Assembly (NCBI RefSeq): GCF_009882975.1
Contig: NZ_WTUX01000006.1
Location: 189,066-253,065 of the forward strand
Reading direction: 5' to 3'
DNA length: 64,000 nucleotides
Origin: Maritimibacter harenae
Lineage (GTDB): Bacteria > Pseudomonadota > Alphaproteobacteria > Rhodobacterales > Rhodobacteraceae
Position numbers and translations under genes: made by a program. Below, piece after piece: positions 1 to 64,000 of the stretch. How positions within the stretch are numbered: position 1 is the first letter of the stretch; the number at the start of each line of letters is the position of its first letter. Below the pieces are notes generated by a model that searched no databases, was not told the DNA's origin, and saw only the letters and a program-made list of their open reading frames with translations.

Positions 1-294
<294 letters not shown>

Positions 295-308
295 TCAGCG
301 TTCGCGGG

Positions 309-337
309 TTGCTAGCACCCCCCATGCGCAAGCGCAA
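309..337 (-). promoter_or_regulatory. Possible sigma-70 promoter of ahcY
   Basis: Read on the minus strand there is TTGCGC, a 17-base spacer and TAGCAA about 35 bases upstream of the ahcY GTG. Spacing is ideal but the -10 match is weak. Nothing resembling an SAH riboswitch was recognised in the 187-base gap between ahcY and the HD gene. Confidence 0.3.
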
Positions 338-463
338 CGCTGCGCAGATTGACGGGGGTGCAGGGATGCGCACGGACCGGTCCGGGGGGCGCGCGACATC
401 TGGCCCTTGGCGGCGCGCGGACGAGCTTGCATAAGGGCAGCGACGCGAACGAACGGCAGAGCG

Positions 464-1060
464 ATGGCTGAGAAGAAACCCCGTGCATGGCAGCGGATGC
501 TGTCGGGCCGCCGGCTCGACCTCCTGGACCCGACCCCCGTTGATATCGAGATCGAGGACATCGCCCACGGGCTCGCCTTCGTGGCGCGCTGGAACGGGCA
601 GACCTGGGGGGATTTCCCTTATTCCGTGGCCGAACATTCGCTGCTGGTGGAGGAACTCTACCACCGCACCACCCCCGGGGCACCGCCGAAGTGGCAGCTC
701 GCCGCGCTCCTGCACGATGCCCCGGAATACGTGATCGGCGACATGATCTCGCCGGTGAAGGCGGCCGTCGGCCCGGGCTACGGCGATCTCGACGACCGGC
801 TCATGGCCGCGATCCACATCCGCTTCGGCCTGCCGTCGAAGGTGCCCGCGACGGTCAAGAAGGCGATCAAGCGCGCCGACCGGATTTCGGCCTGGCTGGA
901 GGCGACGCAGATCGCGGGCTTCACGCTGGCCGAAGCGGACCGGTTCTTCGGCCATCCGGACGAGGGGCTGATTTCGGATTTGGTCATCCGCCCGCGGCCC
1001 CCGGTCGAGGTGCGGCGCGATTTCGTCGCACGTCACGAGGCGCTTCTGGCCCAGCTCTGA
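464..1060 (+). CDS. HD-domain phosphohydrolase (YfbR-like)
   Basis: A protein of 198 residues with the HD-superfamily metal ligands visible as AEHSLLVEEL (His58) and LLHDAPEYVIGD (His84-Asp85, Glu88). This layout is that of YfbR-type 5'-deoxynucleotidases and related HD hydrolases, which are soluble metal-dependent enzymes acting on nucleotide phosphates. The exact substrate cannot be read from sequence. I chose the ATG at 464 rather than the upstream in-frame ATG at 407, because family members start near the sequence MAEKKPRAWQ and the extra 19 residues look non-coding. The gene stands alone and ends just before the terminator of a convergent small gene. Confidence 0.8.
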   Translation: MAEKKPRAWQRMLSGRRLDLLDPTPVDIEIEDIAHGLAFVARWNGQTWGDFPYSVAEHSLLVEELYHRTTPGAPPKWQLAALLHDAPEYVIGDMISPVKAAVGPGYGDLDDRLMAAIHIRFGLPSKVPATVKKAIKRADRISAWLEATQIAGFTLAEADRFFGHPDEGLISDLVIRPRPPVEVRRDFVARHEALLAQL

Positions 1061-1061
1061 C

Positions 1062-1101
1062 GAAAAAGGGCCGCCGGACGCAGGGAACGATCCGACGGCC
1101 C
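1062..1101 (-). terminator. Rho-independent terminator of the small gene at 1128-1292
   Basis: An 11-bp inverted repeat (1068-1078 with 1091-1101, one G-T mismatch) is followed on the minus strand by five Ts (1067-1063). It lies directly between the two convergent genes and can only act well as a minus-strand terminator. Confidence 0.7.
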
Positions 1102-1127
1102 GAGGGTTCGAGTGGACGAACCCGTTC

Positions 1128-1292
1128 TTACAGGAAGATCCGGCGCGCGAACTCGTTGCGCATCGCCCGCTCCGCTTCGCTGCGGGCGGCCGTGTAGGCG
1201 CGGCGGTCCGGGTGCATGCGGGCCAGTTCGGCCTCTGCGCGGGCGTTCTCTTCCGTTGTGTCGCGGAAAACCTCGTTCAATGCGGTCTTCAT
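1128..1292 (-). CDS. Small conserved-type protein, 54 residues, unknown function
   Basis: A 54-residue reading frame starting MKTALNEVFRDT and ending FARRIFL. It is rich in Ala, Arg and Glu, with a long heptad-like stretch that should form one amphipathic helix. There is no signal peptide or membrane segment. A strong AGGAGAG ribosome binding site sits eight bases before the ATG and an intrinsic terminator follows the stop, so I regard it as a real monocistronic gene although too short to be recognised by family. I do not know its function. Confidence 0.6.
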   Translation of the reverse strand: MKTALNEVFRDTTEENARAEAELARMHPDRRAYTAARSEAERAMRNEFARRIFL

Positions 1293-1397
1293 GGCGTCTC
1301 TCCTGGTGTGCGTGTCGATGCCCTCAACATGGCCCCCGGCGCGCGGATTTTCGACTCGCGATGGTTTTCAGGCTGTAAGGCGTGCTAACATCCGCTC

Positions 1398-2279
1398 ATG
1401 GACTGGTCCCGCATCCCCTCGCTGTCGGCGCTGCGCGCCTTCGACGCGCTGGCCCGGCACGGCTCGCTGTCGGCCGCCGCACGCGACCTCAACGTCACCC
1501 ACGCGGCCATCGCCCAGCACCTGCGCGCGCTCGAGGCGCATTTCGCCGAGACGCTCGCCACCCGCGACGGGCAGGCGATGCGGTTGACCGAAACCGGCTA
1601 CGAGCTGGCCGAAGCGCTGGGGGAGGGGTTCGACCGGATCGCGGAAGGCGTGGCCTCGATCCTCGACCGCAACGCCCTGCGTCCCATCACCGTGTCGCTC
1701 ACGCCCACTTTCGCCGAAGTTTGGCTCATGCCCCGGATGCGTCAGTTCTGGGACCGGCACCCGGACGTGGAAATCCGGCTTCTGCCCTCGATCCTCCTGT
1801 CCGACCTGCGCCGCGACGGCATCGACCTCGCCATTCGCTTCGGCACCGGCGAATGGCCCGGCTACGAGGTGGAACCGCTGTCGGTGAGCCGCTTCGTGGT
1901 CGTGGCCGCGCCCGGCTACACCAAGGTGAAGTCGCTGGACGATTTGGGCAGTCTCGGTGCCTATGACTGGTATTTCTCCTCTGCCGCGAACGAACAGCGG
2001 GTCTGGGGGCGGGCCATCGGCGTGGACTTCGACAAGGTCGGGGCGATGGACATGGCGAACAACGGCATGGTGCTCTCCGCCGTCCGATCGGGCCTCGGCC
2101 TGTCGATCCAGTCGCGCACGTTGGTCGAACCGGACTTGGCCTCAGGCCAGCTGGTGACTCTCCACGAAGGCGATCCGGAAGGGCTGGGCTATTACATCGT
2201 CACGCGCCCCGGCGTGCTGACACCCGGCGCCCGGGCGTTCCGCGCCTGGTTGCGCAGCATGGCTCAGACGCAGACCTGA
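1398..2279 (+). CDS. LysR-family transcriptional regulator (GcvA-like)
   Basis: 293 residues. The N-terminal winged helix-turn-helix (about residues 5-64) contains LSALRAFDALARHGSLSAAA and the recognition segment NVTHAAIAQHLRALE. The rest is a type-2 periplasmic-binding-like effector domain (about 90-290). The SLSAAARDLNVTHAAIAQ style is that of the GcvA/AmpR subgroup. The cytosolic regulator normally acts on a divergent gene, but the divergent neighbour here is only the 54-residue gene at 1128-1292, 105 bases away, which is therefore the obvious candidate target. The 3' end overlaps the convergent lipoprotein gene by 16 bases. Confidence 0.85.
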   Translation: MDWSRIPSLSALRAFDALARHGSLSAAARDLNVTHAAIAQHLRALEAHFAETLATRDGQAMRLTETGYELAEALGEGFDRIAEGVASILDRNALRPITVSLTPTFAEVWLMPRMRQFWDRHPDVEIRLLPSILLSDLRRDGIDLAIRFGTGEWPGYEVEPLSVSRFVVVAAPGYTKVKSLDDLGSLGAYDWYFSSAANEQRVWGRAIGVDFDKVGAMDMANNGMVLSAVRSGLGLSIQSRTLVEPDLASGQLVTLHEGDPEGLGYYIVTRPGVLTPGARAFRAWLRSMAQTQT

Positions 2280-2590
2280 CCGGCGGCCGCGTCACCCCGC
2301 CGCCAGCCGACGAAGCGCTCTTCGGTGAACGTGAGGACAAGGTCGTCCCAGGCGACCTGGCGCTGCACACCCGCAGGACAGCCCGATGCCGCCAGCACCC
2401 GGCCCGCGCCGCGTTCGCGGTCGAGGGCGGCGATCACGCCCTCAGGGCTGCGCCCGAAGTCGATCCGCTGGCTGTGCCCGGCCACGCCAAGCCCCCGCGC
2501 GTCCGGCACGAAGGTCACGCCCTGGCGCACCGCCTCCGGCGCGCCGGCCGCGCAGGCGGAGAGGAACAGGGCCGCGACGGCCGCCCTCAT
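2264..2590 (-). CDS. Small putative lipoprotein, unknown function
   Basis: 108 residues beginning MRAAVAALFLSACAAG: a short hydrophobic signal followed by a lipobox-like LSAC, so the mature protein should be lipid-anchored in the envelope. Two further cysteines (in ASGCPAG and at the C-terminal QVCV) could form a disulfide. I chose the ATG at 2590 because it overlaps the regA stop as ATGA and restores the signal peptide; the longer frame runs back inside regA. The family is not recognised. Being translationally coupled to regA, it may be co-expressed with the redox regulator. Confidence 0.6.
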   Translation of the reverse strand: MRAAVAALFLSACAAGAPEAVRQGVTFVPDARGLGVAGHSQRIDFGRSPEGVIAALDRERGAGRVLAASGCPAGVQRQVAWDDLVLTFTEERFVGWRRGDAAAGQVCV

Positions 2591-3141
2591 TTCGGGGAGC
2601 GTTTGGCCAGGATGCGCTGCAACGTCCGGCGATGCATGTTCAGCCGTCGCGCCGTCTCTGAGACGTTGCGGTCGCAGAGTTCGTAGACCCGCTGGATATG
2701 CTCCCACCGCACGCGGTCCGCGCTCATCGGGTTGTCCGGCGGGGAGGGGAGGTCGTCACCCTTCGCCAGGAGCGCCTTGACCACGTCGTCCGCGTCTGCG
2801 GGCTTCGACAGGTAATCGGTCGCCCCGATCTTCACCGCCGCCACCGCCGTGGCGATCGCGCCATAGCCGGTCAGCACCACGATCCGTGCATCCGGGCGCC
2901 GTTCACGCAGGACTTCGACCACGTCGAGCCCGTTGCCGTCACCAAGCCGCAGGTCGACCACCGCGTAGGCGGGCGGACGCCCGGTCGCGATCGCCTTGCC
3001 CCCGGCCACGCTGTCGGCGGTTTCCACGTCGAACCCACGCTTTTCCATCGCCCGCGCGAGGCGCTTCAGGAACGGTTCGTCATCGTCCACCAGAAGGATC
3101 GACCGGTCTTCACCCAGGTCCAGAGCCGCATTTTCGGACAT
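2587..3141 (-). CDS. regA: Redox response regulator RegA/PrrA/ActR
   Basis: 184 residues, the exact usual length of RegA. The receiver domain (about 14-130) has the acidic pair in LVDDDE, the phospho-acceptor Asp63 in VVDLRLGDGNG and Lys in SKPADADD. The C-terminus carries the Fis-type helix-turn-helix NVSETARRLNMHRRTLQRIL that is almost invariant in this family. RegA is the DNA-binding partner of RegB and controls photosynthesis, respiration, carbon and nitrogen fixation genes in response to redox state. The ATG at 3141 has a GGAGG seven bases upstream, so I prefer it to the adjacent in-frame GTG at 3144. A FNR-like dyad lies in its leader. Confidence 0.97.
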   Translation of the reverse strand: MSENAALDLGEDRSILLVDDDEPFLKRLARAMEKRGFDVETADSVAGGKAIATGRPPAYAVVDLRLGDGNGLDVVEVLRERRPDARIVVLTGYGAIATAVAAVKIGATDYLSKPADADDVVKALLAKGDDLPSPPDNPMSADRVRWEHIQRVYELCDRNVSETARRLNMHRRTLQRILAKRSPK

Positions 3142-3202
3142 CACGTGTCCTCCGCCTTGTCACATTCCAAAAGCTTTATGCATCATGCACCGCTCGGCGC
3201 AA

Positions 3203-3216
3203 ATGATACATGTCAA
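3203..3216. promoter_or_regulatory. FNR/FnrL-like dyad between senC and regA
   Basis: The 14-base sequence ATGAT-ACAT-GTCAA (minus strand TTGAC-ATGT-ATCAT) matches the FNR/FnrL consensus TTGAT-N4-ATCAA in eight of ten defined positions. It is centred about 68 bases upstream of the regA start. Binding by FnrL is inferred, not shown. Confidence 0.4.
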
Positions 3217-3235
3217 ACACGTCTTACGATACGGC

Positions 3236-3856
3236 TCAGGACGCCGCGTCGATGAAACAAGCCATCGCGTCGGCGATCTTTTCCGGGCTGTCGTCGCGCT
3301 TGAAGAAGTCCACGAAGCCGGTTTCGGGCAGCACCAGGTAGGTGAATGTGGAGTGATCGACGAGGTAATATTCGTCGTCGCCACTGTCCTGTTTGCGGTA
3401 GAACGTCTTGTAGGCCTGGCTTGCCACCTTGATCTGCTCCGGCGTGCCGGTGAGCCCGATCATGTCCTCGTGCATGTAATCCGCGAAATCCGCCATCACC
3501 TCGGGCGTGTCGCGCTCGGGGTCGATCGAGACCATTGCCATCTGCGCGTCGTAGCCGCGCTCCTGCACGAGATCGAGCGCCTCGGCGTTTCGTGCGTTGT
3601 CCATCGGACAGATGTCCGGGCAGAAGGTATAGCCGAAGTAAAGCAGCGTCGGCTTGGTGAAGACCTCTTCCTCCGTCACCGTCACGCCGTCATCGCGCAC
3701 CAGCGTGAAGGGCCCGCCGATCGAGGCCGTGCCGGTGCCCACCGTGCTGCTGCGGCAATCCGCGAAAACGTCCTCCTCGGGACGTGTCACCCACCAAGTC
3801 GCACCGATCAGGGCGACGATGGCAACAAGCGAAATGCCTGCGATGATGCGTGTCAT
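3236..3856 (-). CDS. senC: SCO1/SenC/PrrC copper-binding thioredoxin-fold protein
   Basis: 206 residues. One N-terminal membrane anchor (about 5-24) is followed by a periplasmic thioredoxin-like domain with the copper ligands Cys79 and Cys83 in YTFCPDICP and His167 in VDHSTFTYLV. SCO/SenC proteins deliver copper to the CuA centre of cytochrome c oxidase, and in Rhodobacter they modulate the RegB/PrrB signal. The start at 3856 is supported by a GGAGA ribosome binding site eight bases upstream. It lies between divergent regB and downstream regA, the classical arrangement. Confidence 0.95.
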   Translation of the reverse strand: MTRIIAGISLVAIVALIGATWWVTRPEEDVFADCRSSTVGTGTASIGGPFTLVRDDGVTVTEEEVFTKPTLLYFGYTFCPDICPMDNARNAEALDLVQERGYDAQMAMVSIDPERDTPEVMADFADYMHEDMIGLTGTPEQIKVASQAYKTFYRKQDSGDDEYYLVDHSTFTYLVLPETGFVDFFKRDDSPEKIADAMACFIDAAS

Positions 3857-3952
3857 GGCGGTCTCCTCGGCGATTCGGCCGCATTGATCGGCCATGCGGC
3901 CAGCACTAACAAGGGGAGACTTTGACGCATTACCTCACAAACGCGGGACGAC

Positions 3953-5332
3953 ATGCCAGACACCAGCGCCGATCTGTTCGAGGCCAATCCGGGGCGCAGC
4001 TGGATCCGGCTGCGCACCCTCAACATCCTGCGCTGGATCGCCGTGGCCGGACAGATCGGCGCCATCGGCGTGGCCGACCGGGTCTTCGGCATCCAGATCG
4101 AACTGGGCTACGCAGCCGCCGTGATCGGGCTGTCGATCATCGCCAACATCGTGTTCCACTTCGTCTACCCCGAAACCAAGCGGCTCAATGAACGCGAAGC
4201 GGTGGCGATGCTGCTCTTCGACACGGTGCAGCTCGGGGTGCTGATCCTCATCACCGGCGGGCTCAACAACCCCTTCGCCGTGCTCATCGCCGCGCCGGTG
4301 ACGGTGGCCGCCACCGCGCTCTCGCTCCGGGCCACGCTTCTGGTCGGGGCCGCCGCGCTGGCGCTCACGAGCTTCGCCGCCGACCTGCACGTGCCGCTTA
4401 CGCTGTCTTCGGGCGAGGTGCTGCGCCTCCCGGAGGTGTTCGTCTTCGGCTCCTGGGTGGCGATCGTGATCGCCATCGCATTCATCGCCGGCTACACGCG
4501 CCAGGTCTCGACTGAAACGCAGTCGATGAGCCAGGCGCTGCTCGCCACGCAGATGGCGCTCGCCCGTGAGCAGAAGCTCACCGACCTCGGTGGCGTGGTG
4601 GCCGCCGCCGCGCACGAGCTCGGCACGCCGCTCGCCACGATCAAGCTGGTCTCCTCCGAGATGGTCTCGGACCTGCCCGCCGGGTCCGAACTGCGCGACG
4701 ATGCCGAGTTGATCCGCGACCAGGCGGACCGCTGCCGCGACATCCTGCAATCCATGGGGCGCTCGGGCAAAGACGACCTGCACCTGCGACAGGCACCCCT
4801 TGTCGCCGTGCTCGAGGAAGCCGCCGAACCCCACCAGGACCGGGGCAAGACCATCGTCATCGAACCGGACGACGCCGACCAACCGATGATCCTGCGCCAG
4901 CCCGAGATCGTCCACGGCATCCGCAACCTCGTGCAGAACGCGGTGGATTTCGCGGCGACCACGGTCTGGGTCGAGCCGACCTGGGACGACCAGACCCTGT
5001 CGGTGCGCATCATCGACGACGGGGCGGGGTATCCGCCGCACCTTCTGGGGCGCATCGGCGATCCCTTCATCCGCCGGCGGCGGACCAACCCGGACCGGCG
5101 CCGCCCGGAATACGAAGGTATGGGGCTGGGCCTGTTCATCGCGAAGACACTGCTGGAGCGCACGGGGGCCGAGCTCACCTTCGCCAACGGGCAGGACCCC
5201 TACACGGGCGTCGCGCATCCGGGCGAGCAATCCGGTGCGATCGTCGAGGTGACATGGCCACGCGGCAACAACGGGATCGAGGCAAGCGACCGGCTGCCGA
5301 CACTGGGCGAGAACGTGAATTTCGGAAGCTGA
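3953..5332 (+). CDS. regB: Redox sensor histidine kinase RegB/PrrB
   Basis: 459 residues. Up to six membrane segments fill residues about 25-185 and include the ubiquinone-binding GGLNNPF motif (102-108). The H-box AAAAHELGTPLATIK places the phospho-acceptor at His221. The redox-active cysteine is present as Cys261 in DQADRCRDIL. The N-box (HGIRNLVQNAVDFA) and G-boxes (DDGAGYP, GMGLGLFIAKTL) complete the ATPase domain. RegB phosphorylates RegA when the quinone pool is reduced. It is transcribed divergently from senC-regA with 96 bases between starts, and has GGGAC as a ribosome binding site. Confidence 0.97.
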   Translation: MPDTSADLFEANPGRSWIRLRTLNILRWIAVAGQIGAIGVADRVFGIQIELGYAAAVIGLSIIANIVFHFVYPETKRLNEREAVAMLLFDTVQLGVLILITGGLNNPFAVLIAAPVTVAATALSLRATLLVGAAALALTSFAADLHVPLTLSSGEVLRLPEVFVFGSWVAIVIAIAFIAGYTRQVSTETQSMSQALLATQMALAREQKLTDLGGVVAAAAHELGTPLATIKLVSSEMVSDLPAGSELRDDAELIRDQADRCRDILQSMGRSGKDDLHLRQAPLVAVLEEAAEPHQDRGKTIVIEPDDADQPMILRQPEIVHGIRNLVQNAVDFAATTVWVEPTWDDQTLSVRIIDDGAGYPPHLLGRIGDPFIRRRRTNPDRRRPEYEGMGLGLFIAKTLLERTGAELTFANGQDPYTGVAHPGEQSGAIVEVTWPRGNNGIEASDRLPTLGENVNFGS

Positions 5333-5351
5333 CGCGGGCCGCCCGCCGGCA

Positions 5352-5366
5352 TTAAGCCTTCATTAA
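5352..5366. promoter_or_regulatory. Perfect CtrA full site TTAA-N7-TTAA
   Basis: TTAA at 5352-5355 and TTAA at 5363-5366 are separated by exactly seven bases, the full CtrA recognition sequence. The site is centred about 48 bases before the ATG of the PAS protein gene, a position typical of CtrA-controlled promoters. Such a match is rare by chance in DNA this GC-rich. Actual binding is inferred. Confidence 0.6.
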
Positions 5367-5406
5367 CCAGCTCAACCCTAGGCTGTGAAAAACACCGGGG
5401 GTTCGC

Positions 5407-6972
5407 ATGATGCCCACGCTTCTCACGTTCGCGCCGTTGGCCGCGGCCGTCCTGATCGCGGTCGTGGTGCTGCTGGCGCTCGCGCTGCTCCAATCGCGCG
5501 ACCGGCCCCGCCTGCGCGACGCGGCGCAGGCCGAAGAAGGGGCCGTCACGTTCCTGTTCGACGACCGCAAGCTGGTCGACGCCACCGGCGCGGCACGCGA
5601 ATTGTTCGCCGCCGCCCCGCCGGACGGTGACGATTGGTCCCGCCTCTCCACGCTCCTGGACCCGCGCTTTCCCGGGATCGACGGCTGGGTCGCCGACCTC
5701 GCGCAGCTGGGGAAGATGGAGCGGCGCTCCCACGACGGCGCCAGCACCCTGTCGGCTCGCTGGCAGGACGGGCTTGCGCGGTTCACCCTGTCGGCGGCCG
5801 GGTCGGACGCCGGCCCGCAGGACCATTTCGCCCACGCGGCCCTGACGCAGGAGCTCGAAATTCTGCGCTCCGCCACCGACGACACCCCGTTCCCGATGTG
5901 GCAGGAAACCGGCGATGGCTCAATTTCGTGGTGCAATAGAGCCTATCTGGACCTCGTGAGCACCGCCGGCGACCCCGAGATGGCCGATGGCTGGCCCCCG
6001 GTCCGGCTGTTCGACATCGCCCCCGGCGCGGACAGCCCGAGCCTGCGCATGGCGGTGACCCCGGCGGGGGATGCCACGCGCCGCTGGTTCGACATCGAAA
6101 CGCGGCCCTGCGGGGACGGGCGGCTCTGCGTCGCGCAACCCGCCGACGCGCTCGTCGCGGCCGAGGCGACGCTCGAGGAGTTCGTGAACACGCTGACCAA
6201 GACTTTCGCCTCGCTCCCCATCGGGCTTGCCGTGTTCAACCGCGCGCGCGAGCTGACCACGTTCAACCCGGCGCTGATGGAATTGACCACGCTCCCGGCC
6301 GAGGTGCTGGTCGCCCGGCCGACCCTGTCCAGCTTCCTCGACCACCTGCGCGAACGGCGGATGATGCCGGAGCCCAAGGATTACAAATCCTGGCGCCAGC
6401 AGGTCTCCGACCTCGTGACCGCCGCCCGCAACGGCACCTACGCCGAGCACTGGACGCTCGAGGGCGGGCAGACCTACCGCGTCACCGGCCAGCCGCATCC
6501 CGATGGGGCGGTGGCCTTCCTGTTCGAGGATATCTCGGACGAAATCGGGCTCGCCCGCCGCCACCGGGCCGAGATCGAGACGGCACAGGCCACGCTGGAT
6601 ACGCTCCCGGGCGCGATGGCGGTGTTCTCGGCGGCCGGGGTGCTGACCCTGTCGAACCGGCCTTACGACGACCTCTGGCGCGGCGATGCCGGGGCGAGCG
6701 TGCGCGACGCGCTCGACACCTGGCGCGCGGCGACCCAGCCCAGCGCCGCCTGGGATGACATCCGCGCCGCGCTGGACCACGCCACCCCGCGCGAGCCGCA
6801 GAGCACACGGGTCACGCTGATGGATGGCCGCGCGCTCACCTGCCGCACCGTTCCGCTGCCGCAGGGCGCGACACTGGTCGAGTTTCGGCCGACCCCCGGC
6901 GAGGCGGCTGAAGACCCGCCCGTGCTGACCCTGGCCGACCCTGCGCGACTCGTGGCCGATGCGCAGGGCTGA
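5407..6972 (+). CDS. Membrane-anchored PAS protein at the divL locus, no kinase domain (DivL-like)
   Basis: 521 residues. One N-terminal membrane helix (about 6-28) is followed by PAS-type modules; the best conserved is the block around FASLPIGLAVFNRARELTTF (residues about 270-285) and a further one around LDTLPGAMAVFSAAGVLTLS (about 397-416). The protein stops soon after; there is no H-box, N-box or glycine-rich ATPase motif. In other Alphaproteobacteria the gene just before tsaE-amgK-murU-addBA is divL, a PAS-rich pseudo-kinase controlling the CckA-ChpT-CtrA phosphorelay. Position, topology and the CtrA box support a shortened DivL relative. Orthology is inferred from synteny, so I give no symbol. 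The alternative is an unrelated PAS sensor. Confidence 0.7.
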   Translation: MMPTLLTFAPLAAAVLIAVVVLLALALLQSRDRPRLRDAAQAEEGAVTFLFDDRKLVDATGAARELFAAAPPDGDDWSRLSTLLDPRFPGIDGWVADLAQLGKMERRSHDGASTLSARWQDGLARFTLSAAGSDAGPQDHFAHAALTQELEILRSATDDTPFPMWQETGDGSISWCNRAYLDLVSTAGDPEMADGWPPVRLFDIAPGADSPSLRMAVTPAGDATRRWFDIETRPCGDGRLCVAQPADALVAAEATLEEFVNTLTKTFASLPIGLAVFNRARELTTFNPALMELTTLPAEVLVARPTLSSFLDHLRERRMMPEPKDYKSWRQQVSDLVTAARNGTYAEHWTLEGGQTYRVTGQPHPDGAVAFLFEDISDEIGLARRHRAEIETAQATLDTLPGAMAVFSAAGVLTLSNRPYDDLWRGDAGASVRDALDTWRAATQPSAAWDDIRAALDHATPREPQSTRVTLMDGRALTCRTVPLPQGATLVEFRPTPGEAAEDPPVLTLADPARLVADAQG

Positions 6973-7013
6973 AACCCCTTGCCGGTCGCGCCTTGGCCGA
7001 TACAACGGGGACC

Positions 7014-7508
7014 ATGAGCGACGCGCATCCCCTCCGGCTCCGGCTGACATCCCCCGAAGACACCGCCCGCCGCGCGGCCGCCGTGGCCCGCAGCGCCCGG
7101 CCGGGTGACGTGTTCCTGCTGTCCGGGCCCATTGGCGCGGGCAAGACCGCCTTCGCGCGCGCCTTCATCCAGGCGCGGCTTGCAGAAGCGGGCGCTCCCG
7201 TCGAAGACGTGCCTTCGCCGACCTTCACGCTGGTGCAGACCTACGACGCGGGCGGGTGCGAGATCTGGCACGCCGACCTCTACCGCCTCACGCATCCAGA
7301 CGAGGTGGAAGAACTCGGGCTCATCGACGCCTTCGACACCGCGATCTGCCTTGTCGAGTGGCCCGACCGGCTGGGCGAACTCACCCCCGGGCGCGCGATC
7401 CGCATGACCTTCCGCGCCGATGACGACGACCCGGACCTGCGCCACCTGGCGATCGACGCGCTGCCCGATCACCTGTCCGGCGCGTTGTCGGAGGCTGCCG
7501 ATGGCTGA
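7014..7508 (+). CDS. tsaE: tRNA threonylcarbamoyladenosine biosynthesis ATPase TsaE
   Basis: 164 residues with Walker A GPIGAGKT (38-45), the family signature VPSPTFTLVQTY, and HADLYRL followed by EWPDRLGEL. TsaE works with TsaB and TsaD to install t6A37 on ANN-decoding tRNAs; it supplies the ATPase activity of the complex. The ATG at 7014 gives the usual N-terminus. Its TGA overlaps the start of amgK (7501), so the two are translationally coupled. Confidence 0.93.
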   Translation: MSDAHPLRLRLTSPEDTARRAAAVARSARPGDVFLLSGPIGAGKTAFARAFIQARLAEAGAPVEDVPSPTFTLVQTYDAGGCEIWHADLYRLTHPDEVEELGLIDAFDTAICLVEWPDRLGELTPGRAIRMTFRADDDDPDLRHLAIDALPDHLSGALSEAADG

Positions 7509-8520
7509 ACGCGAGGACAAGATCCGGGCCTTCCTGGCGGACGCCGGCTGGGCCGACGCCCGGCGCGGTCTGCTGGCCGGCGACGCCTCGAACCGTCGGT
7601 ATGAAAGGTTGGAGAACAACGGCGACCGCGCGGTGCTGATGGACGCGCCCCCGGAGCGGGGCGAGGACGTGCGCCCCTTCCTGCGCATCGCGGCACATCT
7701 GCGCGACGCGGGCCTGTCCGCCCCGATGATCTTCGCGCAGGACGCCGAGAACGGCTTCCTCCTGCTCGAGGACTTGGGCGATACCCTGTTTTCCCGTGTG
7801 TTAGAGACACATCCGACCGATGAGCGCGCCCTATACCTCGCGGCCACGGACGTGCTCCTGGCCCTTCACCAAGCCCCCGCGATCGACGCGCCGGATTACG
7901 GGGCCGACACCATGTCCGACATCGCGGGGCTCGCGGTGGATTGGTACGCATTCGGCGCCACCGGCATCCGGTCGGACGCCGCGCGCGCCGACCTGACCGG
8001 CACGCTTCGCAACGCCTTCTCCGCCCTCGACCAATGGTCCCCGGTCCTCGTGCTGCGGGACTATCACGCGGAGAACCTGCTCTGGCTTCCGGACCGGACC
8101 GCGCCGGCCAATGTCGGGCTGCTCGACTTCCAGGATGCGGGGCTTGGTCATCCCGCCTACGACCTCATGTCGCTCGCCCGCGACGCGCGGCGCGACGTGG
8201 ACCCGGCGACGCGCGAGGCGATGATCGCGCATTACCGGGCGCGGGCCGGGCTGCCGGCCGACGAATTCTCGCACGCCTGCGCCACCGTCTCCGCCCAGCG
8301 CAACCTGCGCATCCTCGGCGTCTTCGCCCGCCTGTCGCTTCACTACGGCAAGCCGGGCTATATCGACCTGATCCCCCGGGTCTGGGGCAACCTGGCCGCG
8401 GATCTGTCCCACCCGGACCTCGGTGCCCTGATGGATACCGTTCAGGCCGTGCTGCCGCCACCGACCCCCGACCTCCTGGCCCTGTTGAAAGCGAAATGCG
8501 CGACGATCCCGACGCCCTGA
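7501..8520 (+). CDS. amgK: Anomeric MurNAc/GlcNAc kinase AmgK (aminoglycoside-phosphotransferase fold)
   Basis: 339 residues. The phosphotransferase-fold catalytic loop is visible as LRDYHAENLLW (Asp187, His189, Asn192) and the metal-binding Asp209 in LLDFQDAGLG. The family is generically annotated as aminoglycoside phosphotransferase. Placement directly before a murU-type nucleotidyltransferase identifies it as AmgK, which phosphorylates the anomeric hydroxyl of recycled N-acetylmuramic acid. The start at 7501 overlaps the tsaE stop by eight bases. This is a cell-wall recycling enzyme, not a resistance gene. Confidence 0.88.
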   Translation: MAEREDKIRAFLADAGWADARRGLLAGDASNRRYERLENNGDRAVLMDAPPERGEDVRPFLRIAAHLRDAGLSAPMIFAQDAENGFLLLEDLGDTLFSRVLETHPTDERALYLAATDVLLALHQAPAIDAPDYGADTMSDIAGLAVDWYAFGATGIRSDAARADLTGTLRNAFSALDQWSPVLVLRDYHAENLLWLPDRTAPANVGLLDFQDAGLGHPAYDLMSLARDARRDVDPATREAMIAHYRARAGLPADEFSHACATVSAQRNLRILGVFARLSLHYGKPGYIDLIPRVWGNLAADLSHPDLGALMDTVQAVLPPPTPDLLALLKAKCATIPTP

Positions 8521-9188
8521 TGATTTTCGCCGCCGGATTCGGCACCCGCATGGGGGCGCTGACCGCGACGCGGCCCAAGCCGATGGTGGAGGTCGCCGGC
8601 CGGCCGCTCATCGACCATGCGCTCGACGTGGCGAACGCGGCCCAGGTGTCGCGCATCGTGGTGAACCTGCACTACAAGCCCGCGCCGCTGATCCGCCACC
8701 TCGAGCCGCGGGGTGTCGCGCTGTCACATGAAACCGACCGCATCCTCGACACCGGCGGTGGCCTGCGCCACGCGCTGCCGCTTCTGGGGGAGGGGCCGGT
8801 CTTCACGCTGAACTCCGACGCGGTCTGGACCGGGGCCAACCCCCTGGACCAGCTGCGCGCCGCCTGGGCGCCCGACCGGATGGACGCGCTGCTTCTGCTC
8901 CTCGATCCCGCACGCGCCACGGGACACACCGGATCGGGCGATTTTCGGCTGGAACAGGGTCTTGTTTCGCGGGGTCCTGGCTTCGTCTACTCCGGCGCGC
9001 AGATCATTCGCGGCGACGTGGTCGACGCGGTGGAGGAGGACGCCTTTTCGCTCAACGTCGTGTGGGACCGGCTGATCGCGAAGGGGCGTGTCGCCGGGAT
9101 CGTCCACACCGGCGGGTGGTGCGACGTGGGCCACCCGGGAGGGATTGCAGAGGCCGAAGCCCTGCTGAATGATGCCGGCGATGTTTGA
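8496..9188 (+). CDS. murU: N-acetylmuramate-1-phosphate uridylyltransferase MurU
   Basis: 230 residues of the sugar-phosphate nucleotidyltransferase family. The UTP-binding signature AAGFGTRMGALTATRPKPM lies near the N-terminus (residues 12-30), followed by DTGGGLRHALPLL and LNSDAVW (metal-binding Asp). Working after AmgK it makes UDP-MurNAc from MurNAc-1-phosphate, bypassing de novo synthesis. The start is ambiguous: ATG at 8496 (overlapping amgK by 25 bases) or ATG at 8520 (TGATG overlap, still leaving the whole motif). I report the longer form. Confidence 0.87.
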   Translation: MRDDPDALMIFAAGFGTRMGALTATRPKPMVEVAGRPLIDHALDVANAAQVSRIVVNLHYKPAPLIRHLEPRGVALSHETDRILDTGGGLRHALPLLGEGPVFTLNSDAVWTGANPLDQLRAAWAPDRMDALLLLLDPARATGHTGSGDFRLEQGLVSRGPGFVYSGAQIIRGDVVDAVEEDAFSLNVVWDRLIAKGRVAGIVHTGGWCDVGHPGGIAEAEALLNDAGDV

Positions 9189-12132
9189 TCCCGCCACGAC
9201 CCCCCGCGTCTTCGCCCAGGCCCCCGGCGTCGACTTCCCCCGCGCCGTGGTCGAGGGGCTGCGCGCCCGCCTGGCGGACCAACCGCCCGAGGCGATGGCC
9301 CGCGTCACGCTCTTCGTGAACACCATGCGCATGAAGCGCCGCCTGTCGCAGCTTTTCGACGAAGGCCCCGCCGCGCTGTTGCCGCGCATCCGGCTGGTCA
9401 CGGACCTGGGCCATGACGCGGCGATGGCGGACCTGCCCCCGGCGGTTTCGCCCCTGCGCCGGCGGCTGGAGCTGGCCGCGCTGGTCGCCCAACTGCTCGA
9501 CAGCCAGCCCGACCTTGCCCCGCGCCACGCGATCTACCCGCTGGCCGACAGCCTGGCCGACCTCATGGATGAAATGCAGGGGGAGGGCGTCGCGCCGGAA
9601 GCGCTGCGCAATATCGACGTTTCGCATCACTCGGCCTACTGGGCGCGCAGCATGGCCTTCGTGACGCTCGTGGAACGCTTTTTCGGCCGAAACAGTGACG
9701 AACCGCCAGATCTGGAGGCCCGCCAGCGCCGGGTGATCGAAAGGATATCCGACCTCTGGACCAAGGCCCCGCCGAAAGACCCCGTGATCATCGCGGGGTC
9801 CACCGGGTCGCGCGGCGCCACCGCAATGCTGATGGAGACGATCGCGCGTCTGCCGCAGGGCGCGGTGATCCTGCCGGGCTATGACGAACACATGCGCCCC
9901 GAGACCTGGGACAGGCTCGACGACGCGCTCACGGCCGAGGATCACCCGCAATTCCGGTTCCACCGCCTGCTCACGCGGCTGGGCTGCGCGCCGGGCGAGG
10001 TGGCCCGCTGGCACGACGTGGAGACACCCGCGCCCCGGCGCAACGCGCTCCTCTCGCTCGCGCTGCGGCCCGCGCCGGTCACCGACCAGTGGCAGGAGGA
10101 GGGGCCGGCCTTCGCCGACGTGGCTGGCGCGACCCGCGATCTCACCCTGATCGAAGCGCGGTCCCCGCGCGAGGAAGCCGCCTCGATCGCCATGATCCTG
10201 CGCGATGCCGCCGAACGGGGGCGTGACGCGGCGCTGATCACGCCGGACCGGACGCTCACCCGGCAGGTGACAGCGGCGCTCGACCGCTGGGGGATCATTC
10301 CCGACGACAGTGCGGGGCGGCCCCTGCCGCTGACCGCACCCGGGCGGCTCCTGCGCCACGTGGCCGAGATGAGCGGCAAGGCCCTGACCGGCGTGGACCT
10401 GCTCACCCTGCTCAAGCACCCGCTGACCCACAGCGGAGCGGGGCGCAACGACCACCTGCGCATGGCGCGCGACCTGGAACTGACGGCCCTGCGCGGCGGG
10501 ATGCCGTTCCCCAATGGCGCCGATCTGGTCGCCTGGGCCAAGGACGACACGCAGAAACAGGACTGGGCCCGCTGGATCGGGGAACTCATCACCGACCTCG
10601 CCGCCAGCGACACCCGGCCCTTGGCCGATCATGTCGCATCGCTGATCGCGATCACGGAACGCATTGCCGCCGGGGCGCTGGCTGACGGGTCCGGCGGACT
10701 CTGGGACCGGGAAGCGGGGCGCGAAGCGCGGCGCATCCTGTCCGAGCTGGAACGCGAGGCCGAGCACGGCGGTGACATGAACGCATCCGAGTTCCGCGAC
10801 CTCTTCTCGGCGGTCCTGAACACCGGCACCGTGCGCAACCCGGACGCGCCGTATCCGGGCATCCGGATCTGGGGCACGCTCGAGGCGCGGGTGGGCGGCG
10901 CCGACCTTGTCATCCTCGCGGGGTTGAACGAGGGCACCTGGCCGGAACGCCCGAAGCCGGACCCCTGGATGAACCGCGAGATGCGCCTGAAAGCGGGTCT
11001 ATTGCTGCCCGAACGCCGCATCGGGCTCTCCGCGCACGACTTTCAGCAGGGGATCGGCGCGACCGAGGTGGTGCTGACCCGTGCCACCCGGGATGACGAG
11101 GCCGAGACGGTGCCCTCGCGCTGGATCAACCGGCTTACCAACCTGCTCGCGGGCATGTCCGAGGAAGGGGCGGACGCGCTGGAAGCCATGCGCACCCGCG
11201 GCGCGCGCTGGATCGACCATGCGCGCGACATGGATCGGCCGCAGCCCGACCACCTGGCCGACCCGGCGCCACGCCCGGCACCGAAACCGCCGCTGGCCGC
11301 CCGCCCGCAAGAGCTGTCCTTCACCCAGATCCGCACGCTGATCCGCGATCCCTTCGCGATCTACGCGGGCAAGATCCTGGGCCTGCGCCCGCTCGACCCG
11401 CTGCACCAGTCCCCCGACGCGCCGCTGCGGGGCACGGCGATCCACAAGGTGCTCGACAGATTCGTGCGCGAGCGCCCCGGGCACGAACCCCGCGACGACG
11501 CACGCCAACGGCTTCTTTCCATCGCGGCCGAGGTGTTCGAGGACTACGCACCTTGGCCCGCGACCCGCGTGCTCTGGCTGGAAAAGCTCGCGCGCGTGGC
11601 CGACTGGTTCCTCGACGGGGAAGAGCGGCGGCAGGCGGACGTGATCGGCACACGGACGGAAATTCGCGGCAAGGCGCATTTCGGCACGCCCGCCTTCGCG
11701 CTGAAGGGGACGGCCGACCGCATCGACATCCTGTCGAACGGCTACGTCGCGATCTACGACTACAAGACCGGCAAACCGCCGACCGACAAGCAGCAGCTTG
11801 CCTATGACAAGCAGCTCCTGCTCGAAGCGCTCGTCGCGCGGGCCGGGGGGTTCGAGGATCTTGGTCGGTTGGAGGTCGACCGCGTGTCCTACATCGGTCT
11901 CGGCGCCAGCCCGGAGGAAAGCGTCGTCCACGTCGACCCCGAGCTGCTGGCCCGTATTCGGGCCGAGTTAGAGACGATTATCTCCGATTTCGCCGACCGC
12001 GATCGGGGCTACCCGTCACGCCGTGTGGTCTTCCGGTCCGACGCCAAGTTCGACGGCGATTTCGACCATCTCGCGCGGTATGGCGAATGGGACCAGAGCG
12101 ACCCGGCAAGCCCGGAAGAGGTGGGCGAATGA
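9181..12132 (+). CDS. addB: Double-strand break repair protein AddB (alphaproteobacterial type)
   Basis: 983 residues. The start MFDPATTPRVF at 9181 matches family members, although ATGs at 9169 and 9172 are also in frame. The C-terminal RecB-type nuclease shows IYDYKTGKPPTDKQQL near residues 860-875. The N-terminal helicase-like part has no clear Walker A, only a degenerate GSTGSRGAT. AddB pairs with AddA as the RecBCD-equivalent helicase-nuclease. There is only one cysteine in the whole protein, so the four-cysteine iron-sulfur staple of Bacillus AddB is absent. It is coupled to murU (8-base overlap) and addA (ATGA). Confidence 0.93.
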   Translation: MFDPATTPRVFAQAPGVDFPRAVVEGLRARLADQPPEAMARVTLFVNTMRMKRRLSQLFDEGPAALLPRIRLVTDLGHDAAMADLPPAVSPLRRRLELAALVAQLLDSQPDLAPRHAIYPLADSLADLMDEMQGEGVAPEALRNIDVSHHSAYWARSMAFVTLVERFFGRNSDEPPDLEARQRRVIERISDLWTKAPPKDPVIIAGSTGSRGATAMLMETIARLPQGAVILPGYDEHMRPETWDRLDDALTAEDHPQFRFHRLLTRLGCAPGEVARWHDVETPAPRRNALLSLALRPAPVTDQWQEEGPAFADVAGATRDLTLIEARSPREEAASIAMILRDAAERGRDAALITPDRTLTRQVTAALDRWGIIPDDSAGRPLPLTAPGRLLRHVAEMSGKALTGVDLLTLLKHPLTHSGAGRNDHLRMARDLELTALRGGMPFPNGADLVAWAKDDTQKQDWARWIGELITDLAASDTRPLADHVASLIAITERIAAGALADGSGGLWDREAGREARRILSELEREAEHGGDMNASEFRDLFSAVLNTGTVRNPDAPYPGIRIWGTLEARVGGADLVILAGLNEGTWPERPKPDPWMNREMRLKAGLLLPERRIGLSAHDFQQGIGATEVVLTRATRDDEAETVPSRWINRLTNLLAGMSEEGADALEAMRTRGARWIDHARDMDRPQPDHLADPAPRPAPKPPLAARPQELSFTQIRTLIRDPFAIYAGKILGLRPLDPLHQSPDAPLRGTAIHKVLDRFVRERPGHEPRDDARQRLLSIAAEVFEDYAPWPATRVLWLEKLARVADWFLDGEERRQADVIGTRTEIRGKAHFGTPAFALKGTADRIDILSNGYVAIYDYKTGKPPTDKQQLAYDKQLLLEALVARAGGFEDLGRLEVDRVSYIGLGASPEESVVHVDPELLARIRAELETIISDFADRDRGYPSRRVVFRSDAKFDGDFDHLARYGEWDQSDPASPEEVGE

Positions 12133-15100
12133 GCATGGATGACGCCACCCGCGCACAGGTCGCCGCCGCCGATCCTGCCGGCAACACCTGGCTGTCGGCC
12201 AATGCCGGATCGGGCAAGACCAAGGTGCTGACCGACCGCGTCGCGCGGCTTTTGCTGAACGGCGCCCCGCCGCAGAACATTCTCTGTCTCACCTACACCA
12301 AGGCGGCGGCGAGCGAGATGCAGAACCGGCTGTTCAAGCGGCTGGGCGAATGGGCCATGCTGGGCGATGCCGCGCTGCGCGAGCAACTTGTCGCACTGGG
12401 GGCGGGGGCCGATGCGGACCTGCGGCAGGCCCGGAGGCTCTTCGCACGCGCGATCGAAACCCCCGGTGGGCTCAAGATCCAGACGATCCACGCCTTCTGC
12501 GCCACGATCCTGCGCCGGTTCCCGATGGAGGCCGGGGTATCGCCCGATTTCCAGGAAATGGACGACCGGACCACCGAGCTGCTTCAAGCCGAGATCGTGG
12601 AAGACATGGCCTCCGGCGCGCACCGGCCGTTGGTGGAAGGGCTGGCGCATCATTACACCGGGACCGAGCTGGGCGACCTGACGCAGGAGATCGCGCGCAA
12701 CCGGGCGCATTTCGAAACGGCGGTGAGCCGCGACGACGTCTGGGGCTGGCTCGACCTTGCCCCCGAAATCGACCGCGCCCGCTGCGTGGCCGACACCCTC
12801 GCGCCCTGCGACGGCGCGCTGCTCGCTGACCTGCACCCGATCCTCGCCGCTGGCGGCGCCACCGAGGCGAAGGCGGCAAAGAAGCTGGGGGAACTGGACA
12901 CTGACCGGATCGGCTTCGACGACCTGCAGGTCCTGGAGTCCATCTTCCTCACCGGGCCCAGCGCGAAACAGCCGTTTTCGGCCAAGATAGGGTCTTTTCC
13001 GAACAAGGGGACCCGTGAAGGCGCGGCGCGTCACCTGATGAATGCGCTCGACGGTCTGATGGCGCGGATCGAGGGCGGACGCGAACAGCGGGTGTCCCTT
13101 CTGACTGCCGAACGCACGCTCGCCCTTCATGCCTTCGCGCATCCTTTCGTGCGCATCTACACCGCGCGCAAGGCGGAACGCGGCTGGCTCGACTTCGACG
13201 ACCTGATCCTGCTCACCGCGCGGCTCCTGGAAAGCTCGGAGGTCGCGCAATGGGTACTCTTCCGTCTCGACGGCGGGATCGACCACATCCTCGTGGACGA
13301 GGCGCAGGATACCAGCCCCGGCCAGTGGCGCGTGATCGACAGCCTCGCACGCGAATTCATGTCGGGCGAGGGGGCGCATGCGGGCAAGGATTGGTCGATC
13401 TTCGTGGTCGGCGACCCGAAGCAGTCGATCTATTCCTTCCAGGGCGCCGATCCCGTCGCCTTCACCGACATGCGGGAAGCGTTCAGCGACCGGCTCGGAC
13501 AGGTCCAGCGCCCGTTGCAACGCCTGCCGCTGCTCTACTCGTTCCGGTCCTCCCCGGCGGTGCTCGACGCGGTCGACGCGACGCTCGCGCAGGCCGACGG
13601 GCTGGGCGACGAACCGCTCGATCACCACGCGTTCCACGGTGGACGCCCGGGGCGCGTGGACCTCTGGCCCGTGGTCGAAAAGGTGGACGAGGAAGACCCG
13701 CGGCCCTGGCACGACCCGGTCGACATGCGCACGCCCACCGACCATGTCGTGATCCTGGCCGACGCGGTCGCGGGCGAAATCGCCCGGATGGTCGAGCAGG
13801 AGCAGATCCCGGACCCGAAGAACGGCGGTTTCCGGCCCGTGACGCCAGGCGACATCCTGGTGCTCGTGCAGCGGCGTTCGGACCTGTTCCACCACATCAT
13901 CCGGGCCTGCAAGACGCGCGGCCTGCCGATCGCGGGGGCGGACCGGCTGAGGATCGGGGGGGAGATGGCGGTGAAGGACATCACCGCGCTCCTGTCGTTC
14001 CTCGCCACGCCCGAAGACGACCTGTCGCTCGCCGCCGTCCTGCGCTCGCCCCTGTTCGGGTTGAGCGAGGACGCGCTCTTCCGGCTGGCCCACGGGCGCG
14101 ACGGGTTCCTCTGGCACGCGCTCCGGGCGAGCGGGCACCACCGCGCGCTCGCGGTGCTCGAAGACCTGCGCGCCCAGGCAGATTTCCTGCGCCCCTACGA
14201 CCTGATCGACCGCGTGCTCGCCCGCCATGACGGCCGGCGCCTGTTGATCGGGCGTCTCGGGTCCGAAGCCGAAGACGGGATCGACGCGATGCTGGCGCAG
14301 GCGTTGGCGTATGAGCGGGTCGAGGTGCCCAGCCTGACGGGCTTCCTGACCTGGCTCGACACCGAGGATGTCGAGATCAAGCGACAGATGGATTCGGACA
14401 CGCAGGAAATCCGCGTGATGACCGTGCACGGGGCCAAGGGGCTCGAGGCGCCGGTGGTCTTCATGCCCGACACCGCCAAGCGCGACCTGCGCGGGCGCGG
14501 ATCGCTGGTGTCGACCGACGCGCGCCTGTTCTGGAAGCCCCGGTCCGAGGACACGCCCAGCCAGCTTGCCGCCCTCAACGAGGCCGCGAAGGAACGTGAG
14601 CGCGAAGAGCGGATGCGGCTGCTCTACGTCGCGATGACACGGGCGGAGAGCTGGCTGGTGGTCGCGGCGGCCGGCGACGTGGGCAAGACGGCTGACGCAT
14701 CGTGGCACGGGCTGGTGCGCGCGGGGCTGTCCAGCCTGGGCGCAGTTCCGCGCGGTTTCCCGGCGGGGCCGGGCGGGCTGCGCTACCAGGTGGGCGACTG
14801 GCCCGACGCCGCGCCCCACGCGGTCGAGGGCCGGTCCGAGACGCCGCCGGAGCTGCCGGACTGGGCCGTGTTGCCCGCCCCGGAACGCATCGCGCCCGAG
14901 GGGCCGCTTTCGCCCTCCGACCTGGGCGGGGCCAAGGTGGTCGCGGGCGGCGAGGAGCCGGTCGATGGCGAGGCCGCGAAACGGCGGGGCCGGCAGATCC
15001 ACCGGCTTCTGGAGTTCCTGCCGGACTACCCGCAGCACGAATGGCCCCACCACGCCGCCGCGCTCCTGGCTTTCGGGGAAGACGCGGCGGGGGCGGGGGA

Positions 15101-15503
15101 GATCCCCGATCTGCTGGCCGAGGCCGCGGGCGTGCTGACCGCCCCGGATCTCGCCCATCTCTTCACCCCCGACGCGCTGGCCGAGGTCGAGATCTCGGCC
15201 CCGTCCGGGCGTCCCGACGGGCGGCGCATTCATGGGATCATCGACCGGCTGATCGTCACGCCCGAACGTGTGCTGGCCGTGGATTTCAAATCGAACCAGG
15301 TCGTGCCGGACAGCGCAGAGGCGATTCCCGAGGGGATTCTGCTGCAATTGGGGGCCTATGAAGCCGCGCTCGCGCCGCTCTATCCGGGCCGCTCCATCCT
15401 CTCCGCGGTCCTGTGGACAAGGACCGCAAGCCTCATGGAACTGCCGCCCGATGTGGCCCTGCGCACATTTCGTCGCCTTGACGCCATCGGGACCGATACC
15501 TAG
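12129..15503 (+). CDS. addA: Double-strand break repair helicase-nuclease AddA
   Basis: 1124 residues, a UvrD/Rep-type SF1 helicase. Walker A is [16 protein letters not shown] (about 23-38), motif Ia [15 protein letters not shown], the DEAQ-type box [28 protein letters not shown], and [11 protein letters not shown] with [10 protein letters not shown]. The C-terminal nuclease has [10 protein letters not shown]. It unwinds and resects broken ends for RecA loading together with AddB. The ATGA overlap with addB fixes the start. The long opposite-strand frames over this gene are GC-rich shadows. Confidence 0.96.
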
Positions 15504-15538
15504 TTTCGCTCCAACGCATTCATGCAAGGAGCAACCCC

Positions 15539-15859
15539 ATGACCACCGTCGCTGTCACCGACGCCACCTTCGAAGACGAAGTCCTGAAATCCGATGTCCC
15601 GGTCGTCGTGGACTTCTGGGCCGAGTGGTGCGGTCCGTGCAAGATGATCGGTCCGGCTCTTGAAGAGCTCGCCACCGAGTACGGCGAAAAGATCAAGATC
15701 GCCAAGGTGAACGTGGACGAGAACCCGAATTCGCCGGCCCAGTTGGGCGTGCGCGGCATTCCGGCGCTGTTCATGTTCAAGGACGGTCAGCCGATCTCCA
15801 ACAAGGTGGGTGCCGCCCCGAAAGCGGCGCTGCAAAGCTGGATCGACGAATCGATCTGA
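15539..15859 (+). CDS. trxA: Thioredoxin 1
   Basis: 106 residues with the classical active site [14 protein letters not shown] and the cis-proline region [13 protein letters not shown]. It is a general cytosolic disulfide reductase fed by thioredoxin reductase. AAGGAG sits six bases before the ATG. It is the last gene of the tsaE-to-trxA run and is followed by a strong terminator; a promoter of its own within addA's end is likely but not identified. Confidence 0.98.
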
Positions 15860-15881
15860 GCCGACCTTCGTACCTCGAAAG

Positions 15882-15917
15882 AAAGCCCGGTCCCTTGCGG
15901 CCGGGCTTTTCTTTTTG
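15882..15917 (+). terminator. Rho-independent terminator after trxA
   Basis: A 9-bp perfect stem (15882-15890 with 15901-15909), a 10-base loop and the tract TTTTCTTTTT. Confidence 0.9.
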
Positions 15918-15947
15918 CGCTTGTTTCAACGCTGGCCCCTGAAAGCA

Positions 15948-15976
15948 GAAAACCCCGCCACGGGGACGGGGTTTTC
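15948..15976 (-). terminator. Terminator of the small membrane-protein gene
   Basis: A perfect 9-bp stem GAAAACCCC (15948-15956) with GGGGTTTTC (15968-15976). On the minus strand it ends in TTTTC after the stop of the gene at 16016. It forms a back-to-back pair with the trxA terminator. Confidence 0.7.
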
Positions 15977-16015
15977 CAAATTCCTGTCCGGGCGGTGTGC
16001 CCGGGCCATCCGCAA

Positions 16016-16222
16016 TTAGCAGACGGTGGTGGTCGTCGCGCAGAAGATGCCGATGCCGACGAGGGCCAGGAAGATCAGCGGCACGATGATGCCGGCAGCC
16101 GAAGAGGACGACGACTGCTCAACGATGATTTCCGGCTCGACGACCGGCTCGACGATGGTGCCGGCCTGGGCGGCGGTGGCGGCGAGAGCGGCGACGGCCG
16201 CAACAAGCATGACTTTTTTCAT
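16016..16222 (-). CDS. Small secreted or membrane protein with Ser-rich linker, unknown function
   Basis: 68 residues. A cleavable signal (MKKVMLVAAVAALAATAAQA) is followed by a short acidic Val/Glu/Pro segment, a run of serines, and a strongly hydrophobic helix (IIVPLIFLALVGIGIF). The tail CATTTTVC has two cysteines. The start at 16222 has GGAG ten bases upstream; the longer frame is not needed. Proteins of this build (signal, acidic spacer, Ser run, one helix) occur in Rhodobacteraceae but have no assigned function. It has its own terminator. Confidence 0.65.
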   Translation of the reverse strand: MKKVMLVAAVAALAATAAQAGTIVEPVVEPEIIVEQSSSSSAAGIIVPLIFLALVGIGIFCATTTTVC

Positions 16223-16348
16223 TTCAATCTCCAATTGTCCTCCCGACACTCGAGCGCCGGGACAAGGGTAGTTCTGTACCTCGTAGTTTGCAGAAAACAG
16301 TATCCCCCAAAAAATGCAACATCTTTCAGGCGAAACCGCCCCTTGGTG

Positions 16349-16951
16349 TCAGATAAGCAACACCTGGGTACCCAGTTTTGTAAGGGCAAAAAGCTCAGCG
16401 ATATTCTCGTTGTAGAGGCCGATGCAGCCGTTCGAGCTGCGGCGTCCGATCTTGCGCGTGTCGTGCGTGCCGTGGATTCGGTAGTATTGCCAGCTCAAAT
16501 ACAGCGCGTGGGTGCCAAGCGGATTGTCCGGACCCGGCGGGATGTGTCTGGGCCACTCCGGATTGCGCTCCAGCATGCTCGGGGTGGGGCGCCAGTCCGG
16601 TCCTTCCACTTTTCGAACAATTTCGGTCCGGCCGCGGCGCGTCAGATCCTCGGTCATCGGCACCGACGTGGGGTAGAGCTTGTAGGCCCCGTTTTCGTCC
16701 CAGAAATGCAGCGCACGCGACGTGATGTCGACGAGGATCGCGCCGTTGTCGAGGGTGTCGAAGTAGGGGCGCCAGTCCAGTGCACGGAAGCTCGAGATGT
16801 TGCGGCGCACCACCTGCGACAGGTCCTGCTCGATCTCCGTGGAATTGCCGGTCTGGGCCAGGACGGGGGCGGTCGCCAGCGCGCCCACGGCCGAGGCCGC
16901 GGTCGACAGAAAGCGGCGGCGCCCGATCCATGTCTCGCGTGACCGTGTCAT
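16349..16951 (-). CDS. L,D-transpeptidase (YkuD family), Tat-exported
   Basis: 200 residues. The N-terminus has a twin-arginine signal (RRRFLSTAASAVGALATAP). The YkuD domain carries YRIHGTHDTRKIGRRSSNGC and then IGLYNENI. His and the nucleophilic Cys are both present, while the usual Arg after Cys-Ile is replaced by Gly. Such enzymes form 3-3 crosslinks in peptidoglycan or attach proteins to it, in the periplasm. I chose ATG 16951 because the 22-residue longer form would bury the signal. A second YkuD protein lies 0.7 kb away. Confidence 0.88.
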   Translation of the reverse strand: MTRSRETWIGRRRFLSTAASAVGALATAPVLAQTGNSTEIEQDLSQVVRRNISSFRALDWRPYFDTLDNGAILVDITSRALHFWDENGAYKLYPTSVPMTEDLTRRGRTEIVRKVEGPDWRPTPSMLERNPEWPRHIPPGPDNPLGTHALYLSWQYYRIHGTHDTRKIGRRSSNGCIGLYNENIAELFALTKLGTQVLLI

Positions 16952-17124
16952 CGCAGGTCCGTTCCCCGGTTCTCGAAGCCTTGGCCCTTCTATACGGCGG
17001 CTTCCCGCCGCTCGCAATTCCCGGCCCCCCGTTCACGCCGAATTTTGGCGCGGCCAAATTGATTGTCACCGCGATTGCCGCTAAGCGTTCCACGCCCCGA
17101 CACCGACCCCGGACCGAACCTGAC

Positions 17125-17637
17125 ATGACCCGCGTCGCGCTTCTTTTCACCGTCCTCCTGGCCACCCTCACGGCCTGCACGCAACCCGCTCCGATGCGCC
17201 TTGGCCCGGACGGCAAGCCGATGCCGGCCGTCTACTCGATCGGTGAACGCCAGGCCGACCAGATCCAGTACCGCATGCTGGACTCCGTCAACGAACTGCG
17301 CCGTGCGGCGGGCGCTTCGCCCGTCCGGCTGAACGCGCAGCTCAACGCCGCTGCGGCGACCCACGCGCGCGACATGTCGGTGCAGAACCGCCCGTGGCAC
17401 TTCGGTTCCGACGGCTCGTCGCCCATCGACCGGGTCCGCCGCACCGGCTACCCGGGCCAGATGCTGGGCGAGACGATTTCGGAGACCTTCGAGACCGAGC
17501 TCGAAACCCTCGCGGCCTGGATGCAGCAGGAGGACACGCGAAACGTGATCCTCGACAGCCGTGCGCGCAACATGGGCTTCGCCTTCCACCAGGAAGCCAA
17601 CGGCAAGATCTGGTGGACGCTGGTAATGGGCAGCTGA
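17125..17637 (+). CDS. CAP/SCP-domain lipoprotein
   Basis: 170 residues. The signal peptide ends in a lipobox (LLATLTACTQP). The CAP domain spans about residues 48-165, with MLDSVNELRRAAGASPVRLN, AAAATHARDMSVQNRPWHFG and a C-terminal WWTLVMGS. Its invariant His residues are His75 (THARDM) and His85 (PWHFG). Bacterial CAP proteins are extracytoplasmic and mostly of unknown function. Here it sits between two L,D-transpeptidases, which suggests an envelope role. Start at 17125. Confidence 0.85.
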   Translation: MTRVALLFTVLLATLTACTQPAPMRLGPDGKPMPAVYSIGERQADQIQYRMLDSVNELRRAAGASPVRLNAQLNAAAATHARDMSVQNRPWHFGSDGSSPIDRVRRTGYPGQMLGETISETFETELETLAAWMQQEDTRNVILDSRARNMGFAFHQEANGKIWWTLVMGS

Positions 17638-17650
17638 CGCGCAAGACATG

Positions 17651-17673
17651 AAAAAGGGCGCCACGCGGCGCCC
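17651..17673 (-). terminator. Terminator of the L,D-transpeptidase gene at 17695
   Basis: A 7-bp perfect GC stem (17656-17662 with 17667-17673), a four-base loop, and TTTTT on the minus strand. On the plus strand the downstream Ts are poor, so it mainly serves the leftward gene. Confidence 0.75.
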
Positions 17674-17694
17674 TTCGTCATCTAAAGCCTTCGA

Positions 17695-18360
17695 TCAGAT
17701 GTCGCGGTTCGACGTGACCATGACCTCGTCCGCTCCCGGCACCACGAGCCGCGGGTCGACCGGCAGAACCGGCTCGCGCCCATGCGCGATAAGCACTTCG
17801 GGCGCGATTTCGTCCAGCGGCGGCGGCGTGCCGGGGCGCGGGTTCGCGATCGGCGGCGTGCTGGCCGGGATGATGTGCACCGGCGTGCCGTCGCGCACCA
17901 TCGCGTAGACATCCTCGACCTCGCGGTTCGTGATCGCCACGCACCCGGCGGTCCAGTCCGGCTTGTCGCGGTCCGCGCGCTCGGTCGGCCCGCCGTGGAT
18001 GAAGATGTCCCCGCCCGGATCGACGCCGCATTCCTTGGCGATCTTTCGATCCGTCTCGTTCGGGTAATCGATCCCCACCGACAGGTGATAGGCGCTGTCG
18101 GGATTGCGCCGGTTCACCCGGTAGGTGCCCTCGGGCGTGCGCCCGTCGCCCTGCTGCTGCTTGTGGCCATAGGGGGAAAAGCCCAGGTCGATGTCGTACT
18201 CGGCCAGCGCCTGCGCATGATGCATCAGGTACATCTTGCGGTTTTCCTTGAAGATGAACACCTCGGTCACTTCCGGACCGGTATAGGTGCGAAACTTCGA
18301 ACAGGCGGCCAGGCCTGCGAAGGCCGCCATCGAAGCCAGCATCGTGCGTCTTTGCATCAT
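17695..18360 (-). CDS. L,D-transpeptidase (YkuD family), lipoprotein or Tat substrate
   Basis: 221 residues. The N-terminus MMQRRTMLASMAAFAGLAAC looks like a lipobox signal ending in AAC. The YkuD core has FIHGGPTERADR and DWTAGCVAITNREVEDVYAM: catalytic His and Cys are conserved, and the residue after Cys is Val rather than Ile. The C-terminal 50 residues are Pro-rich. The role is periplasmic peptidoglycan crosslinking or hydrolysis-type remodelling by inference. The start is either of two adjacent ATGs (18360 or 18357). Confidence 0.86.
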   Translation of the reverse strand: MMQRRTMLASMAAFAGLAACSKFRTYTGPEVTEVFIFKENRKMYLMHHAQALAEYDIDLGFSPYGHKQQQGDGRTPEGTYRVNRRNPDSAYHLSVGIDYPNETDRKIAKECGVDPGGDIFIHGGPTERADRDKPDWTAGCVAITNREVEDVYAMVRDGTPVHIIPASTPPIANPRPGTPPPLDEIAPEVLIAHGREPVLPVDPRLVVPGADEVMVTSNRDI

Positions 18361-18425
18361 TGTGCGTGTCCCAAAAAACTGCCCGGTCGCCAATCTACCC
18401 GATTTCTCCGAACCGGGGAAGAAAA

Positions 18426-19637
18426 TCAGCGGGTGAAACACGCTGCCAGTTCGACATGCGGGGACCAGCGGAACTGGTCCACGACGACAAGCCAGTCAAG
18501 CGTGAATCCCACCTCCGTCAATACCTTGGCATCGCGGGCGAATGAGACCGGATTGCACGACACGGCCGCGATGCGCGGAACGTCGCTTGCGGCGATCTCG
18601 GCCACCTGCGCCTCGGCGCCCGCGCGCGGGGGGTCGATGACCACGGCATCCGCCTTGAGTTCGTCGGGCAGAAGCGGCCGGCGAAACAGGTCACGCGTCT
18701 CGGTCGTCACGGCATGAAGCCCGTGACCGTGCCGCCAGCCCGCGTCCAACGCGTCCATGAGCGCCGCATCGCCCTCGACCGCGTGGACGGCGGCGTGTTC
18801 GGCCAATGGCAGTGAAAACGTGCCACAGCCGGCGAACAGGTCGATGACCCGGCCGGCCTCCCCCACGGCTTCGCGCACGGCGGCGGTCAGGGCCTGCTCG
18901 CCTTCCTTCGTGGCCTGCAGGAACCCGCCCGGCGGCGGGCAGACGTCGATCGTGCCGAAACGCTGCACCGGCGGCTGGGCCAACGCGACCACTTCGCCGT
19001 TCCACGCGAGCCGCGCCACCGGGTGTTCACCCACGATCTGCGCCAGCGCGGTCTCGAGCGCGAGGTCGAGCTTGTGGCCCCCCTGCACGGACACGTCGAG
19101 CCCGGCGGCGGAGTCCGTCAGCGTCACCTTGAGCTCCGCCTTGCGCGATGCGCCGACCCGCGCCAGCGCCTCGCACAGGGGCAGCCCCGCCATGAGCGCG
19201 GGCGTGAGAAGCAGGCAGCCGGGGATCGGCGTGATGACATCCGATTTCGGGGCGTGGAACCCGGTCAGAACGCCCTTCTTCGTGCGCCGGACCGCGATGG
19301 TCGCGCGCCGCCGCGCGCCCGGGGGCGAAGTTGCGATGCCCCGGATGTCGGTCGTCAGACCCTGTGCGGTGAGCGCCTGTTCGACCACGGACGTCTTCCA
19401 CCCGGCCACGAACGTATCGCTTGCATGCTGCAGGGAGCAGCCGCCGCAGGCGCGGTAATGCGCGCAAGGGGCCTTCACCCGGTCCGGCGACGGCGTGACG
19501 ATGCGCGGCGCCTCGATCCGGTCGCCCGTGACCTCGCCCTCGACCTCTTCGCCCGGCAGCGTGCGCGGCACGAAAAGCGGACCGGGGGCGATCCCGTCGC
19601 CCTGGTGGCCAAGCCGTTCGATCGTGACCCTGGTCAT
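18426..19637 (-). CDS. Class I SAM-dependent 5-methyluridine RNA methyltransferase (RlmD/TrmA type)
   Basis: 403 residues. An N-terminal TRAM-like region (MTRVTIERLGHQGDGIA) and the iron-sulfur cysteine cluster CAHYRACGGCSLQH precede the SAM domain (VIDLFAGCGTFSLPLA). The motif DPPRAG and the catalytic cysteine loop VSCNPVSFARDAKVL follow. Family members methylate C5 of uridine in 23S rRNA or tRNA; which target applies here is not decidable. The start overlaps the cca stop as ATGA. Confidence 0.9.
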   Translation of the reverse strand: MTRVTIERLGHQGDGIAPGPLFVPRTLPGEEVEGEVTGDRIEAPRIVTPSPDRVKAPCAHYRACGGCSLQHASDTFVAGWKTSVVEQALTAQGLTTDIRGIATSPPGARRRATIAVRRTKKGVLTGFHAPKSDVITPIPGCLLLTPALMAGLPLCEALARVGASRKAELKVTLTDSAAGLDVSVQGGHKLDLALETALAQIVGEHPVARLAWNGEVVALAQPPVQRFGTIDVCPPPGGFLQATKEGEQALTAAVREAVGEAGRVIDLFAGCGTFSLPLAEHAAVHAVEGDAALMDALDAGWRHGHGLHAVTTETRDLFRRPLLPDELKADAVVIDPPRAGAEAQVAEIAASDVPRIAAVSCNPVSFARDAKVLTEVGFTLDWLVVVDQFRWSPHVELAACFTR

Positions 19638-20794
19638 GCCATCCCCAACAATGTTTCACGCGACGCCGCGAAGTCCGACGCGATCCACGCCGCCTCCAGC
19701 GTCTTCAATTTATCGCCCAGCGCAGGGCCCTCGTAGTCCGGCATCAGGTCGCCGGGTTTCACGGGAAACGTGGCGCAGGCCCCCCGTTCGATGTCGGCGC
19801 GGTACCCGTCGCGCGGCGGCATCTCGGTCAATGCCGCGCGCAGGAGCACGATATCCTCGGCCACCTCCGGCCCGTGGCGGTAGCCCAGCGCGGCCGGTGC
19901 ATCGAGCGACCCGATCCCCGCGCGCAGGGCGGCCAGCCGTTTCGCATCGGCCTTGGACAGGCGCAACGCATCCTTGTGATCGTCCCCGCCCAGCACGGCG
20001 AGGCGGCGCAGCGCGTCGGGCGCGACGCCGTGCTCTTCCTCGAGATGCACGAGACGCGGCAGCGCCGCGGGCGACAGGCCGGGGATGACGTGGTGCAGAA
20101 CGCCGGTGTGCTCCATCGTGGCGACGGCGGGGGCCGGGTCGGGCGCGGACAGGAGCTTGATCATCTCCGCCCCGATCCGTTCGCGCGAAAGCGTCTCCAA
20201 TCCGGCCGAAAGCGCGGCAATCGCCGCCAGGGCCTCCTGGTCGAGCCCGCCTTCGGGATCGCCGTACCAGGCGTGGAACCGGAAGAAACGCAGGATGCGC
20301 AGGTAATCTTCGCGGATGCGGTCTTCCGCGTCGTCGATGAAGCGCACGCAGCGCGCCCGCAGGTCCTCCATGCCGCCCAGCGGGTCGACGATCTCGCCGT
20401 CCGGGGCGGCGTAGAGCGCGTTCATGGTGAAGTCGCGCCGCCGCGCGTCCTCTTCCATCGTATCGGCATAGACGACCGTGGCCCGGCGCCCGTCGGTCTC
20501 GACATCCCGGCGCCAGGTCGTGACCTCGAACGGCGCGCCATCGACGACGACCGTCACCGTGCCGTGTTCGATCCCGGTCGGCACCGCGTGGAATCCGGCG
20601 TTTTGGGCAAGATCAGTGACTGTTTCGGGCCGTGCGTTGGTCGAGATGTCGAGATCGCTGATCGGCGCACCGATGAGCGCGTTGCGCACGCAGCCGCCCA
20701 CGAAATGCGCGTCGTACCCCGCGTCGGTCAGCATGGAACAGACCGCCTGCGCCGCCGGATCGCGGATCCAGTCGCCGGTGATCCGATCCGTCAT
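19634..20794 (-). CDS. cca: CCA tRNA nucleotidyltransferase
   Basis: 386 residues. The nucleotidyltransferase head has the glycine motif FVGGCVRNALIG and the metal-binding aspartates in SDLDIST. The second conserved block is DARRRDFTMNALY, and RFIDDAEDRIREDYLRILRFFRFH is the flexible and template region (about residues 136-160). It adds or repairs the 3'-CCA of tRNA. No HD domain is attached, as expected in this lineage. Overlaps by ATGA with both neighbours make it part of the hslO-nudix-cca-methyltransferase operon. Confidence 0.94.
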   Translation of the reverse strand: MTDRITGDWIRDPAAQAVCSMLTDAGYDAHFVGGCVRNALIGAPISDLDISTNARPETVTDLAQNAGFHAVPTGIEHGTVTVVVDGAPFEVTTWRRDVETDGRRATVVYADTMEEDARRRDFTMNALYAAPDGEIVDPLGGMEDLRARCVRFIDDAEDRIREDYLRILRFFRFHAWYGDPEGGLDQEALAAIAALSAGLETLSRERIGAEMIKLLSAPDPAPAVATMEHTGVLHHVIPGLSPAALPRLVHLEEEHGVAPDALRRLAVLGGDDHKDALRLSKADAKRLAALRAGIGSLDAPAALGYRHGPEVAEDIVLLRAALTEMPPRDGYRADIERGACATFPVKPGDLMPDYEGPALGDKLKTLEAAWIASDFAASRETLLGMA

Positions 20795-21396
20795 CGCGAC
20801 ACCCGGTCGGCCAGCACCCGAAGCATCCGCGCGGTGGCGCCCCAGATGTAGTACGGCCCCCAGGGCACGGTGTAGAATTCCCGGTACTGCCCGCGGAAAT
20901 GCCGCCCCTCGGTGACGAAGCGTGCGGGATCGGTGACGTGAGCGTAGGGCACGGTGAACACCTCGGCCACCTCGCCGGGCTCCGGGCGGAACGCGAACGG
21001 TTCGCGCACGCGGGCCAGCACGGGCTGAACCCGGAAGGCGGTGATGGTCTCATGGGTCGGCAGGGTGCCGATCACCTCGACGTTGCCCGGGGCCAGTCCG
21101 ATCTCTTCATGCGCCTCGCGCAGCGCCGCGTCGACCTCGTCCACGTCGCCCGGATCGACCTTGCCGCCCGGAAAGGCGACCTGGCCCGGGTGATGCTTCA
21201 GCGCCGAGGAGCGTTGCGTCAGGATCAGCTCGACCCCCCGGTCGGTCTCCATGAACGGCACCAGCACCCCGGCCGGGCGCAGGGTCCGGCCGGTCGGGCG
21301 CACCTTGGGGTTCAGGTCGAAATCCGACGATCCGTCCCCCGCCACCTCGCAGGCGCGCGCGAGCGCCGCGAAGATGTCAGCCGTTCCCGTCGGCAT
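20791..21396 (-). CDS. Nudix hydrolase, CoA pyrophosphatase type (NudL-like)
   Basis: 201 residues. The Nudix box is complete (GGKVDPGDVDEVDAALREAH then EEIGL). The preceding LTQRSSALKHHPGQVAFPGG is the UPF0035/CoA-pyrophosphatase signature. It probably hydrolyses CoA or acyl-CoA to phosphopantetheine and 3',5'-ADP. The ATG at 21396 overlaps hslO by 20 bases and I prefer it to the in-frame TTG at 21405. The stop overlaps the cca start. Confidence 0.88.
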   Translation of the reverse strand: MPTGTADIFAALARACEVAGDGSSDFDLNPKVRPTGRTLRPAGVLVPFMETDRGVELILTQRSSALKHHPGQVAFPGGKVDPGDVDEVDAALREAHEEIGLAPGNVEVIGTLPTHETITAFRVQPVLARVREPFAFRPEPGEVAEVFTVPYAHVTDPARFVTEGRHFRGQYREFYTVPWGPYYIWGATARMLRVLADRVSR

Positions 21397-22354
21397 CCTT
21401 GCCAAGCGTCTTGGGGTCGAACTCGTAATGCGCGCCGCAGAACTGGCAATCGGCGGTGACGATGCCTTCCTCGGTGGTCATGTGGGCGATGTCCTTGGCC
21501 GAGTAGATCGACAGGCTTTCGACCACCCGTTCCGCCGAACAGGTGCAGCCGAATTCCACCGGCTGCGGATCGAAGACCCGCGGGCCTTCCTCGTGGAACA
21601 GCCGTGCGAGCATCTCGGTCGGCTGTACCTCGGGCCCGATCATCTCGTCCGGCTGCACCGTGTCGAGCAGGATGTTGGCGCGGCTCCAGTTCTCGCGGTC
21701 GTCGTCGCTGTTGAGCATGTCCTCGGCGGCCAGCAGCCCGTCTTCGCCCGAGCCGCCCTCGCCTTGCGCGAAGGGCGAGGCTTTCGGCATGTGCTGTAGC
21801 ATCACGCCGCCCGCGCGCCACATGTCGGTGGCCTTCTGGAAGCTCAGGATGAAGCGCGTCGGCAGCTGCTCGGACTGCGCGAAGTAGGTCTGCGCGCAAT
21901 CGGACAGCGACGCGCCGGCGATCGGGGTCATGCCGGAATAGGGCTTCATGCCCTGACCCTGGTCGATCAGGATCGCGAAATAGCCGCGGCCGATCTGCGG
22001 AAACGCTTCGCCGTTCGGGTCCAGCCGTTCCTCGTCGTAGCTCGCGTAAGCGCGGATGCGGCCCGGTTCGCCTTCCTTCGCGGGGGCGTAGTAATCGGTC
22101 GCGATGAGTCGCGCCGGACCGTCACCGCGCACCTGGACCGACAGCTTCCAGCGCAGCTTGATCGTCTGGCCGATCAGCGCGGTCAGCAGCGTCGCCTCGG
22201 CCACGAGCGTTTCGATCGCGTCCGGGTAATTGTGTTGTTCCAGCACGTTGTCGAGAACGCCGTCCAGGCGGACGACGCGTCCGCGGACATCGGCCTGGTC
22301 AAGCTGGAAGGGCAGGATCGTATCGTCCCAGGCGATTTGAGACCCGAGGCTCAT
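21377..22354 (-). CDS. hslO: Redox-regulated chaperone Hsp33
   Basis: 325 residues. The C-terminal redox switch has four zinc-binding cysteines, in EFGCTCSAERV and TADCQFCGAHYEF. In the reduced protein zinc keeps the chaperone inactive; oxidative unfolding activates it. The start at 22354 (MSLGSQIAWDDTILPF) matches family members, so the 15-residue upstream extension was dropped. It is the first gene of the leftward operon and is separated by 74 bases from a divergent Nudix gene. Confidence 0.94.
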   Translation of the reverse strand: MSLGSQIAWDDTILPFQLDQADVRGRVVRLDGVLDNVLEQHNYPDAIETLVAEATLLTALIGQTIKLRWKLSVQVRGDGPARLIATDYYAPAKEGEPGRIRAYASYDEERLDPNGEAFPQIGRGYFAILIDQGQGMKPYSGMTPIAGASLSDCAQTYFAQSEQLPTRFILSFQKATDMWRAGGVMLQHMPKASPFAQGEGGSGEDGLLAAEDMLNSDDDRENWSRANILLDTVQPDEMIGPEVQPTEMLARLFHEEGPRVFDPQPVEFGCTCSAERVVESLSIYSAKDIAHMTTEEGIVTADCQFCGAHYEFDPKTLGKDADGNG

Positions 22355-22428
22355 GTGAGGTTTTCCTTGTTCCTTTGGCGTGGCATACCGCGAAGACATA
22401 TGGGGAGCAACCGAGGCGGGAGCCAGTG

Positions 22429-22875
22429 ATGCGGCGCTATGGTGAAACCATCGTGAAAGGTCAACGCTATCGTCCGCGCCCCGGGGCCTACGCGATCCTG
22501 CCGCGCGGCGGCCACGTGTTGTTGACCCACCAGGAGGCGCCGACGCCGGAGTTCCAGCTGCCCGGCGGGGGGATCGACCCGGGTGAATCCACGCTCACCG
22601 CGCTGCACCGCGAGGTGATCGAGGAAACCGGCTGGAAGATCGCCGCGCCCCGCCGCGTGGGGGCCTTCCGCCGCTTCGCCTACATGCCGGAATACGACCT
22701 CTGGGCAGAGAAGATCTGCCACATTTATGTCGCCCAGCCGGTGCGCCCGCTGCACGACCCGACCGAGCCGGGCCATGAAGCGGTGTGGATGGAAGCGGAG
22801 GCCGCTCTCTCGAGCCTCGCCAACCATGGCGACCGCGCATTTCTGGAGCGTTACCTGGCGTTCGGGCCCCGGTAA
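22429..22875 (+). CDS. Nudix hydrolase
   Basis: 148 residues with a canonical Nudix box (GGGIDPGESTLTALHREVIE then ETGW) in the N-terminal half and RPGAYAILPRGGHVLL as its leading strand. The substrate is unknown; similar proteins include diadenosine polyphosphate and nucleoside-diphosphate-sugar hydrolases. The start at 22429 has GGGAG eight bases upstream. The 3' end overlaps the convergent phosphatase gene by 25 bases. Confidence 0.85.
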   Translation: MRRYGETIVKGQRYRPRPGAYAILPRGGHVLLTHQEAPTPEFQLPGGGIDPGESTLTALHREVIEETGWKIAAPRRVGAFRRFAYMPEYDLWAEKICHIYVAQPVRPLHDPTEPGHEAVWMEAEAALSSLANHGDRAFLERYLAFGPR

Positions 22876-24131
22876 TCCAGGATCACGCAGGAAATATCGT
22901 TGTGCGGCGCCTGCCCGCCGGCATGCCGGTCGAGGTCCCAGGCGATCGCCTCCGCCAGCGTTTCGACCCCAAGCCCCGCGTTCCGTGACAGAAGCCGGGC
23001 AAACCCCGCCTCTTCCAGCTCGCGCCCGGCCGCATCCCGGCACTCCGTCACCCCGTCGGAATAGAGCAACAGCCGGTCGCCTGGCGACAGCGTGAATACG
23101 ACCGTTTCATACACCGCGTCCGAGATCAGCCCGATGGGCAGCCCGCCCTTGCCGTGAAACGTCACGGCACCCGAGGGGGACAGAACCGCCGGGTTGGGAT
23201 GCCCGCATTGCGCCATTTCCACCCGCCCCGTCGCCTGGTCGACGTAAGCGAGGGTCATGGTGAAGTAGAGGTCCGATTTCAGGTCCGACACCATCAGCCG
23301 GTTCAGCGCCCCGGCCACCGCGTGCGGCGGCTTCACCCGGTAACGGTCGGGCCCCACCGCCTCCAGCGCGATATTCTGCGCGGGCGCACCGTCCGAGAGG
23401 TAGCCCGCCAGCCGCGCGGTCAGCAGCGCCGAGGCGACACCGTGCCCCGACACGTCGATGGCATAGATCGCGATGCGTCCGTCGCCCGTGGCGAAGCTGC
23501 CGGCAAGGTCGCCGCCCACGTGCCCGCTGGGCTTCAGCACCAGCGCCACGCAGGCGGTGCCGTAATCGCGGAACCTTTCGCGCACCAGCGCCTGTTGCAT
23601 CCGCCGCGCCTCGATCAGGTCCCGGTCCAATGCATCGTAGAGCGCCGACATTTCGTCCAGCGTGGCGACGACCAGCCGGTTCTTCTCCGTCAATTCCCGC
23701 TCCATCCGCAGGATGCGGTCGCCCGCCGCGATGCGCGCGCGCAGTTCGTCCGGGTTCACCGGCTTGGTCAGGAAATCGTCTGCCCCGATGTCCAGCCCTT
23801 CCGCCACCGCACCCTTTTCGTTCTTCGACGTGAGAAGGATGAAATAGCCGTAATGATCGCGCGGGAGCGCGCGGAACCGGCGGCACAGGTCCAGCCCGGT
23901 CATCCCCGGCATCATCCAGTCCGACAGGACCAGGTCGATGTCGTGGGCGGACAGGACGCCAAGCGCGTCTTCGCCCGTCGCGGCCTCGATCACGTCGAAA
24001 CCAAGCCGCGTCAGGGTCCCCACGAGCATGCGGCGCTGGGCGCGGCTGTCGTCGACGACAAGCACCCGGCGGATCACGCCGTCCGCCACGGGGGGCCGCG
24101 GCGCGGGTCGGTTCAGCACGGTCGCCGGCAA
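22851..24131 (-). CDS. Response regulator fused to PP2C-type (SpoIIE/RsbU) phosphatase
   Basis: 426 residues. The receiver domain (about 20-137) has the acidic pair in VVDDSRAQR, Asp71 in LVLSDWMMPGMTG and Lys in LTKPVNPDEL. After a linking helix, the PP2C domain has SGHVGGDLAGSF, IYAIDVSGHGVASALL and LLLYSDGVTECRDAAG. Such proteins dephosphorylate anti-sigma-factor antagonists in partner-switching. RbaY of Rhodobacter, which feeds RbaV/RbaW and gene-transfer-agent control, has the same build. The start is a TTG at 24131 with GAGGG upstream; GTG at 24119 is an alternative. It is divergent from an Hpt gene. Confidence 0.85.
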   Translation of the reverse strand: MPATVLNRPAPRPPVADGVIRRVLVVDDSRAQRRMLVGTLTRLGFDVIEAATGEDALGVLSAHDIDLVLSDWMMPGMTGLDLCRRFRALPRDHYGYFILLTSKNEKGAVAEGLDIGADDFLTKPVNPDELRARIAAGDRILRMERELTEKNRLVVATLDEMSALYDALDRDLIEARRMQQALVRERFRDYGTACVALVLKPSGHVGGDLAGSFATGDGRIAIYAIDVSGHGVASALLTARLAGYLSDGAPAQNIALEAVGPDRYRVKPPHAVAGALNRLMVSDLKSDLYFTMTLAYVDQATGRVEMAQCGHPNPAVLSPSGAVTFHGKGGLPIGLISDAVYETVVFTLSPGDRLLLYSDGVTECRDAAGRELEEAGFARLLSRNAGLGVETLAEAIAWDLDRHAGGQAPHNDISCVILDYRGPNAR

Positions 24132-24187
24132 GGCAGGCCCTCGATCTGGTCACGCAAGACATCGGGCGAATACATAGAGCGCTGGTC

Positions 24188-24202
24188 TTAACGCACGGTG
24201 AA
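24188..24202. promoter_or_regulatory. Near-consensus CtrA site TTAA-N7-TGAA
   Basis: TTAA (24188-24191) is separated by seven bases from TGAA (24199-24202), one mismatch from the CtrA full site. It lies in the 153-base divergent gap between the phosphatase and Hpt genes, about 60 bases from the phosphatase start. A second half-site TTAACC is at 24245-24250, close to the Hpt gene. Binding is inferred. Confidence 0.35.
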
Positions 24203-24284
24203 TGATCGAATTTTTCCTTTTCCCCGGCCCGCCGAAACCCCGCGTTAACCTCTCGCCGCCATGTTGCACGAAACGGAGGGCGCC

Positions 24285-24590
24285 ATGATCGACTGGAACC
24301 GGGTCCGGGACCTCAAGGAGGAAATCGGGGACGACGACTTTGACGAGGTCGTCGCGATGTTCCTGGAGGAGGTCGACACGTTGATCGCCGCGCTCGACCC
24401 CGCGGCGCCGGGCGCGGAGGGGGATCTGCATTCGTTGAAGTCCGCGGCGCTCAACCTGGGCTTCGCCCGGTTCGCCACGCTCTGCGGTGACGGCGAACGG
24501 ATCGCGGCGCAGGGCGGCACCCCCGATCTGGCCCCGATCCGGGCCGCCTATACCGCGTCGCGCACCGAATTTGCCGCCCAACCGCCCTGA
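24285..24590 (+). CDS. Hpt-domain phosphotransfer protein
   Basis: 101 residues forming a stand-alone four-helix Hpt domain. The phospho-acceptor is His49 in EGDLHSLKSAALNLGFARF, a close match to the family pattern HxLKGxSxxLG with Gly changed to Ser. Acidic N-terminal helices are typical. It would relay phosphate between a hybrid kinase and a receiver; the divergent receiver-phosphatase is the natural candidate partner. ATG 24285 has GGAGGG six bases upstream. Confidence 0.85.
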   Translation: MIDWNRVRDLKEEIGDDDFDEVVAMFLEEVDTLIAALDPAAPGAEGDLHSLKSAALNLGFARFATLCGDGERIAAQGGTPDLAPIRAAYTASRTEFAAQPP

Positions 24591-24667
24591 CCGCGCCGCC
24601 GATCACCCTTGCCCGCATGGCGCCTTGCCGATAAACCCCGCCGGACAGTGAAAAAACGGAGCCCTCC

Positions 24668-25894
24668 ATGTCCGCGCCGAAGAAAGTCGTGCTCGCCTAT
24701 TCCGGCGGCCTCGATACCTCGATCATCCTGAAATGGCTTCAAACCGAATACGGGTGCGAGGTCGTGACCTTCACCGCCGACCTGGGCCAGGGGGAAGAGC
24801 TTGAGCCGGCGCGCGAAAAGGCGCTGATGCTGGGCATCAAGCCCGAGAACATCTTCATCGAGGACCTGCGCGAGGAATTCGTGCGCGACTACGTGAACCC
24901 GATGTTCCGCGCCAACACGGTCTACGAGGGGCAGTACCTCCTGGGCACCTCGATCGCCCGGCCGCTGATCTCCAAGCGGCTCGTGGAAATCGCCGAGGCC
25001 ACCGGGGCCGACGCCGTCGCCCACGGCGCGACCGGCAAGGGCAACGACCAGGTGCGGTTCGAACTGGCCTGCTACGCGCTCAACCCCGACATCAAGGTGG
25101 TCGCGCCCTGGCGTGAATGGGACCTGACCTCGCGCACGAAGCTCATCGACTTCGCCGAGAAGAACCAGATCCCGATCGCCAAGGACAAGCGCGGCGAAGC
25201 GCCGTTCTCGGTCGACGCGAACCTTCTGCACACCTCGTCCGAGGGCAAGGTGCTGGAAGACCCCGCGGAAATGGCGCCCGATTACGTGTTCCAGCGCACC
25301 GACGACCCGGTGAAAGCGCCCGACGCCCCGGAATACGTGGAAATCACTTTCGAAAAGGGTGACGCGGTCGCGATCAACGGCAAAGCCGTCTCGCCCGCCG
25401 AAATGCTGACCGAGCTCAACGCGCTGGGCAAGAAACACGGGATCGGCCGCCTCGACTTCGTCGAGAACCGCTTTGTGGGCATGAAATCGCGCGGGATCTA
25501 CGAAACCCCGGGCGGCACCATCCTTCTGGAAGCGCATCGCGGGATCGAACAGATCACGCTGGATCCCGGCGCCGGGCACCTGAAGGACAGCCTGATGCCG
25601 CGCTATGCCGAGATCATCTACAACGGCTTCTGGTTCTCGCCGGAGCGCGAAATGCTCCAGGCGTTGATCGACAAGAGCCAGGAGAACGTGACCGGCACCG
25701 TGCGCCTGCAACTCTTCAAGGGCTCGGCCTTCTGCGTCGGCCGCTGGTCGGACCACTCGCTCTACTCCGAGGCCCACGTGACCTTCGAGGATGACGCGGG
25801 CGCGTACGACCAGAAGGACGCGGCCGGCTTCATCCAGCTCAACGCCCTGCGGCTCAAGCTGCTCGCGGCGCGCAACCGGCGGCTCAAGGGCTAG
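24668..25894 (+). CDS. argG: Argininosuccinate synthase
   Basis: 408 residues. The N-terminal ATP pyrophosphatase motif is [36 protein letters not shown] and the aspartate/citrulline-binding segments such as [19 protein letters not shown] are conserved. It joins citrulline and aspartate with ATP in arginine synthesis. The start matches the family ([14 protein letters not shown]). The gene appears monocistronic with a 77-base gap upstream. Confidence 0.98.
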
Positions 25895-25966
25895 GGGCGG
25901 CCACGTCAGGCTTGCGCCCGACCCCCGAAACGGTCCAATGGCGGCGACCCGAACCGGAGCGCCGCC

Positions 25967-26251
25967 ATGACCCTTTCCGACATCGTCGACAGGATGAACA
26001 AATCCCTGCCCGACAATCCCCTGTCCGACACCATCAAGTTCGATTGCGGCGATGACGGCGCGATCACGGTGTCCGGGACCGAAGCGCGGCTCGCCGACGA
26101 GCCCGCCGATTGCACCATCCGCATGACCGAGGCGAACCTCGTGAAGCTGTTGTCGGGCAAGCTGAACCCGATGACCGCGTTCGCGATGGGCAAGATCAAG
26201 GTTTCCGGCGACATGTCCGTCGCCATGAAGCTCAGCCAACTGATGAAATAG
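25967..26251 (+). CDS. SCP2 sterol-binding domain protein
   Basis: 94 residues, a single SCP-2 fold. The family signature is the C-terminal hydrophobic run KLLSGKLNPMTAFAMGKIKV followed by SGDMSVAMKLSQLM. These small soluble proteins bind lipids or fatty acyl-CoAs in a hydrophobic tunnel. The ATG has a GGAGCG ribosome binding site. It faces the convergent PfkB gene with only three bases between stops. Confidence 0.9.
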   Translation: MTLSDIVDRMNKSLPDNPLSDTIKFDCGDDGAITVSGTEARLADEPADCTIRMTEANLVKLLSGKLNPMTAFAMGKIKVSGDMSVAMKLSQLMK

Positions 26252-26254
26252 AGC

Positions 26255-27121
26255 CTATCGACCGTCCAGGAACGCCGCGACTTCGTCCGCCGTCGGCATC
26301 GCGTCGGCCGTACCGGGCCGCGTGACCTGAAGCGCGGCGGCCCCGGCCCCCCGGCGCAACGCCTCGGCACGCCCCGCCCCCTGGTCGAGCGCTGCGATGA
26401 CGGTACCGATGAAGCAATCGCCCGCCCCGGTCGTATCGACCGCCTCGACCGCGAAGGCCGGCTGATCGATCACCTCGTCCCCGCGCCAGCGCGCGCCTTT
26501 GGCCCCGTCGGTGATCAACAGGTTCGCAATCGGCAGCGCATCCACCGTGACGCCCATATGCGCGGCCATCTGCTGCGCCTCGACCGAATTGACGGCGACG
26601 AGGTCGCAGAGCGGCAGCATCTCGGCCACCCTCGCGGGTTTGAACGGGGCGGCGGAGTAGGTGACGAAACACCCGGCCTCGCGCGCCAGCGCGGCGGCCT
26701 CGGCGCCCAGGTTCGCCTCGCCCTGAAGCATGAAGTGATCGCCCGGCCGCGCTTCGGCCAGGGCGGATTTGAGCAGCGTCAGAGACTGTTCATGGTTCGC
26801 ACCGGGCAGCACGACGATCATGTTCTCGCCCGCCGCATCGACATGCACGTTGGCGTGGCCCGTGACGCGCCCCTCGGTGCCGACGAAGCGCACGTCGACC
26901 CCGAAGCCGTTCAGCTCTCGCCGACCCGACCCGTCCGGGCCGACCATGCCGATGTGGACGACGTCGGCCCCGGCCCGGTGCGCCGCGACCGACTGGTTCG
27001 CGCCCTTGCCGCCCAGCCCGCGGTCGTACCCGGTGGCGGCCAGCGTTTCGCCCGGCCCCGGCAGATGCGGGAGGCGGTAGAAATGGTCGATGTTGATCGA
27101 GCCGAAGTTGAAGACCGTCAT
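26255..27121 (-). CDS. rbsK: PfkB-family sugar kinase, ribokinase-like
   Basis: 288 residues. The substrate motif GGKGANQSVAAHRAGADV near residue 37 and the C-terminal ATP/anion-hole motif VDTTGAGDCFIGT (catalytic Asp in GAGD) mark a ribokinase-type PfkB kinase. It lies directly after maeB (TGATG overlap) rather than with a ribose transporter, so the true sugar or nucleoside substrate is uncertain and the symbol is tentative. Confidence 0.78.
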   Translation of the reverse strand: MTVFNFGSINIDHFYRLPHLPGPGETLAATGYDRGLGGKGANQSVAAHRAGADVVHIGMVGPDGSGRRELNGFGVDVRFVGTEGRVTGHANVHVDAAGENMIVVLPGANHEQSLTLLKSALAEARPGDHFMLQGEANLGAEAAALAREAGCFVTYSAAPFKPARVAEMLPLCDLVAVNSVEAQQMAAHMGVTVDALPIANLLITDGAKGARWRGDEVIDQPAFAVEAVDTTGAGDCFIGTVIAALDQGAGRAEALRRGAGAAALQVTRPGTADAMPTADEVAAFLDGR

Positions 27122-29379
27122 CAGCCCGCCTTGCAGGCCGCCAACACCGCCATGTTGAGGATGTCGTTGGCCGTCGACGTTGTGGAACAGATCTGGATCG
27201 GCTTCGCGACGCCGGTGAGGATCGGGCCGATCACCGTGGCCCCCGCCAGCTCCTGCATCATCTTGACCGAGATCGAGGCGGAGTGCCGCGCCGGCACGAC
27301 GAGGATGTTGGCCGGGCCCGACAGCTTGCAGAACGGGTAATGCGCCAGGACGTCGGCGTTCAGCGCCACGTCCGCGGTCATTTCGCCGTCGAACTCAAAA
27401 TCGACACCCCGGGCTTCGAGGATCGCGGGGGCTTCGTGCATCTTCTCGGCGCGTTCCGATACGGGGTAGCCGAAGGTCGAGAAGCTGACGAAGGCCACGC
27501 GTGGCTCGAGCCCCAGGTCGCGCGCCACGTTGGCTGCGCCTTCCGCGATGTTGGCAAGGTCCTCGGTGTCCGGCCATTCGTGCACCAGCGTGTCGGCCAC
27601 CAGGACGATCCGCCCCTTGTGCAGCAGCGCCGTGACCCCGACCGCCCCGTCGCGGGGACCCACGTCGAAGACATGGCTGATCAGGTCGAGCACGTGGGCC
27701 GATTTCCGCGTCGCGCCGGTCACCAGCGCATCGCCATGCCCATGCGCCAGCATCAGCGAGGCGAAGACGTGCCGGTCGCGCGCGGCCAGCCGGTGAATGT
27801 CGCGGCGGTCGAAGCCGTTGCGTTGCAGGCGTTCGTAGAGAAACGCGGTGTAGGCCGGCAGATGCTGCGTGTTCGCGGCGTTCACGACCTCGAGCTCGGC
27901 CACCGCATCGGCCAGCCCCACCCCTTCGAGCTTCTCTTTCACGTCATCCTCGCGCCCGACGACGATCGCCTTGCCGAACCCGTTACGCTGGTAGGCGACG
28001 GCGGCGCGCAGCACGTGCGGGTCGTCGCCTTCCGCGAAGATCATTGTCGCCTGTGCGGCCCGCGCGCGGGTGGTGAGCGAGCGCAGGATGGTCGCCGTCG
28101 GGTCCATCCGGGCCTTCAGCGTCGCCTCGTAGCCGTGCATGTCGATGATCGGGCGCCGCGCCACGCCGCTGTCGGCCCCCGCCTTCGCGACCGCGGGGGG
28201 GATCGTGTAGATCAGGCGCGGGTCGAACGGCGTCGGGATGATGTAGTCGCGCCCGAAGGTCAGCTTCTTGCCATAGGCCATCGCGACCTCGTCCGGCACG
28301 TCCTCGCGGGCGAGCTTGGCCAGCGCCTCGGCACAGGCGATCTTCATCTCGTCGTTGATCGCGCGCGCATGGATGTCGAGCGCGCCGCGGAAGAGGTAGG
28401 GAAAGCCCAGGACGTTGTTGACCTGGTTGGGGTAATCCGACCGGCCGGTGGCGACGATCACGTCCTCGCGCACGTCGTGGACCTCTTCCGGCGTGATCTC
28501 GGGATCCGGGTTCGCCATGGCGAAGATGACCGCGTCCTTGGCCATGCTCTTGACCATCTCCTGCGTCACCGCGCCCTTCACGGACACGCCCAGGAAAACG
28601 TCGGCCCCGTCCATCGCCTCTTCGAGCGTGCGCAGGTCCGTGGCGGCGGCATGGGCCGATTTCCACTGGTTCATGCCCTCGGTGCGGCCCTGGTAGATGA
28701 CCCCCTTCGTGTCGCAGACGATGCAGTTGTCGTGCTTCGCACCCATCGCCTTGAGCAGTTCAATGCAGGCGATGCCCGCGGCCCCCGCCCCGTTCAGCAC
28801 GATCCGGCACTCCGCGATCTTCTTGCCCGACAAGTGCAGCGCGTTGATCAGGCCCGCGGCACAGATCACCGCCGTGCCGTGCTGGTCGTCGTGGAAGACC
28901 GGGATGTCCATCTCTTCCTTGAGCTTCTGCTCGATGATGAAACACTCCGGCGCCTTGATGTCCTCGAGGTTGATGCCCCCGAAAGTCGGCCCCATCAGCC
29001 GCACGGCCTGGATGATCTCGTCCGGGTCCTCGGTGTCGAGCTCGATGTCGATCGAGTTCACGTCGGCGAACCGCTTGAAGAGCACCGACTTGCCTTCCAT
29101 CACCGGCTTGGACGCGAGCGCGCCGAGGTTCCCCAGCCCGAGCACCGCCGACCCGTTGGAGATCACGGCCACCAGGTTGCCCTTGTTGGTGTAATCATAA
29201 GCGGTTTCGGGGTTCTCGTGGATCGCCTCACAGGGCACGGCGACCCCGGGGGAATAGGCCAGCGACAGGTCGCGCTGCGTCGTCATCGGCACCGACGGCG
29301 TGATATCGAACTTCCCGGGACGCGGTTCGATGTGGAACGATAGCGCCTCCTCGCGCGTGATCGTCGGTCTGCCGGCCAT
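27121..29379 (-). CDS. maeB: NADP-dependent malic enzyme with C-terminal phosphotransacetylase-like domain
   Basis: 752 residues, the multidomain MaeB form. The malic enzyme N-domain has LAYSPGVAVPCEAI and VFHDDQHGTAVICAAGL. The NAD(P)-binding domain has VLNGAGAAGIACIELLKAMG. From about residue 430 a PTA/PTB-like domain follows (IFAEGDDPHVLRAA, LVTGATRKSAHVLDLI). It decarboxylates malate to pyruvate with NADP; the PTA-like part is regulatory. The ATG at 29379 has a strong AGGAGGAGAG ribosome binding site, so I dropped the 44-residue upstream extension. Confidence 0.95.
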   Translation of the reverse strand: MAGRPTITREEALSFHIEPRPGKFDITPSVPMTTQRDLSLAYSPGVAVPCEAIHENPETAYDYTNKGNLVAVISNGSAVLGLGNLGALASKPVMEGKSVLFKRFADVNSIDIELDTEDPDEIIQAVRLMGPTFGGINLEDIKAPECFIIEQKLKEEMDIPVFHDDQHGTAVICAAGLINALHLSGKKIAECRIVLNGAGAAGIACIELLKAMGAKHDNCIVCDTKGVIYQGRTEGMNQWKSAHAAATDLRTLEEAMDGADVFLGVSVKGAVTQEMVKSMAKDAVIFAMANPDPEITPEEVHDVREDVIVATGRSDYPNQVNNVLGFPYLFRGALDIHARAINDEMKIACAEALAKLAREDVPDEVAMAYGKKLTFGRDYIIPTPFDPRLIYTIPPAVAKAGADSGVARRPIIDMHGYEATLKARMDPTATILRSLTTRARAAQATMIFAEGDDPHVLRAAVAYQRNGFGKAIVVGREDDVKEKLEGVGLADAVAELEVVNAANTQHLPAYTAFLYERLQRNGFDRRDIHRLAARDRHVFASLMLAHGHGDALVTGATRKSAHVLDLISHVFDVGPRDGAVGVTALLHKGRIVLVADTLVHEWPDTEDLANIAEGAANVARDLGLEPRVAFVSFSTFGYPVSERAEKMHEAPAILEARGVDFEFDGEMTADVALNADVLAHYPFCKLSGPANILVVPARHSASISVKMMQELAGATVIGPILTGVAKPIQICSTTSTANDILNMAVLAACKAG

Positions 29380-29406
29380 GTCGCTCTCCTCCTGTGGACA
29401 AAATCG

Positions 29407-29435
29407 TCTGTATCCGTCCGCGTGCCCGCGCTCAA
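29407..29435 (-). promoter_or_regulatory. Possible maeB promoter
   Basis: On the minus strand TTGAGC, 17 bases, then TACAGA, ending 28 bases before the maeB ATG. The -35 is good, the -10 weak. The rest of the 170-base gap to galE shows no clear galE promoter. Confidence 0.35.
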
Positions 29436-29549
29436 CCGTGTTGACCCGGCCCCGCAGGGCGGCCCCCGGCCGGGCGCCCCGTTTTCGGGTGAATTCCGGG
29501 GGCAACCCCACTAGGTTCGGATCGAATCACCACGGACCGAGAGGCGCTG

Positions 29550-30557
29550 ATGGGCCAGATCCTTTTGACGGGCGGCGCGGGGTATATCGGGTCGCATACC
29601 TATGTCGAACTCGTCGCCGCCGGCCACGAGGTGGTCATCGTCGACAACTTCTCGAACGCGCGGCGCGACGTGATCGACCGGCTGGAAACCATCACCGATG
29701 CTCCGGTGACGTTCCACGTGGGCGACGTGCTGGACAAGGCGTTCCTCGCCGATGTCTTCGCCCGCCACGACTTCGACGCGGTCATCCACTTCGCGGCGAA
29801 GAAGGCGGTGGGCGAGAGCGTGGAAAAGCCGCTCGCCTATTTCGAAACTAACTGCACCGGGTTCTCCAACTTGCTGATGGCGATGCAGGACGCCGGCGTG
29901 TTCCGCGTCGTCTTCTCCTCCACCGCGACCGTCTATGGCGAACCCGTCGCCCTGCCCTATACCGAGGATCACCGCATCGCGCCGGTGTCGCCCTATGCCC
30001 AGTCCAAGGTGATCTGCGAAACGCTGCTCGAGCAATTGAAGGCATCGGACGATCGGTGGAGCTATGGCGTGCTGCGGTATTTCAACCCGGCGGGCGCCCA
30101 CGACTCCGCCCTGATCGGGGAAGATCCGAACGACATCCCCAACAACCTCATGCCCTACATCGCCAAGGTCGCCACGGGCGAACTGCCGCACCTGAACGTC
30201 TTCGGGGACGATTACGACACGCCGGACGGCACGGGGGTGCGCGATTACATCCACGTCGTCGACCTGGCCCAGGGGCACGTGCAATCCGTGGGCAAGCTGC
30301 TCGACCACGACGACACCCACGTGCTGAACCTGGGCACCGGGACCGGGTATTCCGTGTTCGACATGCTGCGCAGCTACGAACGCGCCTGCGGCAAGCCCTT
30401 GCCCTACGAAATCGCGCCGCGCCGCGCGGGCGACATCGACTGCTTCTTCGCCGATCCGGCCACGGCGCGCGACTACCTCGGGTTCGAGGCGACGCGCAGC
30501 TTGGACGACATGTGCCAGAGCTCGTGGAACTGGGTCTCGCGCCTGCGCAACAGCTAG
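29550..30557 (+). CDS. galE: UDP-glucose 4-epimerase
   Basis: 335 residues, an extended short-chain dehydrogenase. The NAD motif is GGAGYIGSH (8-16), the catalytic region is FSSTATVYG with Tyr149 and Lys153 in SPYAQSK, and substrate-binding RYFNPAGAH and RDYIHVVDLA are present. It interconverts UDP-glucose and UDP-galactose for envelope polysaccharides. It is followed after 62 bases by mutS on the same strand. Confidence 0.95.
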   Translation: MGQILLTGGAGYIGSHTYVELVAAGHEVVIVDNFSNARRDVIDRLETITDAPVTFHVGDVLDKAFLADVFARHDFDAVIHFAAKKAVGESVEKPLAYFETNCTGFSNLLMAMQDAGVFRVVFSSTATVYGEPVALPYTEDHRIAPVSPYAQSKVICETLLEQLKASDDRWSYGVLRYFNPAGAHDSALIGEDPNDIPNNLMPYIAKVATGELPHLNVFGDDYDTPDGTGVRDYIHVVDLAQGHVQSVGKLLDHDDTHVLNLGTGTGYSVFDMLRSYERACGKPLPYEIAPRRAGDIDCFFADPATARDYLGFEATRSLDDMCQSSWNWVSRLRNS

Positions 30558-30619
30558 GGGTTTCACCCGGCGAACCGCGCCGGTAGATTCCGCGAAAACC
30601 GACCCGCCGGGGGGCCTTC

Positions 30620-33277
30620 GTGAACAAACCCAATGCCGCCGTGACGCCGATGATGGCGCAGTACCTGGAGATCAAATCCGGTTATCCGGAGGCGCTCCTG
30701 TTCTATCGCATGGGCGATTTCTACGAGCTGTTCTTCGACGATGCGGTCGCGGCCGCCCAGGCGCTCGACATCGCGCTCACCAAGCGGGGCAAGCACCTGG
30801 GCGAAGACATCCCGATGTGCGGCGTGCCGGTCCATTCCGCCGAGGGCTACCTGCTGACGCTCATCCGCAAGGGGTTCCGTGTCGCGGTCTGCGAACAGAT
30901 GGAGGACCCGTCGGAGGCCAAGAAGCGCGGTTCCAAGTCGGTCGTGAAACGCGACGTCGTGCGGCTCGTCACCCCCGGCACGCTGACCGAGGATTCTCTG
31001 CTGGACGCGCGCCGCCACAACTTCCTCGCCGCCTTCGCCGAGGTCCGCGACGCCGGTGCGCTCGCCTGGGTCGACATCTCCACCGGCGCGTTCCGCGTGA
31101 TGCCCTGCCCGCGTCACCGGCTGGGCCCGGAACTGGCCCGGATCGCCCCGCGCGAGGTGGTGCTGGCCGACAGCGAAGAGACCACGCTTCTCGACATCGT
31201 CACCGACCTGGGCGCCGCGCCCACGCCGCTCGGCCGCGCCGCCTTCGACAGCACCGGGGCCGACAAGCGGCTCTGCGACCTGTTTTCCGTTTCCACCCTG
31301 GACGCCTTCGGCAGCTTCGACCGCGCGCAACTGGGCGCGATGGGCGCGATCGTGGAGTACCTTGAGATCACGCAGAAGGGGAACCTCCCCCTCCTGCGCC
31401 CACCGGTGACCGAGAACGCCGCCGGGTCGATGCAGATCGACGCGGCCACCCGGCGCAACCTGGAACTCACGCACGCGCTCGCCGGCGGGCGCGAGGGCTC
31501 GCTTCTCTCCACCATCGACCGCACCGTCACCGCCGGCGGTGCGCGGCTTCTGGAGCGTCGGATTTCAAGCCCCTCGCGCGACCTCTCCACGATCGAGGCA
31601 CGGCTCGAAACCGTTGGTTTCCTGCTGGACGAGAGCCTGTTTCGCGCCGATCTGCGTGACGCGCTGCGCAAGGTGCCCGACATCGACCGCGCCCTGTCGC
31701 GCCTTGCTTTGGACCGGGGCGGACCGCGTGACCTGGCCGCGATCCGCGACGGGCTGGGCGCCGCGCTCGAAATCGCTCAGGCCCTCACCGACCGCGACGT
31801 GCCCGCCACGCTGCGCGACGGCGCCCGCGCACTCACCGGACACGACACGCTGCTCGACCTGCTCGACCGCGCGCTGGTCGCCGACCCCCCGCTTCTCGCC
31901 CGCGACGGCGGCTTCATCGCCGAAGGCCACGACGAGGACCTGGACGAAGCCCGCACCCTGCGCGACGAGGGGCGCGGCGTGATCGCCGGGATGCAGGCGA
32001 AATACGCGGAGATGGCGGGGGTCAATTCGCTTAAGATCAAGCACAACAACGTGCTGGGCTACTTCATCGAAACCACCGCCACGCACGCGGAAAAGATGCT
32101 TTCGGCGCCCCTGTCGGAAACCTTCATCCACCGCCAGACCACCGCCAACGCGGTGCGCTTCACGACGGTGGACCTCTCCGACCTTGAGACCCGCATCCTG
32201 AACGCCGGCAACCGGGCGCTGGAGATCGAAAAAAGGCTCTATGACAGCCTGAAACAGGCCATCATGGCCGAGGCCGGCCCCTTGGGCGACGCGGCTCGCG
32301 CGTTGGCGGAGATCGACGTCTCCGCCGCGCTGGCGGAACTTGCGGCGGTCGAGGACTGGTGCCGCCCGAAGGTCGAGGACTCCCGCGCCTTCGAGATCAC
32401 CGGCGGGCGTCACCCGGTCGTGGAACGCGCGTTGCGCGCCCAGGGCGGCGATCCCTTCGTGGCGAACGACTGCTCGCTCGCGGACGGCTCGGACGGGGCC
32501 GACATCTGGCTCCTCACCGGCCCCAACATGGCCGGTAAGTCCACCTTCCTGCGCCAGAACGCGCTGATCGCCCTACTCGCCCAGGCCGGCAGCTTCGTTC
32601 CGGCCACCGAGGCGCGGATCGGCATCGTGAGCCAGCTCTTCTCGCGCGTCGGCGCCGCTGACGACCTCGCGCGTGGCCGCTCCACCTTCATGGTCGAAAT
32701 GGTCGAAACCGCCGCGATCCTGAACCAGGCCGACGACCGCGCGCTGGTGATCTTGGACGAAATCGGGCGCGGCACCGCCACCTACGACGGCCTCTCCATC
32801 GCCTGGGCCACGCTGGAGCACCTGCACGAAAGCAACCTCTGCCGCGCGCTCTTCGCGACGCATTACCACGAACTCACCCAGCTCGCCGGGCAGTTGGCGG
32901 GGGTCGAGAACGCGACCATCGCGGTGAAGGAATGGGAGGGCGAGGTGATCTTCCTGCACGAGGTCATCCGCGGCGCGGCCGACCGCTCCTACGGCGTGCA
33001 GGTGGCCAAGCTCGCGGGCCTGCCGGCCTCGGTCGTGGAACGCGCGCGGATCGTGCTGGAAGCTTTGGAAAAGGGCGAACGCGAAGGCGGCGGCGCGCAG
33101 AAGGCGCTGATCGACGACTTGCCGCTCTTCTCGGCCGTCGCCCCGGAGCCTGCGCCTGCCGCCGCGACCGGCCCCTCACCCCTCGATGAAAAACTCGCCC
33201 AGGTCCACCCGGACGAACTCACGCCGCGCGAAGCGCTCGACCTGGTCTACCAGCTCAAGGCGCTCTCCACGTCCTGA
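30620..33277 (+). CDS. mutS: DNA mismatch repair protein MutS
   Basis: 885 residues. The mismatch-reading wedge GDFYELF has Phe34 and Glu36. The clamp and lever domains follow, and the ATPase has Walker [18 protein letters not shown], the [18 protein letters not shown] segment and [10 protein letters not shown]-terminal [11 protein letters not shown] type motif precedes the tail. The start is a GTG at 30620 with GGGGG upstream; the first ATG (30650) would remove only ten residues. It binds mispairs and recruits MutL. Confidence 0.97.
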
Positions 33278-33308
33278 TTTCATCTTTCCGGAAATACGCC
33301 GGGGAGGT

Positions 33309-33331
33309 CTGGAGGGGCAGCGCCCCTCCAG
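33309..33331. repeat. Perfect inverted repeat between mutS and grpE
   Basis: A 10-bp stem (33309-33318 with 33322-33331) with a three-base loop. There is no T-tract on either side. It lies in the convergent gap after mutS. Confidence 0.6.
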
Positions 33332-33336
33332 CGGGT

Positions 33337-33358
33337 CGGAGCGCCGCATGGCGCTCCG
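33337..33358. repeat. Second inverted repeat between mutS and grpE
   Basis: A 9-bp perfect stem (33337-33345 with 33350-33358) and a four-base loop GCAT. Together with the neighbouring hairpin it probably ends both convergent transcripts or stabilises their 3' ends. Confidence 0.6.
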
Positions 33359-33364
33359 AATGCC

Positions 33365-33994
33365 TCAGTCCGGGTTGGACGACACGCCGACCTGCGCCGG
33401 GCGCAGCAGCCGGTCGTGCAGCATGAAGCCCTCGGCCATCACCTGGATGATCGCGCCCTTCTTGGTGTTGGGCACCGGGGCTTCGAACATCGCCTCGTGA
33501 TGGTCCGGATCGAATTCCTCGCCCACTTCCGGGGTGATCAACCGGATGCCGTGCTTCTGGAAGATGTCCAGCAGCGCGCGCATGGTCAGTTCGATCCCCT
33601 CGGTCAGGCCCGAGGCCTGGTCGCGCAGGTCGTCGTCGATCGCGTCGAGCGCGCGCTTCATGTTGTCGTAGACCGGCAGCATGTCACGGGCGAGCTTCGA
33701 ACCGCCGTAATTCTCCGCCTCCCGGCGGTCGCGCTCGGAGCGCTTGCGCGAATTCTCGGCATCCGCCAGCGCGCGCATGAACTTGTCCTTGAGCTGGTCG
33801 CGCTCGATGCGCAGCGCCTCGAGCTCGTCCACGTCGGCCTCGGCCTCCATGTCTGCCGGGCTCGTGCGCGGCGCGTCCCCTTCCGGGGTGGCAGCGTCTT
33901 CGTCCGGCAGGTCGGACTTGCCTTGCTCCGTCATGATTTCCTCGATCGCAGCCTCGATATCCTCGATCGGCTCTTTCTTCTTCGGGTCGGCCAT
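33365..33994 (-). CDS. grpE: Nucleotide exchange factor GrpE
   Basis: 209 residues. The N-terminus is acidic and low in complexity; residues about 55-115 form a long coiled coil (LEALRIERDQLKDKFMRALA). The C-terminal beta domain shows DPDHHEAMFEAPVPNTKKG and GFMLHDRLLRPAQVGVS. It releases ADP from DnaK. It follows hrcA by ten bases, an arrangement of heat-shock operons in this class. Confidence 0.96.
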   Translation of the reverse strand: MADPKKKEPIEDIEAAIEEIMTEQGKSDLPDEDAATPEGDAPRTSPADMEAEADVDELEALRIERDQLKDKFMRALADAENSRKRSERDRREAENYGGSKLARDMLPVYDNMKRALDAIDDDLRDQASGLTEGIELTMRALLDIFQKHGIRLITPEVGEEFDPDHHEAMFEAPVPNTKKGAIIQVMAEGFMLHDRLLRPAQVGVSSNPD

Positions 33995-34004
33995 CTTGTC
34001 CTCT

Positions 34005-35069
34005 TTACCCCCGGTCGGAGATCAGTTTCCCGACCAGTTGCGCAGTGTAATCCACGATCGGCACGATCCGCCCATAGTTGAGCCGGGTGGGTCCGATGAC
34101 CCCGACCGCGCCGACGATCTTTCGGTCAGCGTTCATATATGGAGAAACCACCAGAGAGGAACCGGAAAGTGAGAAAAGTTTGTTCTCCGAGCCAATAAAG
34201 ATGCGCACACCCTCCCCGTCCTCGGCCAGTTCGAGGAATTCGGCAATGTCCCGCTTACGCTCAAGGTCGTCGAACAGGCTCTTGATGCGCACCAGCTCGC
34301 CCTCGTCATGGGCTTCGGTGATGAGATTCGCCCGTCCCTGCACGATCAGCCGCTCGGTTCCGGCCCCGTCGGTGTTCCAGACGGCAAGCCCGCTTTCGAC
34401 CAGGTCGCGGGCCAGCGTGTCGATCTCCTGCCGGCGCGTCTCGATCTCGCGCAGCATCACCTCGCGCAGTTCGGTGAGCGTGCGCCCCTCGGCCAGCGCG
34501 TTGAGGAAATTCGCGGCCTCCCGCATCGAGCTGGGCGTGTGACCCGGCGGCGGGGTGAAAAGCCGGTTCTCGACCTGCCCGTCGGCGAACACCAGCACGG
34601 TGAGCGCCCGGTCGGGGCCCAGGTTCACGAACTCGATATGCTTGATCGGCGCCTCGGTCTTGGGCGTGAGCACCAGACTCGCCCCCGAGGTGATGCCCGA
34701 CAGCGCCTTGCCCACGGAATTGAGCAGTTGCGGCACGTCCGCGGCGTTCGAGCCCAGCGTATCCTCGATCTTGCCGCGGTCGTCCTCGGTCAGGTCGCTG
34801 ACCTGCAGGAAGCCGTCCACGAACATGCGAAGCCCCAGCTCGGTCGGGATCCGGCCCGCCGAGACGTGCGGCGAGTTCAGAAGCCCCATGTACTCGAGAT
34901 CCTGCATCACGTTGCGGATCGTCGCCGCCGATACCTTCTCGGACAGGCTCCGCGTGAGCGTGCGGGACCCGACCGGGTCGCCGGTTTCCAGGTAGGCCTC
35001 GACCAGCCGCCGGAACACTTCGCGTGACCGGTCGTTCAGCTCGTCCAGACGTGGTGACTCGTCGCTCAT
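34005..35069 (-). CDS. hrcA: Heat-inducible transcription repressor HrcA
   Basis: 354 residues. The winged helix-turn-helix has [20 protein letters not shown] and [20 protein letters not shown]; the C-terminal domain ends with [20 protein letters not shown]. HrcA represses groESL-type operons through CIRCE elements. The start at 35069 matches the family; a frame running 110 codons further upstream is not coding. No CIRCE inverted repeat was found in the 85 bases before it. Confidence 0.95.
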
Positions 35070-35154
35070 CAGCAGTCCTCTCGGGCCGCGCTCCCCTTGC
35101 TTTTTCGATGGAGCCGTGACACCCACGCCGCAGCGAAAAAGAGAAGGACACGCG

Positions 35155-35868
35155 ATGCGCCCGTCAGGCAGGAATGTAGATGAACTTCGCCCGATTTCAA
35201 TCGAGACCGACGTGACAAAGCATGCCGAGGGCTCCTGCCTGATCAAGGTCGGGGACACGCACGTCCTGTGCACCGCGTCGCTCGAAGAGCGGGTTCCCCC
35301 CTTCCTGCGCAACTCCGGCATGGGCTGGGTCACGGCCGAGTACGGGATGCTGCCCCGCTCCACCTCGTCGCGCATGCGGCGCGAGGCCAGCGCCGGCAAG
35401 CAGGGCGGAAGAACCGTTGAAATTCAACGGCTTATCGGTCGCTCCCTGCGTGCCGGCGTGGACCGTCAAGCGATGGGTGAGCGCCAGATCACCGTCGACT
35501 GCGACGTGCTTCAGGCCGACGGCGGCACCCGCTGCGCGTCGATCACCGGCGGCTGGGTCGCGCTGCGGCTTGCCGTGAACAAGCTGATGAAAGCCGGCGA
35601 CATCACCACCGATCCGCTGATGGACCCGGTGGTTGCCGTCTCCTGCGGCGTCTATGCCGGGCAGCCCGTGCTCGACCTGGACTACCCGGAAGACAGCGAA
35701 GCCGGGGTCGATGGCAATTTCGTGATGACCGGCACCGGCCGTCTGATCGAGGTCCAGATGTCGGCCGAGGGCGCCACGTTCTCGCGCGGGCAGATGGACG
35801 AGCTCATGGGCCTGGCCGAAAAAGGCTGCGCCGAGCTGGTCGCCGCACAGAAGGCCGCGACCGCATGA
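35155..35868 (+). CDS. rph: Ribonuclease PH
   Basis: 237 residues. Typical blocks are [14 protein letters not shown] at the N-terminus, [40 protein letters not shown] and [17 protein letters not shown]. It is a phosphate-dependent 3'-5' exoribonuclease that trims tRNA 3' ends. The start at 35155 is that of the family (a 13-residue upstream extension was rejected). It is coupled by ATGA to rdgB and divergent from hrcA. Confidence 0.96.
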
Positions 35869-36476
35869 CCCGCCGCCTGACCGGGGATCGGCTCGTCATC
35901 GCGTCACACAACGCGGGCAAGCTGCGCGAAATCGCGGCGCTCGTGGCGCCGTTCGGCGTGACCTGCCGCTCGGTGGGCGACTTCGGGCTGGACGAACCGG
36001 CCGAAACAGAGACCACTTTTGCCGGAAACGCCCGGATCAAGGCCCATTTCGCGGCGCGCGAGACCGGCCTGCCCGCGCTGTCCGACGACAGCGGCATCTG
36101 TGTCGAGGCACTCGACGGCGCGCCCGGTGTCTACACTGCCGATTGGGCCGAAACGCCCGAGGGGCGCGATTTCGAGATGGCGATGAAGAAAACCTGGGAC
36201 CTGCTCGAGGAAAAGCAGGCCCCGGAGCCGCGCCGTGCCTGGTTCAACTGCACGCTTTGCCTTGCCTGGCCCGACGGGCATGACGAGGTGTTCGAGGGAC
36301 AGGTTCAGGGCCGCCTCACCTGGCCGATGCGCGGTGATCGCGGCTTCGGATACGATCCGATCTTCATCCCCGACGGTCACGAGCTGACCTTCGGCGAAAT
36401 GGAGCCGACGAAGAAGCACCAGATCAGCCACCGCGCCATCGCGTTCCGCAAACTGGTCGAGACTTGCCTTGCCTGA
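35865..36476 (+). CDS. rdgB: XTP/dITP pyrophosphatase (RdgB/HAM1)
   Basis: 203 residues. The substrate motif [11 protein letters not shown] is near the N-terminus; [20 protein letters not shown] contains the catalytic aspartates, and [12 protein letters not shown] and [10 protein letters not shown] complete the active site. It removes non-canonical purine nucleotides from the pool. It is the middle gene of rph-rdgB-hemW, with overlaps on both sides. Confidence 0.95.
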
Positions 36477-37626
36477 CGATTGGCAACAGGGCGGGTTCGG
36501 GCTGTATGTCCACTGGCCCTTCTGCGCTGCCAAGTGCCCCTATTGCGACTTCAACAGCCATGTCGTCACCCAGGTGGACACGGACGCCTGGCGCGCCGCC
36601 TTCGTCTCGGAAATCGAGCGTGCGGCGGCCGAAACCCCGGATCGCCTGCTGAGATCCATCTATTTCGGCGGCGGAACGCCCTCTCTCATGCCGCCGGACG
36701 TGGTCGGCGCGGTGATCGACACCGCAACAGCGCTCTGGACCCCCGCGAACGACATCGAGATCACGCTGGAGGCCAACCCGTCTTCGGTGGAGGCCGGCCG
36801 GTTCCGCGGATACCGCGAAGCGGGCGTGAACAGGGTCTCTTTGGGCGTGCAGGCGCTCAACGACACCGATCTGCGCCGTCTGGGCCGCCTGCATGACGTG
36901 GCCGCGGCGCGAAAAGCGCTCGAGGTCGCGCGGGACACGTTCGAACGCACAAGTTTCGACCTGATCTACGCCCGGCAGGACCAGAGCCTGGCCGAATGGG
37001 AGGCGGAACTGGGCGAGGCGCTGTCCTGGTCCCCCGATCACCTGTCACTCTACCAACTGACGATCGAGCCCGGCACGGCCTTCGGCGACCGCTTCGCACG
37101 CGGCGGTCTGCGCGGGCTTCCGGACGAGGATCTTGCTGCCGACATGTACTTCGCGACGCAGGATCTGTGCGAGGCGCACGGTCTGCCCGCCTACGAAGTC
37201 TCGAACCATGCCCGTCCCGGGGCGGAATCCCGTCACAACCTGATCTACTGGAACGGTGGCGATTACGTCGGGATCGGCCCCGGCGCGCATGGACGGGTCA
37301 CGCTGGACGGTGTGCGCCACGCGACCTGGACCGTGGACGCCCCCTCGACTTGGCTCAAGGGGGCGCAGTCGGGCGCCGGCGAAGCCGGGCGTACACCGTT
37401 GTCCGCCGCCGAACAGGCCGGCGAATACCTCATGATGGGATTGCGCACGTCAGGTGGGCTAGATCTTGATCGACTGACACGGATCGCGGGCACACCCCTG
37501 CCCGTAGAAAAGATCGTCTATCTCGCCGACCTGGGGCTCATCCATGTCGATGACGGCATGCTCAAGGCGACGCGGGAGGGCCGCGCCGTCCTGAATGCCG
37601 TGATTTCAGAGCTCTTGCCGGATTAA
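36469..37626 (+). CDS. hemW: Radical SAM heme chaperone HemW
   Basis: 385 residues. The radical-SAM cluster is Cys19-Cys23-Cys26 in [12 protein letters not shown]; HemW-type [13 protein letters not shown] and [19 protein letters not shown] follow. HemW is related to HemN but lacks oxidase activity and inserts heme into acceptor proteins. The start is a TTG at 36469, since no ATG or GTG exists before the cluster. Its stop is shared in the palindrome TTAA with convergent parB. Confidence 0.92.
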
Positions 37627-38522
37627 ACGTCACCGCCGAGGATCCGGCACAGGTCGTCGAACTGGTCCAGCGTCTTGTACTGGATCGTCACGCTCCCCCG
37701 ATCTTCGCCATCCTTGTGGTCGATCGACACTTTCATGCCCGAAGCCGCCGAAAGCGATTGCTCCAGGGCGACGGTATCGGCGTCTTTCTGGGTTTTCGGC
37801 GCGGATTTCGGCGCCGGACGACTGATATCTCCGGATTTCGCCAGCCGCTCGATCTCCCGAACCGAGAGATTCTGGGCCACCGCCCGCTTCGCGAGCGCGA
37901 CCGGGTCATCCGCGGTGATGATCGCACGGGCCGCGCCGGCGGACAGCTTGCCCGCCCGCACGAAATCGAGCACTTCCGGCGGCAGATTCAGAAGCCGCAT
38001 CATGTTCGCGATATGAGAGCGTGATTTGCCCAGGGCCTCGGCCAACTTGTCCTGCGTATGGCCGAATTTCTCCATCAACTCGCGATATCCGGCCGCCTCT
38101 TCGATGGCGTTCAGGTCCGCGCGCTGAATGTTCTCGATGATCGCAACCTCGAGCGCCTCGGTATCGTCGAATTCCCGCACCAGCGCGGGCACCTTGTGCA
38201 GCTGCGCCATTTGGGCGGCGCGCCACCGCCGTTCGCCGGCAACGATCTGGAACACGCCGTCTTTCGACGGATGCGGACGCACGATGAGCGGTTGGATGAT
38301 GCCCTTTTCGCGGATCGAATTGGCGAGATCGTCCAGGCTGTCGGGCGCAAAGTCGCGGCGTGGCTGTTCCGGGTTCGCCTCGATCTTCTCGATCGGGATC
38401 ACGACATCCGGCTTGCGCGGCCCCGAGGTTTCCCTGCCCTGCGCTTCTTCCTCGGTCTGCACGTCCGCCATCAACGCCGACAGGCCGCGCCCCAGCCCAC
38501 GGTTCGGTTTCTTCGTCGCCAT
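37623..38522 (-). CDS. parB: Chromosome-partitioning protein ParB
   Basis: 299 residues. The N-terminus carries RGLGRGLSALMAD, a hallmark that stimulates ParA. The CTPase/NTD blocks are NPEQPRRDF and GERRWRAAQMAQLHKVPALV; the helix-turn-helix is HTQDKLAEALGKSRSHIANM. ParB loads at parS sites and spreads as a CTP-dependent clamp. Two perfect parS sites lie within 3.3 kb upstream. The start at 38522 follows the parA stop by one base. Confidence 0.97.
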   Translation of the reverse strand: MATKKPNRGLGRGLSALMADVQTEEEAQGRETSGPRKPDVVIPIEKIEANPEQPRRDFAPDSLDDLANSIREKGIIQPLIVRPHPSKDGVFQIVAGERRWRAAQMAQLHKVPALVREFDDTEALEVAIIENIQRADLNAIEEAAGYRELMEKFGHTQDKLAEALGKSRSHIANMMRLLNLPPEVLDFVRAGKLSAGAARAIITADDPVALAKRAVAQNLSVREIERLAKSGDISRPAPKSAPKTQKDADTVALEQSLSAASGMKVSIDHKDGEDRGSVTIQYKTLDQFDDLCRILGGDV

Positions 38523-38523
38523 G

Positions 38524-39300
38524 TTATCTTCCTTTCGCCGCGAGTTCATGGGCCAGCCGAACGTAGGCCTCGCTGCCTTTCGAGCCGGGATCGTAGGTGA
38601 TGACCGGCATCGCGTAGGACGGCGCCTCGCTCACCCGGACGTTGCGGGGCACGACGGTCTTGAACACCAGCTCCCCCAGCGTCTCGCGCGCATCGGCCTC
38701 GACCTGCTGGGCCAGGTTGTTCCGGCTGTCGTGCATGGTCAACACGACCCCCTCGATCCGCAGGCTGGGATTCGCCGCCTCCCGGACTTCGCGGATGGTG
38801 AGCATCAGCTGGCTGAGCCCCTCGAGCGCGAAGAATTCCGATTGCAGAGGGATCAGCACGGAATGGGCCGCGACAAGGGCGTTCACCGTCAACAAGTTGA
38901 GCGACGGCGGGCAATCGATCAAGATGTAGTCGTAAATGCCGCTTGTCTGGGGTGCGCGGAGCGCATCGTGCAGGAGGTGGGAGCGCTTTTCGTTCGCCAC
39001 CAGCTCCACGTCCGCGGAGGACAGGTCCGTCGTGGCCGGGGCGATCTTGAGGTTGTCGATGTCGGTCGGCATCACGACCTCGTCCAGCGGCGCCTCTTCG
39101 ATCAGCAGATCGTAGGTGGTCATCGCCCGCGCGTGGGGTTCGATGCCCAGGCCGGTGGAGGCGTTCCCCTGCGGATCGAGGTCCACAATGAGCACCTGGT
39201 TGCCGTCCATCGCCAGCGCAGCCGCGAGGTTGATTGCGGTCGTCGTCTTGCCAACGCCGCCCTTCTGGTTGGTGACGGCAATGATTTTCGCGTCAAGCAC
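38524..39300 (-). CDS. parA: Chromosome-partitioning ATPase ParA
   Basis: 258 residues. The deviant Walker A NQKGGVGKTTTAINLA is near the N-terminus, followed by LIVDLDPQGNAS and LIDCPPSLNLL. It is a dimerising DNA-binding ATPase that moves ParB-parS complexes. The start is a GTG at 39300 with AGGAG nine bases upstream, overlapping rsmG by eight bases. It is the fifth gene of the leftward rho operon. Confidence 0.97.
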   Translation of the reverse strand: MLDAKIIAVTNQKGGVGKTTTAINLAAALAMDGNQVLIVDLDPQGNASTGLGIEPHARAMTTYDLLIEEAPLDEVVMPTDIDNLKIAPATTDLSSADVELVANEKRSHLLHDALRAPQTSGIYDYILIDCPPSLNLLTVNALVAAHSVLIPLQSEFFALEGLSQLMLTIREVREAANPSLRIEGVVLTMHDSRNNLAQQVEADARETLGELVFKTVVPRNVRVSEAPSYAMPVITYDPGSKGSEAYVRLAHELAAKGR

Positions 39301-39913
39301 GACGGATATCTCCTACCTTGAGGATGACGGCGTTGGGATTGGTCTGGCTTTGATATGTATCGGCTGCGAACCGCCAGGATTCAAGCGCTTGCTGCACTTC
39401 CGAGCGATACGAATCGCCTTTCGGGAACAGCGCGATGCCACCGGGCTTCAAGTGGCGCTGAACCATTGGCAAAAGCCTGTCCAGGGCGGCGAGCGCACGC
39501 GCGGATACGACGTCGGCGTTCATGGCCGGCGCCGCCTCGATCCGCTCCGCGCGCACCTCGGCCTTGATGCCGGTTTCGCGCAGGACGGTGCGAAGGAAGG
39601 TCGCCTTCCGCTGGTCGCTTTCGATGCAGGTCACGGCGAGGTCCGGCGCCAATTCTGCCGCGAGGACGGCGACGACGAGGCCGGGAAAGCCGCCGCCGGT
39701 GCCAAGATCCACCCAGCTTCGGGCCTCCGGTGGTGCCAGCTCGAAAACCTGTGCGGAATCCGCGATGTGGCGGGTCCAGAGGTCGGGAAGCGTGGACGGC
39801 GCGACGAGGTTGATGCGCGGGTTCCAGCGCTTCAGAAGGTCGGCATAGATTTCCAGGCGGCCCAATGTTTCACGTGAAACATCCTGGCCCCCTACCCTCA
39901 GCGAACGCGTCAT
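39293..39913 (-). CDS. rsmG: 16S rRNA (guanine527-N7)-methyltransferase RsmG
   Basis: 206 residues. The family core is [30 protein letters not shown] and the SAM-binding [16 protein letters not shown], with [12 protein letters not shown]. The N-terminal DVSRET stretch is encoded across a perfect parS palindrome. It methylates G527 of 16S rRNA. ATGA overlaps link it to mnmG upstream. Confidence 0.96.
39866..39881. other. parS centromere site 1
   Basis: The perfect 16-bp palindrome TGTTTCACGTGAAACA, identical to the widely conserved bacterial parS. It lies inside the first codons of rsmG, 1.3 kb from parB. Confidence 0.95.
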
Positions 39914-41802
39914 GCGGTTTTCGCGCGCTCCATCTGCCGCAACTTGGCGAGCAGCAATGTGAGCGCCGCCGGCGTCATCCCCTCGATCCGCCCGGCCTGG
40001 GCCAGCGTTTCCGGGCGCGCGGCGGAAAGTTTCGCCTTCAGTTCGCTCGTCAGCCCGTCGAGGATCGCGTAATCGAAGGATGGCGGGATCGCGTGCCCCT
40101 CGTCCCGCTTCAACGCCTCCACTTCCCGTTTCTGGCGCTCGATATACTTGGCATAAAGCGCGTCCTTCGCGACCTGCGTGCGCGTATCCGGATCGATGCC
40201 GTCGAATTCCGGATCGAGGGCGACGATGTTGTCGAATGTGATTCCCGGGATCGACAGCAGATCATACGCCGTCCGCCGCGTCCCGTCCTCGCGCACCGAA
40301 CCGCCGGCCGCATTGACTTCCTGCGGGGTGAAATGCCGCGCCGTCAGGGACCTGGTCGCCTGGGCGAGCCGGACCATCTTTTCTTCGAACGCCTCCGCGC
40401 GTCGATCCGACACGATACCGTGCGTGATGCCCACCGGCGTCAGCCGCTGATCCGCGTTGTCGGCACGCAGCGAAAGGCGATATTCGGCCCGCGAGGTGAA
40501 CATGCGGTACGGCTCCGTCACGCCGCGAGTCACCAGGTCGTCGATCATGACGCCGATGTAGGAGCTCGTCCGGCTGAATTGCACCGTCTCACGCCCCAAC
40601 GATTGCAGGCCCGCGTTGAGTCCCGCAACCAGGCCCTGCGCGGCCGCCTCTTCATATCCCGTCGTGCCGTTGATCTGGCCGGCGAGGAACAGCCCGCAAA
40701 CATCGCGCAGCTCGAGATGCGAGGTCAGCGCCCGGGGATCGACGTAATCGTATTCGATGGCATAACCGGGCTGGAGGATCTTCACCTCTTCGAGCCCCGC
40801 GATGGTACGCACGTACGCTTCCTGGACCTCCATCGGCAGCGAGGTGGAGATGCCGTTGGGATAAACGGTGTGATCGTCCAAACCTTCCGGCTCAAGGAAC
40901 ACCTGGTGTGAGTCCTTGTCCGAGAAACGCACCACCTTGTCTTCGATCGACGGACAGTACCGGGGGCCGACGCCGTCGATATGCCCGCCGTACATCGCCG
41001 ATTTGTCCAGGTTTTGCTGGATGATCTCGTGCGTCCCCGCATTGGTATGCGTGATGCCGCAGGCGACCTGCCGCGCCTGGGGGCGTCGGTTGAGAAACGA
41101 GAACATGTCGGGCGTGGCGTCGCCATCCTGGCGGTCCAGCCGGTCCCAGTCGATCGTGCGCCCGTCGAGCCGCGGTGGCGTCCCCGTCTTGAGTCGGCCG
41201 AGCGGCAGGCCGAAGGAATCGATCTGCTCGGCCAGGGGCACGGTCGCGTTCTGACCCATGCGCCCGCCGTGCCTGCGTTCGTTCCCGATGTGGATGACGC
41301 CCCGCAGAAAAGTGCCGGTGGTCAGCACCACCCGGGAGGCCGTGATTTCCGAGCCATCGCCCAAGGCCAGGCCTGTGACACGCGGCCCGTCCATGAGAAA
41401 CGCGCGGGCCTCCCCTTCCACAAGCGTCAGGTTTGCCTGCCCGTCGACGATCTTTGCGATGGCGTGGCGGTAGAGCTTCCGATCCGTCTGCGCGCGCGGG
41501 CCCTGAACAGCCGGTCCTTTCGACCGGTTCAACAGGCGGAACTGAATCCCCGCGGCGTCCGCAGCGAGGCCCATCGCGCCGTCCAGCGCATCCACTTCGC
41601 GCACGAGGTGTCCTTTGCCAAGGCCACCGATCGCCGGATTGCAGGACATGACACCCAGGTCGTCCCGGCGCAGCGTCACCAGGGCAGTTCGCGCACCGAC
41701 CCGGGCCGCAGCCAACGCTGCTTCCACGCCGGCATGCCCGCCGCCGATCACAACCACATCGAAGTCAGGATGTTTCACGTGAAACACTCCCCTTGCCATC
41801 AT
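39910..41802 (-). CDS. mnmG: tRNA uridine-5-carboxymethylaminomethyl(34) synthesis enzyme MnmG (GidA)
   Basis: 630 residues. FAD binding is by [20 protein letters not shown]; signature segments are [20 protein letters not shown] and [20 protein letters not shown]. With MnmE it modifies wobble uridine of several tRNAs. The start is ATG 41802 (ATGA overlap with mnmE); the adjacent ATG 41799 or a GTG within the parS-coded segment are alternatives, since the conserved part begins only after [10 protein letters not shown]. Confidence 0.96.
41771..41786. other. parS centromere site 2
   Basis: A second perfect copy of TGTTTCACGTGAAACA, coding for FHVKH at the N-terminus of mnmG. It lies about 2.7-3.1 kb from the putative oriC, the usual parS position. 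Confidence 0.95.
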
Positions 41803-43070
41803 TTCCCGAGACAGAAACTCGCGAAGATTTCGTCCAGCACGTTCTCCACATCGACCCGCCCGACCAGCGAATCAAGGGCCCGCACGGCAGACCACAATTC
41901 CTCGGCTATCAGCTCGGAGTGCGAAGACCCGCCTTCTAGCGCGATTCGAGCGTTTTCCAAACTGTCCAACGCATGATTCATCGCGGCCCGGTGCCGCGCC
42001 CGGATCGCCGTCCCGGCCCCGGCAGCGCGATCCTGCAGAACGGCACCGATCTGCGCGACGAGATCATCGATCCCCGCACCCGTCTTGCCGGACACCCCGC
42101 GCCCGGTAATGTCGGACTTGCCCTCCACCACGATGTCTCCTTCGACTGGTTCGAAGGTGAGCGGCGCGTCGGACAGCAGGAACACGCGCAGGTCGGCCGC
42201 GTCCGCCCGCGCCATCGCGCGTTCGATGCCAAGCCGCTCCACCACGTCCTCGGAGTCCCGCAACCCGGCCGTATCCAGAACCGTCACCGGCAGGCCATCC
42301 AGGTCCATCCGTACCTCGATCACGTCGCGCGTCGTGCCGGCCACGTCCGATGTAATCGCGGCCTCGCGCCCGGCCAAAGCATTGAGAAGCGTGGATTTTC
42401 CGGCATTCGGCGCCCCGACGATGGCCACTTCGAAGCCTTCGCGGATGCGCTCCGAAATCCGCGCGCCCTCGGCCTCCTTGCGCAGGCTGTCCTGCGTCGC
42501 GGCGATCAATGCGCCCACTTCGGGGGTCACATCGACCGGCACGTCCTCGTCCACGAAATCGATCGTCGCTTCCAGCAGGGCCACCGCCCGGATCAGGTCG
42601 CGACGCCAGCTGTCCGCCTTCTCCCCCAGCGCACCGGAAAGCACGCGCAGGGCCTGGCGACGCTGCGCTTCGGTTTCGCTGTCTATGAGATCGGCGAGCC
42701 CTTCGACCTGGGCCAGATCGAGACGTTCGTTTTCCAATGCCCGGCGCGTGAATTCACCGGGCTCGGCAAGCCGGAGGCCCTCGATCCGTTCAAGCGCGGC
42801 AAGTACGGCGTTCACGACGGCGGTCGACCCGTGAAGCTGCAGTTCGACGACCTCTTCGCCGGTGAAACTGTGCCCCGCCTCGAATACGAGGACCAACGCC
42901 TCGTCGATCGGGCCGTCAGAATCCCGGAGAACCCGAAGCCCCGTCCTGCGCGGCGGCGGCAGGGATCCGGCCAGCACACGGCCGGCCGACTGCGCGTCGG
43001 GCCCGGAAATCCGGACCACGGCGACGCCGGCCTTCCCCCGGGCCGAGGCAAGTGCGTAGATCGTGTCCAT
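41799..43070 (-). CDS. mnmE: tRNA modification GTPase MnmE (TrmE)
   Basis: 423 residues. The tetrahydrofolate-binding N-domain starts [20 protein letters not shown]. The inserted G domain has [25 protein letters not shown] and [13 protein letters not shown]. The C-terminus ends in CLGK, where most members have C(I/L/V)GK with the catalytic cysteine. It is the GTPase partner of MnmG, and the two are coupled by ATGA. It follows rho by 18 bases. Confidence 0.96.
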
Positions 43071-43088
43071 GCCTCACGCGCCGGGTGT

Positions 43089-44357
43089 CTAGGCGTTCAT
43101 CGAGTCGAAGAACTCCGAGTTGTTCTTCGTCTGCTTGAGCTTGGAAATCAGGAACTCGATCGCATCCGTGGTGCCCATCGGGTTCAGGATCCGGCGCAGA
43201 ACATAGGTCTTCTGCAGGTCCTTCTGGTCGACCAGGAGCTCTTCTTTCCGCGTGCCGGACTTGAGAATGTCGATCGCCGGGAAGATCCGTTTGTCGGAAA
43301 CCTTGCGGTCCAGCACCAGCTCCGAGTTGCCGGTGCCCTTGAATTCCTCGAAGATGACCTCGTCCATCCGGCTGCCGGTGTCGATCAGCGCGGTCGCGAT
43401 GATGGTCAGCGATCCACCCTCTTCGATATTCCGCGCGGCGCCGAAGAACCGTTTCGGACGTTGCAGCGCATTGGCGTCCACACCACCGGTCAGCACCTTG
43501 CCCGACGACGGCACCGTCGTGTTGAAGGCGCGGCCCAGGCGGGTGATGGAGTCGAGCAGGATCACCACGTCGCGCTTGTGTTCGACCAGCCGCTTGGCCT
43601 TCTCGATCACCATCTCCGACACGGCGACGTGGCGCGAGGCCGGCTCGTCGAAGGTCGAAGCGACGACCTCGCCGTTCACCGAACGCTTCATGTCCGTCAC
43701 CTCTTCCGGGCGCTCGTCGATGAGCAGCACGATCAGGTAGACCTCCGGATGGTTGACCGAGATCGAATGCGCGATGTTCTGCATCAGCACGGTCTTACCG
43801 GTCCGCGGCGGCGCCACGATCAGCGAGCGCTGGCCCTTCCCGATCGGGGCGACCAGGTCGATGATACGCGCCGAGCGGTCCTTGATCGTCGGATCGTCGA
43901 TTTCCATCTTCAGCCGCTCGTCCGGGTGCAGCGGCGTCAGGTTGTCGAAAGCCACCTTGTGGCGCGCGGTTTCCGGGTCGGTGAAGTTGATCTTCTCGAC
44001 CTGGGTGATCGCGAAGTAGTTCTCGTTCTCCCCCGGCGCGGCGATGACCCCCTCGACGGTGTCGCCGGTGCGCAGGCTGTGTTTCCGGATCATCTCGGGC
44101 GACATGTAGATGTCGTCGGGGCCCGGCAGGTAGTTGGCTTCCGGCGAGCGCAGGAACCCGAACCCGTCCTGGAGCACTTCCAGCACGCCATCGCCCGCGA
44201 TTTCCCAGCCATCCTCGGCCCGGGCCTGGAGGATCTGGAACATCATCTCGCCCTTGCGCATGGTCGAGGCGTTCTCGATCTCGAGCTGCTCGGCCATCGC
44301 AAGAAGATCCTTCGGGCTCTGGGCCTTCAGATCGGACAGGTTCAAACGTTCAGTCAT
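43089..44357 (-). CDS. rho: Transcription termination factor Rho
   Basis: 422 residues. The N-terminal Rho-N helix bundle (about 1-45) and RNA-binding cold-shock fold ([20 protein letters not shown]) precede the ATPase with Walker [38 protein letters not shown] and the secondary-site loop [20 protein letters not shown]. It is a hexameric RNA helicase. It heads the leftward operon that ends with parB. Confidence 0.98.
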
Positions 44358-44443
44358 GGGGAGTCACCAACGGGACGGCGCAGGCGGCGCAGTCGTTCTA
44401 ATGGAATGGAAAGCGTCGGACCGGACGGCCCTTTGATCACGGG

Positions 44444-44472
44444 CATATAGGCGAGCCCGGGTTTCAAGTCAA
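44444..44472 (-). promoter_or_regulatory. Sigma-70 promoter of the rho operon
   Basis: On the minus strand TTGACT, a 17-base spacer, then TATATG: five and four of six consensus bases with ideal spacing. Transcription would start near 44437, giving a leader of about 80 bases before the rho ATG. Confidence 0.6.
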
Positions 44473-44889
44473 TCTCACGCTCTTTGCCCGGCGGCGGGCC
44501 CACCGGGCGCCCACTCCTTATTAAAAGAAAATATTTAGAAAGGATGGTGAAGTTAGTAGGTCCTGTGGACATTGTGGATTACCGGCTTGTCCGCATGACG
44601 GCGCACATATCCCGGGATCTAGGGACAAGATGGTGAAAGGCCGTTCCACTCCCAGATAAGTCATTTAATATCAAGTATTTATCCGAAATCCGCCCTGTGG
44701 ATAGTTCCGGGGAGGATTCTGCGCACCGACGATTTCATCCCCAGCCCGGCCGTTTTCGTTCTCCCGTGTGTAGGATCGGCTCGGCGGAATCCGCATAACC
44801 CGCGGATCGTCGGGGACGCAGGAATTGCACACATCCACGCACAGCCGCATAAGGAGGAACACACAGAGAATATCCACAGGGTTTCCAAC
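44473..44889. other. Putative chromosomal replication origin (oriC)
   Basis: A gene-free stretch, AT-richer than its surroundings, between divergent rho and maf. AT tracts lie at about 44518-44543 and 44660-44683. DnaA-box-like nonamers, consensus TTATCCACA, are TGTGGATTA (44573-44581), TGTGGATAG (44696-44704) and ATATCCACA (44870-44878), each with one mismatch. Weaker copies with two mismatches are at 44564-44572 and 44679-44687. Two GANTC sites for CcrM methylation are at 44715 and 44787. Both flanking operons run away from it, and parA, parB and two parS sites are nearby. Conservation of this position as origin in related genomes supports the call; function is inferred. Confidence 0.7.
44825..44853 (+). 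promoter_or_regulatory. Possible promoter of the maf operon
   Basis: TTGCAC, 17 bases, CATAAG, ending 36 bases before the maf ATG, inside the origin region. AAGGAGG at 44851-44857 is too far from the maf start to be its ribosome binding site. Confidence 0.4.
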
Positions 44890-45489
44890 ATGCCGACACC
44901 GCTGATCCTCGCCTCGGGGTCCGAGATCCGGGCCACCCTGCTCGCCAATGCGGGCCTGGAATTCGAGGTGATGCCGGCCCGGGTCGACGAATCGGCGATC
45001 CGCGCGGGGCTGGAGGCGGAAAACGCGGCACCGCGCGACGTGGCCGACACCCTGGCGGAATACAAAGCGCGCAAGGTGGGCGGCAAACGTCCCGACGCGC
45101 TGGTGCTGGGCTGTGACCAGGTCGCGGCCTTGAAAGGCGAGATCCTGACGAAGCCCGGCTCACCGGATGAAGCGCGCGCGCAGCTCGCCCGGCTGTCCGG
45201 CCAGACCCACCAGCTTCTCTCGGCCGCGGTGATCTATCATGACGGGGAGCCGATCTGGCGGCACGTGGGCGTCGTGCGGCTCACCATGCACGGCCTGTCG
45301 GAGCGGTTCATCGACGACTATGTCTCCCGCAACTGGGACAGCATCCGCGACGCGGTCGGGGCCTACAAGCTCGAGGAAGAAGGCGTGCGCCTGTTCTCGC
45401 GCATCGACGGGGCCTATTTCAACGTGCTCGGCTTGCCGTTGACCGAACTCCTGTCCTATCTCGTTCTCAGAGGAGAGCTTGAGATATGA
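44890..45489 (+). CDS. maf: Maf-family nucleotide pyrophosphatase
   Basis: 199 residues. Family motifs are LASGSEIRATLLANAGL at the N-terminus, AEYKARKV, GCDQVAALKGEILTKPG and DSIRDAVGAYKLEEEG. Maf proteins hydrolyse dTTP/UTP or modified nucleotides and are linked to septum formation. The start at 44890 fits the conserved N-terminus; the ribosome binding site is weak. The stop overlaps aroE (ATGA). Confidence 0.92.
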   Translation: MPTPLILASGSEIRATLLANAGLEFEVMPARVDESAIRAGLEAENAAPRDVADTLAEYKARKVGGKRPDALVLGCDQVAALKGEILTKPGSPDEARAQLARLSGQTHQLLSAAVIYHDGEPIWRHVGVVRLTMHGLSERFIDDYVSRNWDSIRDAVGAYKLEEEGVRLFSRIDGAYFNVLGLPLTELLSYLVLRGELEI

Positions 45490-46319
45490 GCGACGGGACA
45501 CCCCCGGTCGCGGCGGTTCTGCTGGCGCCGGGTGAAACTTCGAGACTGCCCAACCTCTTCGACCACTGGCTCGCGGCCACGGGGTTGCCGGGACGTTATC
45601 TGCCGCTCACCGTGCAGGCCGACGACCTGCGCGAGGTGATCACCGCGCTGCCCAAGGCCGGGTTCGCGGGGGTGCACATCTCGGCCCCCTACCAGAAGAT
45701 GGTGCTGGATCATGCCGACATCATCACCGACCGCGCCGCGCTTATGTCCGGGGCGAACACGCTGATCTTCCGGCGCGACGGCAAGATCCACGCGGACAAC
45801 ACCGATGGCTACGGTTTCGTCGAGAACATCCGCCAGAACGTGCCCGGCTGGAACCCCAAGGCGGGGCCGGTGGTGCTGTTCGGCGCCGGGCGCGCGGCGC
45901 GGGTCGTTCTGTCGGCGTTGATCGAGGTCGGGGTCGAAAGCATCCGCCTGACCGCGCGCACCCGGCCCAAGGCCGAGCAGTTGCGCAGCGAATTCGGCCG
46001 CCGGATCGAGGTGTTCGACTGGCTCAAGGCCGGCAACCTGGCCGAAGGTGCCGCGATGGTGGTGAACGCCACGCCGCTGGGCAGCCGCGGATACACGGAA
46101 TTCCGGGTGCCGATCGACGGGCTGGTCTCCGGCGGCGTGGCCTGCGACCTCACCATCGACCCGCCCGCCACACGGTTCCTGCGACAGGCGGCCTCTTACG
46201 GCTGTTACACGGTCGACGGCGTGGGCATGATGATCTACCAATCGGCGCCGAGCTTCGAACGCTGGTTCGGCGAGCGCCCTCCCAACGACGACGCAACACG
46301 GTACGCAGCGGCTTCATGA
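45486..46319 (+). CDS. aroE: Shikimate dehydrogenase-family protein with altered active site
   Basis: 277 residues, of normal length and in the conserved maf-aroE-coaE-dnaQ order. The NADP domain ([21 protein letters not shown]) and C-terminal [11 protein letters not shown] are recognisable, and the catalytic Asp is kept (ADNTDGYGF, Asp107). But the expected NVTIPHKE motif reads HISAPYQKM, putting Gln70 where the catalytic Lys belongs. The shikimate-binding GHPIAHSxSPxxH segment reads [12 protein letters not shown]. AroE normally reduces 3-dehydroshikimate. Whether this protein still does is doubtful; a second shikimate dehydrogenase may exist elsewhere. Confidence 0.75.
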
Positions 46320-46909
46320 CATTCATCATCGGACTGACCGGCTCCATCGGCATGGGCAAGAGCACCACCGCGCAGATGTTCGCGGACGAAGGCGTGCCCG
46401 TCTGGGACGCGGACGCTGCCGTGCATCGGCTTTATGCGAAGGACGGCCCCGCGGTGGATCCGATCCGCGCGCTGAGGCCCGAGGCGGTGAACCGGGAGGG
46501 TGTCGACCGCACCGCGCTCAAGGCGTGGATCGGCGAAGACCCCGAGGCGCTGGGGCAGATCGAGGCGATCGTGCACCCGCTGGTGGCCAGGGACCGCCAG
46601 GATTTCCTTGCGAACACCACCTCCGACATCGTCGTTCTGGATATCCCGCTTCTCTTCGAGACCGGGGGAAACGCCGCGATGGACGCCGTCGTCGTGGTGT
46701 CGGCCCCCGAGGAGGTGCAGCGCGAACGCGTGCTGGCACGCGGGACCATGGACGAGGCGACTTTCGAGGGCATCAAGGCCAAGCAGACGCCGGATGAAGA
46801 GAAGCGTCGCCGCGCCGATTACGTGATCGAGACGACCACGCTTGATCAGGCCCGCGCGCAGGTTCAGTCTGTGCTCAAGACGATCCGGGAGTCCCTCGCC
46901 AATGCGTGA
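46316..46909 (+). CDS. coaE: Dephospho-CoA kinase
   Basis: 197 residues. The P-loop is [17 protein letters not shown] at the N-terminus; [12 protein letters not shown] and the [10 protein letters not shown] segment are typical. It performs the last step of coenzyme A synthesis. Four-base overlap with aroE and eight-base overlap with dnaQ. Confidence 0.95.
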
Positions 46910-47594
46910 AATCGTGCTCGATACCGAAACCACGGGCTTCGACCCGAAGACCGGCGACCGGATGGTCGAGATCGGGGCGGTGGAGCTTTACAACCACATG
47001 CCCACGGGGCGCACCTACCACCAGTACATCAACCCCGAACGCGACATGCCGGAGGGGGCGTTCCAGGTGCACGGGCTGTCCGAGGAATTCCTGCGCGACT
47101 TCCCGGTGTTCCACGATATCGCGGACGCGTTCCTGGAGTTCATCGGGGACGCGAAGCTCGTCATCCACAACGCGGCCTTCGACGTGCCGTTTCTCAACGC
47201 CGAGCTGGGCTGGTGCAAACGGCGGCAGATCCCGATGGACCAGGCGGTCGATACGCTGTTGATCGCGCGCAAGAAATTCCCCGGCGCCGGCAATTCGCTC
47301 GACGCGCTGTGCCGGCGCTTCGGGATCGACAACTCGCACCGCGAACTGCACGGCGCGCTTCTCGACTCCGAGATCCTGGCGGAGGTCTACCTCGAGCTCA
47401 TCGGGGGCCGGCAGCCCGACCTGGTGCTCGCCGGGGCGAGCCGGGACCGCGGCTCGGACATGTCGCAGGACGGCTGGCGGCCGCATGCGCGCCCCGACCC
47501 TCTCCCCTCCCGCGTGACGGAAGAGGAAGCCGCGGCGCACGCGGCCTTCGTGGAGAAACTGGGCGACGGCGCCCTGTGGCGCAAGTTCGGTTAA
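46902..47594 (+). CDS. dnaQ: DNA polymerase III epsilon subunit (3'-5' exonuclease)
   Basis: 230 residues. The Exo I motif is [11 protein letters not shown] with Asp7 and Glu9; Exo II is [14 protein letters not shown] and Exo [17 protein letters not shown]. The C-terminal extension for the polymerase alpha contact is present. It proofreads replication. The start at 46902 overlaps coaE. The TAA lies within the palindrome TTAA shared with convergent smr. Confidence 0.95.
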
Positions 47595-48178
47595 CGCGCC
47601 CGGCGCAGGTAGACGTAATAGGCGCCGAGCCCGCCGTGTTTCACGTGGGCCTCGGAAATCTGCAGTACGTGCGCCTTCAAAGGCGGTGTATGCAGCCAAT
47701 GCGGCACCTGGTGACGCAACACGCCGTGACGTTCCGGGATCGGGCCGTCGTTTTGCCGCGTCCGGCCCTTCCCGGTGATGACGAGCACGAGCCGTCGGCC
47801 CTCGGCCACGGACTCAAGGATGAAACGCATCAGCACCGGGTGGGCATGGGCCAGGGTGAGGCCATGCAGGTCGATCCGCGCCTCGGGCCGCATCTTGCCG
47901 CGTTTCATCTGCATGAACCGTTTGCGGTCCATCGACACCGGGGCGCGGGCGATTTCCTCTTCGATCTTCGGGGCGATACTGTGATCGGGCAGCCGTGTCT
48001 GCGCCCGTTCGCCCAGGTCGAACCGGTCGATCTTCGCGCGGTCGGGTGCGGGTTTCGGCGCGATCGCCTCCTGCGCGGTCTGCGGACGCTCCGGGCGCAT
48101 CGGGCGGGCCGATTTCGCCACTTCGTCCCAAAGCGCGCGCTCTTCGGGGCTCAGATGCCTGGGCTTCTTGCGGGCCAC
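47591..48178 (-). CDS. Smr-domain protein
   Basis: 195 residues. The N-terminal half is a basic, probably flexible region. The Smr domain occupies residues about 95-190, with RIDLHGLTLAHAHPVLMRF and VLVITGKGR, the DxH and TGxG motifs of MutS2-type Smr endonucleases. It may bind or nick branched or RNA/DNA structures; substrate unknown. It is followed two bases later, reading upstream, by mltA. Confidence 0.88.
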   Translation of the reverse strand: MARKKPRHLSPEERALWDEVAKSARPMRPERPQTAQEAIAPKPAPDRAKIDRFDLGERAQTRLPDHSIAPKIEEEIARAPVSMDRKRFMQMKRGKMRPEARIDLHGLTLAHAHPVLMRFILESVAEGRRLVLVITGKGRTRQNDGPIPERHGVLRHQVPHWLHTPPLKAHVLQISEAHVKHGGLGAYYVYLRRAR

Positions 48179-48180
48179 GC

Positions 48181-49209
48181 TCAGTCCTCCGGCACCAGCG
48201 CATAGGCGCGCTGGATCGGAAGCAGCACGACCATGCGGCCCGGGTCCTTGATCCGCCCGGCTTCGCGCCCGGCGTCGTCCCCCGTGCCCCAGAAGATGTC
48301 CGCGCGTTGCGCGCCCTTGATCCGCGACCCCGTGTCCTGCGCGACCATCAGGCGGGAAAACGGCTCCGCGCCCGCCTTCTCCAGCCAGACCGGCGCGCCC
48401 AGCGGGGTATAGGCGGGATCGACGGCCAGCGTGCGCCCGGCAGAGATCGTGCGGCTCATCGCGCCCACCGGGCCGGAGGCCGGCGGCAGGTGTTCGAGTT
48501 CGGTGAAGAAGACATATGAGCGGTTGTGGTTCAGAAGCTCGCGCCCGGCAACCGGATTGCGCCGCACCCAGTTCTTGATGACCGACGCGGAAACCTGGTG
48601 GATCGTGTAGATTCCGCGCCGCACGAGTTCGTCGCCCAGCGAGCTGTAACGGTGCCCGTTCGACCCGCCGAAGCCCAGCCGGATCGACGAGCCGTCCGGC
48701 AGGATGATGCGGCCCGATCCCTGGATCTGGAGGAATTGCAGCTCCACCGGGTCCTCGACCCAGGCGATCTCGAGCCCCCGGCCCTCAAGCACCCCATCCT
48801 GTTCGATCTGCTTGCGGGTATAGCTCACGGGCGTGTCGGGACGGCGGTAGACGGGCACGTCGTAGCGGCTCGTGCGCCGTTCGGAGCCGTTGATTTCCGG
48901 TTCGTAATAGGCGGTGAAGAGGCCGTCCTGCCCGTCCTCGATCAGGACAGGGCGAAAGAACAGCTCGAAGAACGATCGCGGCGTGCCGGTGAAGTCGAAC
49001 CCGATCGCGCAGACCGGGTCCCATTGCGGATCGTTCAGGAGTTCGCAGGTGTGCAGGAAGGTATCGAAGGCGGCGGCATGATCGTCGTCCTGCCACCCCT
49101 CCAGGTCCTCGAAGGACAGAAGCGTGATCTCGGCCTCGTCGAGCGCCGCGCTGGCGGGCGAGGCCAGACCGATCAGCCCGGCAAGCGCAAGGCCGATCAG
49201 CTTGCCCAT
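48181..49209 (-). CDS. mltA: Membrane-bound lytic murein transglycosylase A
   Basis: 342 residues with a signal peptide (MGKLIGLALAGLIGLASPAS). The MltA domain includes GLFTAYYEPEINGS, LQFLQIQGSGRIILPDGSS and the SYVFFTE segment. The 3D domain holds three aspartates (LAVDPAYTPLG, VAQDTGSRIKG, ADIFWGTGDDAG). It cleaves peptidoglycan with formation of anhydromuropeptides, whose sugars feed the AmgK-MurU route encoded at 7.5-9.2 kb. No lipobox is apparent. Confidence 0.93.
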   Translation of the reverse strand: MGKLIGLALAGLIGLASPASAALDEAEITLLSFEDLEGWQDDDHAAAFDTFLHTCELLNDPQWDPVCAIGFDFTGTPRSFFELFFRPVLIEDGQDGLFTAYYEPEINGSERRTSRYDVPVYRRPDTPVSYTRKQIEQDGVLEGRGLEIAWVEDPVELQFLQIQGSGRIILPDGSSIRLGFGGSNGHRYSSLGDELVRRGIYTIHQVSASVIKNWVRRNPVAGRELLNHNRSYVFFTELEHLPPASGPVGAMSRTISAGRTLAVDPAYTPLGAPVWLEKAGAEPFSRLMVAQDTGSRIKGAQRADIFWGTGDDAGREAGRIKDPGRMVVLLPIQRAYALVPED

Positions 49210-49210
49210 C

Positions 49211-49870
49211 TTAGCCGTCCGTGGCCACGAGCAGCCAGTTCGGGTTGTCCGATCCCATCACGCGGGCGAAGGTCCAGACGTCCTTCTGGCGCTTCACCTC
49301 GTTGGGATTGCCCTCGACGATCTCGCCCGACTTGTCGCGCACGACCGAGGTGATCTCGCCGATGAAGCGCATGGTGATCTCGCCTTCGCCGGTGTCGTCG
49401 TCGAAAACGGCCTCGACCAGCTTGAGTTCGCGCAGGCCGACGAAGTTGGCGTCGATCTTGTAGCCTTCCTTTTCGCGCTGTTCGACGACGGTGGCGAAGC
49501 TTTCATACACCTCGTCGGACAGGAACGGCTTGATCTTGGCCAGGTCGCCCGCCTCGAATGCCATGAGGATCATCTCGTAGGCGCCGCGCGCGCCGGACAT
49601 GAAATCGCTGACCGAGAATCCGGGCTCCGCGCCCTTCATCTTCGAGAGCGCTTCGACGCTGTCGGGGTCTTCGATGTGGTCGGTGATGTCCGTGTCGGGC
49701 CCGCCCTCGATCACCTCGAAATTGCCGCGATGACCGGCCTTGTCGTTCTCCGATCGGGTGACGGCGGGCTTCTCGTACCCCTCCCGCGTTCCCAGGACGT
49801 CGCGCAGACGCAGGATCAGGAAAATCGCGATGGCCGCAAGGACGATCAGCTGGATGATCGGTGAAGACAT
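49211..49870 (-). CDS. Tim44-like domain protein
   Basis: 219 residues. One N-terminal membrane helix (about 5-22), an acidic linker, then the Tim44-like fold from about residue 85 (FLSDEVYESFATVVEQREKE, WTFARVMGSDNPNWLLVATD). Alphaproteobacterial relatives (TimA) resemble the mitochondrial import motor adaptor; the bacterial role is unclear but probably concerns envelope protein handling. It is one base upstream of the mltA start region and likely forms an operon with mltA and smr. Confidence 0.87.
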   Translation of the reverse strand: MSSPIIQLIVLAAIAIFLILRLRDVLGTREGYEKPAVTRSENDKAGHRGNFEVIEGGPDTDITDHIEDPDSVEALSKMKGAEPGFSVSDFMSGARGAYEMILMAFEAGDLAKIKPFLSDEVYESFATVVEQREKEGYKIDANFVGLRELKLVEAVFDDDTGEGEITMRFIGEITSVVRDKSGEIVEGNPNEVKRQKDVWTFARVMGSDNPNWLLVATDG

Positions 49871-49974
49871 TCGAACCTCATTTCAGGGCGCGGTTTGATT
49901 TCCCGCGTACCGCACATATGTAGGCGCTGGGCCGGGGCAAGTCTACCGGCCCCCAATCAACTGATGAGGAAGCC

Positions 49975-50466
49975 ATGTGGCTCTTGCTTGCATTCATCGT
50001 CGTCCCGCTGGTCGAGATCGGACTTTTCATTCAGGTCGGCGGCTGGATCGGGCTCTGGCCCACGCTTCTGATCGTGCTGATCACGGCGATCCTCGGGTCG
50101 TACATGGTGCGCACGCAGGGCATGATGGCGATGAACCAGGTGCGCGACAGCTTCAACAGGCTGTCCGACCCGTCCGAGCCATTGGCGCATGGCGCGATGA
50201 TCCTGTTTTCGGGCGCGCTCCTGCTCACCCCCGGCTTCTTCACCGACACGATCGGCTTCCTTCTCCTGATCCCCGGCGTGCGCCGCTGGGCGTTCCGCGA
50301 GATCGGCAAGCGCGTGAAGGTGGAGCGACATTTTACCGCGCGCGGCACCGAGAGCCGTATGTACACGCGCGATGACGTGATCGACGGAGAGTTCGAAGAG
50401 GTCTCGAACAACAAGGCCCCGACGCACCGGCCGGACCAGGGTCCGTCAGGTTGGACCAAACACTGA
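49975..50466 (+). CDS. fxsA: FxsA family membrane protein
   Basis: 163 residues with three to four hydrophobic segments (about 1-20, 24-43, 70-92). Family blocks are VPLVEIGLFIQVGGWIGLWP and LLLTPGFFTDTIGFLLLIPG. FxsA affects phage exclusion in E. coli; the general function is unknown. Its end overlaps convergent idi by 21 bases. Confidence 0.9.
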   Translation: MWLLLAFIVVPLVEIGLFIQVGGWIGLWPTLLIVLITAILGSYMVRTQGMMAMNQVRDSFNRLSDPSEPLAHGAMILFSGALLLTPGFFTDTIGFLLLIPGVRRWAFREIGKRVKVERHFTARGTESRMYTRDDVIDGEFEEVSNNKAPTHRPDQGPSGWTKH

Positions 50467-50967
50467 CAGCTTGTGATCGGACAGGTAGATCCTGAGCCAG
50501 GGCGTGAACCGCTCCGGGTGGCGTGACACCTCGTCCTCCAGGTCCGCGAGCGACACCCAGCGCACCCCGTCGACCTCTTCGGGGTTGAGGTGGAGCACCG
50601 GGCGGTCCTTCGTCGTGACGAGGTAGAGATCGACCACCTCGTGTTCGATCAGCCCGTTTCCGACATCTGCGCGATACTCGATCTGATCCTTCCACACCGG
50701 CGCGACGCCGGTGATCCCCAGTTCTTCCTCGAGCCGTCGGATCGCGCAGGTTTCGGGATCCTCTTCCCAGTGCGGATGCGTGCAGCAGGTGTTCGCCCAG
50801 AGCCCGGGCGTGTGATACTTGCCCGGCGCGCGCTGCTGGATCAGGATCTCGTCGTCGTGGATCAGGAAGACCGACACGGCGCGGTGGCGCAGCCCTTCGA
50901 CGTGGGCCGCGAGTTTCTCGACAGGTTGCAGGGTGCCGTCCACCCAGGCCGGGATCATGTCCTTCAT
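50446..50967 (-). CDS. idi: Isopentenyl-diphosphate delta-isomerase, type I
   Basis: 173 residues of the Nudix-fold type I enzyme. The catalytic Cys61 lies in ANTCCTHPHW, the acid Glu in RRLEEELGI, and metal ligands in LRHRAVSVFLIHDDE and HPHWEE. It isomerises IPP and DMAPP for carotenoids, quinones and bacteriochlorophyll where present. The start at 50967 aligns with Rhodobacter homologues. Alternative ATG at 50958. Confidence 0.94.
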   Translation of the reverse strand: MKDMIPAWVDGTLQPVEKLAAHVEGLRHRAVSVFLIHDDEILIQQRAPGKYHTPGLWANTCCTHPHWEEDPETCAIRRLEEELGITGVAPVWKDQIEYRADVGNGLIEHEVVDLYLVTTKDRPVLHLNPEEVDGVRWVSLADLEDEVSRHPERFTPWLRIYLSDHKLSVFGPT

Positions 50968-51011
50968 CCCCTTTCGATAGCGCGCTTCGCGCCGTCGCGA
51001 AAGTCTCGCCG

Positions 51012-51040
51012 TTGAGGCCCCCGTCGCTTCTTGATAGAAA
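51012..51040 (+). promoter_or_regulatory. Likely promoter of secB
   Basis: TTGAGG, 17 bases, TAGAAA, ending 31 bases before the secB ATG. Confidence 0.45.
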
Positions 51041-51071
51041 GCTTCGAATTCAGATTTCTGGGAGAGATACC

Positions 51072-51584
51072 ATGGCGGACGAAGGCTCCACCGGCGCACC
51101 GCAACAACCGCAACAACCGCAGGGCCAGGCGCAGCAGCCGACCATGCGCATCCTTGGCCAGTTCATCCGCGACATGTCGTTCGAGAACATTCTCGTTCAG
51201 AAGGGCATCACCGGCGACGTGCAGCCCGAGATCAAGGTCGAAGTCGCGCTCGACGCCAAGAAGCGCCAGACCGAGAACCAGTACGAGGTGCTCACCAAGT
51301 ACAAGGTCACGTCGACCAACAAGGAGTCGGGCGCGGAATTGTTCATCCTCGAGCTCGAGTATTCCGGCCTGTTCCACGTGGAAAACGTGCCGGAGGACCA
51401 GCTCCACCCGTTCCTGATGATCGAGTGCCCGCGTCAGCTGTTCCCCTTCGTGCGCCGGATCGTGTCCGACGTGACCCGCGACGGGGGCTTTCCGCCGGTC
51501 AACCTCGACACCGTCGACTTCGTCGCGCTCTACCGCCAGGAACTGGCACGCCGCCAGCAGGCGCAGGCCGCCAAGGCGAACTGA
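51072..51584 (+). CDS. secB: Protein-export chaperone SecB
   Basis: 170 residues. After a Gln/Pro-rich N-terminal tail the SecB fold begins (RILGQFIRDMSFEN); FILELEYSGLFHVENVPEDQ and ECPRQLFPFVRRIVSDVTRD are diagnostic. It holds preproteins unfolded for SecA. The ATG at 51072 has GGGAGAG upstream. A terminator follows after 24 bases. Confidence 0.97.
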   Translation: MADEGSTGAPQQPQQPQGQAQQPTMRILGQFIRDMSFENILVQKGITGDVQPEIKVEVALDAKKRQTENQYEVLTKYKVTSTNKESGAELFILELEYSGLFHVENVPEDQLHPFLMIECPRQLFPFVRRIVSDVTRDGGFPPVNLDTVDFVALYRQELARRQQAQAAKAN

Positions 51585-51608
51585 TCGTATCGGATCGGAA
51601 GATCGTGG

Positions 51609-51633
51609 AAGCCGCCCTTCGGGGCGGCTTTTT
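51609..51633 (+). terminator. Rho-independent terminator after secB
   Basis: A 9-bp stem (51609-51617 with 51622-51630) capped by a TTCG tetraloop and followed by Ts (51629-51633). Confidence 0.92.
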
Positions 51634-51641
51634 CGTGTGCG

Positions 51642-52088
51642 TCAGCCCTGTTCGTCGAACTTCGCGCGCATCTCGCGCAGGACCGGCAGGACCGAGCGGA
51701 CCTTGTCGTGGCCGATCGATGTGACGACATCCGCGATGATCGGCGTGATTGCCGCCAGCGCCGCGTCGCGCGCCTTGCGCCCGGCCGGGGAAATCGTCAC
51801 CTGCTTGCGCCGCGCGTCGTCCCAGTCCGGGTGGATGTGGATATGCCCGGCCCATTCCAGCTTGCGCAGCGTGTTGGTCATCGCCCCGCGCGTGACGTGA
51901 AACGACTTGGCCAGCTTCGCGGGGCTCTTCGCCTCCCCGGCCCGGGCCAAGTGGTTGAGCACCGAAAAATGACTCAGCTCCATGCCCTTGGGCAGGGCAT
52001 TGGACAACGCGTTGCGCGCCAGCTGGTCGGCCATGAACATTTCGCTGAACAGCGCGACCGATAGGCTGTCCGTCTGTGAGTCATTCAT
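51642..52088 (-). CDS. MarR-family transcriptional regulator
   Basis: 148 residues with a winged helix-turn-helix (SPAKLAKSFHVTRGAMTNTL, about 53-72) and wing HIHPDWDDARRKQVTISPAG. MarR proteins are dimers that respond to small ligands or oxidation. The start at 52088 overlaps the stop of the upstream nitrilase-family gene by eight bases, so it is probably co-transcribed with grxC and that hydrolase. In-frame ATG 52112 is possible. Confidence 0.87.
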   Translation of the reverse strand: MNDSQTDSLSVALFSEMFMADQLARNALSNALPKGMELSHFSVLNHLARAGEAKSPAKLAKSFHVTRGAMTNTLRKLEWAGHIHIHPDWDDARRKQVTISPAGRKARDAALAAITPIIADVVTSIGHDKVRSVLPVLREMRAKFDEQG

Positions 52089-52905
52089 CGGGGATATCGA
52101 ATGCCCGGTCATTATGAAGGGATGGAATACGTGAGCGCGATGTTTCCACGTCTTGCAGGTCGAGATCAACCATGCAGACGCCCGGTTCCGTCCCCCCGTC
52201 GCACAGAACCCGGCCCCAGGGCGACACGGCGAGCGTGTGGCCGTAGGTCGCCCGCTTCTCCGTGTTCTGCCCGGTCTGCGCCGGGGCGAGGATGAAACAT
52301 CCCGTCTCGATCGCGCGGGCCCGCAGGAGCGGCTCCCAATGGTCCGGCCCGGTGCCGGTGGAAAACGCGGACGGCACGGTGATGATCTGCGCGCCCTTCT
52401 GCGCGAGTGTGCGGAAGAGATGCGGAAACCGCAGGTCGTAACAGATCGTGAGCCCCAGCGTCGCCATATCCGTGTTGGCCAGGACGGCGCGCGTACCGGG
52501 GCGATAGCCCTTGCTTTCGCGGTAGGATTCCGTCTCGGACACGTCCACGTCGAACATGTGGATCTTGTCGTAGCGCGCGGTCACGTCACCGGAGGGCGCG
52601 ATCAGGAAGGACCGGTTCGCGAAGCGCCCGTCCGGGTCGTCGGTCTTCACCGCGAGCGACCCGGCGACGATCCAGATCCCGTGCGCCCGCGCGGCATCGC
52701 GCAGCGCGGCGAGCGTAATGTCGTCGTCTTCACGTTGCAGCACCGCTTCCTGCTGCCGGCGCGAGGTCGAGACGCAGTTCGTCACCTCGGGGGTGAGGAC
52801 CAGCGTCGCCCCGTCCCGCGCCGCCTCGTCGATGCGCGCGAGCGTGTGGGGCAGGTTCGCGGCCGGGTCGTCGCCCGAGGACAGCTGAAGCAGGCCGACC
52901 CGCAT
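52081..52905 (-). CDS. Carbon-nitrogen hydrolase (nitrilase superfamily, Nit1/omega-amidase type)
   Basis: 274 residues with the complete triad: Glu40 (LVLTPEVTNC), Lys114 (RYDKIHMFDVDV) and Cys155 (LTICYDLRFPHLF). The DVDVSE segment after the lysine is typical of the Nit1/Nit2 branch, which hydrolyses deaminated glutathione or alpha-keto acid amides. Position directly after a glutaredoxin gene (TGATG) is consistent with glutathione metabolism. Confidence 0.9.
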   Translation of the reverse strand: MRVGLLQLSSGDDPAANLPHTLARIDEAARDGATLVLTPEVTNCVSTSRRQQEAVLQREDDDITLAALRDAARAHGIWIVAGSLAVKTDDPDGRFANRSFLIAPSGDVTARYDKIHMFDVDVSETESYRESKGYRPGTRAVLANTDMATLGLTICYDLRFPHLFRTLAQKGAQIITVPSAFSTGTGPDHWEPLLRARAIETGCFILAPAQTGQNTEKRATYGHTLAVSPWGRVLCDGGTEPGVCMVDLDLQDVETSRSRIPSLHNDRAFDIPDE

Positions 52906-53159
52906 CAGGCGGCGAGCAGCGGGTCGAGTTTGCCGGAGCGTTCGAGCGCGGCAAGGTCGTCATACCCGCCCACGTGCATGTCGCCGATCCAGATCTGCGG
53001 CACCGTGTGGCGGCCCGCCTTGTGCGTCATTTCCTGGCGCTTCTCGGGATCGCCGCCCACGTCGATCTCGTCGAAATCGGCGCCCTTGGTGGTCAAGAGC
53101 CGCTTGGCGGCGTGGCAGAAGCCACAGGTTCGGGTGGTGTAGATGGTCACCGGTTGCAT
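52905..53159 (-). CDS. grxC: Glutaredoxin 3
   Basis: 84 residues with the redox centre TRTCGFCHAAK (Cys12, Cys15), the cis-proline motif TVPQIWIGDMHVGGYDDLAA for glutathione binding, and the usual length. It reduces disulfides with glutathione. The start at 53159 is chosen over an upstream ATG in frame (53195) because family members start at MQPVTIYT. Confidence 0.95.
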   Translation of the reverse strand: MQPVTIYTTRTCGFCHAAKRLLTTKGADFDEIDVGGDPEKRQEMTHKAGRHTVPQIWIGDMHVGGYDDLAALERSGKLDPLLAA

Positions 53160-53200
53160 GGCATGTATCCTTTGCGTGGGTTTCCCCGTTTGCACGATAC

Positions 53201-53917
53201 TTAGGCATCTCGGGCCACGCGTGCCAGTGTTGCGATCCGCACGTCGCGCGCGCCGGCGGCGAAGGCGGCCTCGGTCGCGGCGGCCAGCGTGGCGCCCGAG
53301 GTCATCACGTCGTCCACGATGAGGATGTCACGGTCGGCCATCGCCGGGCCGCGCCGCGGATGCGGCCGGATCGCGTCCTGCAGGTTGGCGAAGCGATCGT
53401 CGAAGGTCCGCCCGCCCTGCGTCCGGCCGCCCCGCACCCGCACCAGCGCCGCGGGCAGAAGTCCCAGACCGGTGGTGCGGGCGAGCGCGCGGGCAAGCTC
53501 GGCCGCCTGGTTGTAGCGCCGGCGGTAGACGCGCGTCCAATGCGATGGCACCGGCACGATCGTCAGCCCCGGCGTGACCAGCGGCCCGAGCGTCCCGGCG
53601 ATCCACCGGGCGGCCGGCGTTGCGATGTCCGGCCGGTCCGCGTGTTTCAGGGCAAGCACCATGCGCCGCCCGTTCCCCGAGTAATGCAACGCCGTGCGCC
53701 CGCGCGACCACGGCCGCGCGATGGTCATGCAATCGTCGCAGAGGTCGCGGTTTCCGTCGCCGTCGCCGGTCAGCCCCAGGCCGCAGGCGTCGCAGACATG
53801 CCCGGTCATGAACCGCGTGTCGGCCCAGCACGGACCGCACAACCCGCCGTCGTCCTCCACCATCGCCCCGCAGGAGGCGCATTGCGCCGGGTAGACCGCG
53901 CGGAGCAGTGATTGCAT
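53201..53917 (-). CDS. comF: ComF family protein (double zinc ribbon and phosphoribosyltransferase)
   Basis: 238 residues. Two CxxC pairs form an N-terminal zinc ribbon (QCASCGAM, LCGPCW, VCDACGL, LCDDCM). The PRPP-binding loop is ILIVDDVMTSGATL and the substrate region is PVPSHWTRVYRRRYNQAAEL. ComF is needed for DNA uptake in competent bacteria; in others its role is unclear. ATG 53917 has GGAGGG nine bases upstream. Starts of comF and the next gene are 29 bases apart on opposite strands. Confidence 0.9.
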   Translation of the reverse strand: MQSLLRAVYPAQCASCGAMVEDDGGLCGPCWADTRFMTGHVCDACGLGLTGDGDGNRDLCDDCMTIARPWSRGRTALHYSGNGRRMVLALKHADRPDIATPAARWIAGTLGPLVTPGLTIVPVPSHWTRVYRRRYNQAAELARALARTTGLGLLPAALVRVRGGRTQGGRTFDDRFANLQDAIRPHPRRGPAMADRDILIVDDVMTSGATLAAATEAAFAAGARDVRIATLARVARDA

Positions 53918-53946
53918 TTCGGAGCCCTCCATCTATGGTCCGCGCC

Positions 53947-54756
53947 ATGTCGAAGCTGACCGATCCCCGCCGCCTGTCCCAGACCCGCGCCCGCGCGCGC
54001 CCCGATGGCATGTTCCTGCAGGAAGAAGCCGCCTTCGAGGTGCAGGATCGGCTGGTCGAGGTTAACAGGACGTTTACGTCGCCGGCCGTCGTGACCGGCT
54101 TCCCCGATGTCTGGGCCCGCGCTTTCCCCGATGCCGTGATCGTCGAGGATACCGAGACGCTCGACCTCACCCCCGGGGCGCATGACCTGGTGATCCACGG
54201 CCTGTCGCTCCACTGGTCGAACGACCCGGTCGGCCAGCTGATCCAGTGCCACCGCGCGCTGAAGCCGGACGGGTTCTTCATGGGGGTGATGTTCGGGGGC
54301 GAAACGCTGACCGAGCTGCGGGCCGCGCTCACCGCCGCCGAGGTGGCTCAGACGGGCGGGCTGTCCCCCCGGCTCCTGCCGATGGGCGAGCTGCGCGACC
54401 TGGGTGCGCTTCTGCAACGGGCCGGATTCGCCCTGCCGGTGGCCGACAGTTCCCAGCGCGACGTGTCCTACCCGGATGCGCTGGCGCTGATGCGCGACCT
54501 GCGCGCGATGGGAGAAGGCAATGCGCTGGCCACCCGGGCCGGGTTCACGCCGCGCGGGGTCTTCGCCGAAACCGCCGCGCGCTATGCCGCCGAGCACGAA
54601 AAGGACGGGCGCATCCACGCGACCTTCGAATTCGTTTTCCTCGTCGGCTGGGCCCCGCATGAAAGCCAGCAGAAGCCGCTGCGGCCCGGCAGCGCGCAGG
54701 CCCGTCTGGCCGATGCGCTCAACACGGATGAAACCAAGCTCAAGCGCGATACGTAA
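53947..54756 (+). CDS. Methyltransferase-like protein (BioC/NDUFAF5-type) with degenerate SAM motif
   Basis: 269 residues. The second half of a class I methyltransferase fold is clear: HDLVIHGLSLHWSNDPVGQL, CHRALKPDGFFMGVMFGG and LRAMGEGNALATR, as in BioC and the complex-I assembly factor NDUFAF5. However, the glycine-rich motif I that binds SAM is not visible; that position reads AVVTGFPDVWARAF. The protein may bind SAM poorly or have another function. Start 53947; ATG 53935 is an alternative. Confidence 0.75.
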   Translation: MSKLTDPRRLSQTRARARPDGMFLQEEAAFEVQDRLVEVNRTFTSPAVVTGFPDVWARAFPDAVIVEDTETLDLTPGAHDLVIHGLSLHWSNDPVGQLIQCHRALKPDGFFMGVMFGGETLTELRAALTAAEVAQTGGLSPRLLPMGELRDLGALLQRAGFALPVADSSQRDVSYPDALALMRDLRAMGEGNALATRAGFTPRGVFAETAARYAAEHEKDGRIHATFEFVFLVGWAPHESQQKPLRPGSAQARLADALNTDETKLKRDT

Positions 54757-54779
54757 CAGGCAGGTTTGAACGGGACAGG

Positions 54780-55820
54780 ATGATGAACGAACACATGCCC
54801 TCGGACCACCCGCGGATTCCGACCCCCAGGGTCGGAGTCCTCTTCGCCAATCTCGGCACGCCGGACAATTACGACTACTGGTCGATGCGCCGGTACCTGA
54901 ACGAGTTCCTGTCGGACAAGCGGGTGATCGATTACCCGAACTGGAAATGGCAGCCGATCCTTCAGGGGCCGATCCTGACGATCCGGCCGTTCAAGTCGGG
55001 CGCCAACTACAAGATGATCTGGAACCACGAGAAGGGCGAAAGCCCCCTCATGACGATCACGAAGGACCAGGTCGCCAAGCTGGACGCGGCGCTGACTGAC
55101 CGGTTCGGCGACCGGGTGATGGTCGATTTCTGCATGCGTTACGGCAACCCGTCGACCAGGTCGAAGGTACGCGCGATGGTCGAGGCGGGGTGCACCAAGA
55201 TCCTGTTCTTCCCCCTCTACCCGCAATATTCCGCGACGACCTCGGGCACCGCGAACGACCAGTTCTTCCGCGCGCTGATGGACGAGAACCGGATGCCGTC
55301 CGTGCGCACGGCGCCGGAGTATTTCGATCGCGACGACTACATCGAGGCGCTTGCGGCGTCGGTCCTGCGCCACTACCCGACGGAGGCGGACGCGCCGGAG
55401 CGGATCATCTGTTCCTACCACGGCATGCCGCAGCGTTATCTCATGGAGGGCGATCCGTATCATTGCCAGTGCCAGAAGACGACGCGGCTTCTGACCGAGC
55501 GGCTGGGATGGTCGAAGGACCGGATCGTGACGACCTTCCAGTCGGTCTTCGGCCCGGAGGAATGGCTCAAACCCTACACGGTGGACGAGGTGGCGCGGCT
55601 GGTCGAGGAAGACGGCGTGAAATCCATCGCCGTGCTCGCCCCCGCCTTCGCGTCCGATTGCATCGAGACGCTGGAAGAGATCAACGGCGAGATCCGCGAG
55701 AGCTTCGAAGAGGCGGGCGGGGACAGCTTCACCTATATCCCCTGCCTCAACGATGACGACGAACACATCGCCGCGCTGACGAACGTGGCCGTCGAAAACC
55801 TGCGCGGTTGGCTGGATTAA
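54780..55820 (+). CDS. hemH: Ferrochelatase
   Basis: 346 residues. The catalytic His lies in CSYHGMPQRY and the Glu in APAFASDCIETLEEI; FANLGTPDN and FFPLYPQYSATTSG are family blocks. It inserts Fe(II) into protoporphyrin IX at the membrane surface. Two adjacent ATGs (54780, 54783) are possible starts. The 23-base gap from the previous gene suggests co-transcription. Confidence 0.96.
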   Translation: MMNEHMPSDHPRIPTPRVGVLFANLGTPDNYDYWSMRRYLNEFLSDKRVIDYPNWKWQPILQGPILTIRPFKSGANYKMIWNHEKGESPLMTITKDQVAKLDAALTDRFGDRVMVDFCMRYGNPSTRSKVRAMVEAGCTKILFFPLYPQYSATTSGTANDQFFRALMDENRMPSVRTAPEYFDRDDYIEALAASVLRHYPTEADAPERIICSYHGMPQRYLMEGDPYHCQCQKTTRLLTERLGWSKDRIVTTFQSVFGPEEWLKPYTVDEVARLVEEDGVKSIAVLAPAFASDCIETLEEINGEIRESFEEAGGDSFTYIPCLNDDDEHIAALTNVAVENLRGWLD

Positions 55821-55823
55821 AGC

Positions 55824-56744
55824 CTAGATTTCCCATCCGTGGCGGCGGCAGGTCGCCCGGATGCGCTCTTCCGCGATCCCGTCTTCGTCGGCCTTGATCG
55901 CGTTGAGCTGGATGAACCAGAAAAGGTACTGGTCGAAGGCGGGCGGCGGCCCCTCGAGGCGCCGCCATGCCTCGTCCACCCCCAGCGCGCCGACGCGCGG
56001 CATCTGGTGGTGGAAATCGCAGTCCCCGAACAGGATCGCCGGCTTGCCGAAGAAGAACCCCGACAGCGCGGCGGCGGAGTTCTGCGTCACCACCTCGTCG
56101 CAGACCCTGAGCGCCTCTTCCATCCCGCCGGTCCGGATCGTGACGCGGGAATCCTCCGCCGCGATCCGGTCGAGCGCGGCGCGGTCGCGGTCCGGGTAAT
56201 CCTCGCCGGGATGCAGGCCCAGGAGGATGCGCCGGTCGCCCGCGCGGTCGCGCACCGCCGCGATCATCTCCATCGGTGACATCGACTGGAACGAGCGGTG
56301 CTCGGCGAGCTTTCCCTGCAGCGCGACGTAGATCAGCCCGGTCTTCTCCGCCGCCTCGGGGCCGCGCTTGAAGATCCACCGGCGCCAGTTGTGAACCCAG
56401 TTTTCGGCTGTAACAGGGTCTATTTCGGCCGGGTCGAACGACTTCCGGGCGACCTCGAACTCCCAGCGCTTCGCGGTCGCCTCGATCCGCCAGAACGGGA
56501 AGTAGTAGGCCTTGCGCATGGTCAGGGATTTCGGATGGAACGGGTCGTCCATGAGGAAGAGCGAATAGCCGCGCCGCGCCCCGGACTTCAGCCGTTCCTC
56601 GAACCCGTTGCGCCGCAGCTCCACCCGGAAGCCCGCCTCTTCGAACGCCTTGGTCACGCGGGCCACGAAGCCGAAGACGCCCCGGAGCGCCATGTCGAGC
56701 ATGACGTCGTCCAGGTAGATCCGCAGAATTTTCGCCTCGGCCAT
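55824..56744 (-). CDS. Conserved protein of unknown function, GT-B/capsule-synthesis-like
   Basis: 306 residues, cytosolic, no signal or membrane segment. The C-terminal half resembles capsular-polysaccharide or GT-B transferases: LLGLHPGEDYPDRDR, TIRTGGMEEALRVCDEVVTQ then NSAAALSGFFFGKPAILFG. The N-terminal half has a Rossmann-like beginning and GYSLFLMDDPFHPKS. It could be a glycosyltransferase acting on surface sugar, but no donor motif is clear. It is convergent with hemH (three bases apart) and divergent from hslV. Confidence 0.6.
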   Translation of the reverse strand: MAEAKILRIYLDDVMLDMALRGVFGFVARVTKAFEEAGFRVELRRNGFEERLKSGARRGYSLFLMDDPFHPKSLTMRKAYYFPFWRIEATAKRWEFEVARKSFDPAEIDPVTAENWVHNWRRWIFKRGPEAAEKTGLIYVALQGKLAEHRSFQSMSPMEMIAAVRDRAGDRRILLGLHPGEDYPDRDRAALDRIAAEDSRVTIRTGGMEEALRVCDEVVTQNSAAALSGFFFGKPAILFGDCDFHHQMPRVGALGVDEAWRRLEGPPPAFDQYLFWFIQLNAIKADEDGIAEERIRATCRRHGWEI

Positions 56745-56787
56745 CCCGGCACGCTAGCCGACCGCTGCCGGCGGTCAAGCCGGGTGG

Positions 56788-56816
56788 TTGTCGCCGCGTG
56801 GCAGGGGGTCCATATA
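56788..56816 (+). promoter_or_regulatory. Possible heat-shock-type promoter of hslVU
   Basis: TTGTCG, 17 bases, CATATA, preceded by C and followed by G, ending 28 bases before the hslV ATG. The CCATATAG context recalls alphaproteobacterial RpoH -10 boxes. Confidence 0.4.
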
Positions 56817-56844
56817 GCGACGGAACGACAGGAGGCGAGACGAC

Positions 56845-57396
56845 ATGAGCGAGTTTCCCGGCTGGCACGGCACGACGATCTGCGGCGTGCGCAAGGGCGG
56901 CGAAGTGGTGATCGCGGGCGACGGACAGGTCAGCCTGGGCGAAACGGTGATAAAGGGGACCGCGCGCAAGGTGCGCCGGCTGTCCCCGGGCGGCGAGGAC
57001 ATCATCGCCGGGTTCGCCGGATCGACGGCGGATGCCTTCACCCTTCTCGAACGGCTTGAAACCAAGCTGGAATCCACGCCCGGCCACCTGGCGCGGGCCT
57101 GTGTCGAGCTTGCCAAGGACTGGCGCACCGACAAGTACCTGCAGAAGCTCGAGGCGATGCTGATCGTGTCGGACGGCAAGGATCTCTACATCGTCACCGG
57201 CGCCGGCGACGTGCTCGAGCCCGAGCATGACGTGGCCGCGATCGGGTCGGGCGGGAACTATGCCCTGGCTGCCGCGCGCGCCATGATGGACACCGACAAG
57301 TCCGCCGAAGAGGTCGCCCGCGCCGCGATGGCGATCGCATCCGACATCTGCGTCTACACGAACGGCAACCTGACCGTCGAAAAACTGGCTGGCTGA
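56845..57396 (+). CDS. hslV: ATP-dependent protease peptidase subunit HslV
   Basis: 183 residues. The N-terminal nucleophile is a threonine in [11 protein letters not shown]; the next conserved blocks are [17 protein letters not shown] and [15 protein letters not shown]. It forms a 12-mer proteolytic chamber capped by HslU. AGGAGG is present 12 bases upstream of the ATG. hslU follows after seven bases. Confidence 0.97.
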
Positions 57397-57403
57397 GGCA
57401 TAC

Positions 57404-58711
57404 ATGACAGACCTGACACCCCGCGAAATCGTGTCCGAGCTGGACCGCTTCATCATCGGCCAGAAGGACGCCAAGCGCGCCACGGCCGTGGCCCTGCGCA
57501 ACCGCTGGCGGCGTAAACAGCTGTCCGATGACCTGCGCGACGAGGTTTATCCCAAGAACATCCTGATGATCGGCCCCACGGGGGTCGGCAAGACCGAGAT
57601 CTCGCGGCGGCTGGCCAAGCTTGCCCGCGCGCCGTTCATCAAGGTCGAGGCGACGAAATTCACCGAGGTCGGCTATGTCGGCCGCGACGTGGAGCAGATC
57701 GTGCGCGATCTCGTCGACACCGCGATCGTGCAGACGCGCGAACAGATGCGCGAGGACGTGAAGAGCGCGGCCGAGCACAACGCCGAGGAACGCGTGATCG
57801 AGGCGGTCGCGGGCGAAGGTGCGCGCGAACAGACGCGCGAGATGTTCCGCAAGAAGCTGCGCTCCGGCGAACTCGACGACACGGTGATCGAGCTCGACGT
57901 GCAGGACACCGGCGGCGGCGCGCCCATGTTCGACGTGCCCGGCCAGCCCGGCATGAACATGGGGATGATCAACCTGTCGGACATGTTCGGAAAAGCCTTC
58001 GGCGGGCGCACGGTGCGCAAGAAGCTGACGGTGGCCGAAAGCTATGACGTGCTGATGAGCGAAGAGGCCGACAAGCTCCTGGACGACGAAGCCGTCACCA
58101 AGCAGGCGCTGGAATCGGTCGAGCAGAACGGGATCGTCTTCATCGACGAGATCGACAAGGTCTGCGCCCGTGCCGACGCGCGCGGCGGCGACGTGTCGCG
58201 CGAAGGCGTTCAGCGCGATCTTCTGCCGCTGATCGAGGGCACGACGGTGTCCACCAAGCATGGTCCGGTGAAGACCGATCACATGTTGTTCATTGCCTCG
58301 GGGGCGTTCCACATCGCCAAACCCTCGGATTTGTTGCCGGAATTGCAGGGCCGCCTGCCGATCCGCGTCGAACTGCGCGCGTTGACCGAAGAGGATTTCG
58401 TGCGCATCCTGACGGAAACCGACAATGCGCTGACCCGCCAATACACCGCCCTGATGGGGACCGAGGATGTCACCGTCACCTTTACCGAGGACGGGATCGC
58501 CGAACTGGCCCGCATCGCGGCCGAGGTGAACACCACGGTCGAGAACATCGGGGCGCGGCGGCTCTATACCGTCATGGAGCGCGTGTTCGAGGAACTGAGC
58601 TACACGGCGCCGGACAAGGCGGGCGAGGAGATCGTCGTGGACAAGAGCTTCGTCGAGGCCAACCTGGGCGAGCTGATGCAAAGCGCCGACGTGGGGCGTT
58701 ACATGCTCTGA
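57404..58711 (+). CDS. hslU: ATP-dependent protease ATPase subunit HslU
   Basis: 435 residues, AAA+ unfoldase. Walker A is [15 protein letters not shown]; the pore loop [10 protein letters not shown] and Walker [10 protein letters not shown] are intact, and sensor motifs ([13 protein letters not shown]) are present. With HslV it degrades proteins such as SulA and RpoH. The insertion domain of about residues 110-240 has the usual low-complexity Glu/Arg content. Confidence 0.98.
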
Positions 58712-58762
58712 TGCCCCGCGGGGCGTGAGCGGAGCACCCCCGTCGGTTCGAAAGGACCTGCG

Positions 58763-59830
58763 GTGATCGTGCGACTGCGCCTTTTCGTGTGCCTGACCCT
58801 GCTCGCGCTCGCCGCCTGCACGGCCCCGACCTATACGCCGCTGTTGCAGGGGTCGTCCGCCGGGCCGGCGGAGACGGTCTTCGTGGCCACGACCCGGGCC
58901 GAGGACGACACCGGCCGGTTCACCGGCGAACGGGGCCGGGGGACGACCTATCTCAGCGTCCCGGTCAACTTCCCGCGCGACTACGCCCCCGGTCAGCCCG
59001 CCCGGATCGTCGAGGTGCCCGATCCCGAAACCGATTTCTCGGTCGGCTCCGCCCGGCGCTTCGATGGCCCCGGCTTCCGCGCGGCGGTGAACCGGGCCCT
59101 GGCGGACGAACCCCGGGGCAAGCGCGAGGTCACGGTCTACGTCCACGGGTATTTCAACGCCTTCTACACCGGCGTCTTCCGCGCGGCCCAGCTCAAGCGG
59201 GATTTCGGGCTCGACGGGGCGATGGTCCATTTCGCCTGGCCCAGCCGCGGATCGACCGCCGGGTATGCCTATGACCGCGAAAGCCTGCTTTATTCGCGCG
59301 ACGCGATGGAACGGTTCCTGCGCGAGATCGCCACGCTCAATGCGGATCGGGTCAACGTGGTCGCCCATTCCCTGGGCGCGATGCTGGTGATGGAGACCCT
59401 GCGCCAGATCGAGATCGACAACCCCGGCTGGGTGCGTGCCAACATCGACGGGATCGCGTTCGTGTCCCCGGACATCGACATCGAGGTGTTCAAGTCGCAG
59501 GCCGCCCGGTTCCGCGCCCTGCCCGAGGATTTCGTGATCTTCGTGTCGGACCGCGACCGGGTGCTGCTTCTGTCGTCACGCTATTCCGGCGTGCGCGAGC
59601 GGCTGGGCAACACCCGCGACGTGGAGGTGTCGACGGAAGGCGAGCTGACGATCGTCGATCTCACCGCGCTCGCCGACACGGCGGAGTCGCGTCACTTCAT
59701 TCCGGCCACGTCACCCACCGCGATCCGCATCCTGCAGAACAGCGGCGCCTTCGCCGACTTCTTCCCCCGCGACGGGATCGGCCTGCCGATCGGCAGGGGC
59801 GTGCGGCTGCTTCAGTTGCCCGCCGAGTAG
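58763..59830 (+). CDS. Alpha/beta hydrolase lipoprotein (DUF900)
   Basis: 355 residues. Signal peptide with lipobox LLALAACTAP. DUF900 hydrolase core: TVYVHGYFNAFYTGVFRAAQ, HFAWPSRGS and the nucleophile VNVVAHSLGAMLVMETL. The activity is probably an esterase or lipase in the envelope, substrate unknown. The start is GTG 58763 with AAGGA eight bases upstream. Confidence 0.88.
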   Translation: MIVRLRLFVCLTLLALAACTAPTYTPLLQGSSAGPAETVFVATTRAEDDTGRFTGERGRGTTYLSVPVNFPRDYAPGQPARIVEVPDPETDFSVGSARRFDGPGFRAAVNRALADEPRGKREVTVYVHGYFNAFYTGVFRAAQLKRDFGLDGAMVHFAWPSRGSTAGYAYDRESLLYSRDAMERFLREIATLNADRVNVVAHSLGAMLVMETLRQIEIDNPGWVRANIDGIAFVSPDIDIEVFKSQAARFRALPEDFVIFVSDRDRVLLLSSRYSGVRERLGNTRDVEVSTEGELTIVDLTALADTAESRHFIPATSPTAIRILQNSGAFADFFPRDGIGLPIGRGVRLLQLPAE

Positions 59831-59831
59831 G

Positions 59832-60578
59832 TCAGGCCGGCTTCACGCTGGCGGTGACGTAGTTGACCGACAGGTCACGGGCCGAGATCGACCAGCTCCA
59901 CAGCACCGGATTGAACACGAAACCCTGCCTGTCGACCATCCGCAGCCCCGCGTCACCCACCAGACCCTCGAGTTCGTCGGGCGTGATGAACTTGGACCAT
60001 TCGTGCGTGCCCTTCGGCAGCCAGCGCATCACGTGTTCGGCCCCCACGATGGCGACCATGAAGCTCTTCGCGTTCCGGTTGATCGTGGAGGCGACCATCA
60101 GACCGCCGGGCTTGAGCAACTGCTGGCAGGCGGTGAGGTAGGAAAGCGGGTCGGCCACGTGCTCGACCACTTCCATGTTCAGCACCACGTCGAATTGTTC
60201 GCCCGCCGCCGCCATCGCCTCGGCCGTGGTGTGGCGGTAGTCGATGTCGAGCCCGGATTGCTCCGCGTGGACCTGGGCCACCGGAATGTTGCGCTCCGCG
60301 GCGTCGGCCCCCACGACCTCGGCCCCGAGCCTGGCCATCGGTTCGGACAGAAGCCCGCCGCCGCAGCCGATATCGAGGATGCACAGGCCGGCGAACGGGG
60401 CGGATTCCGTAAGGTCACGCCCGAACTCCGCCGCGATTTGTGATGTGATGTAATCCAGCCTGACCGGGTTCATCATGTGCAACGGCTTGAACTTGCCGTT
60501 CGGATCCCACCATTCTGCGGCCATCGCCTCGAACTTGGCGACTTCGCCGGGATCGACTGTCGTTTGACCGGTGCTCAT
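59832..60578 (-). CDS. ubiG: Ubiquinone biosynthesis O-methyltransferase UbiG
   Basis: 248 residues. The class I SAM fold has [20 protein letters not shown] and [15 protein letters not shown]; the UbiG signature [20 protein letters not shown] lies near the N-terminus. It carries out both O-methylations in ubiquinone synthesis. ATG 60578 is favoured by GAGG upstream and family length; ATG 60596 is an alternative. Confidence 0.95.
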
Positions 60579-60630
60579 GTTAGCCTCGTATGTCATGGCG
60601 TCGTGATTTCCGTTTGTATATAGGTTCCCC

Positions 60631-61620
60631 ATGGAGCAGGCCGCAGGAAAAACCACCGCAGGGGGAAAATTGTATCCCCCCATCGAGCCGTTCGATCGGC
60701 GCATGCTCGAGGTCGGTGATGGCCACACGATCTATGTCGAGCAATGCGGAGCCCGTGAGGGCATTCCGATCGTCGTGCTGCACGGCGGTCCGGGCGGGGG
60801 CTGCTCCCCCGCGATGCGCCGGTTCTTCGATCCGAAAAAATATCGCATCATCCTTTTCGATCAGCGTGGCTGCGGCCGCTCGCGCCCTCATGCCAGCGTG
60901 GAGGCGAACACCACCTGGCACCTCGTGCGCGATATCGAACTCATCCGGGATACGTTCGGGATCGACCGGTGGATCGTCTTCGGCGGCAGCTGGGGCGCGA
61001 CGCTGGCCCTTATCTATGCCCAGGCGCATCCTGACAAGGTGGCGTGGCTCGTGCTGCGGGGCGTCTTCCTGGCGACCGAGCGGGAATTCGACTGGTTCTA
61101 CGGCGGTGGCGCCGGGCAGTTCTGGCCGGATCTCTGGGCCCGCTTCTGCGAACTGATCCCCGAGGACGAGCACGACGACCTGATCGCCGCCTATCACAAG
61201 CGGCTGTTTTCCGGCGACCGGGGCGAAGAACTGCGCCATGCCCGCGTCTGGGCGTCGTGGGAGAACGCGCTGGCCAGCATCGAGAACGACGGGGCGATGA
61301 TCGACAGCCCCGCGGACTACGCGCTCGCCTTCGCGCGGCTTGAGAACCATTACTTCCACAACCGCGCGTTCCTGTCGCCCGAACAGCAGATCCTGGCGAA
61401 CATGAACCGCATCGCGCACGTCCCCGCCACCATCGTGCAGGGGCGCCACGACATGATCTGCCCGCCCGCCGCGGCCTGGGGTCTGCACAAGGCCTGGCCG
61501 GCAAGCGAATTCCGCATGATCCCGCGCGCGGGCCACGCTGTCAGCGAACCGGGGATCGCCGCCGAGCTGGTGCGCACCACCGACAAGCTGTCGCGCCAAC
61601 GCGAGACCCTGGGGCTGTGA
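60631..61620 (+). CDS. pip: Proline iminopeptidase
   Basis: 329 residues, alpha/beta hydrolase. HGGPGGG forms the oxyanion region, the catalytic Ser is in [11 protein letters not shown], Asp in QGRHDMICP and His in RAGHAVSEP. It releases N-terminal proline from peptides in the cytosol. It overlaps the next gene by four bases (GTGA). Confidence 0.94.
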
Positions 61621-62231
61621 AGAACCAGGCGCGGATCTGGGACCGGCTGGCCAAGCGCTACATCGCCTCGCCGATCGCGGATCCGGAGAGCTACGAACAC
61701 AAGCTGGCGCTGACGCGCAAATACATGCGCCCCGACATGGACGTGCTGGAAATCGGCTGCGGGTCCGGCAACACCGGGCGTCGCCACGCGCCGGAGGTGG
61801 CCAGCTATACCGCGATGGACATCTCGGCCGAGATGCTGCGCCACGCCGAGGCGCAGGGGCCCGTGCCCGACAACATGCAGTTCGTCGCGGCCGATTTCGA
61901 CCGCGTCGACGTGGCCCCGGAAAGCTACGACATGGTGCTGGCGCTGTCGGTCCTGCACCTGCTGCCGGACCCGGCCGCCACGGTGCGCAAGATCGCCGCG
62001 GGCCTGAAGCCCGGCGGGGTCTTCGTGTCCTCGACCGTGCGCACCGCCGGCATCGGCATGCTGCGGGTGATCGCGCCGGTGGGCCAGCTCATCGGCATCA
62101 TTCCCCACCTCTCCTTCATCGGGGAGGACGACATCCGCGGCTTCATGAGCGATGCCGGGCTCGAGATCGTCGAGGATTGGGCCCCGGACGCCAAGTCGGC
62201 GCTGTTCCTGGTGGCGCGCAAACCGGGCTGA
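61617..62231 (+). CDS. Class I SAM-dependent methyltransferase
   Basis: 204 residues. Motif I is VLEIGCGSGNTGRRHAPEV, then MDISAEMLRHA and MVLALSVLHLLPDP. The type is a UbiE/arsenite-methyltransferase-like small-molecule enzyme whose substrate is not identifiable. The start is a GTG overlapping the pip stop. Confidence 0.85.
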   Translation: MKNQARIWDRLAKRYIASPIADPESYEHKLALTRKYMRPDMDVLEIGCGSGNTGRRHAPEVASYTAMDISAEMLRHAEAQGPVPDNMQFVAADFDRVDVAPESYDMVLALSVLHLLPDPAATVRKIAAGLKPGGVFVSSTVRTAGIGMLRVIAPVGQLIGIIPHLSFIGEDDIRGFMSDAGLEIVEDWAPDAKSALFLVARKPG

Positions 62232-62242
62232 GAACATTATCC

Positions 62243-62271
62243 TTGCAGACTCGGGCCGCCTCCCCTATATC
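62243..62271 (+). promoter_or_regulatory. Promoter upstream of rimP leader RNA
   Basis: TTGCAG (62243-62248), an exact 17-base spacer, TATATC (62266-62271). Transcription should start near 62279, 87 bases before the rimP ATG. Confidence 0.6.
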
Positions 62272-62278
62272 CGCCTCA

Positions 62279-62348
62279 ACAGCGGTGCGTTGGGGTCCAA
62301 ACCCGACGCTCCACCGGAAACGTGAACGGGCCGCTGGCCCGTTTTTTT
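62279..62348 (+). ncRNA. Candidate small RNA or attenuator in the rimP leader
   Basis: Downstream of the promoter lies a bulged hairpin (62283-62294 pairs with 62302-62316, seven-base loop, three-base bulge CTC). A rho-independent terminator follows. The result would be a 70-base structured RNA ending before rimP unless read through. The limits and existence are inferred. Confidence 0.5.
62326..62348 (+). terminator. Intrinsic terminator inside the rimP leader
   Basis: ACGGGCC (62326-62332) pairs with GGCCCGT (62336-62342) across a three-base loop and is followed by seven Ts. It lies between the promoter and rimP, so it must end either the upstream pip-methyltransferase transcript, the leader RNA, or both. 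Confidence 0.88.
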
Positions 62349-62365
62349 GTGTCTGAAGGAATCCC

Positions 62366-62953
62366 ATGACAGACCTCGTCGCCAAGACCGCCATCGACCG
62401 CCGGCTCGCCGATATCGTGCGCCCGGTGATCGAGGACATGGGCTATGAGCTGGTCCGTCTGCGGCTCCAGGGGGGCAACACGCAGACGTTGCAGATCATG
62501 GCCGACAAGGCCGACGGCGGGATCGAGGTCGAGGACCTGGCCGCGATCAACACCGCGCTGGGCGCGACGCTGGACGTCGAGGATCCGATCGACGGCGAAT
62601 ACACGCTGGAGGTTTCCAGTCCCGGGATCGACCGGCCGCTCACCCGGCTGAAGGATTTCGACACCTGGAACGGCTGGATCGCCAAGGTCGAGACCAGCGA
62701 ACTGATCGACGGCCGCAAGCGGTTCAAGGGCACGCTCGCCGGGACCGAGGGCGACGAGATCCTGATCGAGATCGAGGACCACGGCGAACCGGTCACCATC
62801 GGGCTGACCTTCGATCTCCTGGCCGAAGCCAAACTCGTCCTCACGGACGACCTGATTGCCGAGATGCTGAAACAGCGCAAGGACGCCGGCGTCATCGACG
62901 AAACCCAATACGATGAAGTGATCACGGACGAAGAAGGGTCCGAGGAGGACTGA
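62366..62953 (+). CDS. rimP: Ribosome maturation factor RimP
   Basis: 195 residues. [20 protein letters not shown] and the family signature [20 protein letters not shown] are present, with an acidic C-terminal tail. RimP assists 30S maturation. AAGGA lies seven bases before the ATG. nusA follows after two bases, as in most bacteria. Confidence 0.96.
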
Positions 62954-62955
62954 AC

Positions 62956-64000
62956 ATGGCTATTACCTCTGCTAACCAGCTCGAGCTTCTGCAAACCGCC
63001 GAGGCGGTCGCGCGCGAGAAGATGATCGACCCCGGTCTCGTGATCGAGGCGATGGAAGAAAGCCTCGCCCGGGCCGCGAAGAGCCGCTACGGCGCCGAGA
63101 TGGACATCCGCGTGTCGATCGACCGCAAGACCGGCCGCGCGACCTTCACCCGCGTGCGCACCGTGGTCGAGGACGAGGAGCTGGAGAACTACCAGGCCGA
63201 GATGACCGTCGCCCAGGCCAAGCAGTACTTCGAGCCGGCCAAGTCCGGGCGCGAGGAATTCTGGTATCGCGACGGCCAGCTTCTGGACCTGAACGAGGTC
63301 AAGACGCCGGAGATCGGCGACGAGTTCCGCGAAATCGTGCCGCCGGTCGACATGGGCCGGATCGCCGCGCAGTCGGCCAAGCAGGTCATCCTGCAGAAGG
63401 TCCGCGAAGCCGAGCGTGACCGCCAGTACGAGGAATTCAAGGACCGCGCCGGCACCATCATCAACGGTGTCGTCAAGCGCGAGGAATACGGCAACGTCAT
63501 CGTCGACGTGGGCGCCGGCGAAGCCATCCTGCGCCGCAACGAGAAGATCGGGCGCGAAAGCTACCGTCCCAACGACCGCATCCGCTGCTACGTCAAGGAC
63601 GTGCGCCGCGAGACCCGCGGTCCGCAGATCTTCCTCAGCCGCACCGCGCCGGAATTCATGGCCGAGCTGTTCAAGATGGAAGTGCCGGAGATCTACGACG
63701 GCATCATCGAGATCAAGGCCGTGGCCCGCGACCCGGGTTCGCGCGCCAAGATCGCCGTCATCTCCTACGACGGGTCGATCGACCCGGTGGGCGCCTGTGT
63801 CGGTATGCGCGGCAGCCGCGTGCAGGCCGTGGTGAACGAGCTCCAGGGCGAGAAGATCGACATCATTCCGTGGAACGAGGACGTTCCGACCTTCCTCGTG
63901 AACGCGCTTCAGCCGGCCGAGGTCTCCAAGGTCGTACTCGACGAGGACGCCGAGCGGATCGAGGTCGTGGTGCCGGACGACCAGCTGTCGCTGGCCATCG
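62956..64000 (+). CDS. nusA: Transcription termination/antitermination factor NusA (3' end outside window)
   Basis: The 348 residues present cover the N-terminal RNA-polymerase-binding domain (about 1-130), the S1 domain ([20 protein letters not shown]) and the start of the KH region ([20 protein letters not shown] and [20 protein letters not shown]). It modulates pausing, termination and rRNA antitermination. GAGGAGG overlaps the end of rimP. The gene continues beyond the window. Confidence 0.97.

Follow-up and report, generated by a model that had tools for sequence, protein, structure and literature searches.

In the 64-kb stretch of the Maritimibacter harenae genome analysed here (the window), rho and maf point away from each other on either side of a gap without genes (Table 1). 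The gap, at 233.7 kb of contig C67, had been predicted to be the chromosomal replication origin. Its length, originally put at about 530 bases, is exactly 532 bp, and divergent genes lead away from it on both sides, as predicted. AT-rich tracts had also been noted; the lowest-GC 50-bp stretch (starting at 44512) and the lowest-GC 100-bp stretch (starting at 44511) of the window do lie in the gap, and the lowest-GC 300-bp stretch lies outside it (starting at 16202).

Table 1. Features of the rho–maf locus of M. harenae, in window positions.
Feature	Position	Strand	Remarks
parB (37623-38549) and parA (38524-39300)	37623..39300	-	identified by Pfam
parS, copy 1	39866..39881	.	exact; near the start of rsmG (gidB)
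parS, copy 2	41771..41786	.	exact; near the start of mnmG (gidA)
rho	43089..44357	-	left neighbour; identified by Pfam
Gene-free gap	44358..44889	.	532 bp, between divergent rho and maf
Predicted oriC region proper	about 44473-44889		within the rho–maf gap
Conserved core, model R1	44513..44590	+	putative origin core: A-rich tract, G-triplet tract, TAGG, tandem DnaA boxes
AT-rich tract	44518..44541	.	presumed DNA unwinding element; A-rich in 20 aligned gaps
G-triplet tract GGATGGTGAAGTTAG, then TAG	44542..44559	+	DnaA-trio-like by position, not by sequence
Weak DnaA box ATGTCCACA	44564..44572	-	head-to-tail with the box at 44573
DnaA box TAATCCACA	44573..44581	-	1 mismatch
IHF consensus match TATCAAGTATTTA	44669..44681	+	sole match in the 64 kb
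DnaA box CTATCCACA	44696..44704	-	1 mismatch
Weak DnaA site TCATCCCCA, W-box-like	44735..44743	+	contains the W-box core TCCCCA
DnaA box ATATCCACA	44870..44878	+	1 mismatch; 20 bp before maf
maf	44890..45489	+	right neighbour, identified by Pfam; followed by aroE and coaE

DnaA boxes were scored against TTATCCACA, allowing one mismatch for the better boxes. The three such boxes and the two weaker sites that had been predicted were all found where they had been placed; for the W-box-like site, the core motif is the one given in excerpts of PMC4285127. A genome-wide search for the tandem pattern TAATCCACANNNTCCACAGG, allowing two mismatches, gave a single site, at 44564–44581. Against the three better boxes in 44473–44889, 2000 dinucleotide shuffles of this segment contain 0.09 on average (P = 0.0005). 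Of 5691 overlapping 417-bp scan windows covering 289,724 bases of the M. harenae genome, 2 reach three boxes, and both are the candidate itself. A cluster of DnaA boxes beyond chance is characteristic of a DnaA-dependent bacterial oriC, as is an AT-rich tract beside the boxes, here the presumed unwinding element.

The presence of parAB and two parS sites within 7 kb of the gap was confirmed. At up to one mismatch, these two copies are the only parS sites in the M. harenae genome, and in all six genomes searched parS was confined to this locus at this threshold. Both copies fall inside early codons, at FHVKH in mnmG and VSRET in rsmG. The dnaA gene lies 94 kb from the gap.

Strand skew at the rho–maf gap

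The M. harenae assembly consists of 70 contigs, and skew was taken from C67 (315,724 bp) only. To the left of the gap, GC skew is negative in eight of nine stretches, the exception being +0.010; to the right, it is -0.0003, +0.014, +0.014 and +0.019. The sign of the GC skew changes at the gap in this contig. Cumulative skew in the 64 kb alone is not decisive, being equally low at 60–63 kb and 43–45 kb.

Two relatives were sampled in the same respect. The 3.99-Mb scaffold of Maritimibacter alkaliphilus HTCC2654 was covered by 40 stretches of 20 kb (20% of its length), the first 20 spaced nearly evenly and the other half dense near the expected origin and terminus. GC skew fits best with an origin at 2.57–2.58 Mb and a terminus at 0.58–0.59 Mb, and the orthologous gap, at 2.577–2.578 Mb, falls inside the fitted origin. 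The octamer GGGNAGGG places the origin at 2.54–2.56 Mb and the terminus at 0.56–0.57 Mb, with its switch about 18–38 kb away from the gap. For Maritimibacter sp. HL-12 (20 stretches, 11% sampled), GC skew puts the origin at 1.55–1.57 Mb, and the orthologous gap is at 1.560 Mb; here the octamer disagrees, switching at 1.99–2.17 Mb with a weak signal (net 28 of 74). GC skew supports the site in three genomes, and the octamer supports it, with the offset given, in M. alkaliphilus and not in HL-12. A skew switch elsewhere on the chromosome, which the original prediction had named as speaking against an origin here, was not seen in GC skew as far as the sampled stretches reach: the sign changes at the gap in C67, and the best skew fit falls at the gap in the samples of both relatives. 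A strand-skew minimum, another mark of an oriC, is present at the site in our contig and in the 20% and 11% samples.

On the M. alkaliphilus scaffold, a dif-like site lies at about 564.6 kb (C4, locus L081, in the 560–580 kb stretch), 2.01 and 1.98 Mb from the gap. It coincides with the convergence of octamer polarity, almost opposite the origin. The site matches 21 of 28 bases of the Escherichia coli dif motif; by base count, this is the best match in 72 stretches of three genomes (next best, 19 of 28).

A conserved core at the same position in relatives

A Maf-based scan gave 29 named loci, 26 of which have rho and maf divergent around a gap; together with that of M. harenae, these make up the 27 gaps compared here. 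In the other three, the contig begins in maf (L026), or the locus is distant and without rho in the stretch (L029 and L030). In 22 of the 27 gaps, a HemJ-type ORF of roughly 150 aa separates rho from the origin, with PF03653 confirmed in three. It is absent from this position in M. harenae, L002–L004 and L015. The M. harenae genome, lacking hemJ at 44358–44510, has its best PF03653 match elsewhere (C50:161732-162145, 84 bits), weaker than the 193–202 bits of three relatives with hemJ at the origin.

Many of the 27 gaps carry TAATCCACA or TAATCCCCA at a comparable position, and a box-like site at -20 of maf recurs in several relatives. Boxes within one mismatch number only one in the M. alkaliphilus gap (L002) and none in L005 and L013. 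The strict IHF consensus is matched in three gaps, those of M. harenae, L004 (same position) and L023 (nearby), with no match in the other 24 of the 27; an IHF site in our gap is possible. The CtrA motif TTAA-N7-TTAA is absent from the M. harenae gap and occurs once each in two of the 27, and CtrA control of the origin was dropped for lack of this motif.

Twenty gaps, chosen as the alignable ones with seven left out, share an A-rich tract, GATG, GTAGG and the box end GGATTA. R1, a sequence-only model of the 77-bp core, has a single match in the M. harenae genome at E values up to 1 (E 1.6e-13). Among 121 genomes drawn from 59 genera of the order, all from the family of M. harenae, R1 at E ≤0.01 matched once each in 106, representing 52 of the 59 genera. 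Placement was checked for 70 of the 106 matches, the 30 best (M. harenae included) and the 40 weakest, and every one of these 70 sits with rho on one side and maf or aroE on the other, the flanking genes being divergent. Of these, 68 have maf, at 278–368 bp from the core. In L160 and L161, the aroE match begins some 440 bp away from the core with no maf found in between, and the origin there seems to have lost another neighbour. hemJ stands between rho and the core in 52 of the 70 and was not found there in 18, M. harenae among them; its loss was rejected as a marker of near relatives.

No match at E 0.01 was obtained in 15 of the 121 genomes, 14 of which have rho and maf around a gap, the fifteenth having maf but no rho within reach. 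When the filters were turned off, weak matches in the gap appeared in 13 of the 15 (E 0.00015–0.05 over 53,679 bases); in another genome the match lay 1.2 kb from maf, and the last gave none. The seven gaps excluded from the alignment, also searched with filters off, comprised five with good matches (L010, L011, L014, L020 and L023), one with a weak match (L028) and one with a match that is not credible (L027). A weak match in L029 lies about 1.2 kb before maf.

Across the class, R1 matched 65 of 192 genomes drawn and had no match in 127. Three of the 65 belong to the family of M. harenae and 62 lie outside the order; the best 17 of the 62 were placed. Among these best 17, hemE adjoins the core in 14 and maf flanks it on the opposite side in 13, with both present in 11; hemE and/or maf adjoin the core in 16, and the remaining locus, L191, which is short, has neither. 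The ORF between core and maf belongs to PF03618 (COG1806/DUF299) in ten of ten loci tested, nine with maf in the stretch and L203 judged by ORF position. In L199, L201, L202 and L206, maf is the next gene after the core.

The experimentally identified origin of Caulobacter crescentus, Cori, is flanked by hemE and COG1806/DUF299, as described in excerpts of PMC1914354. By position, the M. harenae gap is orthologous to this hemE/COG1806 gap; neither gene is an immediate neighbour. hemE lies on another contig, C52, and PF03618 has no match in the whole M. harenae genome, although the family flanks the origin in other alphaproteobacteria. Because the core stands beside hemE, COG1806 and maf outside the order, we take our gap to be the Cori locus by descent, parted from both classic neighbours. 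Compared with Cori by description, it agrees in its place within the class-wide gene order (hemE, core, COG1806, maf in relatives), in having 9-mer and W-type DnaA sites, and in its AT-rich tract and, possibly, an IHF site (one consensus match). It differs in its neighbours, rho and maf, in the absence of a CtrA site, and in its better boxes, TAATCCACA, CTATCCACA and ATATCCACA, which are not the G-box TGATCCACA given in the excerpted text of PMC4285127.

The G-triplet tract and the DnaA-trio pattern

On the plus strand, the sequence leading up to the tandem boxes from the left is nearly free of C, and in relatives G recurs at about every third base. In rows from the order, the mean best-phase share of G over 15 nt was 0.777, against 0.515 (sd 0.012) in shuffles. 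This figure comes from 82 of 84 rows, two having too few G; the 84 rows derive from 88 sources, near-copies having been removed beforehand. Seventeen other alphaproteobacteria gave 0.706 against 0.504 (sd 0.024). Because the first rows had been found with a model that contains the triplets, the test was repeated on gaps placed independently, by gene adjacency and alignment only (26 of 27, L027 having too few letters). The result was 0.765 against 0.531, with none of 2000 shuffles reaching the observed value. Comparable C-poor windows of the same gaps, the element included, averaged 0.597. The rows in these tests are related and hence not independent trials. The M. harenae tract is less regular than those of its relatives: four of its seven G share a phase, which is shifted by one base from that of TAG, as judged by eye. 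The G-every-third test replaced a count of GAT-type tandem triplets, which were present in 16 of 20 rows in the order (shuffles 0.18) and in 3 of 17 outside it (shuffles 0.19).

The strict box TGKGGATHA was found in 43 of the 84 order rows. Measured rightwards from the T of TAG, it starts at 16 nt in 33 rows, at 15–17 nt in 40 and at other offsets in 3; no such box was found in the other 41. Outside the order, 8 of 17 rows have it at 15–17 nt. The spacer from TAG to the conserved box is 13 nt.

According to excerpts of PMC8287927, the basal origin unwinding system (BUS) of Bacillus subtilis and others consists of tandem DnaA boxes, a spacer and DnaA-trios, and 13 is the commonest spacer in the BUS survey. 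The M. harenae core resembles this arrangement in its tandem boxes followed by a short spacer (boxes at 44564–44581), in the length of that spacer, in the triplet periodicity beside the boxes and in the AT-rich tract beyond. The B. subtilis trios have the same strand orientation as the G-triplet tract here. Unlike a BUS, however, the M. harenae core lacks three or more successive 3'-NAN-5' triplets within 16 bp of the box, and in relatives such runs do not rise above shuffle level: 27 of 72 box-bearing rows in the order (0.375, shuffles 0.39) and 2 of 14 in other alphaproteobacteria (shuffles 0.27). With the register fixed they fall below it, at 0 of 56 rows (0.20 in shuffles). A further difference is the central base of the triplets, which in the order is mostly T (50–57 of 84 rows at four positions).

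Tested against the published pattern, the core does not fit a DnaA-trio. Reading CTA-CTA on the minus strand as two DnaA-trios was rejected, the pattern being absent and the relatives at shuffle level, and a classification as BUS with DnaA-trios was rejected with the failure of the NAN test. We tentatively suggest, with more doubt than confidence, that alphaproteobacterial origins share an unwinding element of a deviant DnaA-trio type, with G-periodic triplets in the position of the trios and, in the order, mostly T in the middle. If this is true, DnaA would open the origin by reading either a strand that is G-periodic and poor in adenine or the strand opposite it, and there would be a broad natural set of deviant DnaA-trios. 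Trios without the middle adenine are suspected in the excerpted BUS paper (PMC8287927); no such natural set was found in the titles and abstract openings of the literature searched.

Probable origin function and its alternatives

The prediction that the gap is oriC is supported by the box cluster, the skew sign change and the single conserved core at the locus. From these sequence features, we consider it very probable that chromosome replication starts in the rho–maf gap, a site whose position makes it the orthologue of Caulobacter Cori; this would be an ordinary origin with changed neighbours.

The gap could be an ordinary long intergenic region instead, made up of a rho leader and a maf promoter, with gene-regulating DnaA boxes and no origin function. 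rho and maf diverge from it, so promoters are expected there, and DnaA regulates genes too. We regard this as highly improbable, since the core persists with hemJ between it and rho, where maf is not found, or flanked by hemE and COG1806, and the GC skew changes sign at this very gap. Scans of the gap for sigma-70-like promoters, terminators and Rfam families gave nothing, a result that says little in this group and counts weakly against the intergenic reading. An origin elsewhere nearby, at dnaA or beside gidA, is a shade less probable still. Ori-Finder placed the origins of Bradyrhizobiaceae next to gidA, according to the abridged text of PMC2275245; the parS copies near the starts of gidA and gidB fit such a location, and skew is unable to separate loci 5 kb apart, such as gidA and the rho–maf gap. 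However, gidB, gidA and mnmE run into one another, with overlaps of a few bases between their reading frames that leave no room for a gap at gidA. Three boxes per 417 bp are reached nowhere in the dnaA region (C67:125-145 kb) or in the other M. harenae sequence scanned, and the conserved core sits in the rho–maf gap rather than at dnaA or gidA.

With the rho–maf gap as oriC, the features, conservation, skew switch and gene order seen here can be joined to what other bacteria suggest about binding, melting and segregation. DnaA would bind the tandem boxes at 44564–44581 and the boxes at 44696 and 44870, with IHF possibly bending the DNA between boxes at 44669. From the tandem boxes, a DnaA filament would extend leftwards across the short spacer and reach one of the two strands of the tract that holds the G triplets and the A-rich sequence (44518–44559), which would then melt. 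Two helicases would be loaded and forks would depart both ways, and ParB on the two parS sites 3–5 kb away would move the copied origin.

Origins near parAB were already known for chromosomes of this group, from what the excerpted texts of two studies report. In 101 Rhodobacteraceae, oriC was predicted by Ori-Finder and chosen near parAB and the GC-disparity minimum (PMC6699656), and oriC1 of Rhodobacter sphaeroides was placed by skew, with ParB foci used (PMC6315104). Both concern related bacteria, and their main-text excerpts name neither rho–maf nor a shared core. More generally, the titles, abstract openings and excerpts of the literature searched do not name the rho–maf gap or a class-wide triplet core, which is not proof of absence.

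These results fix the origin of the M. harenae genome, at the confidence given above, and provide a 77-bp core that finds the origin in most sampled genomes of the family without a closed genome or a skew plot. The conserved, presumed DNA-opening element departs from the published DnaA-trio rule and offers a concrete, testable candidate for the suspected deviant DnaA-trio motif, in the class of the cell-cycle model Caulobacter. With hemE elsewhere, COG1806 gone and hemJ variable, while position and core stay, our analysis suggests that an origin can survive separation from both classic neighbour genes.
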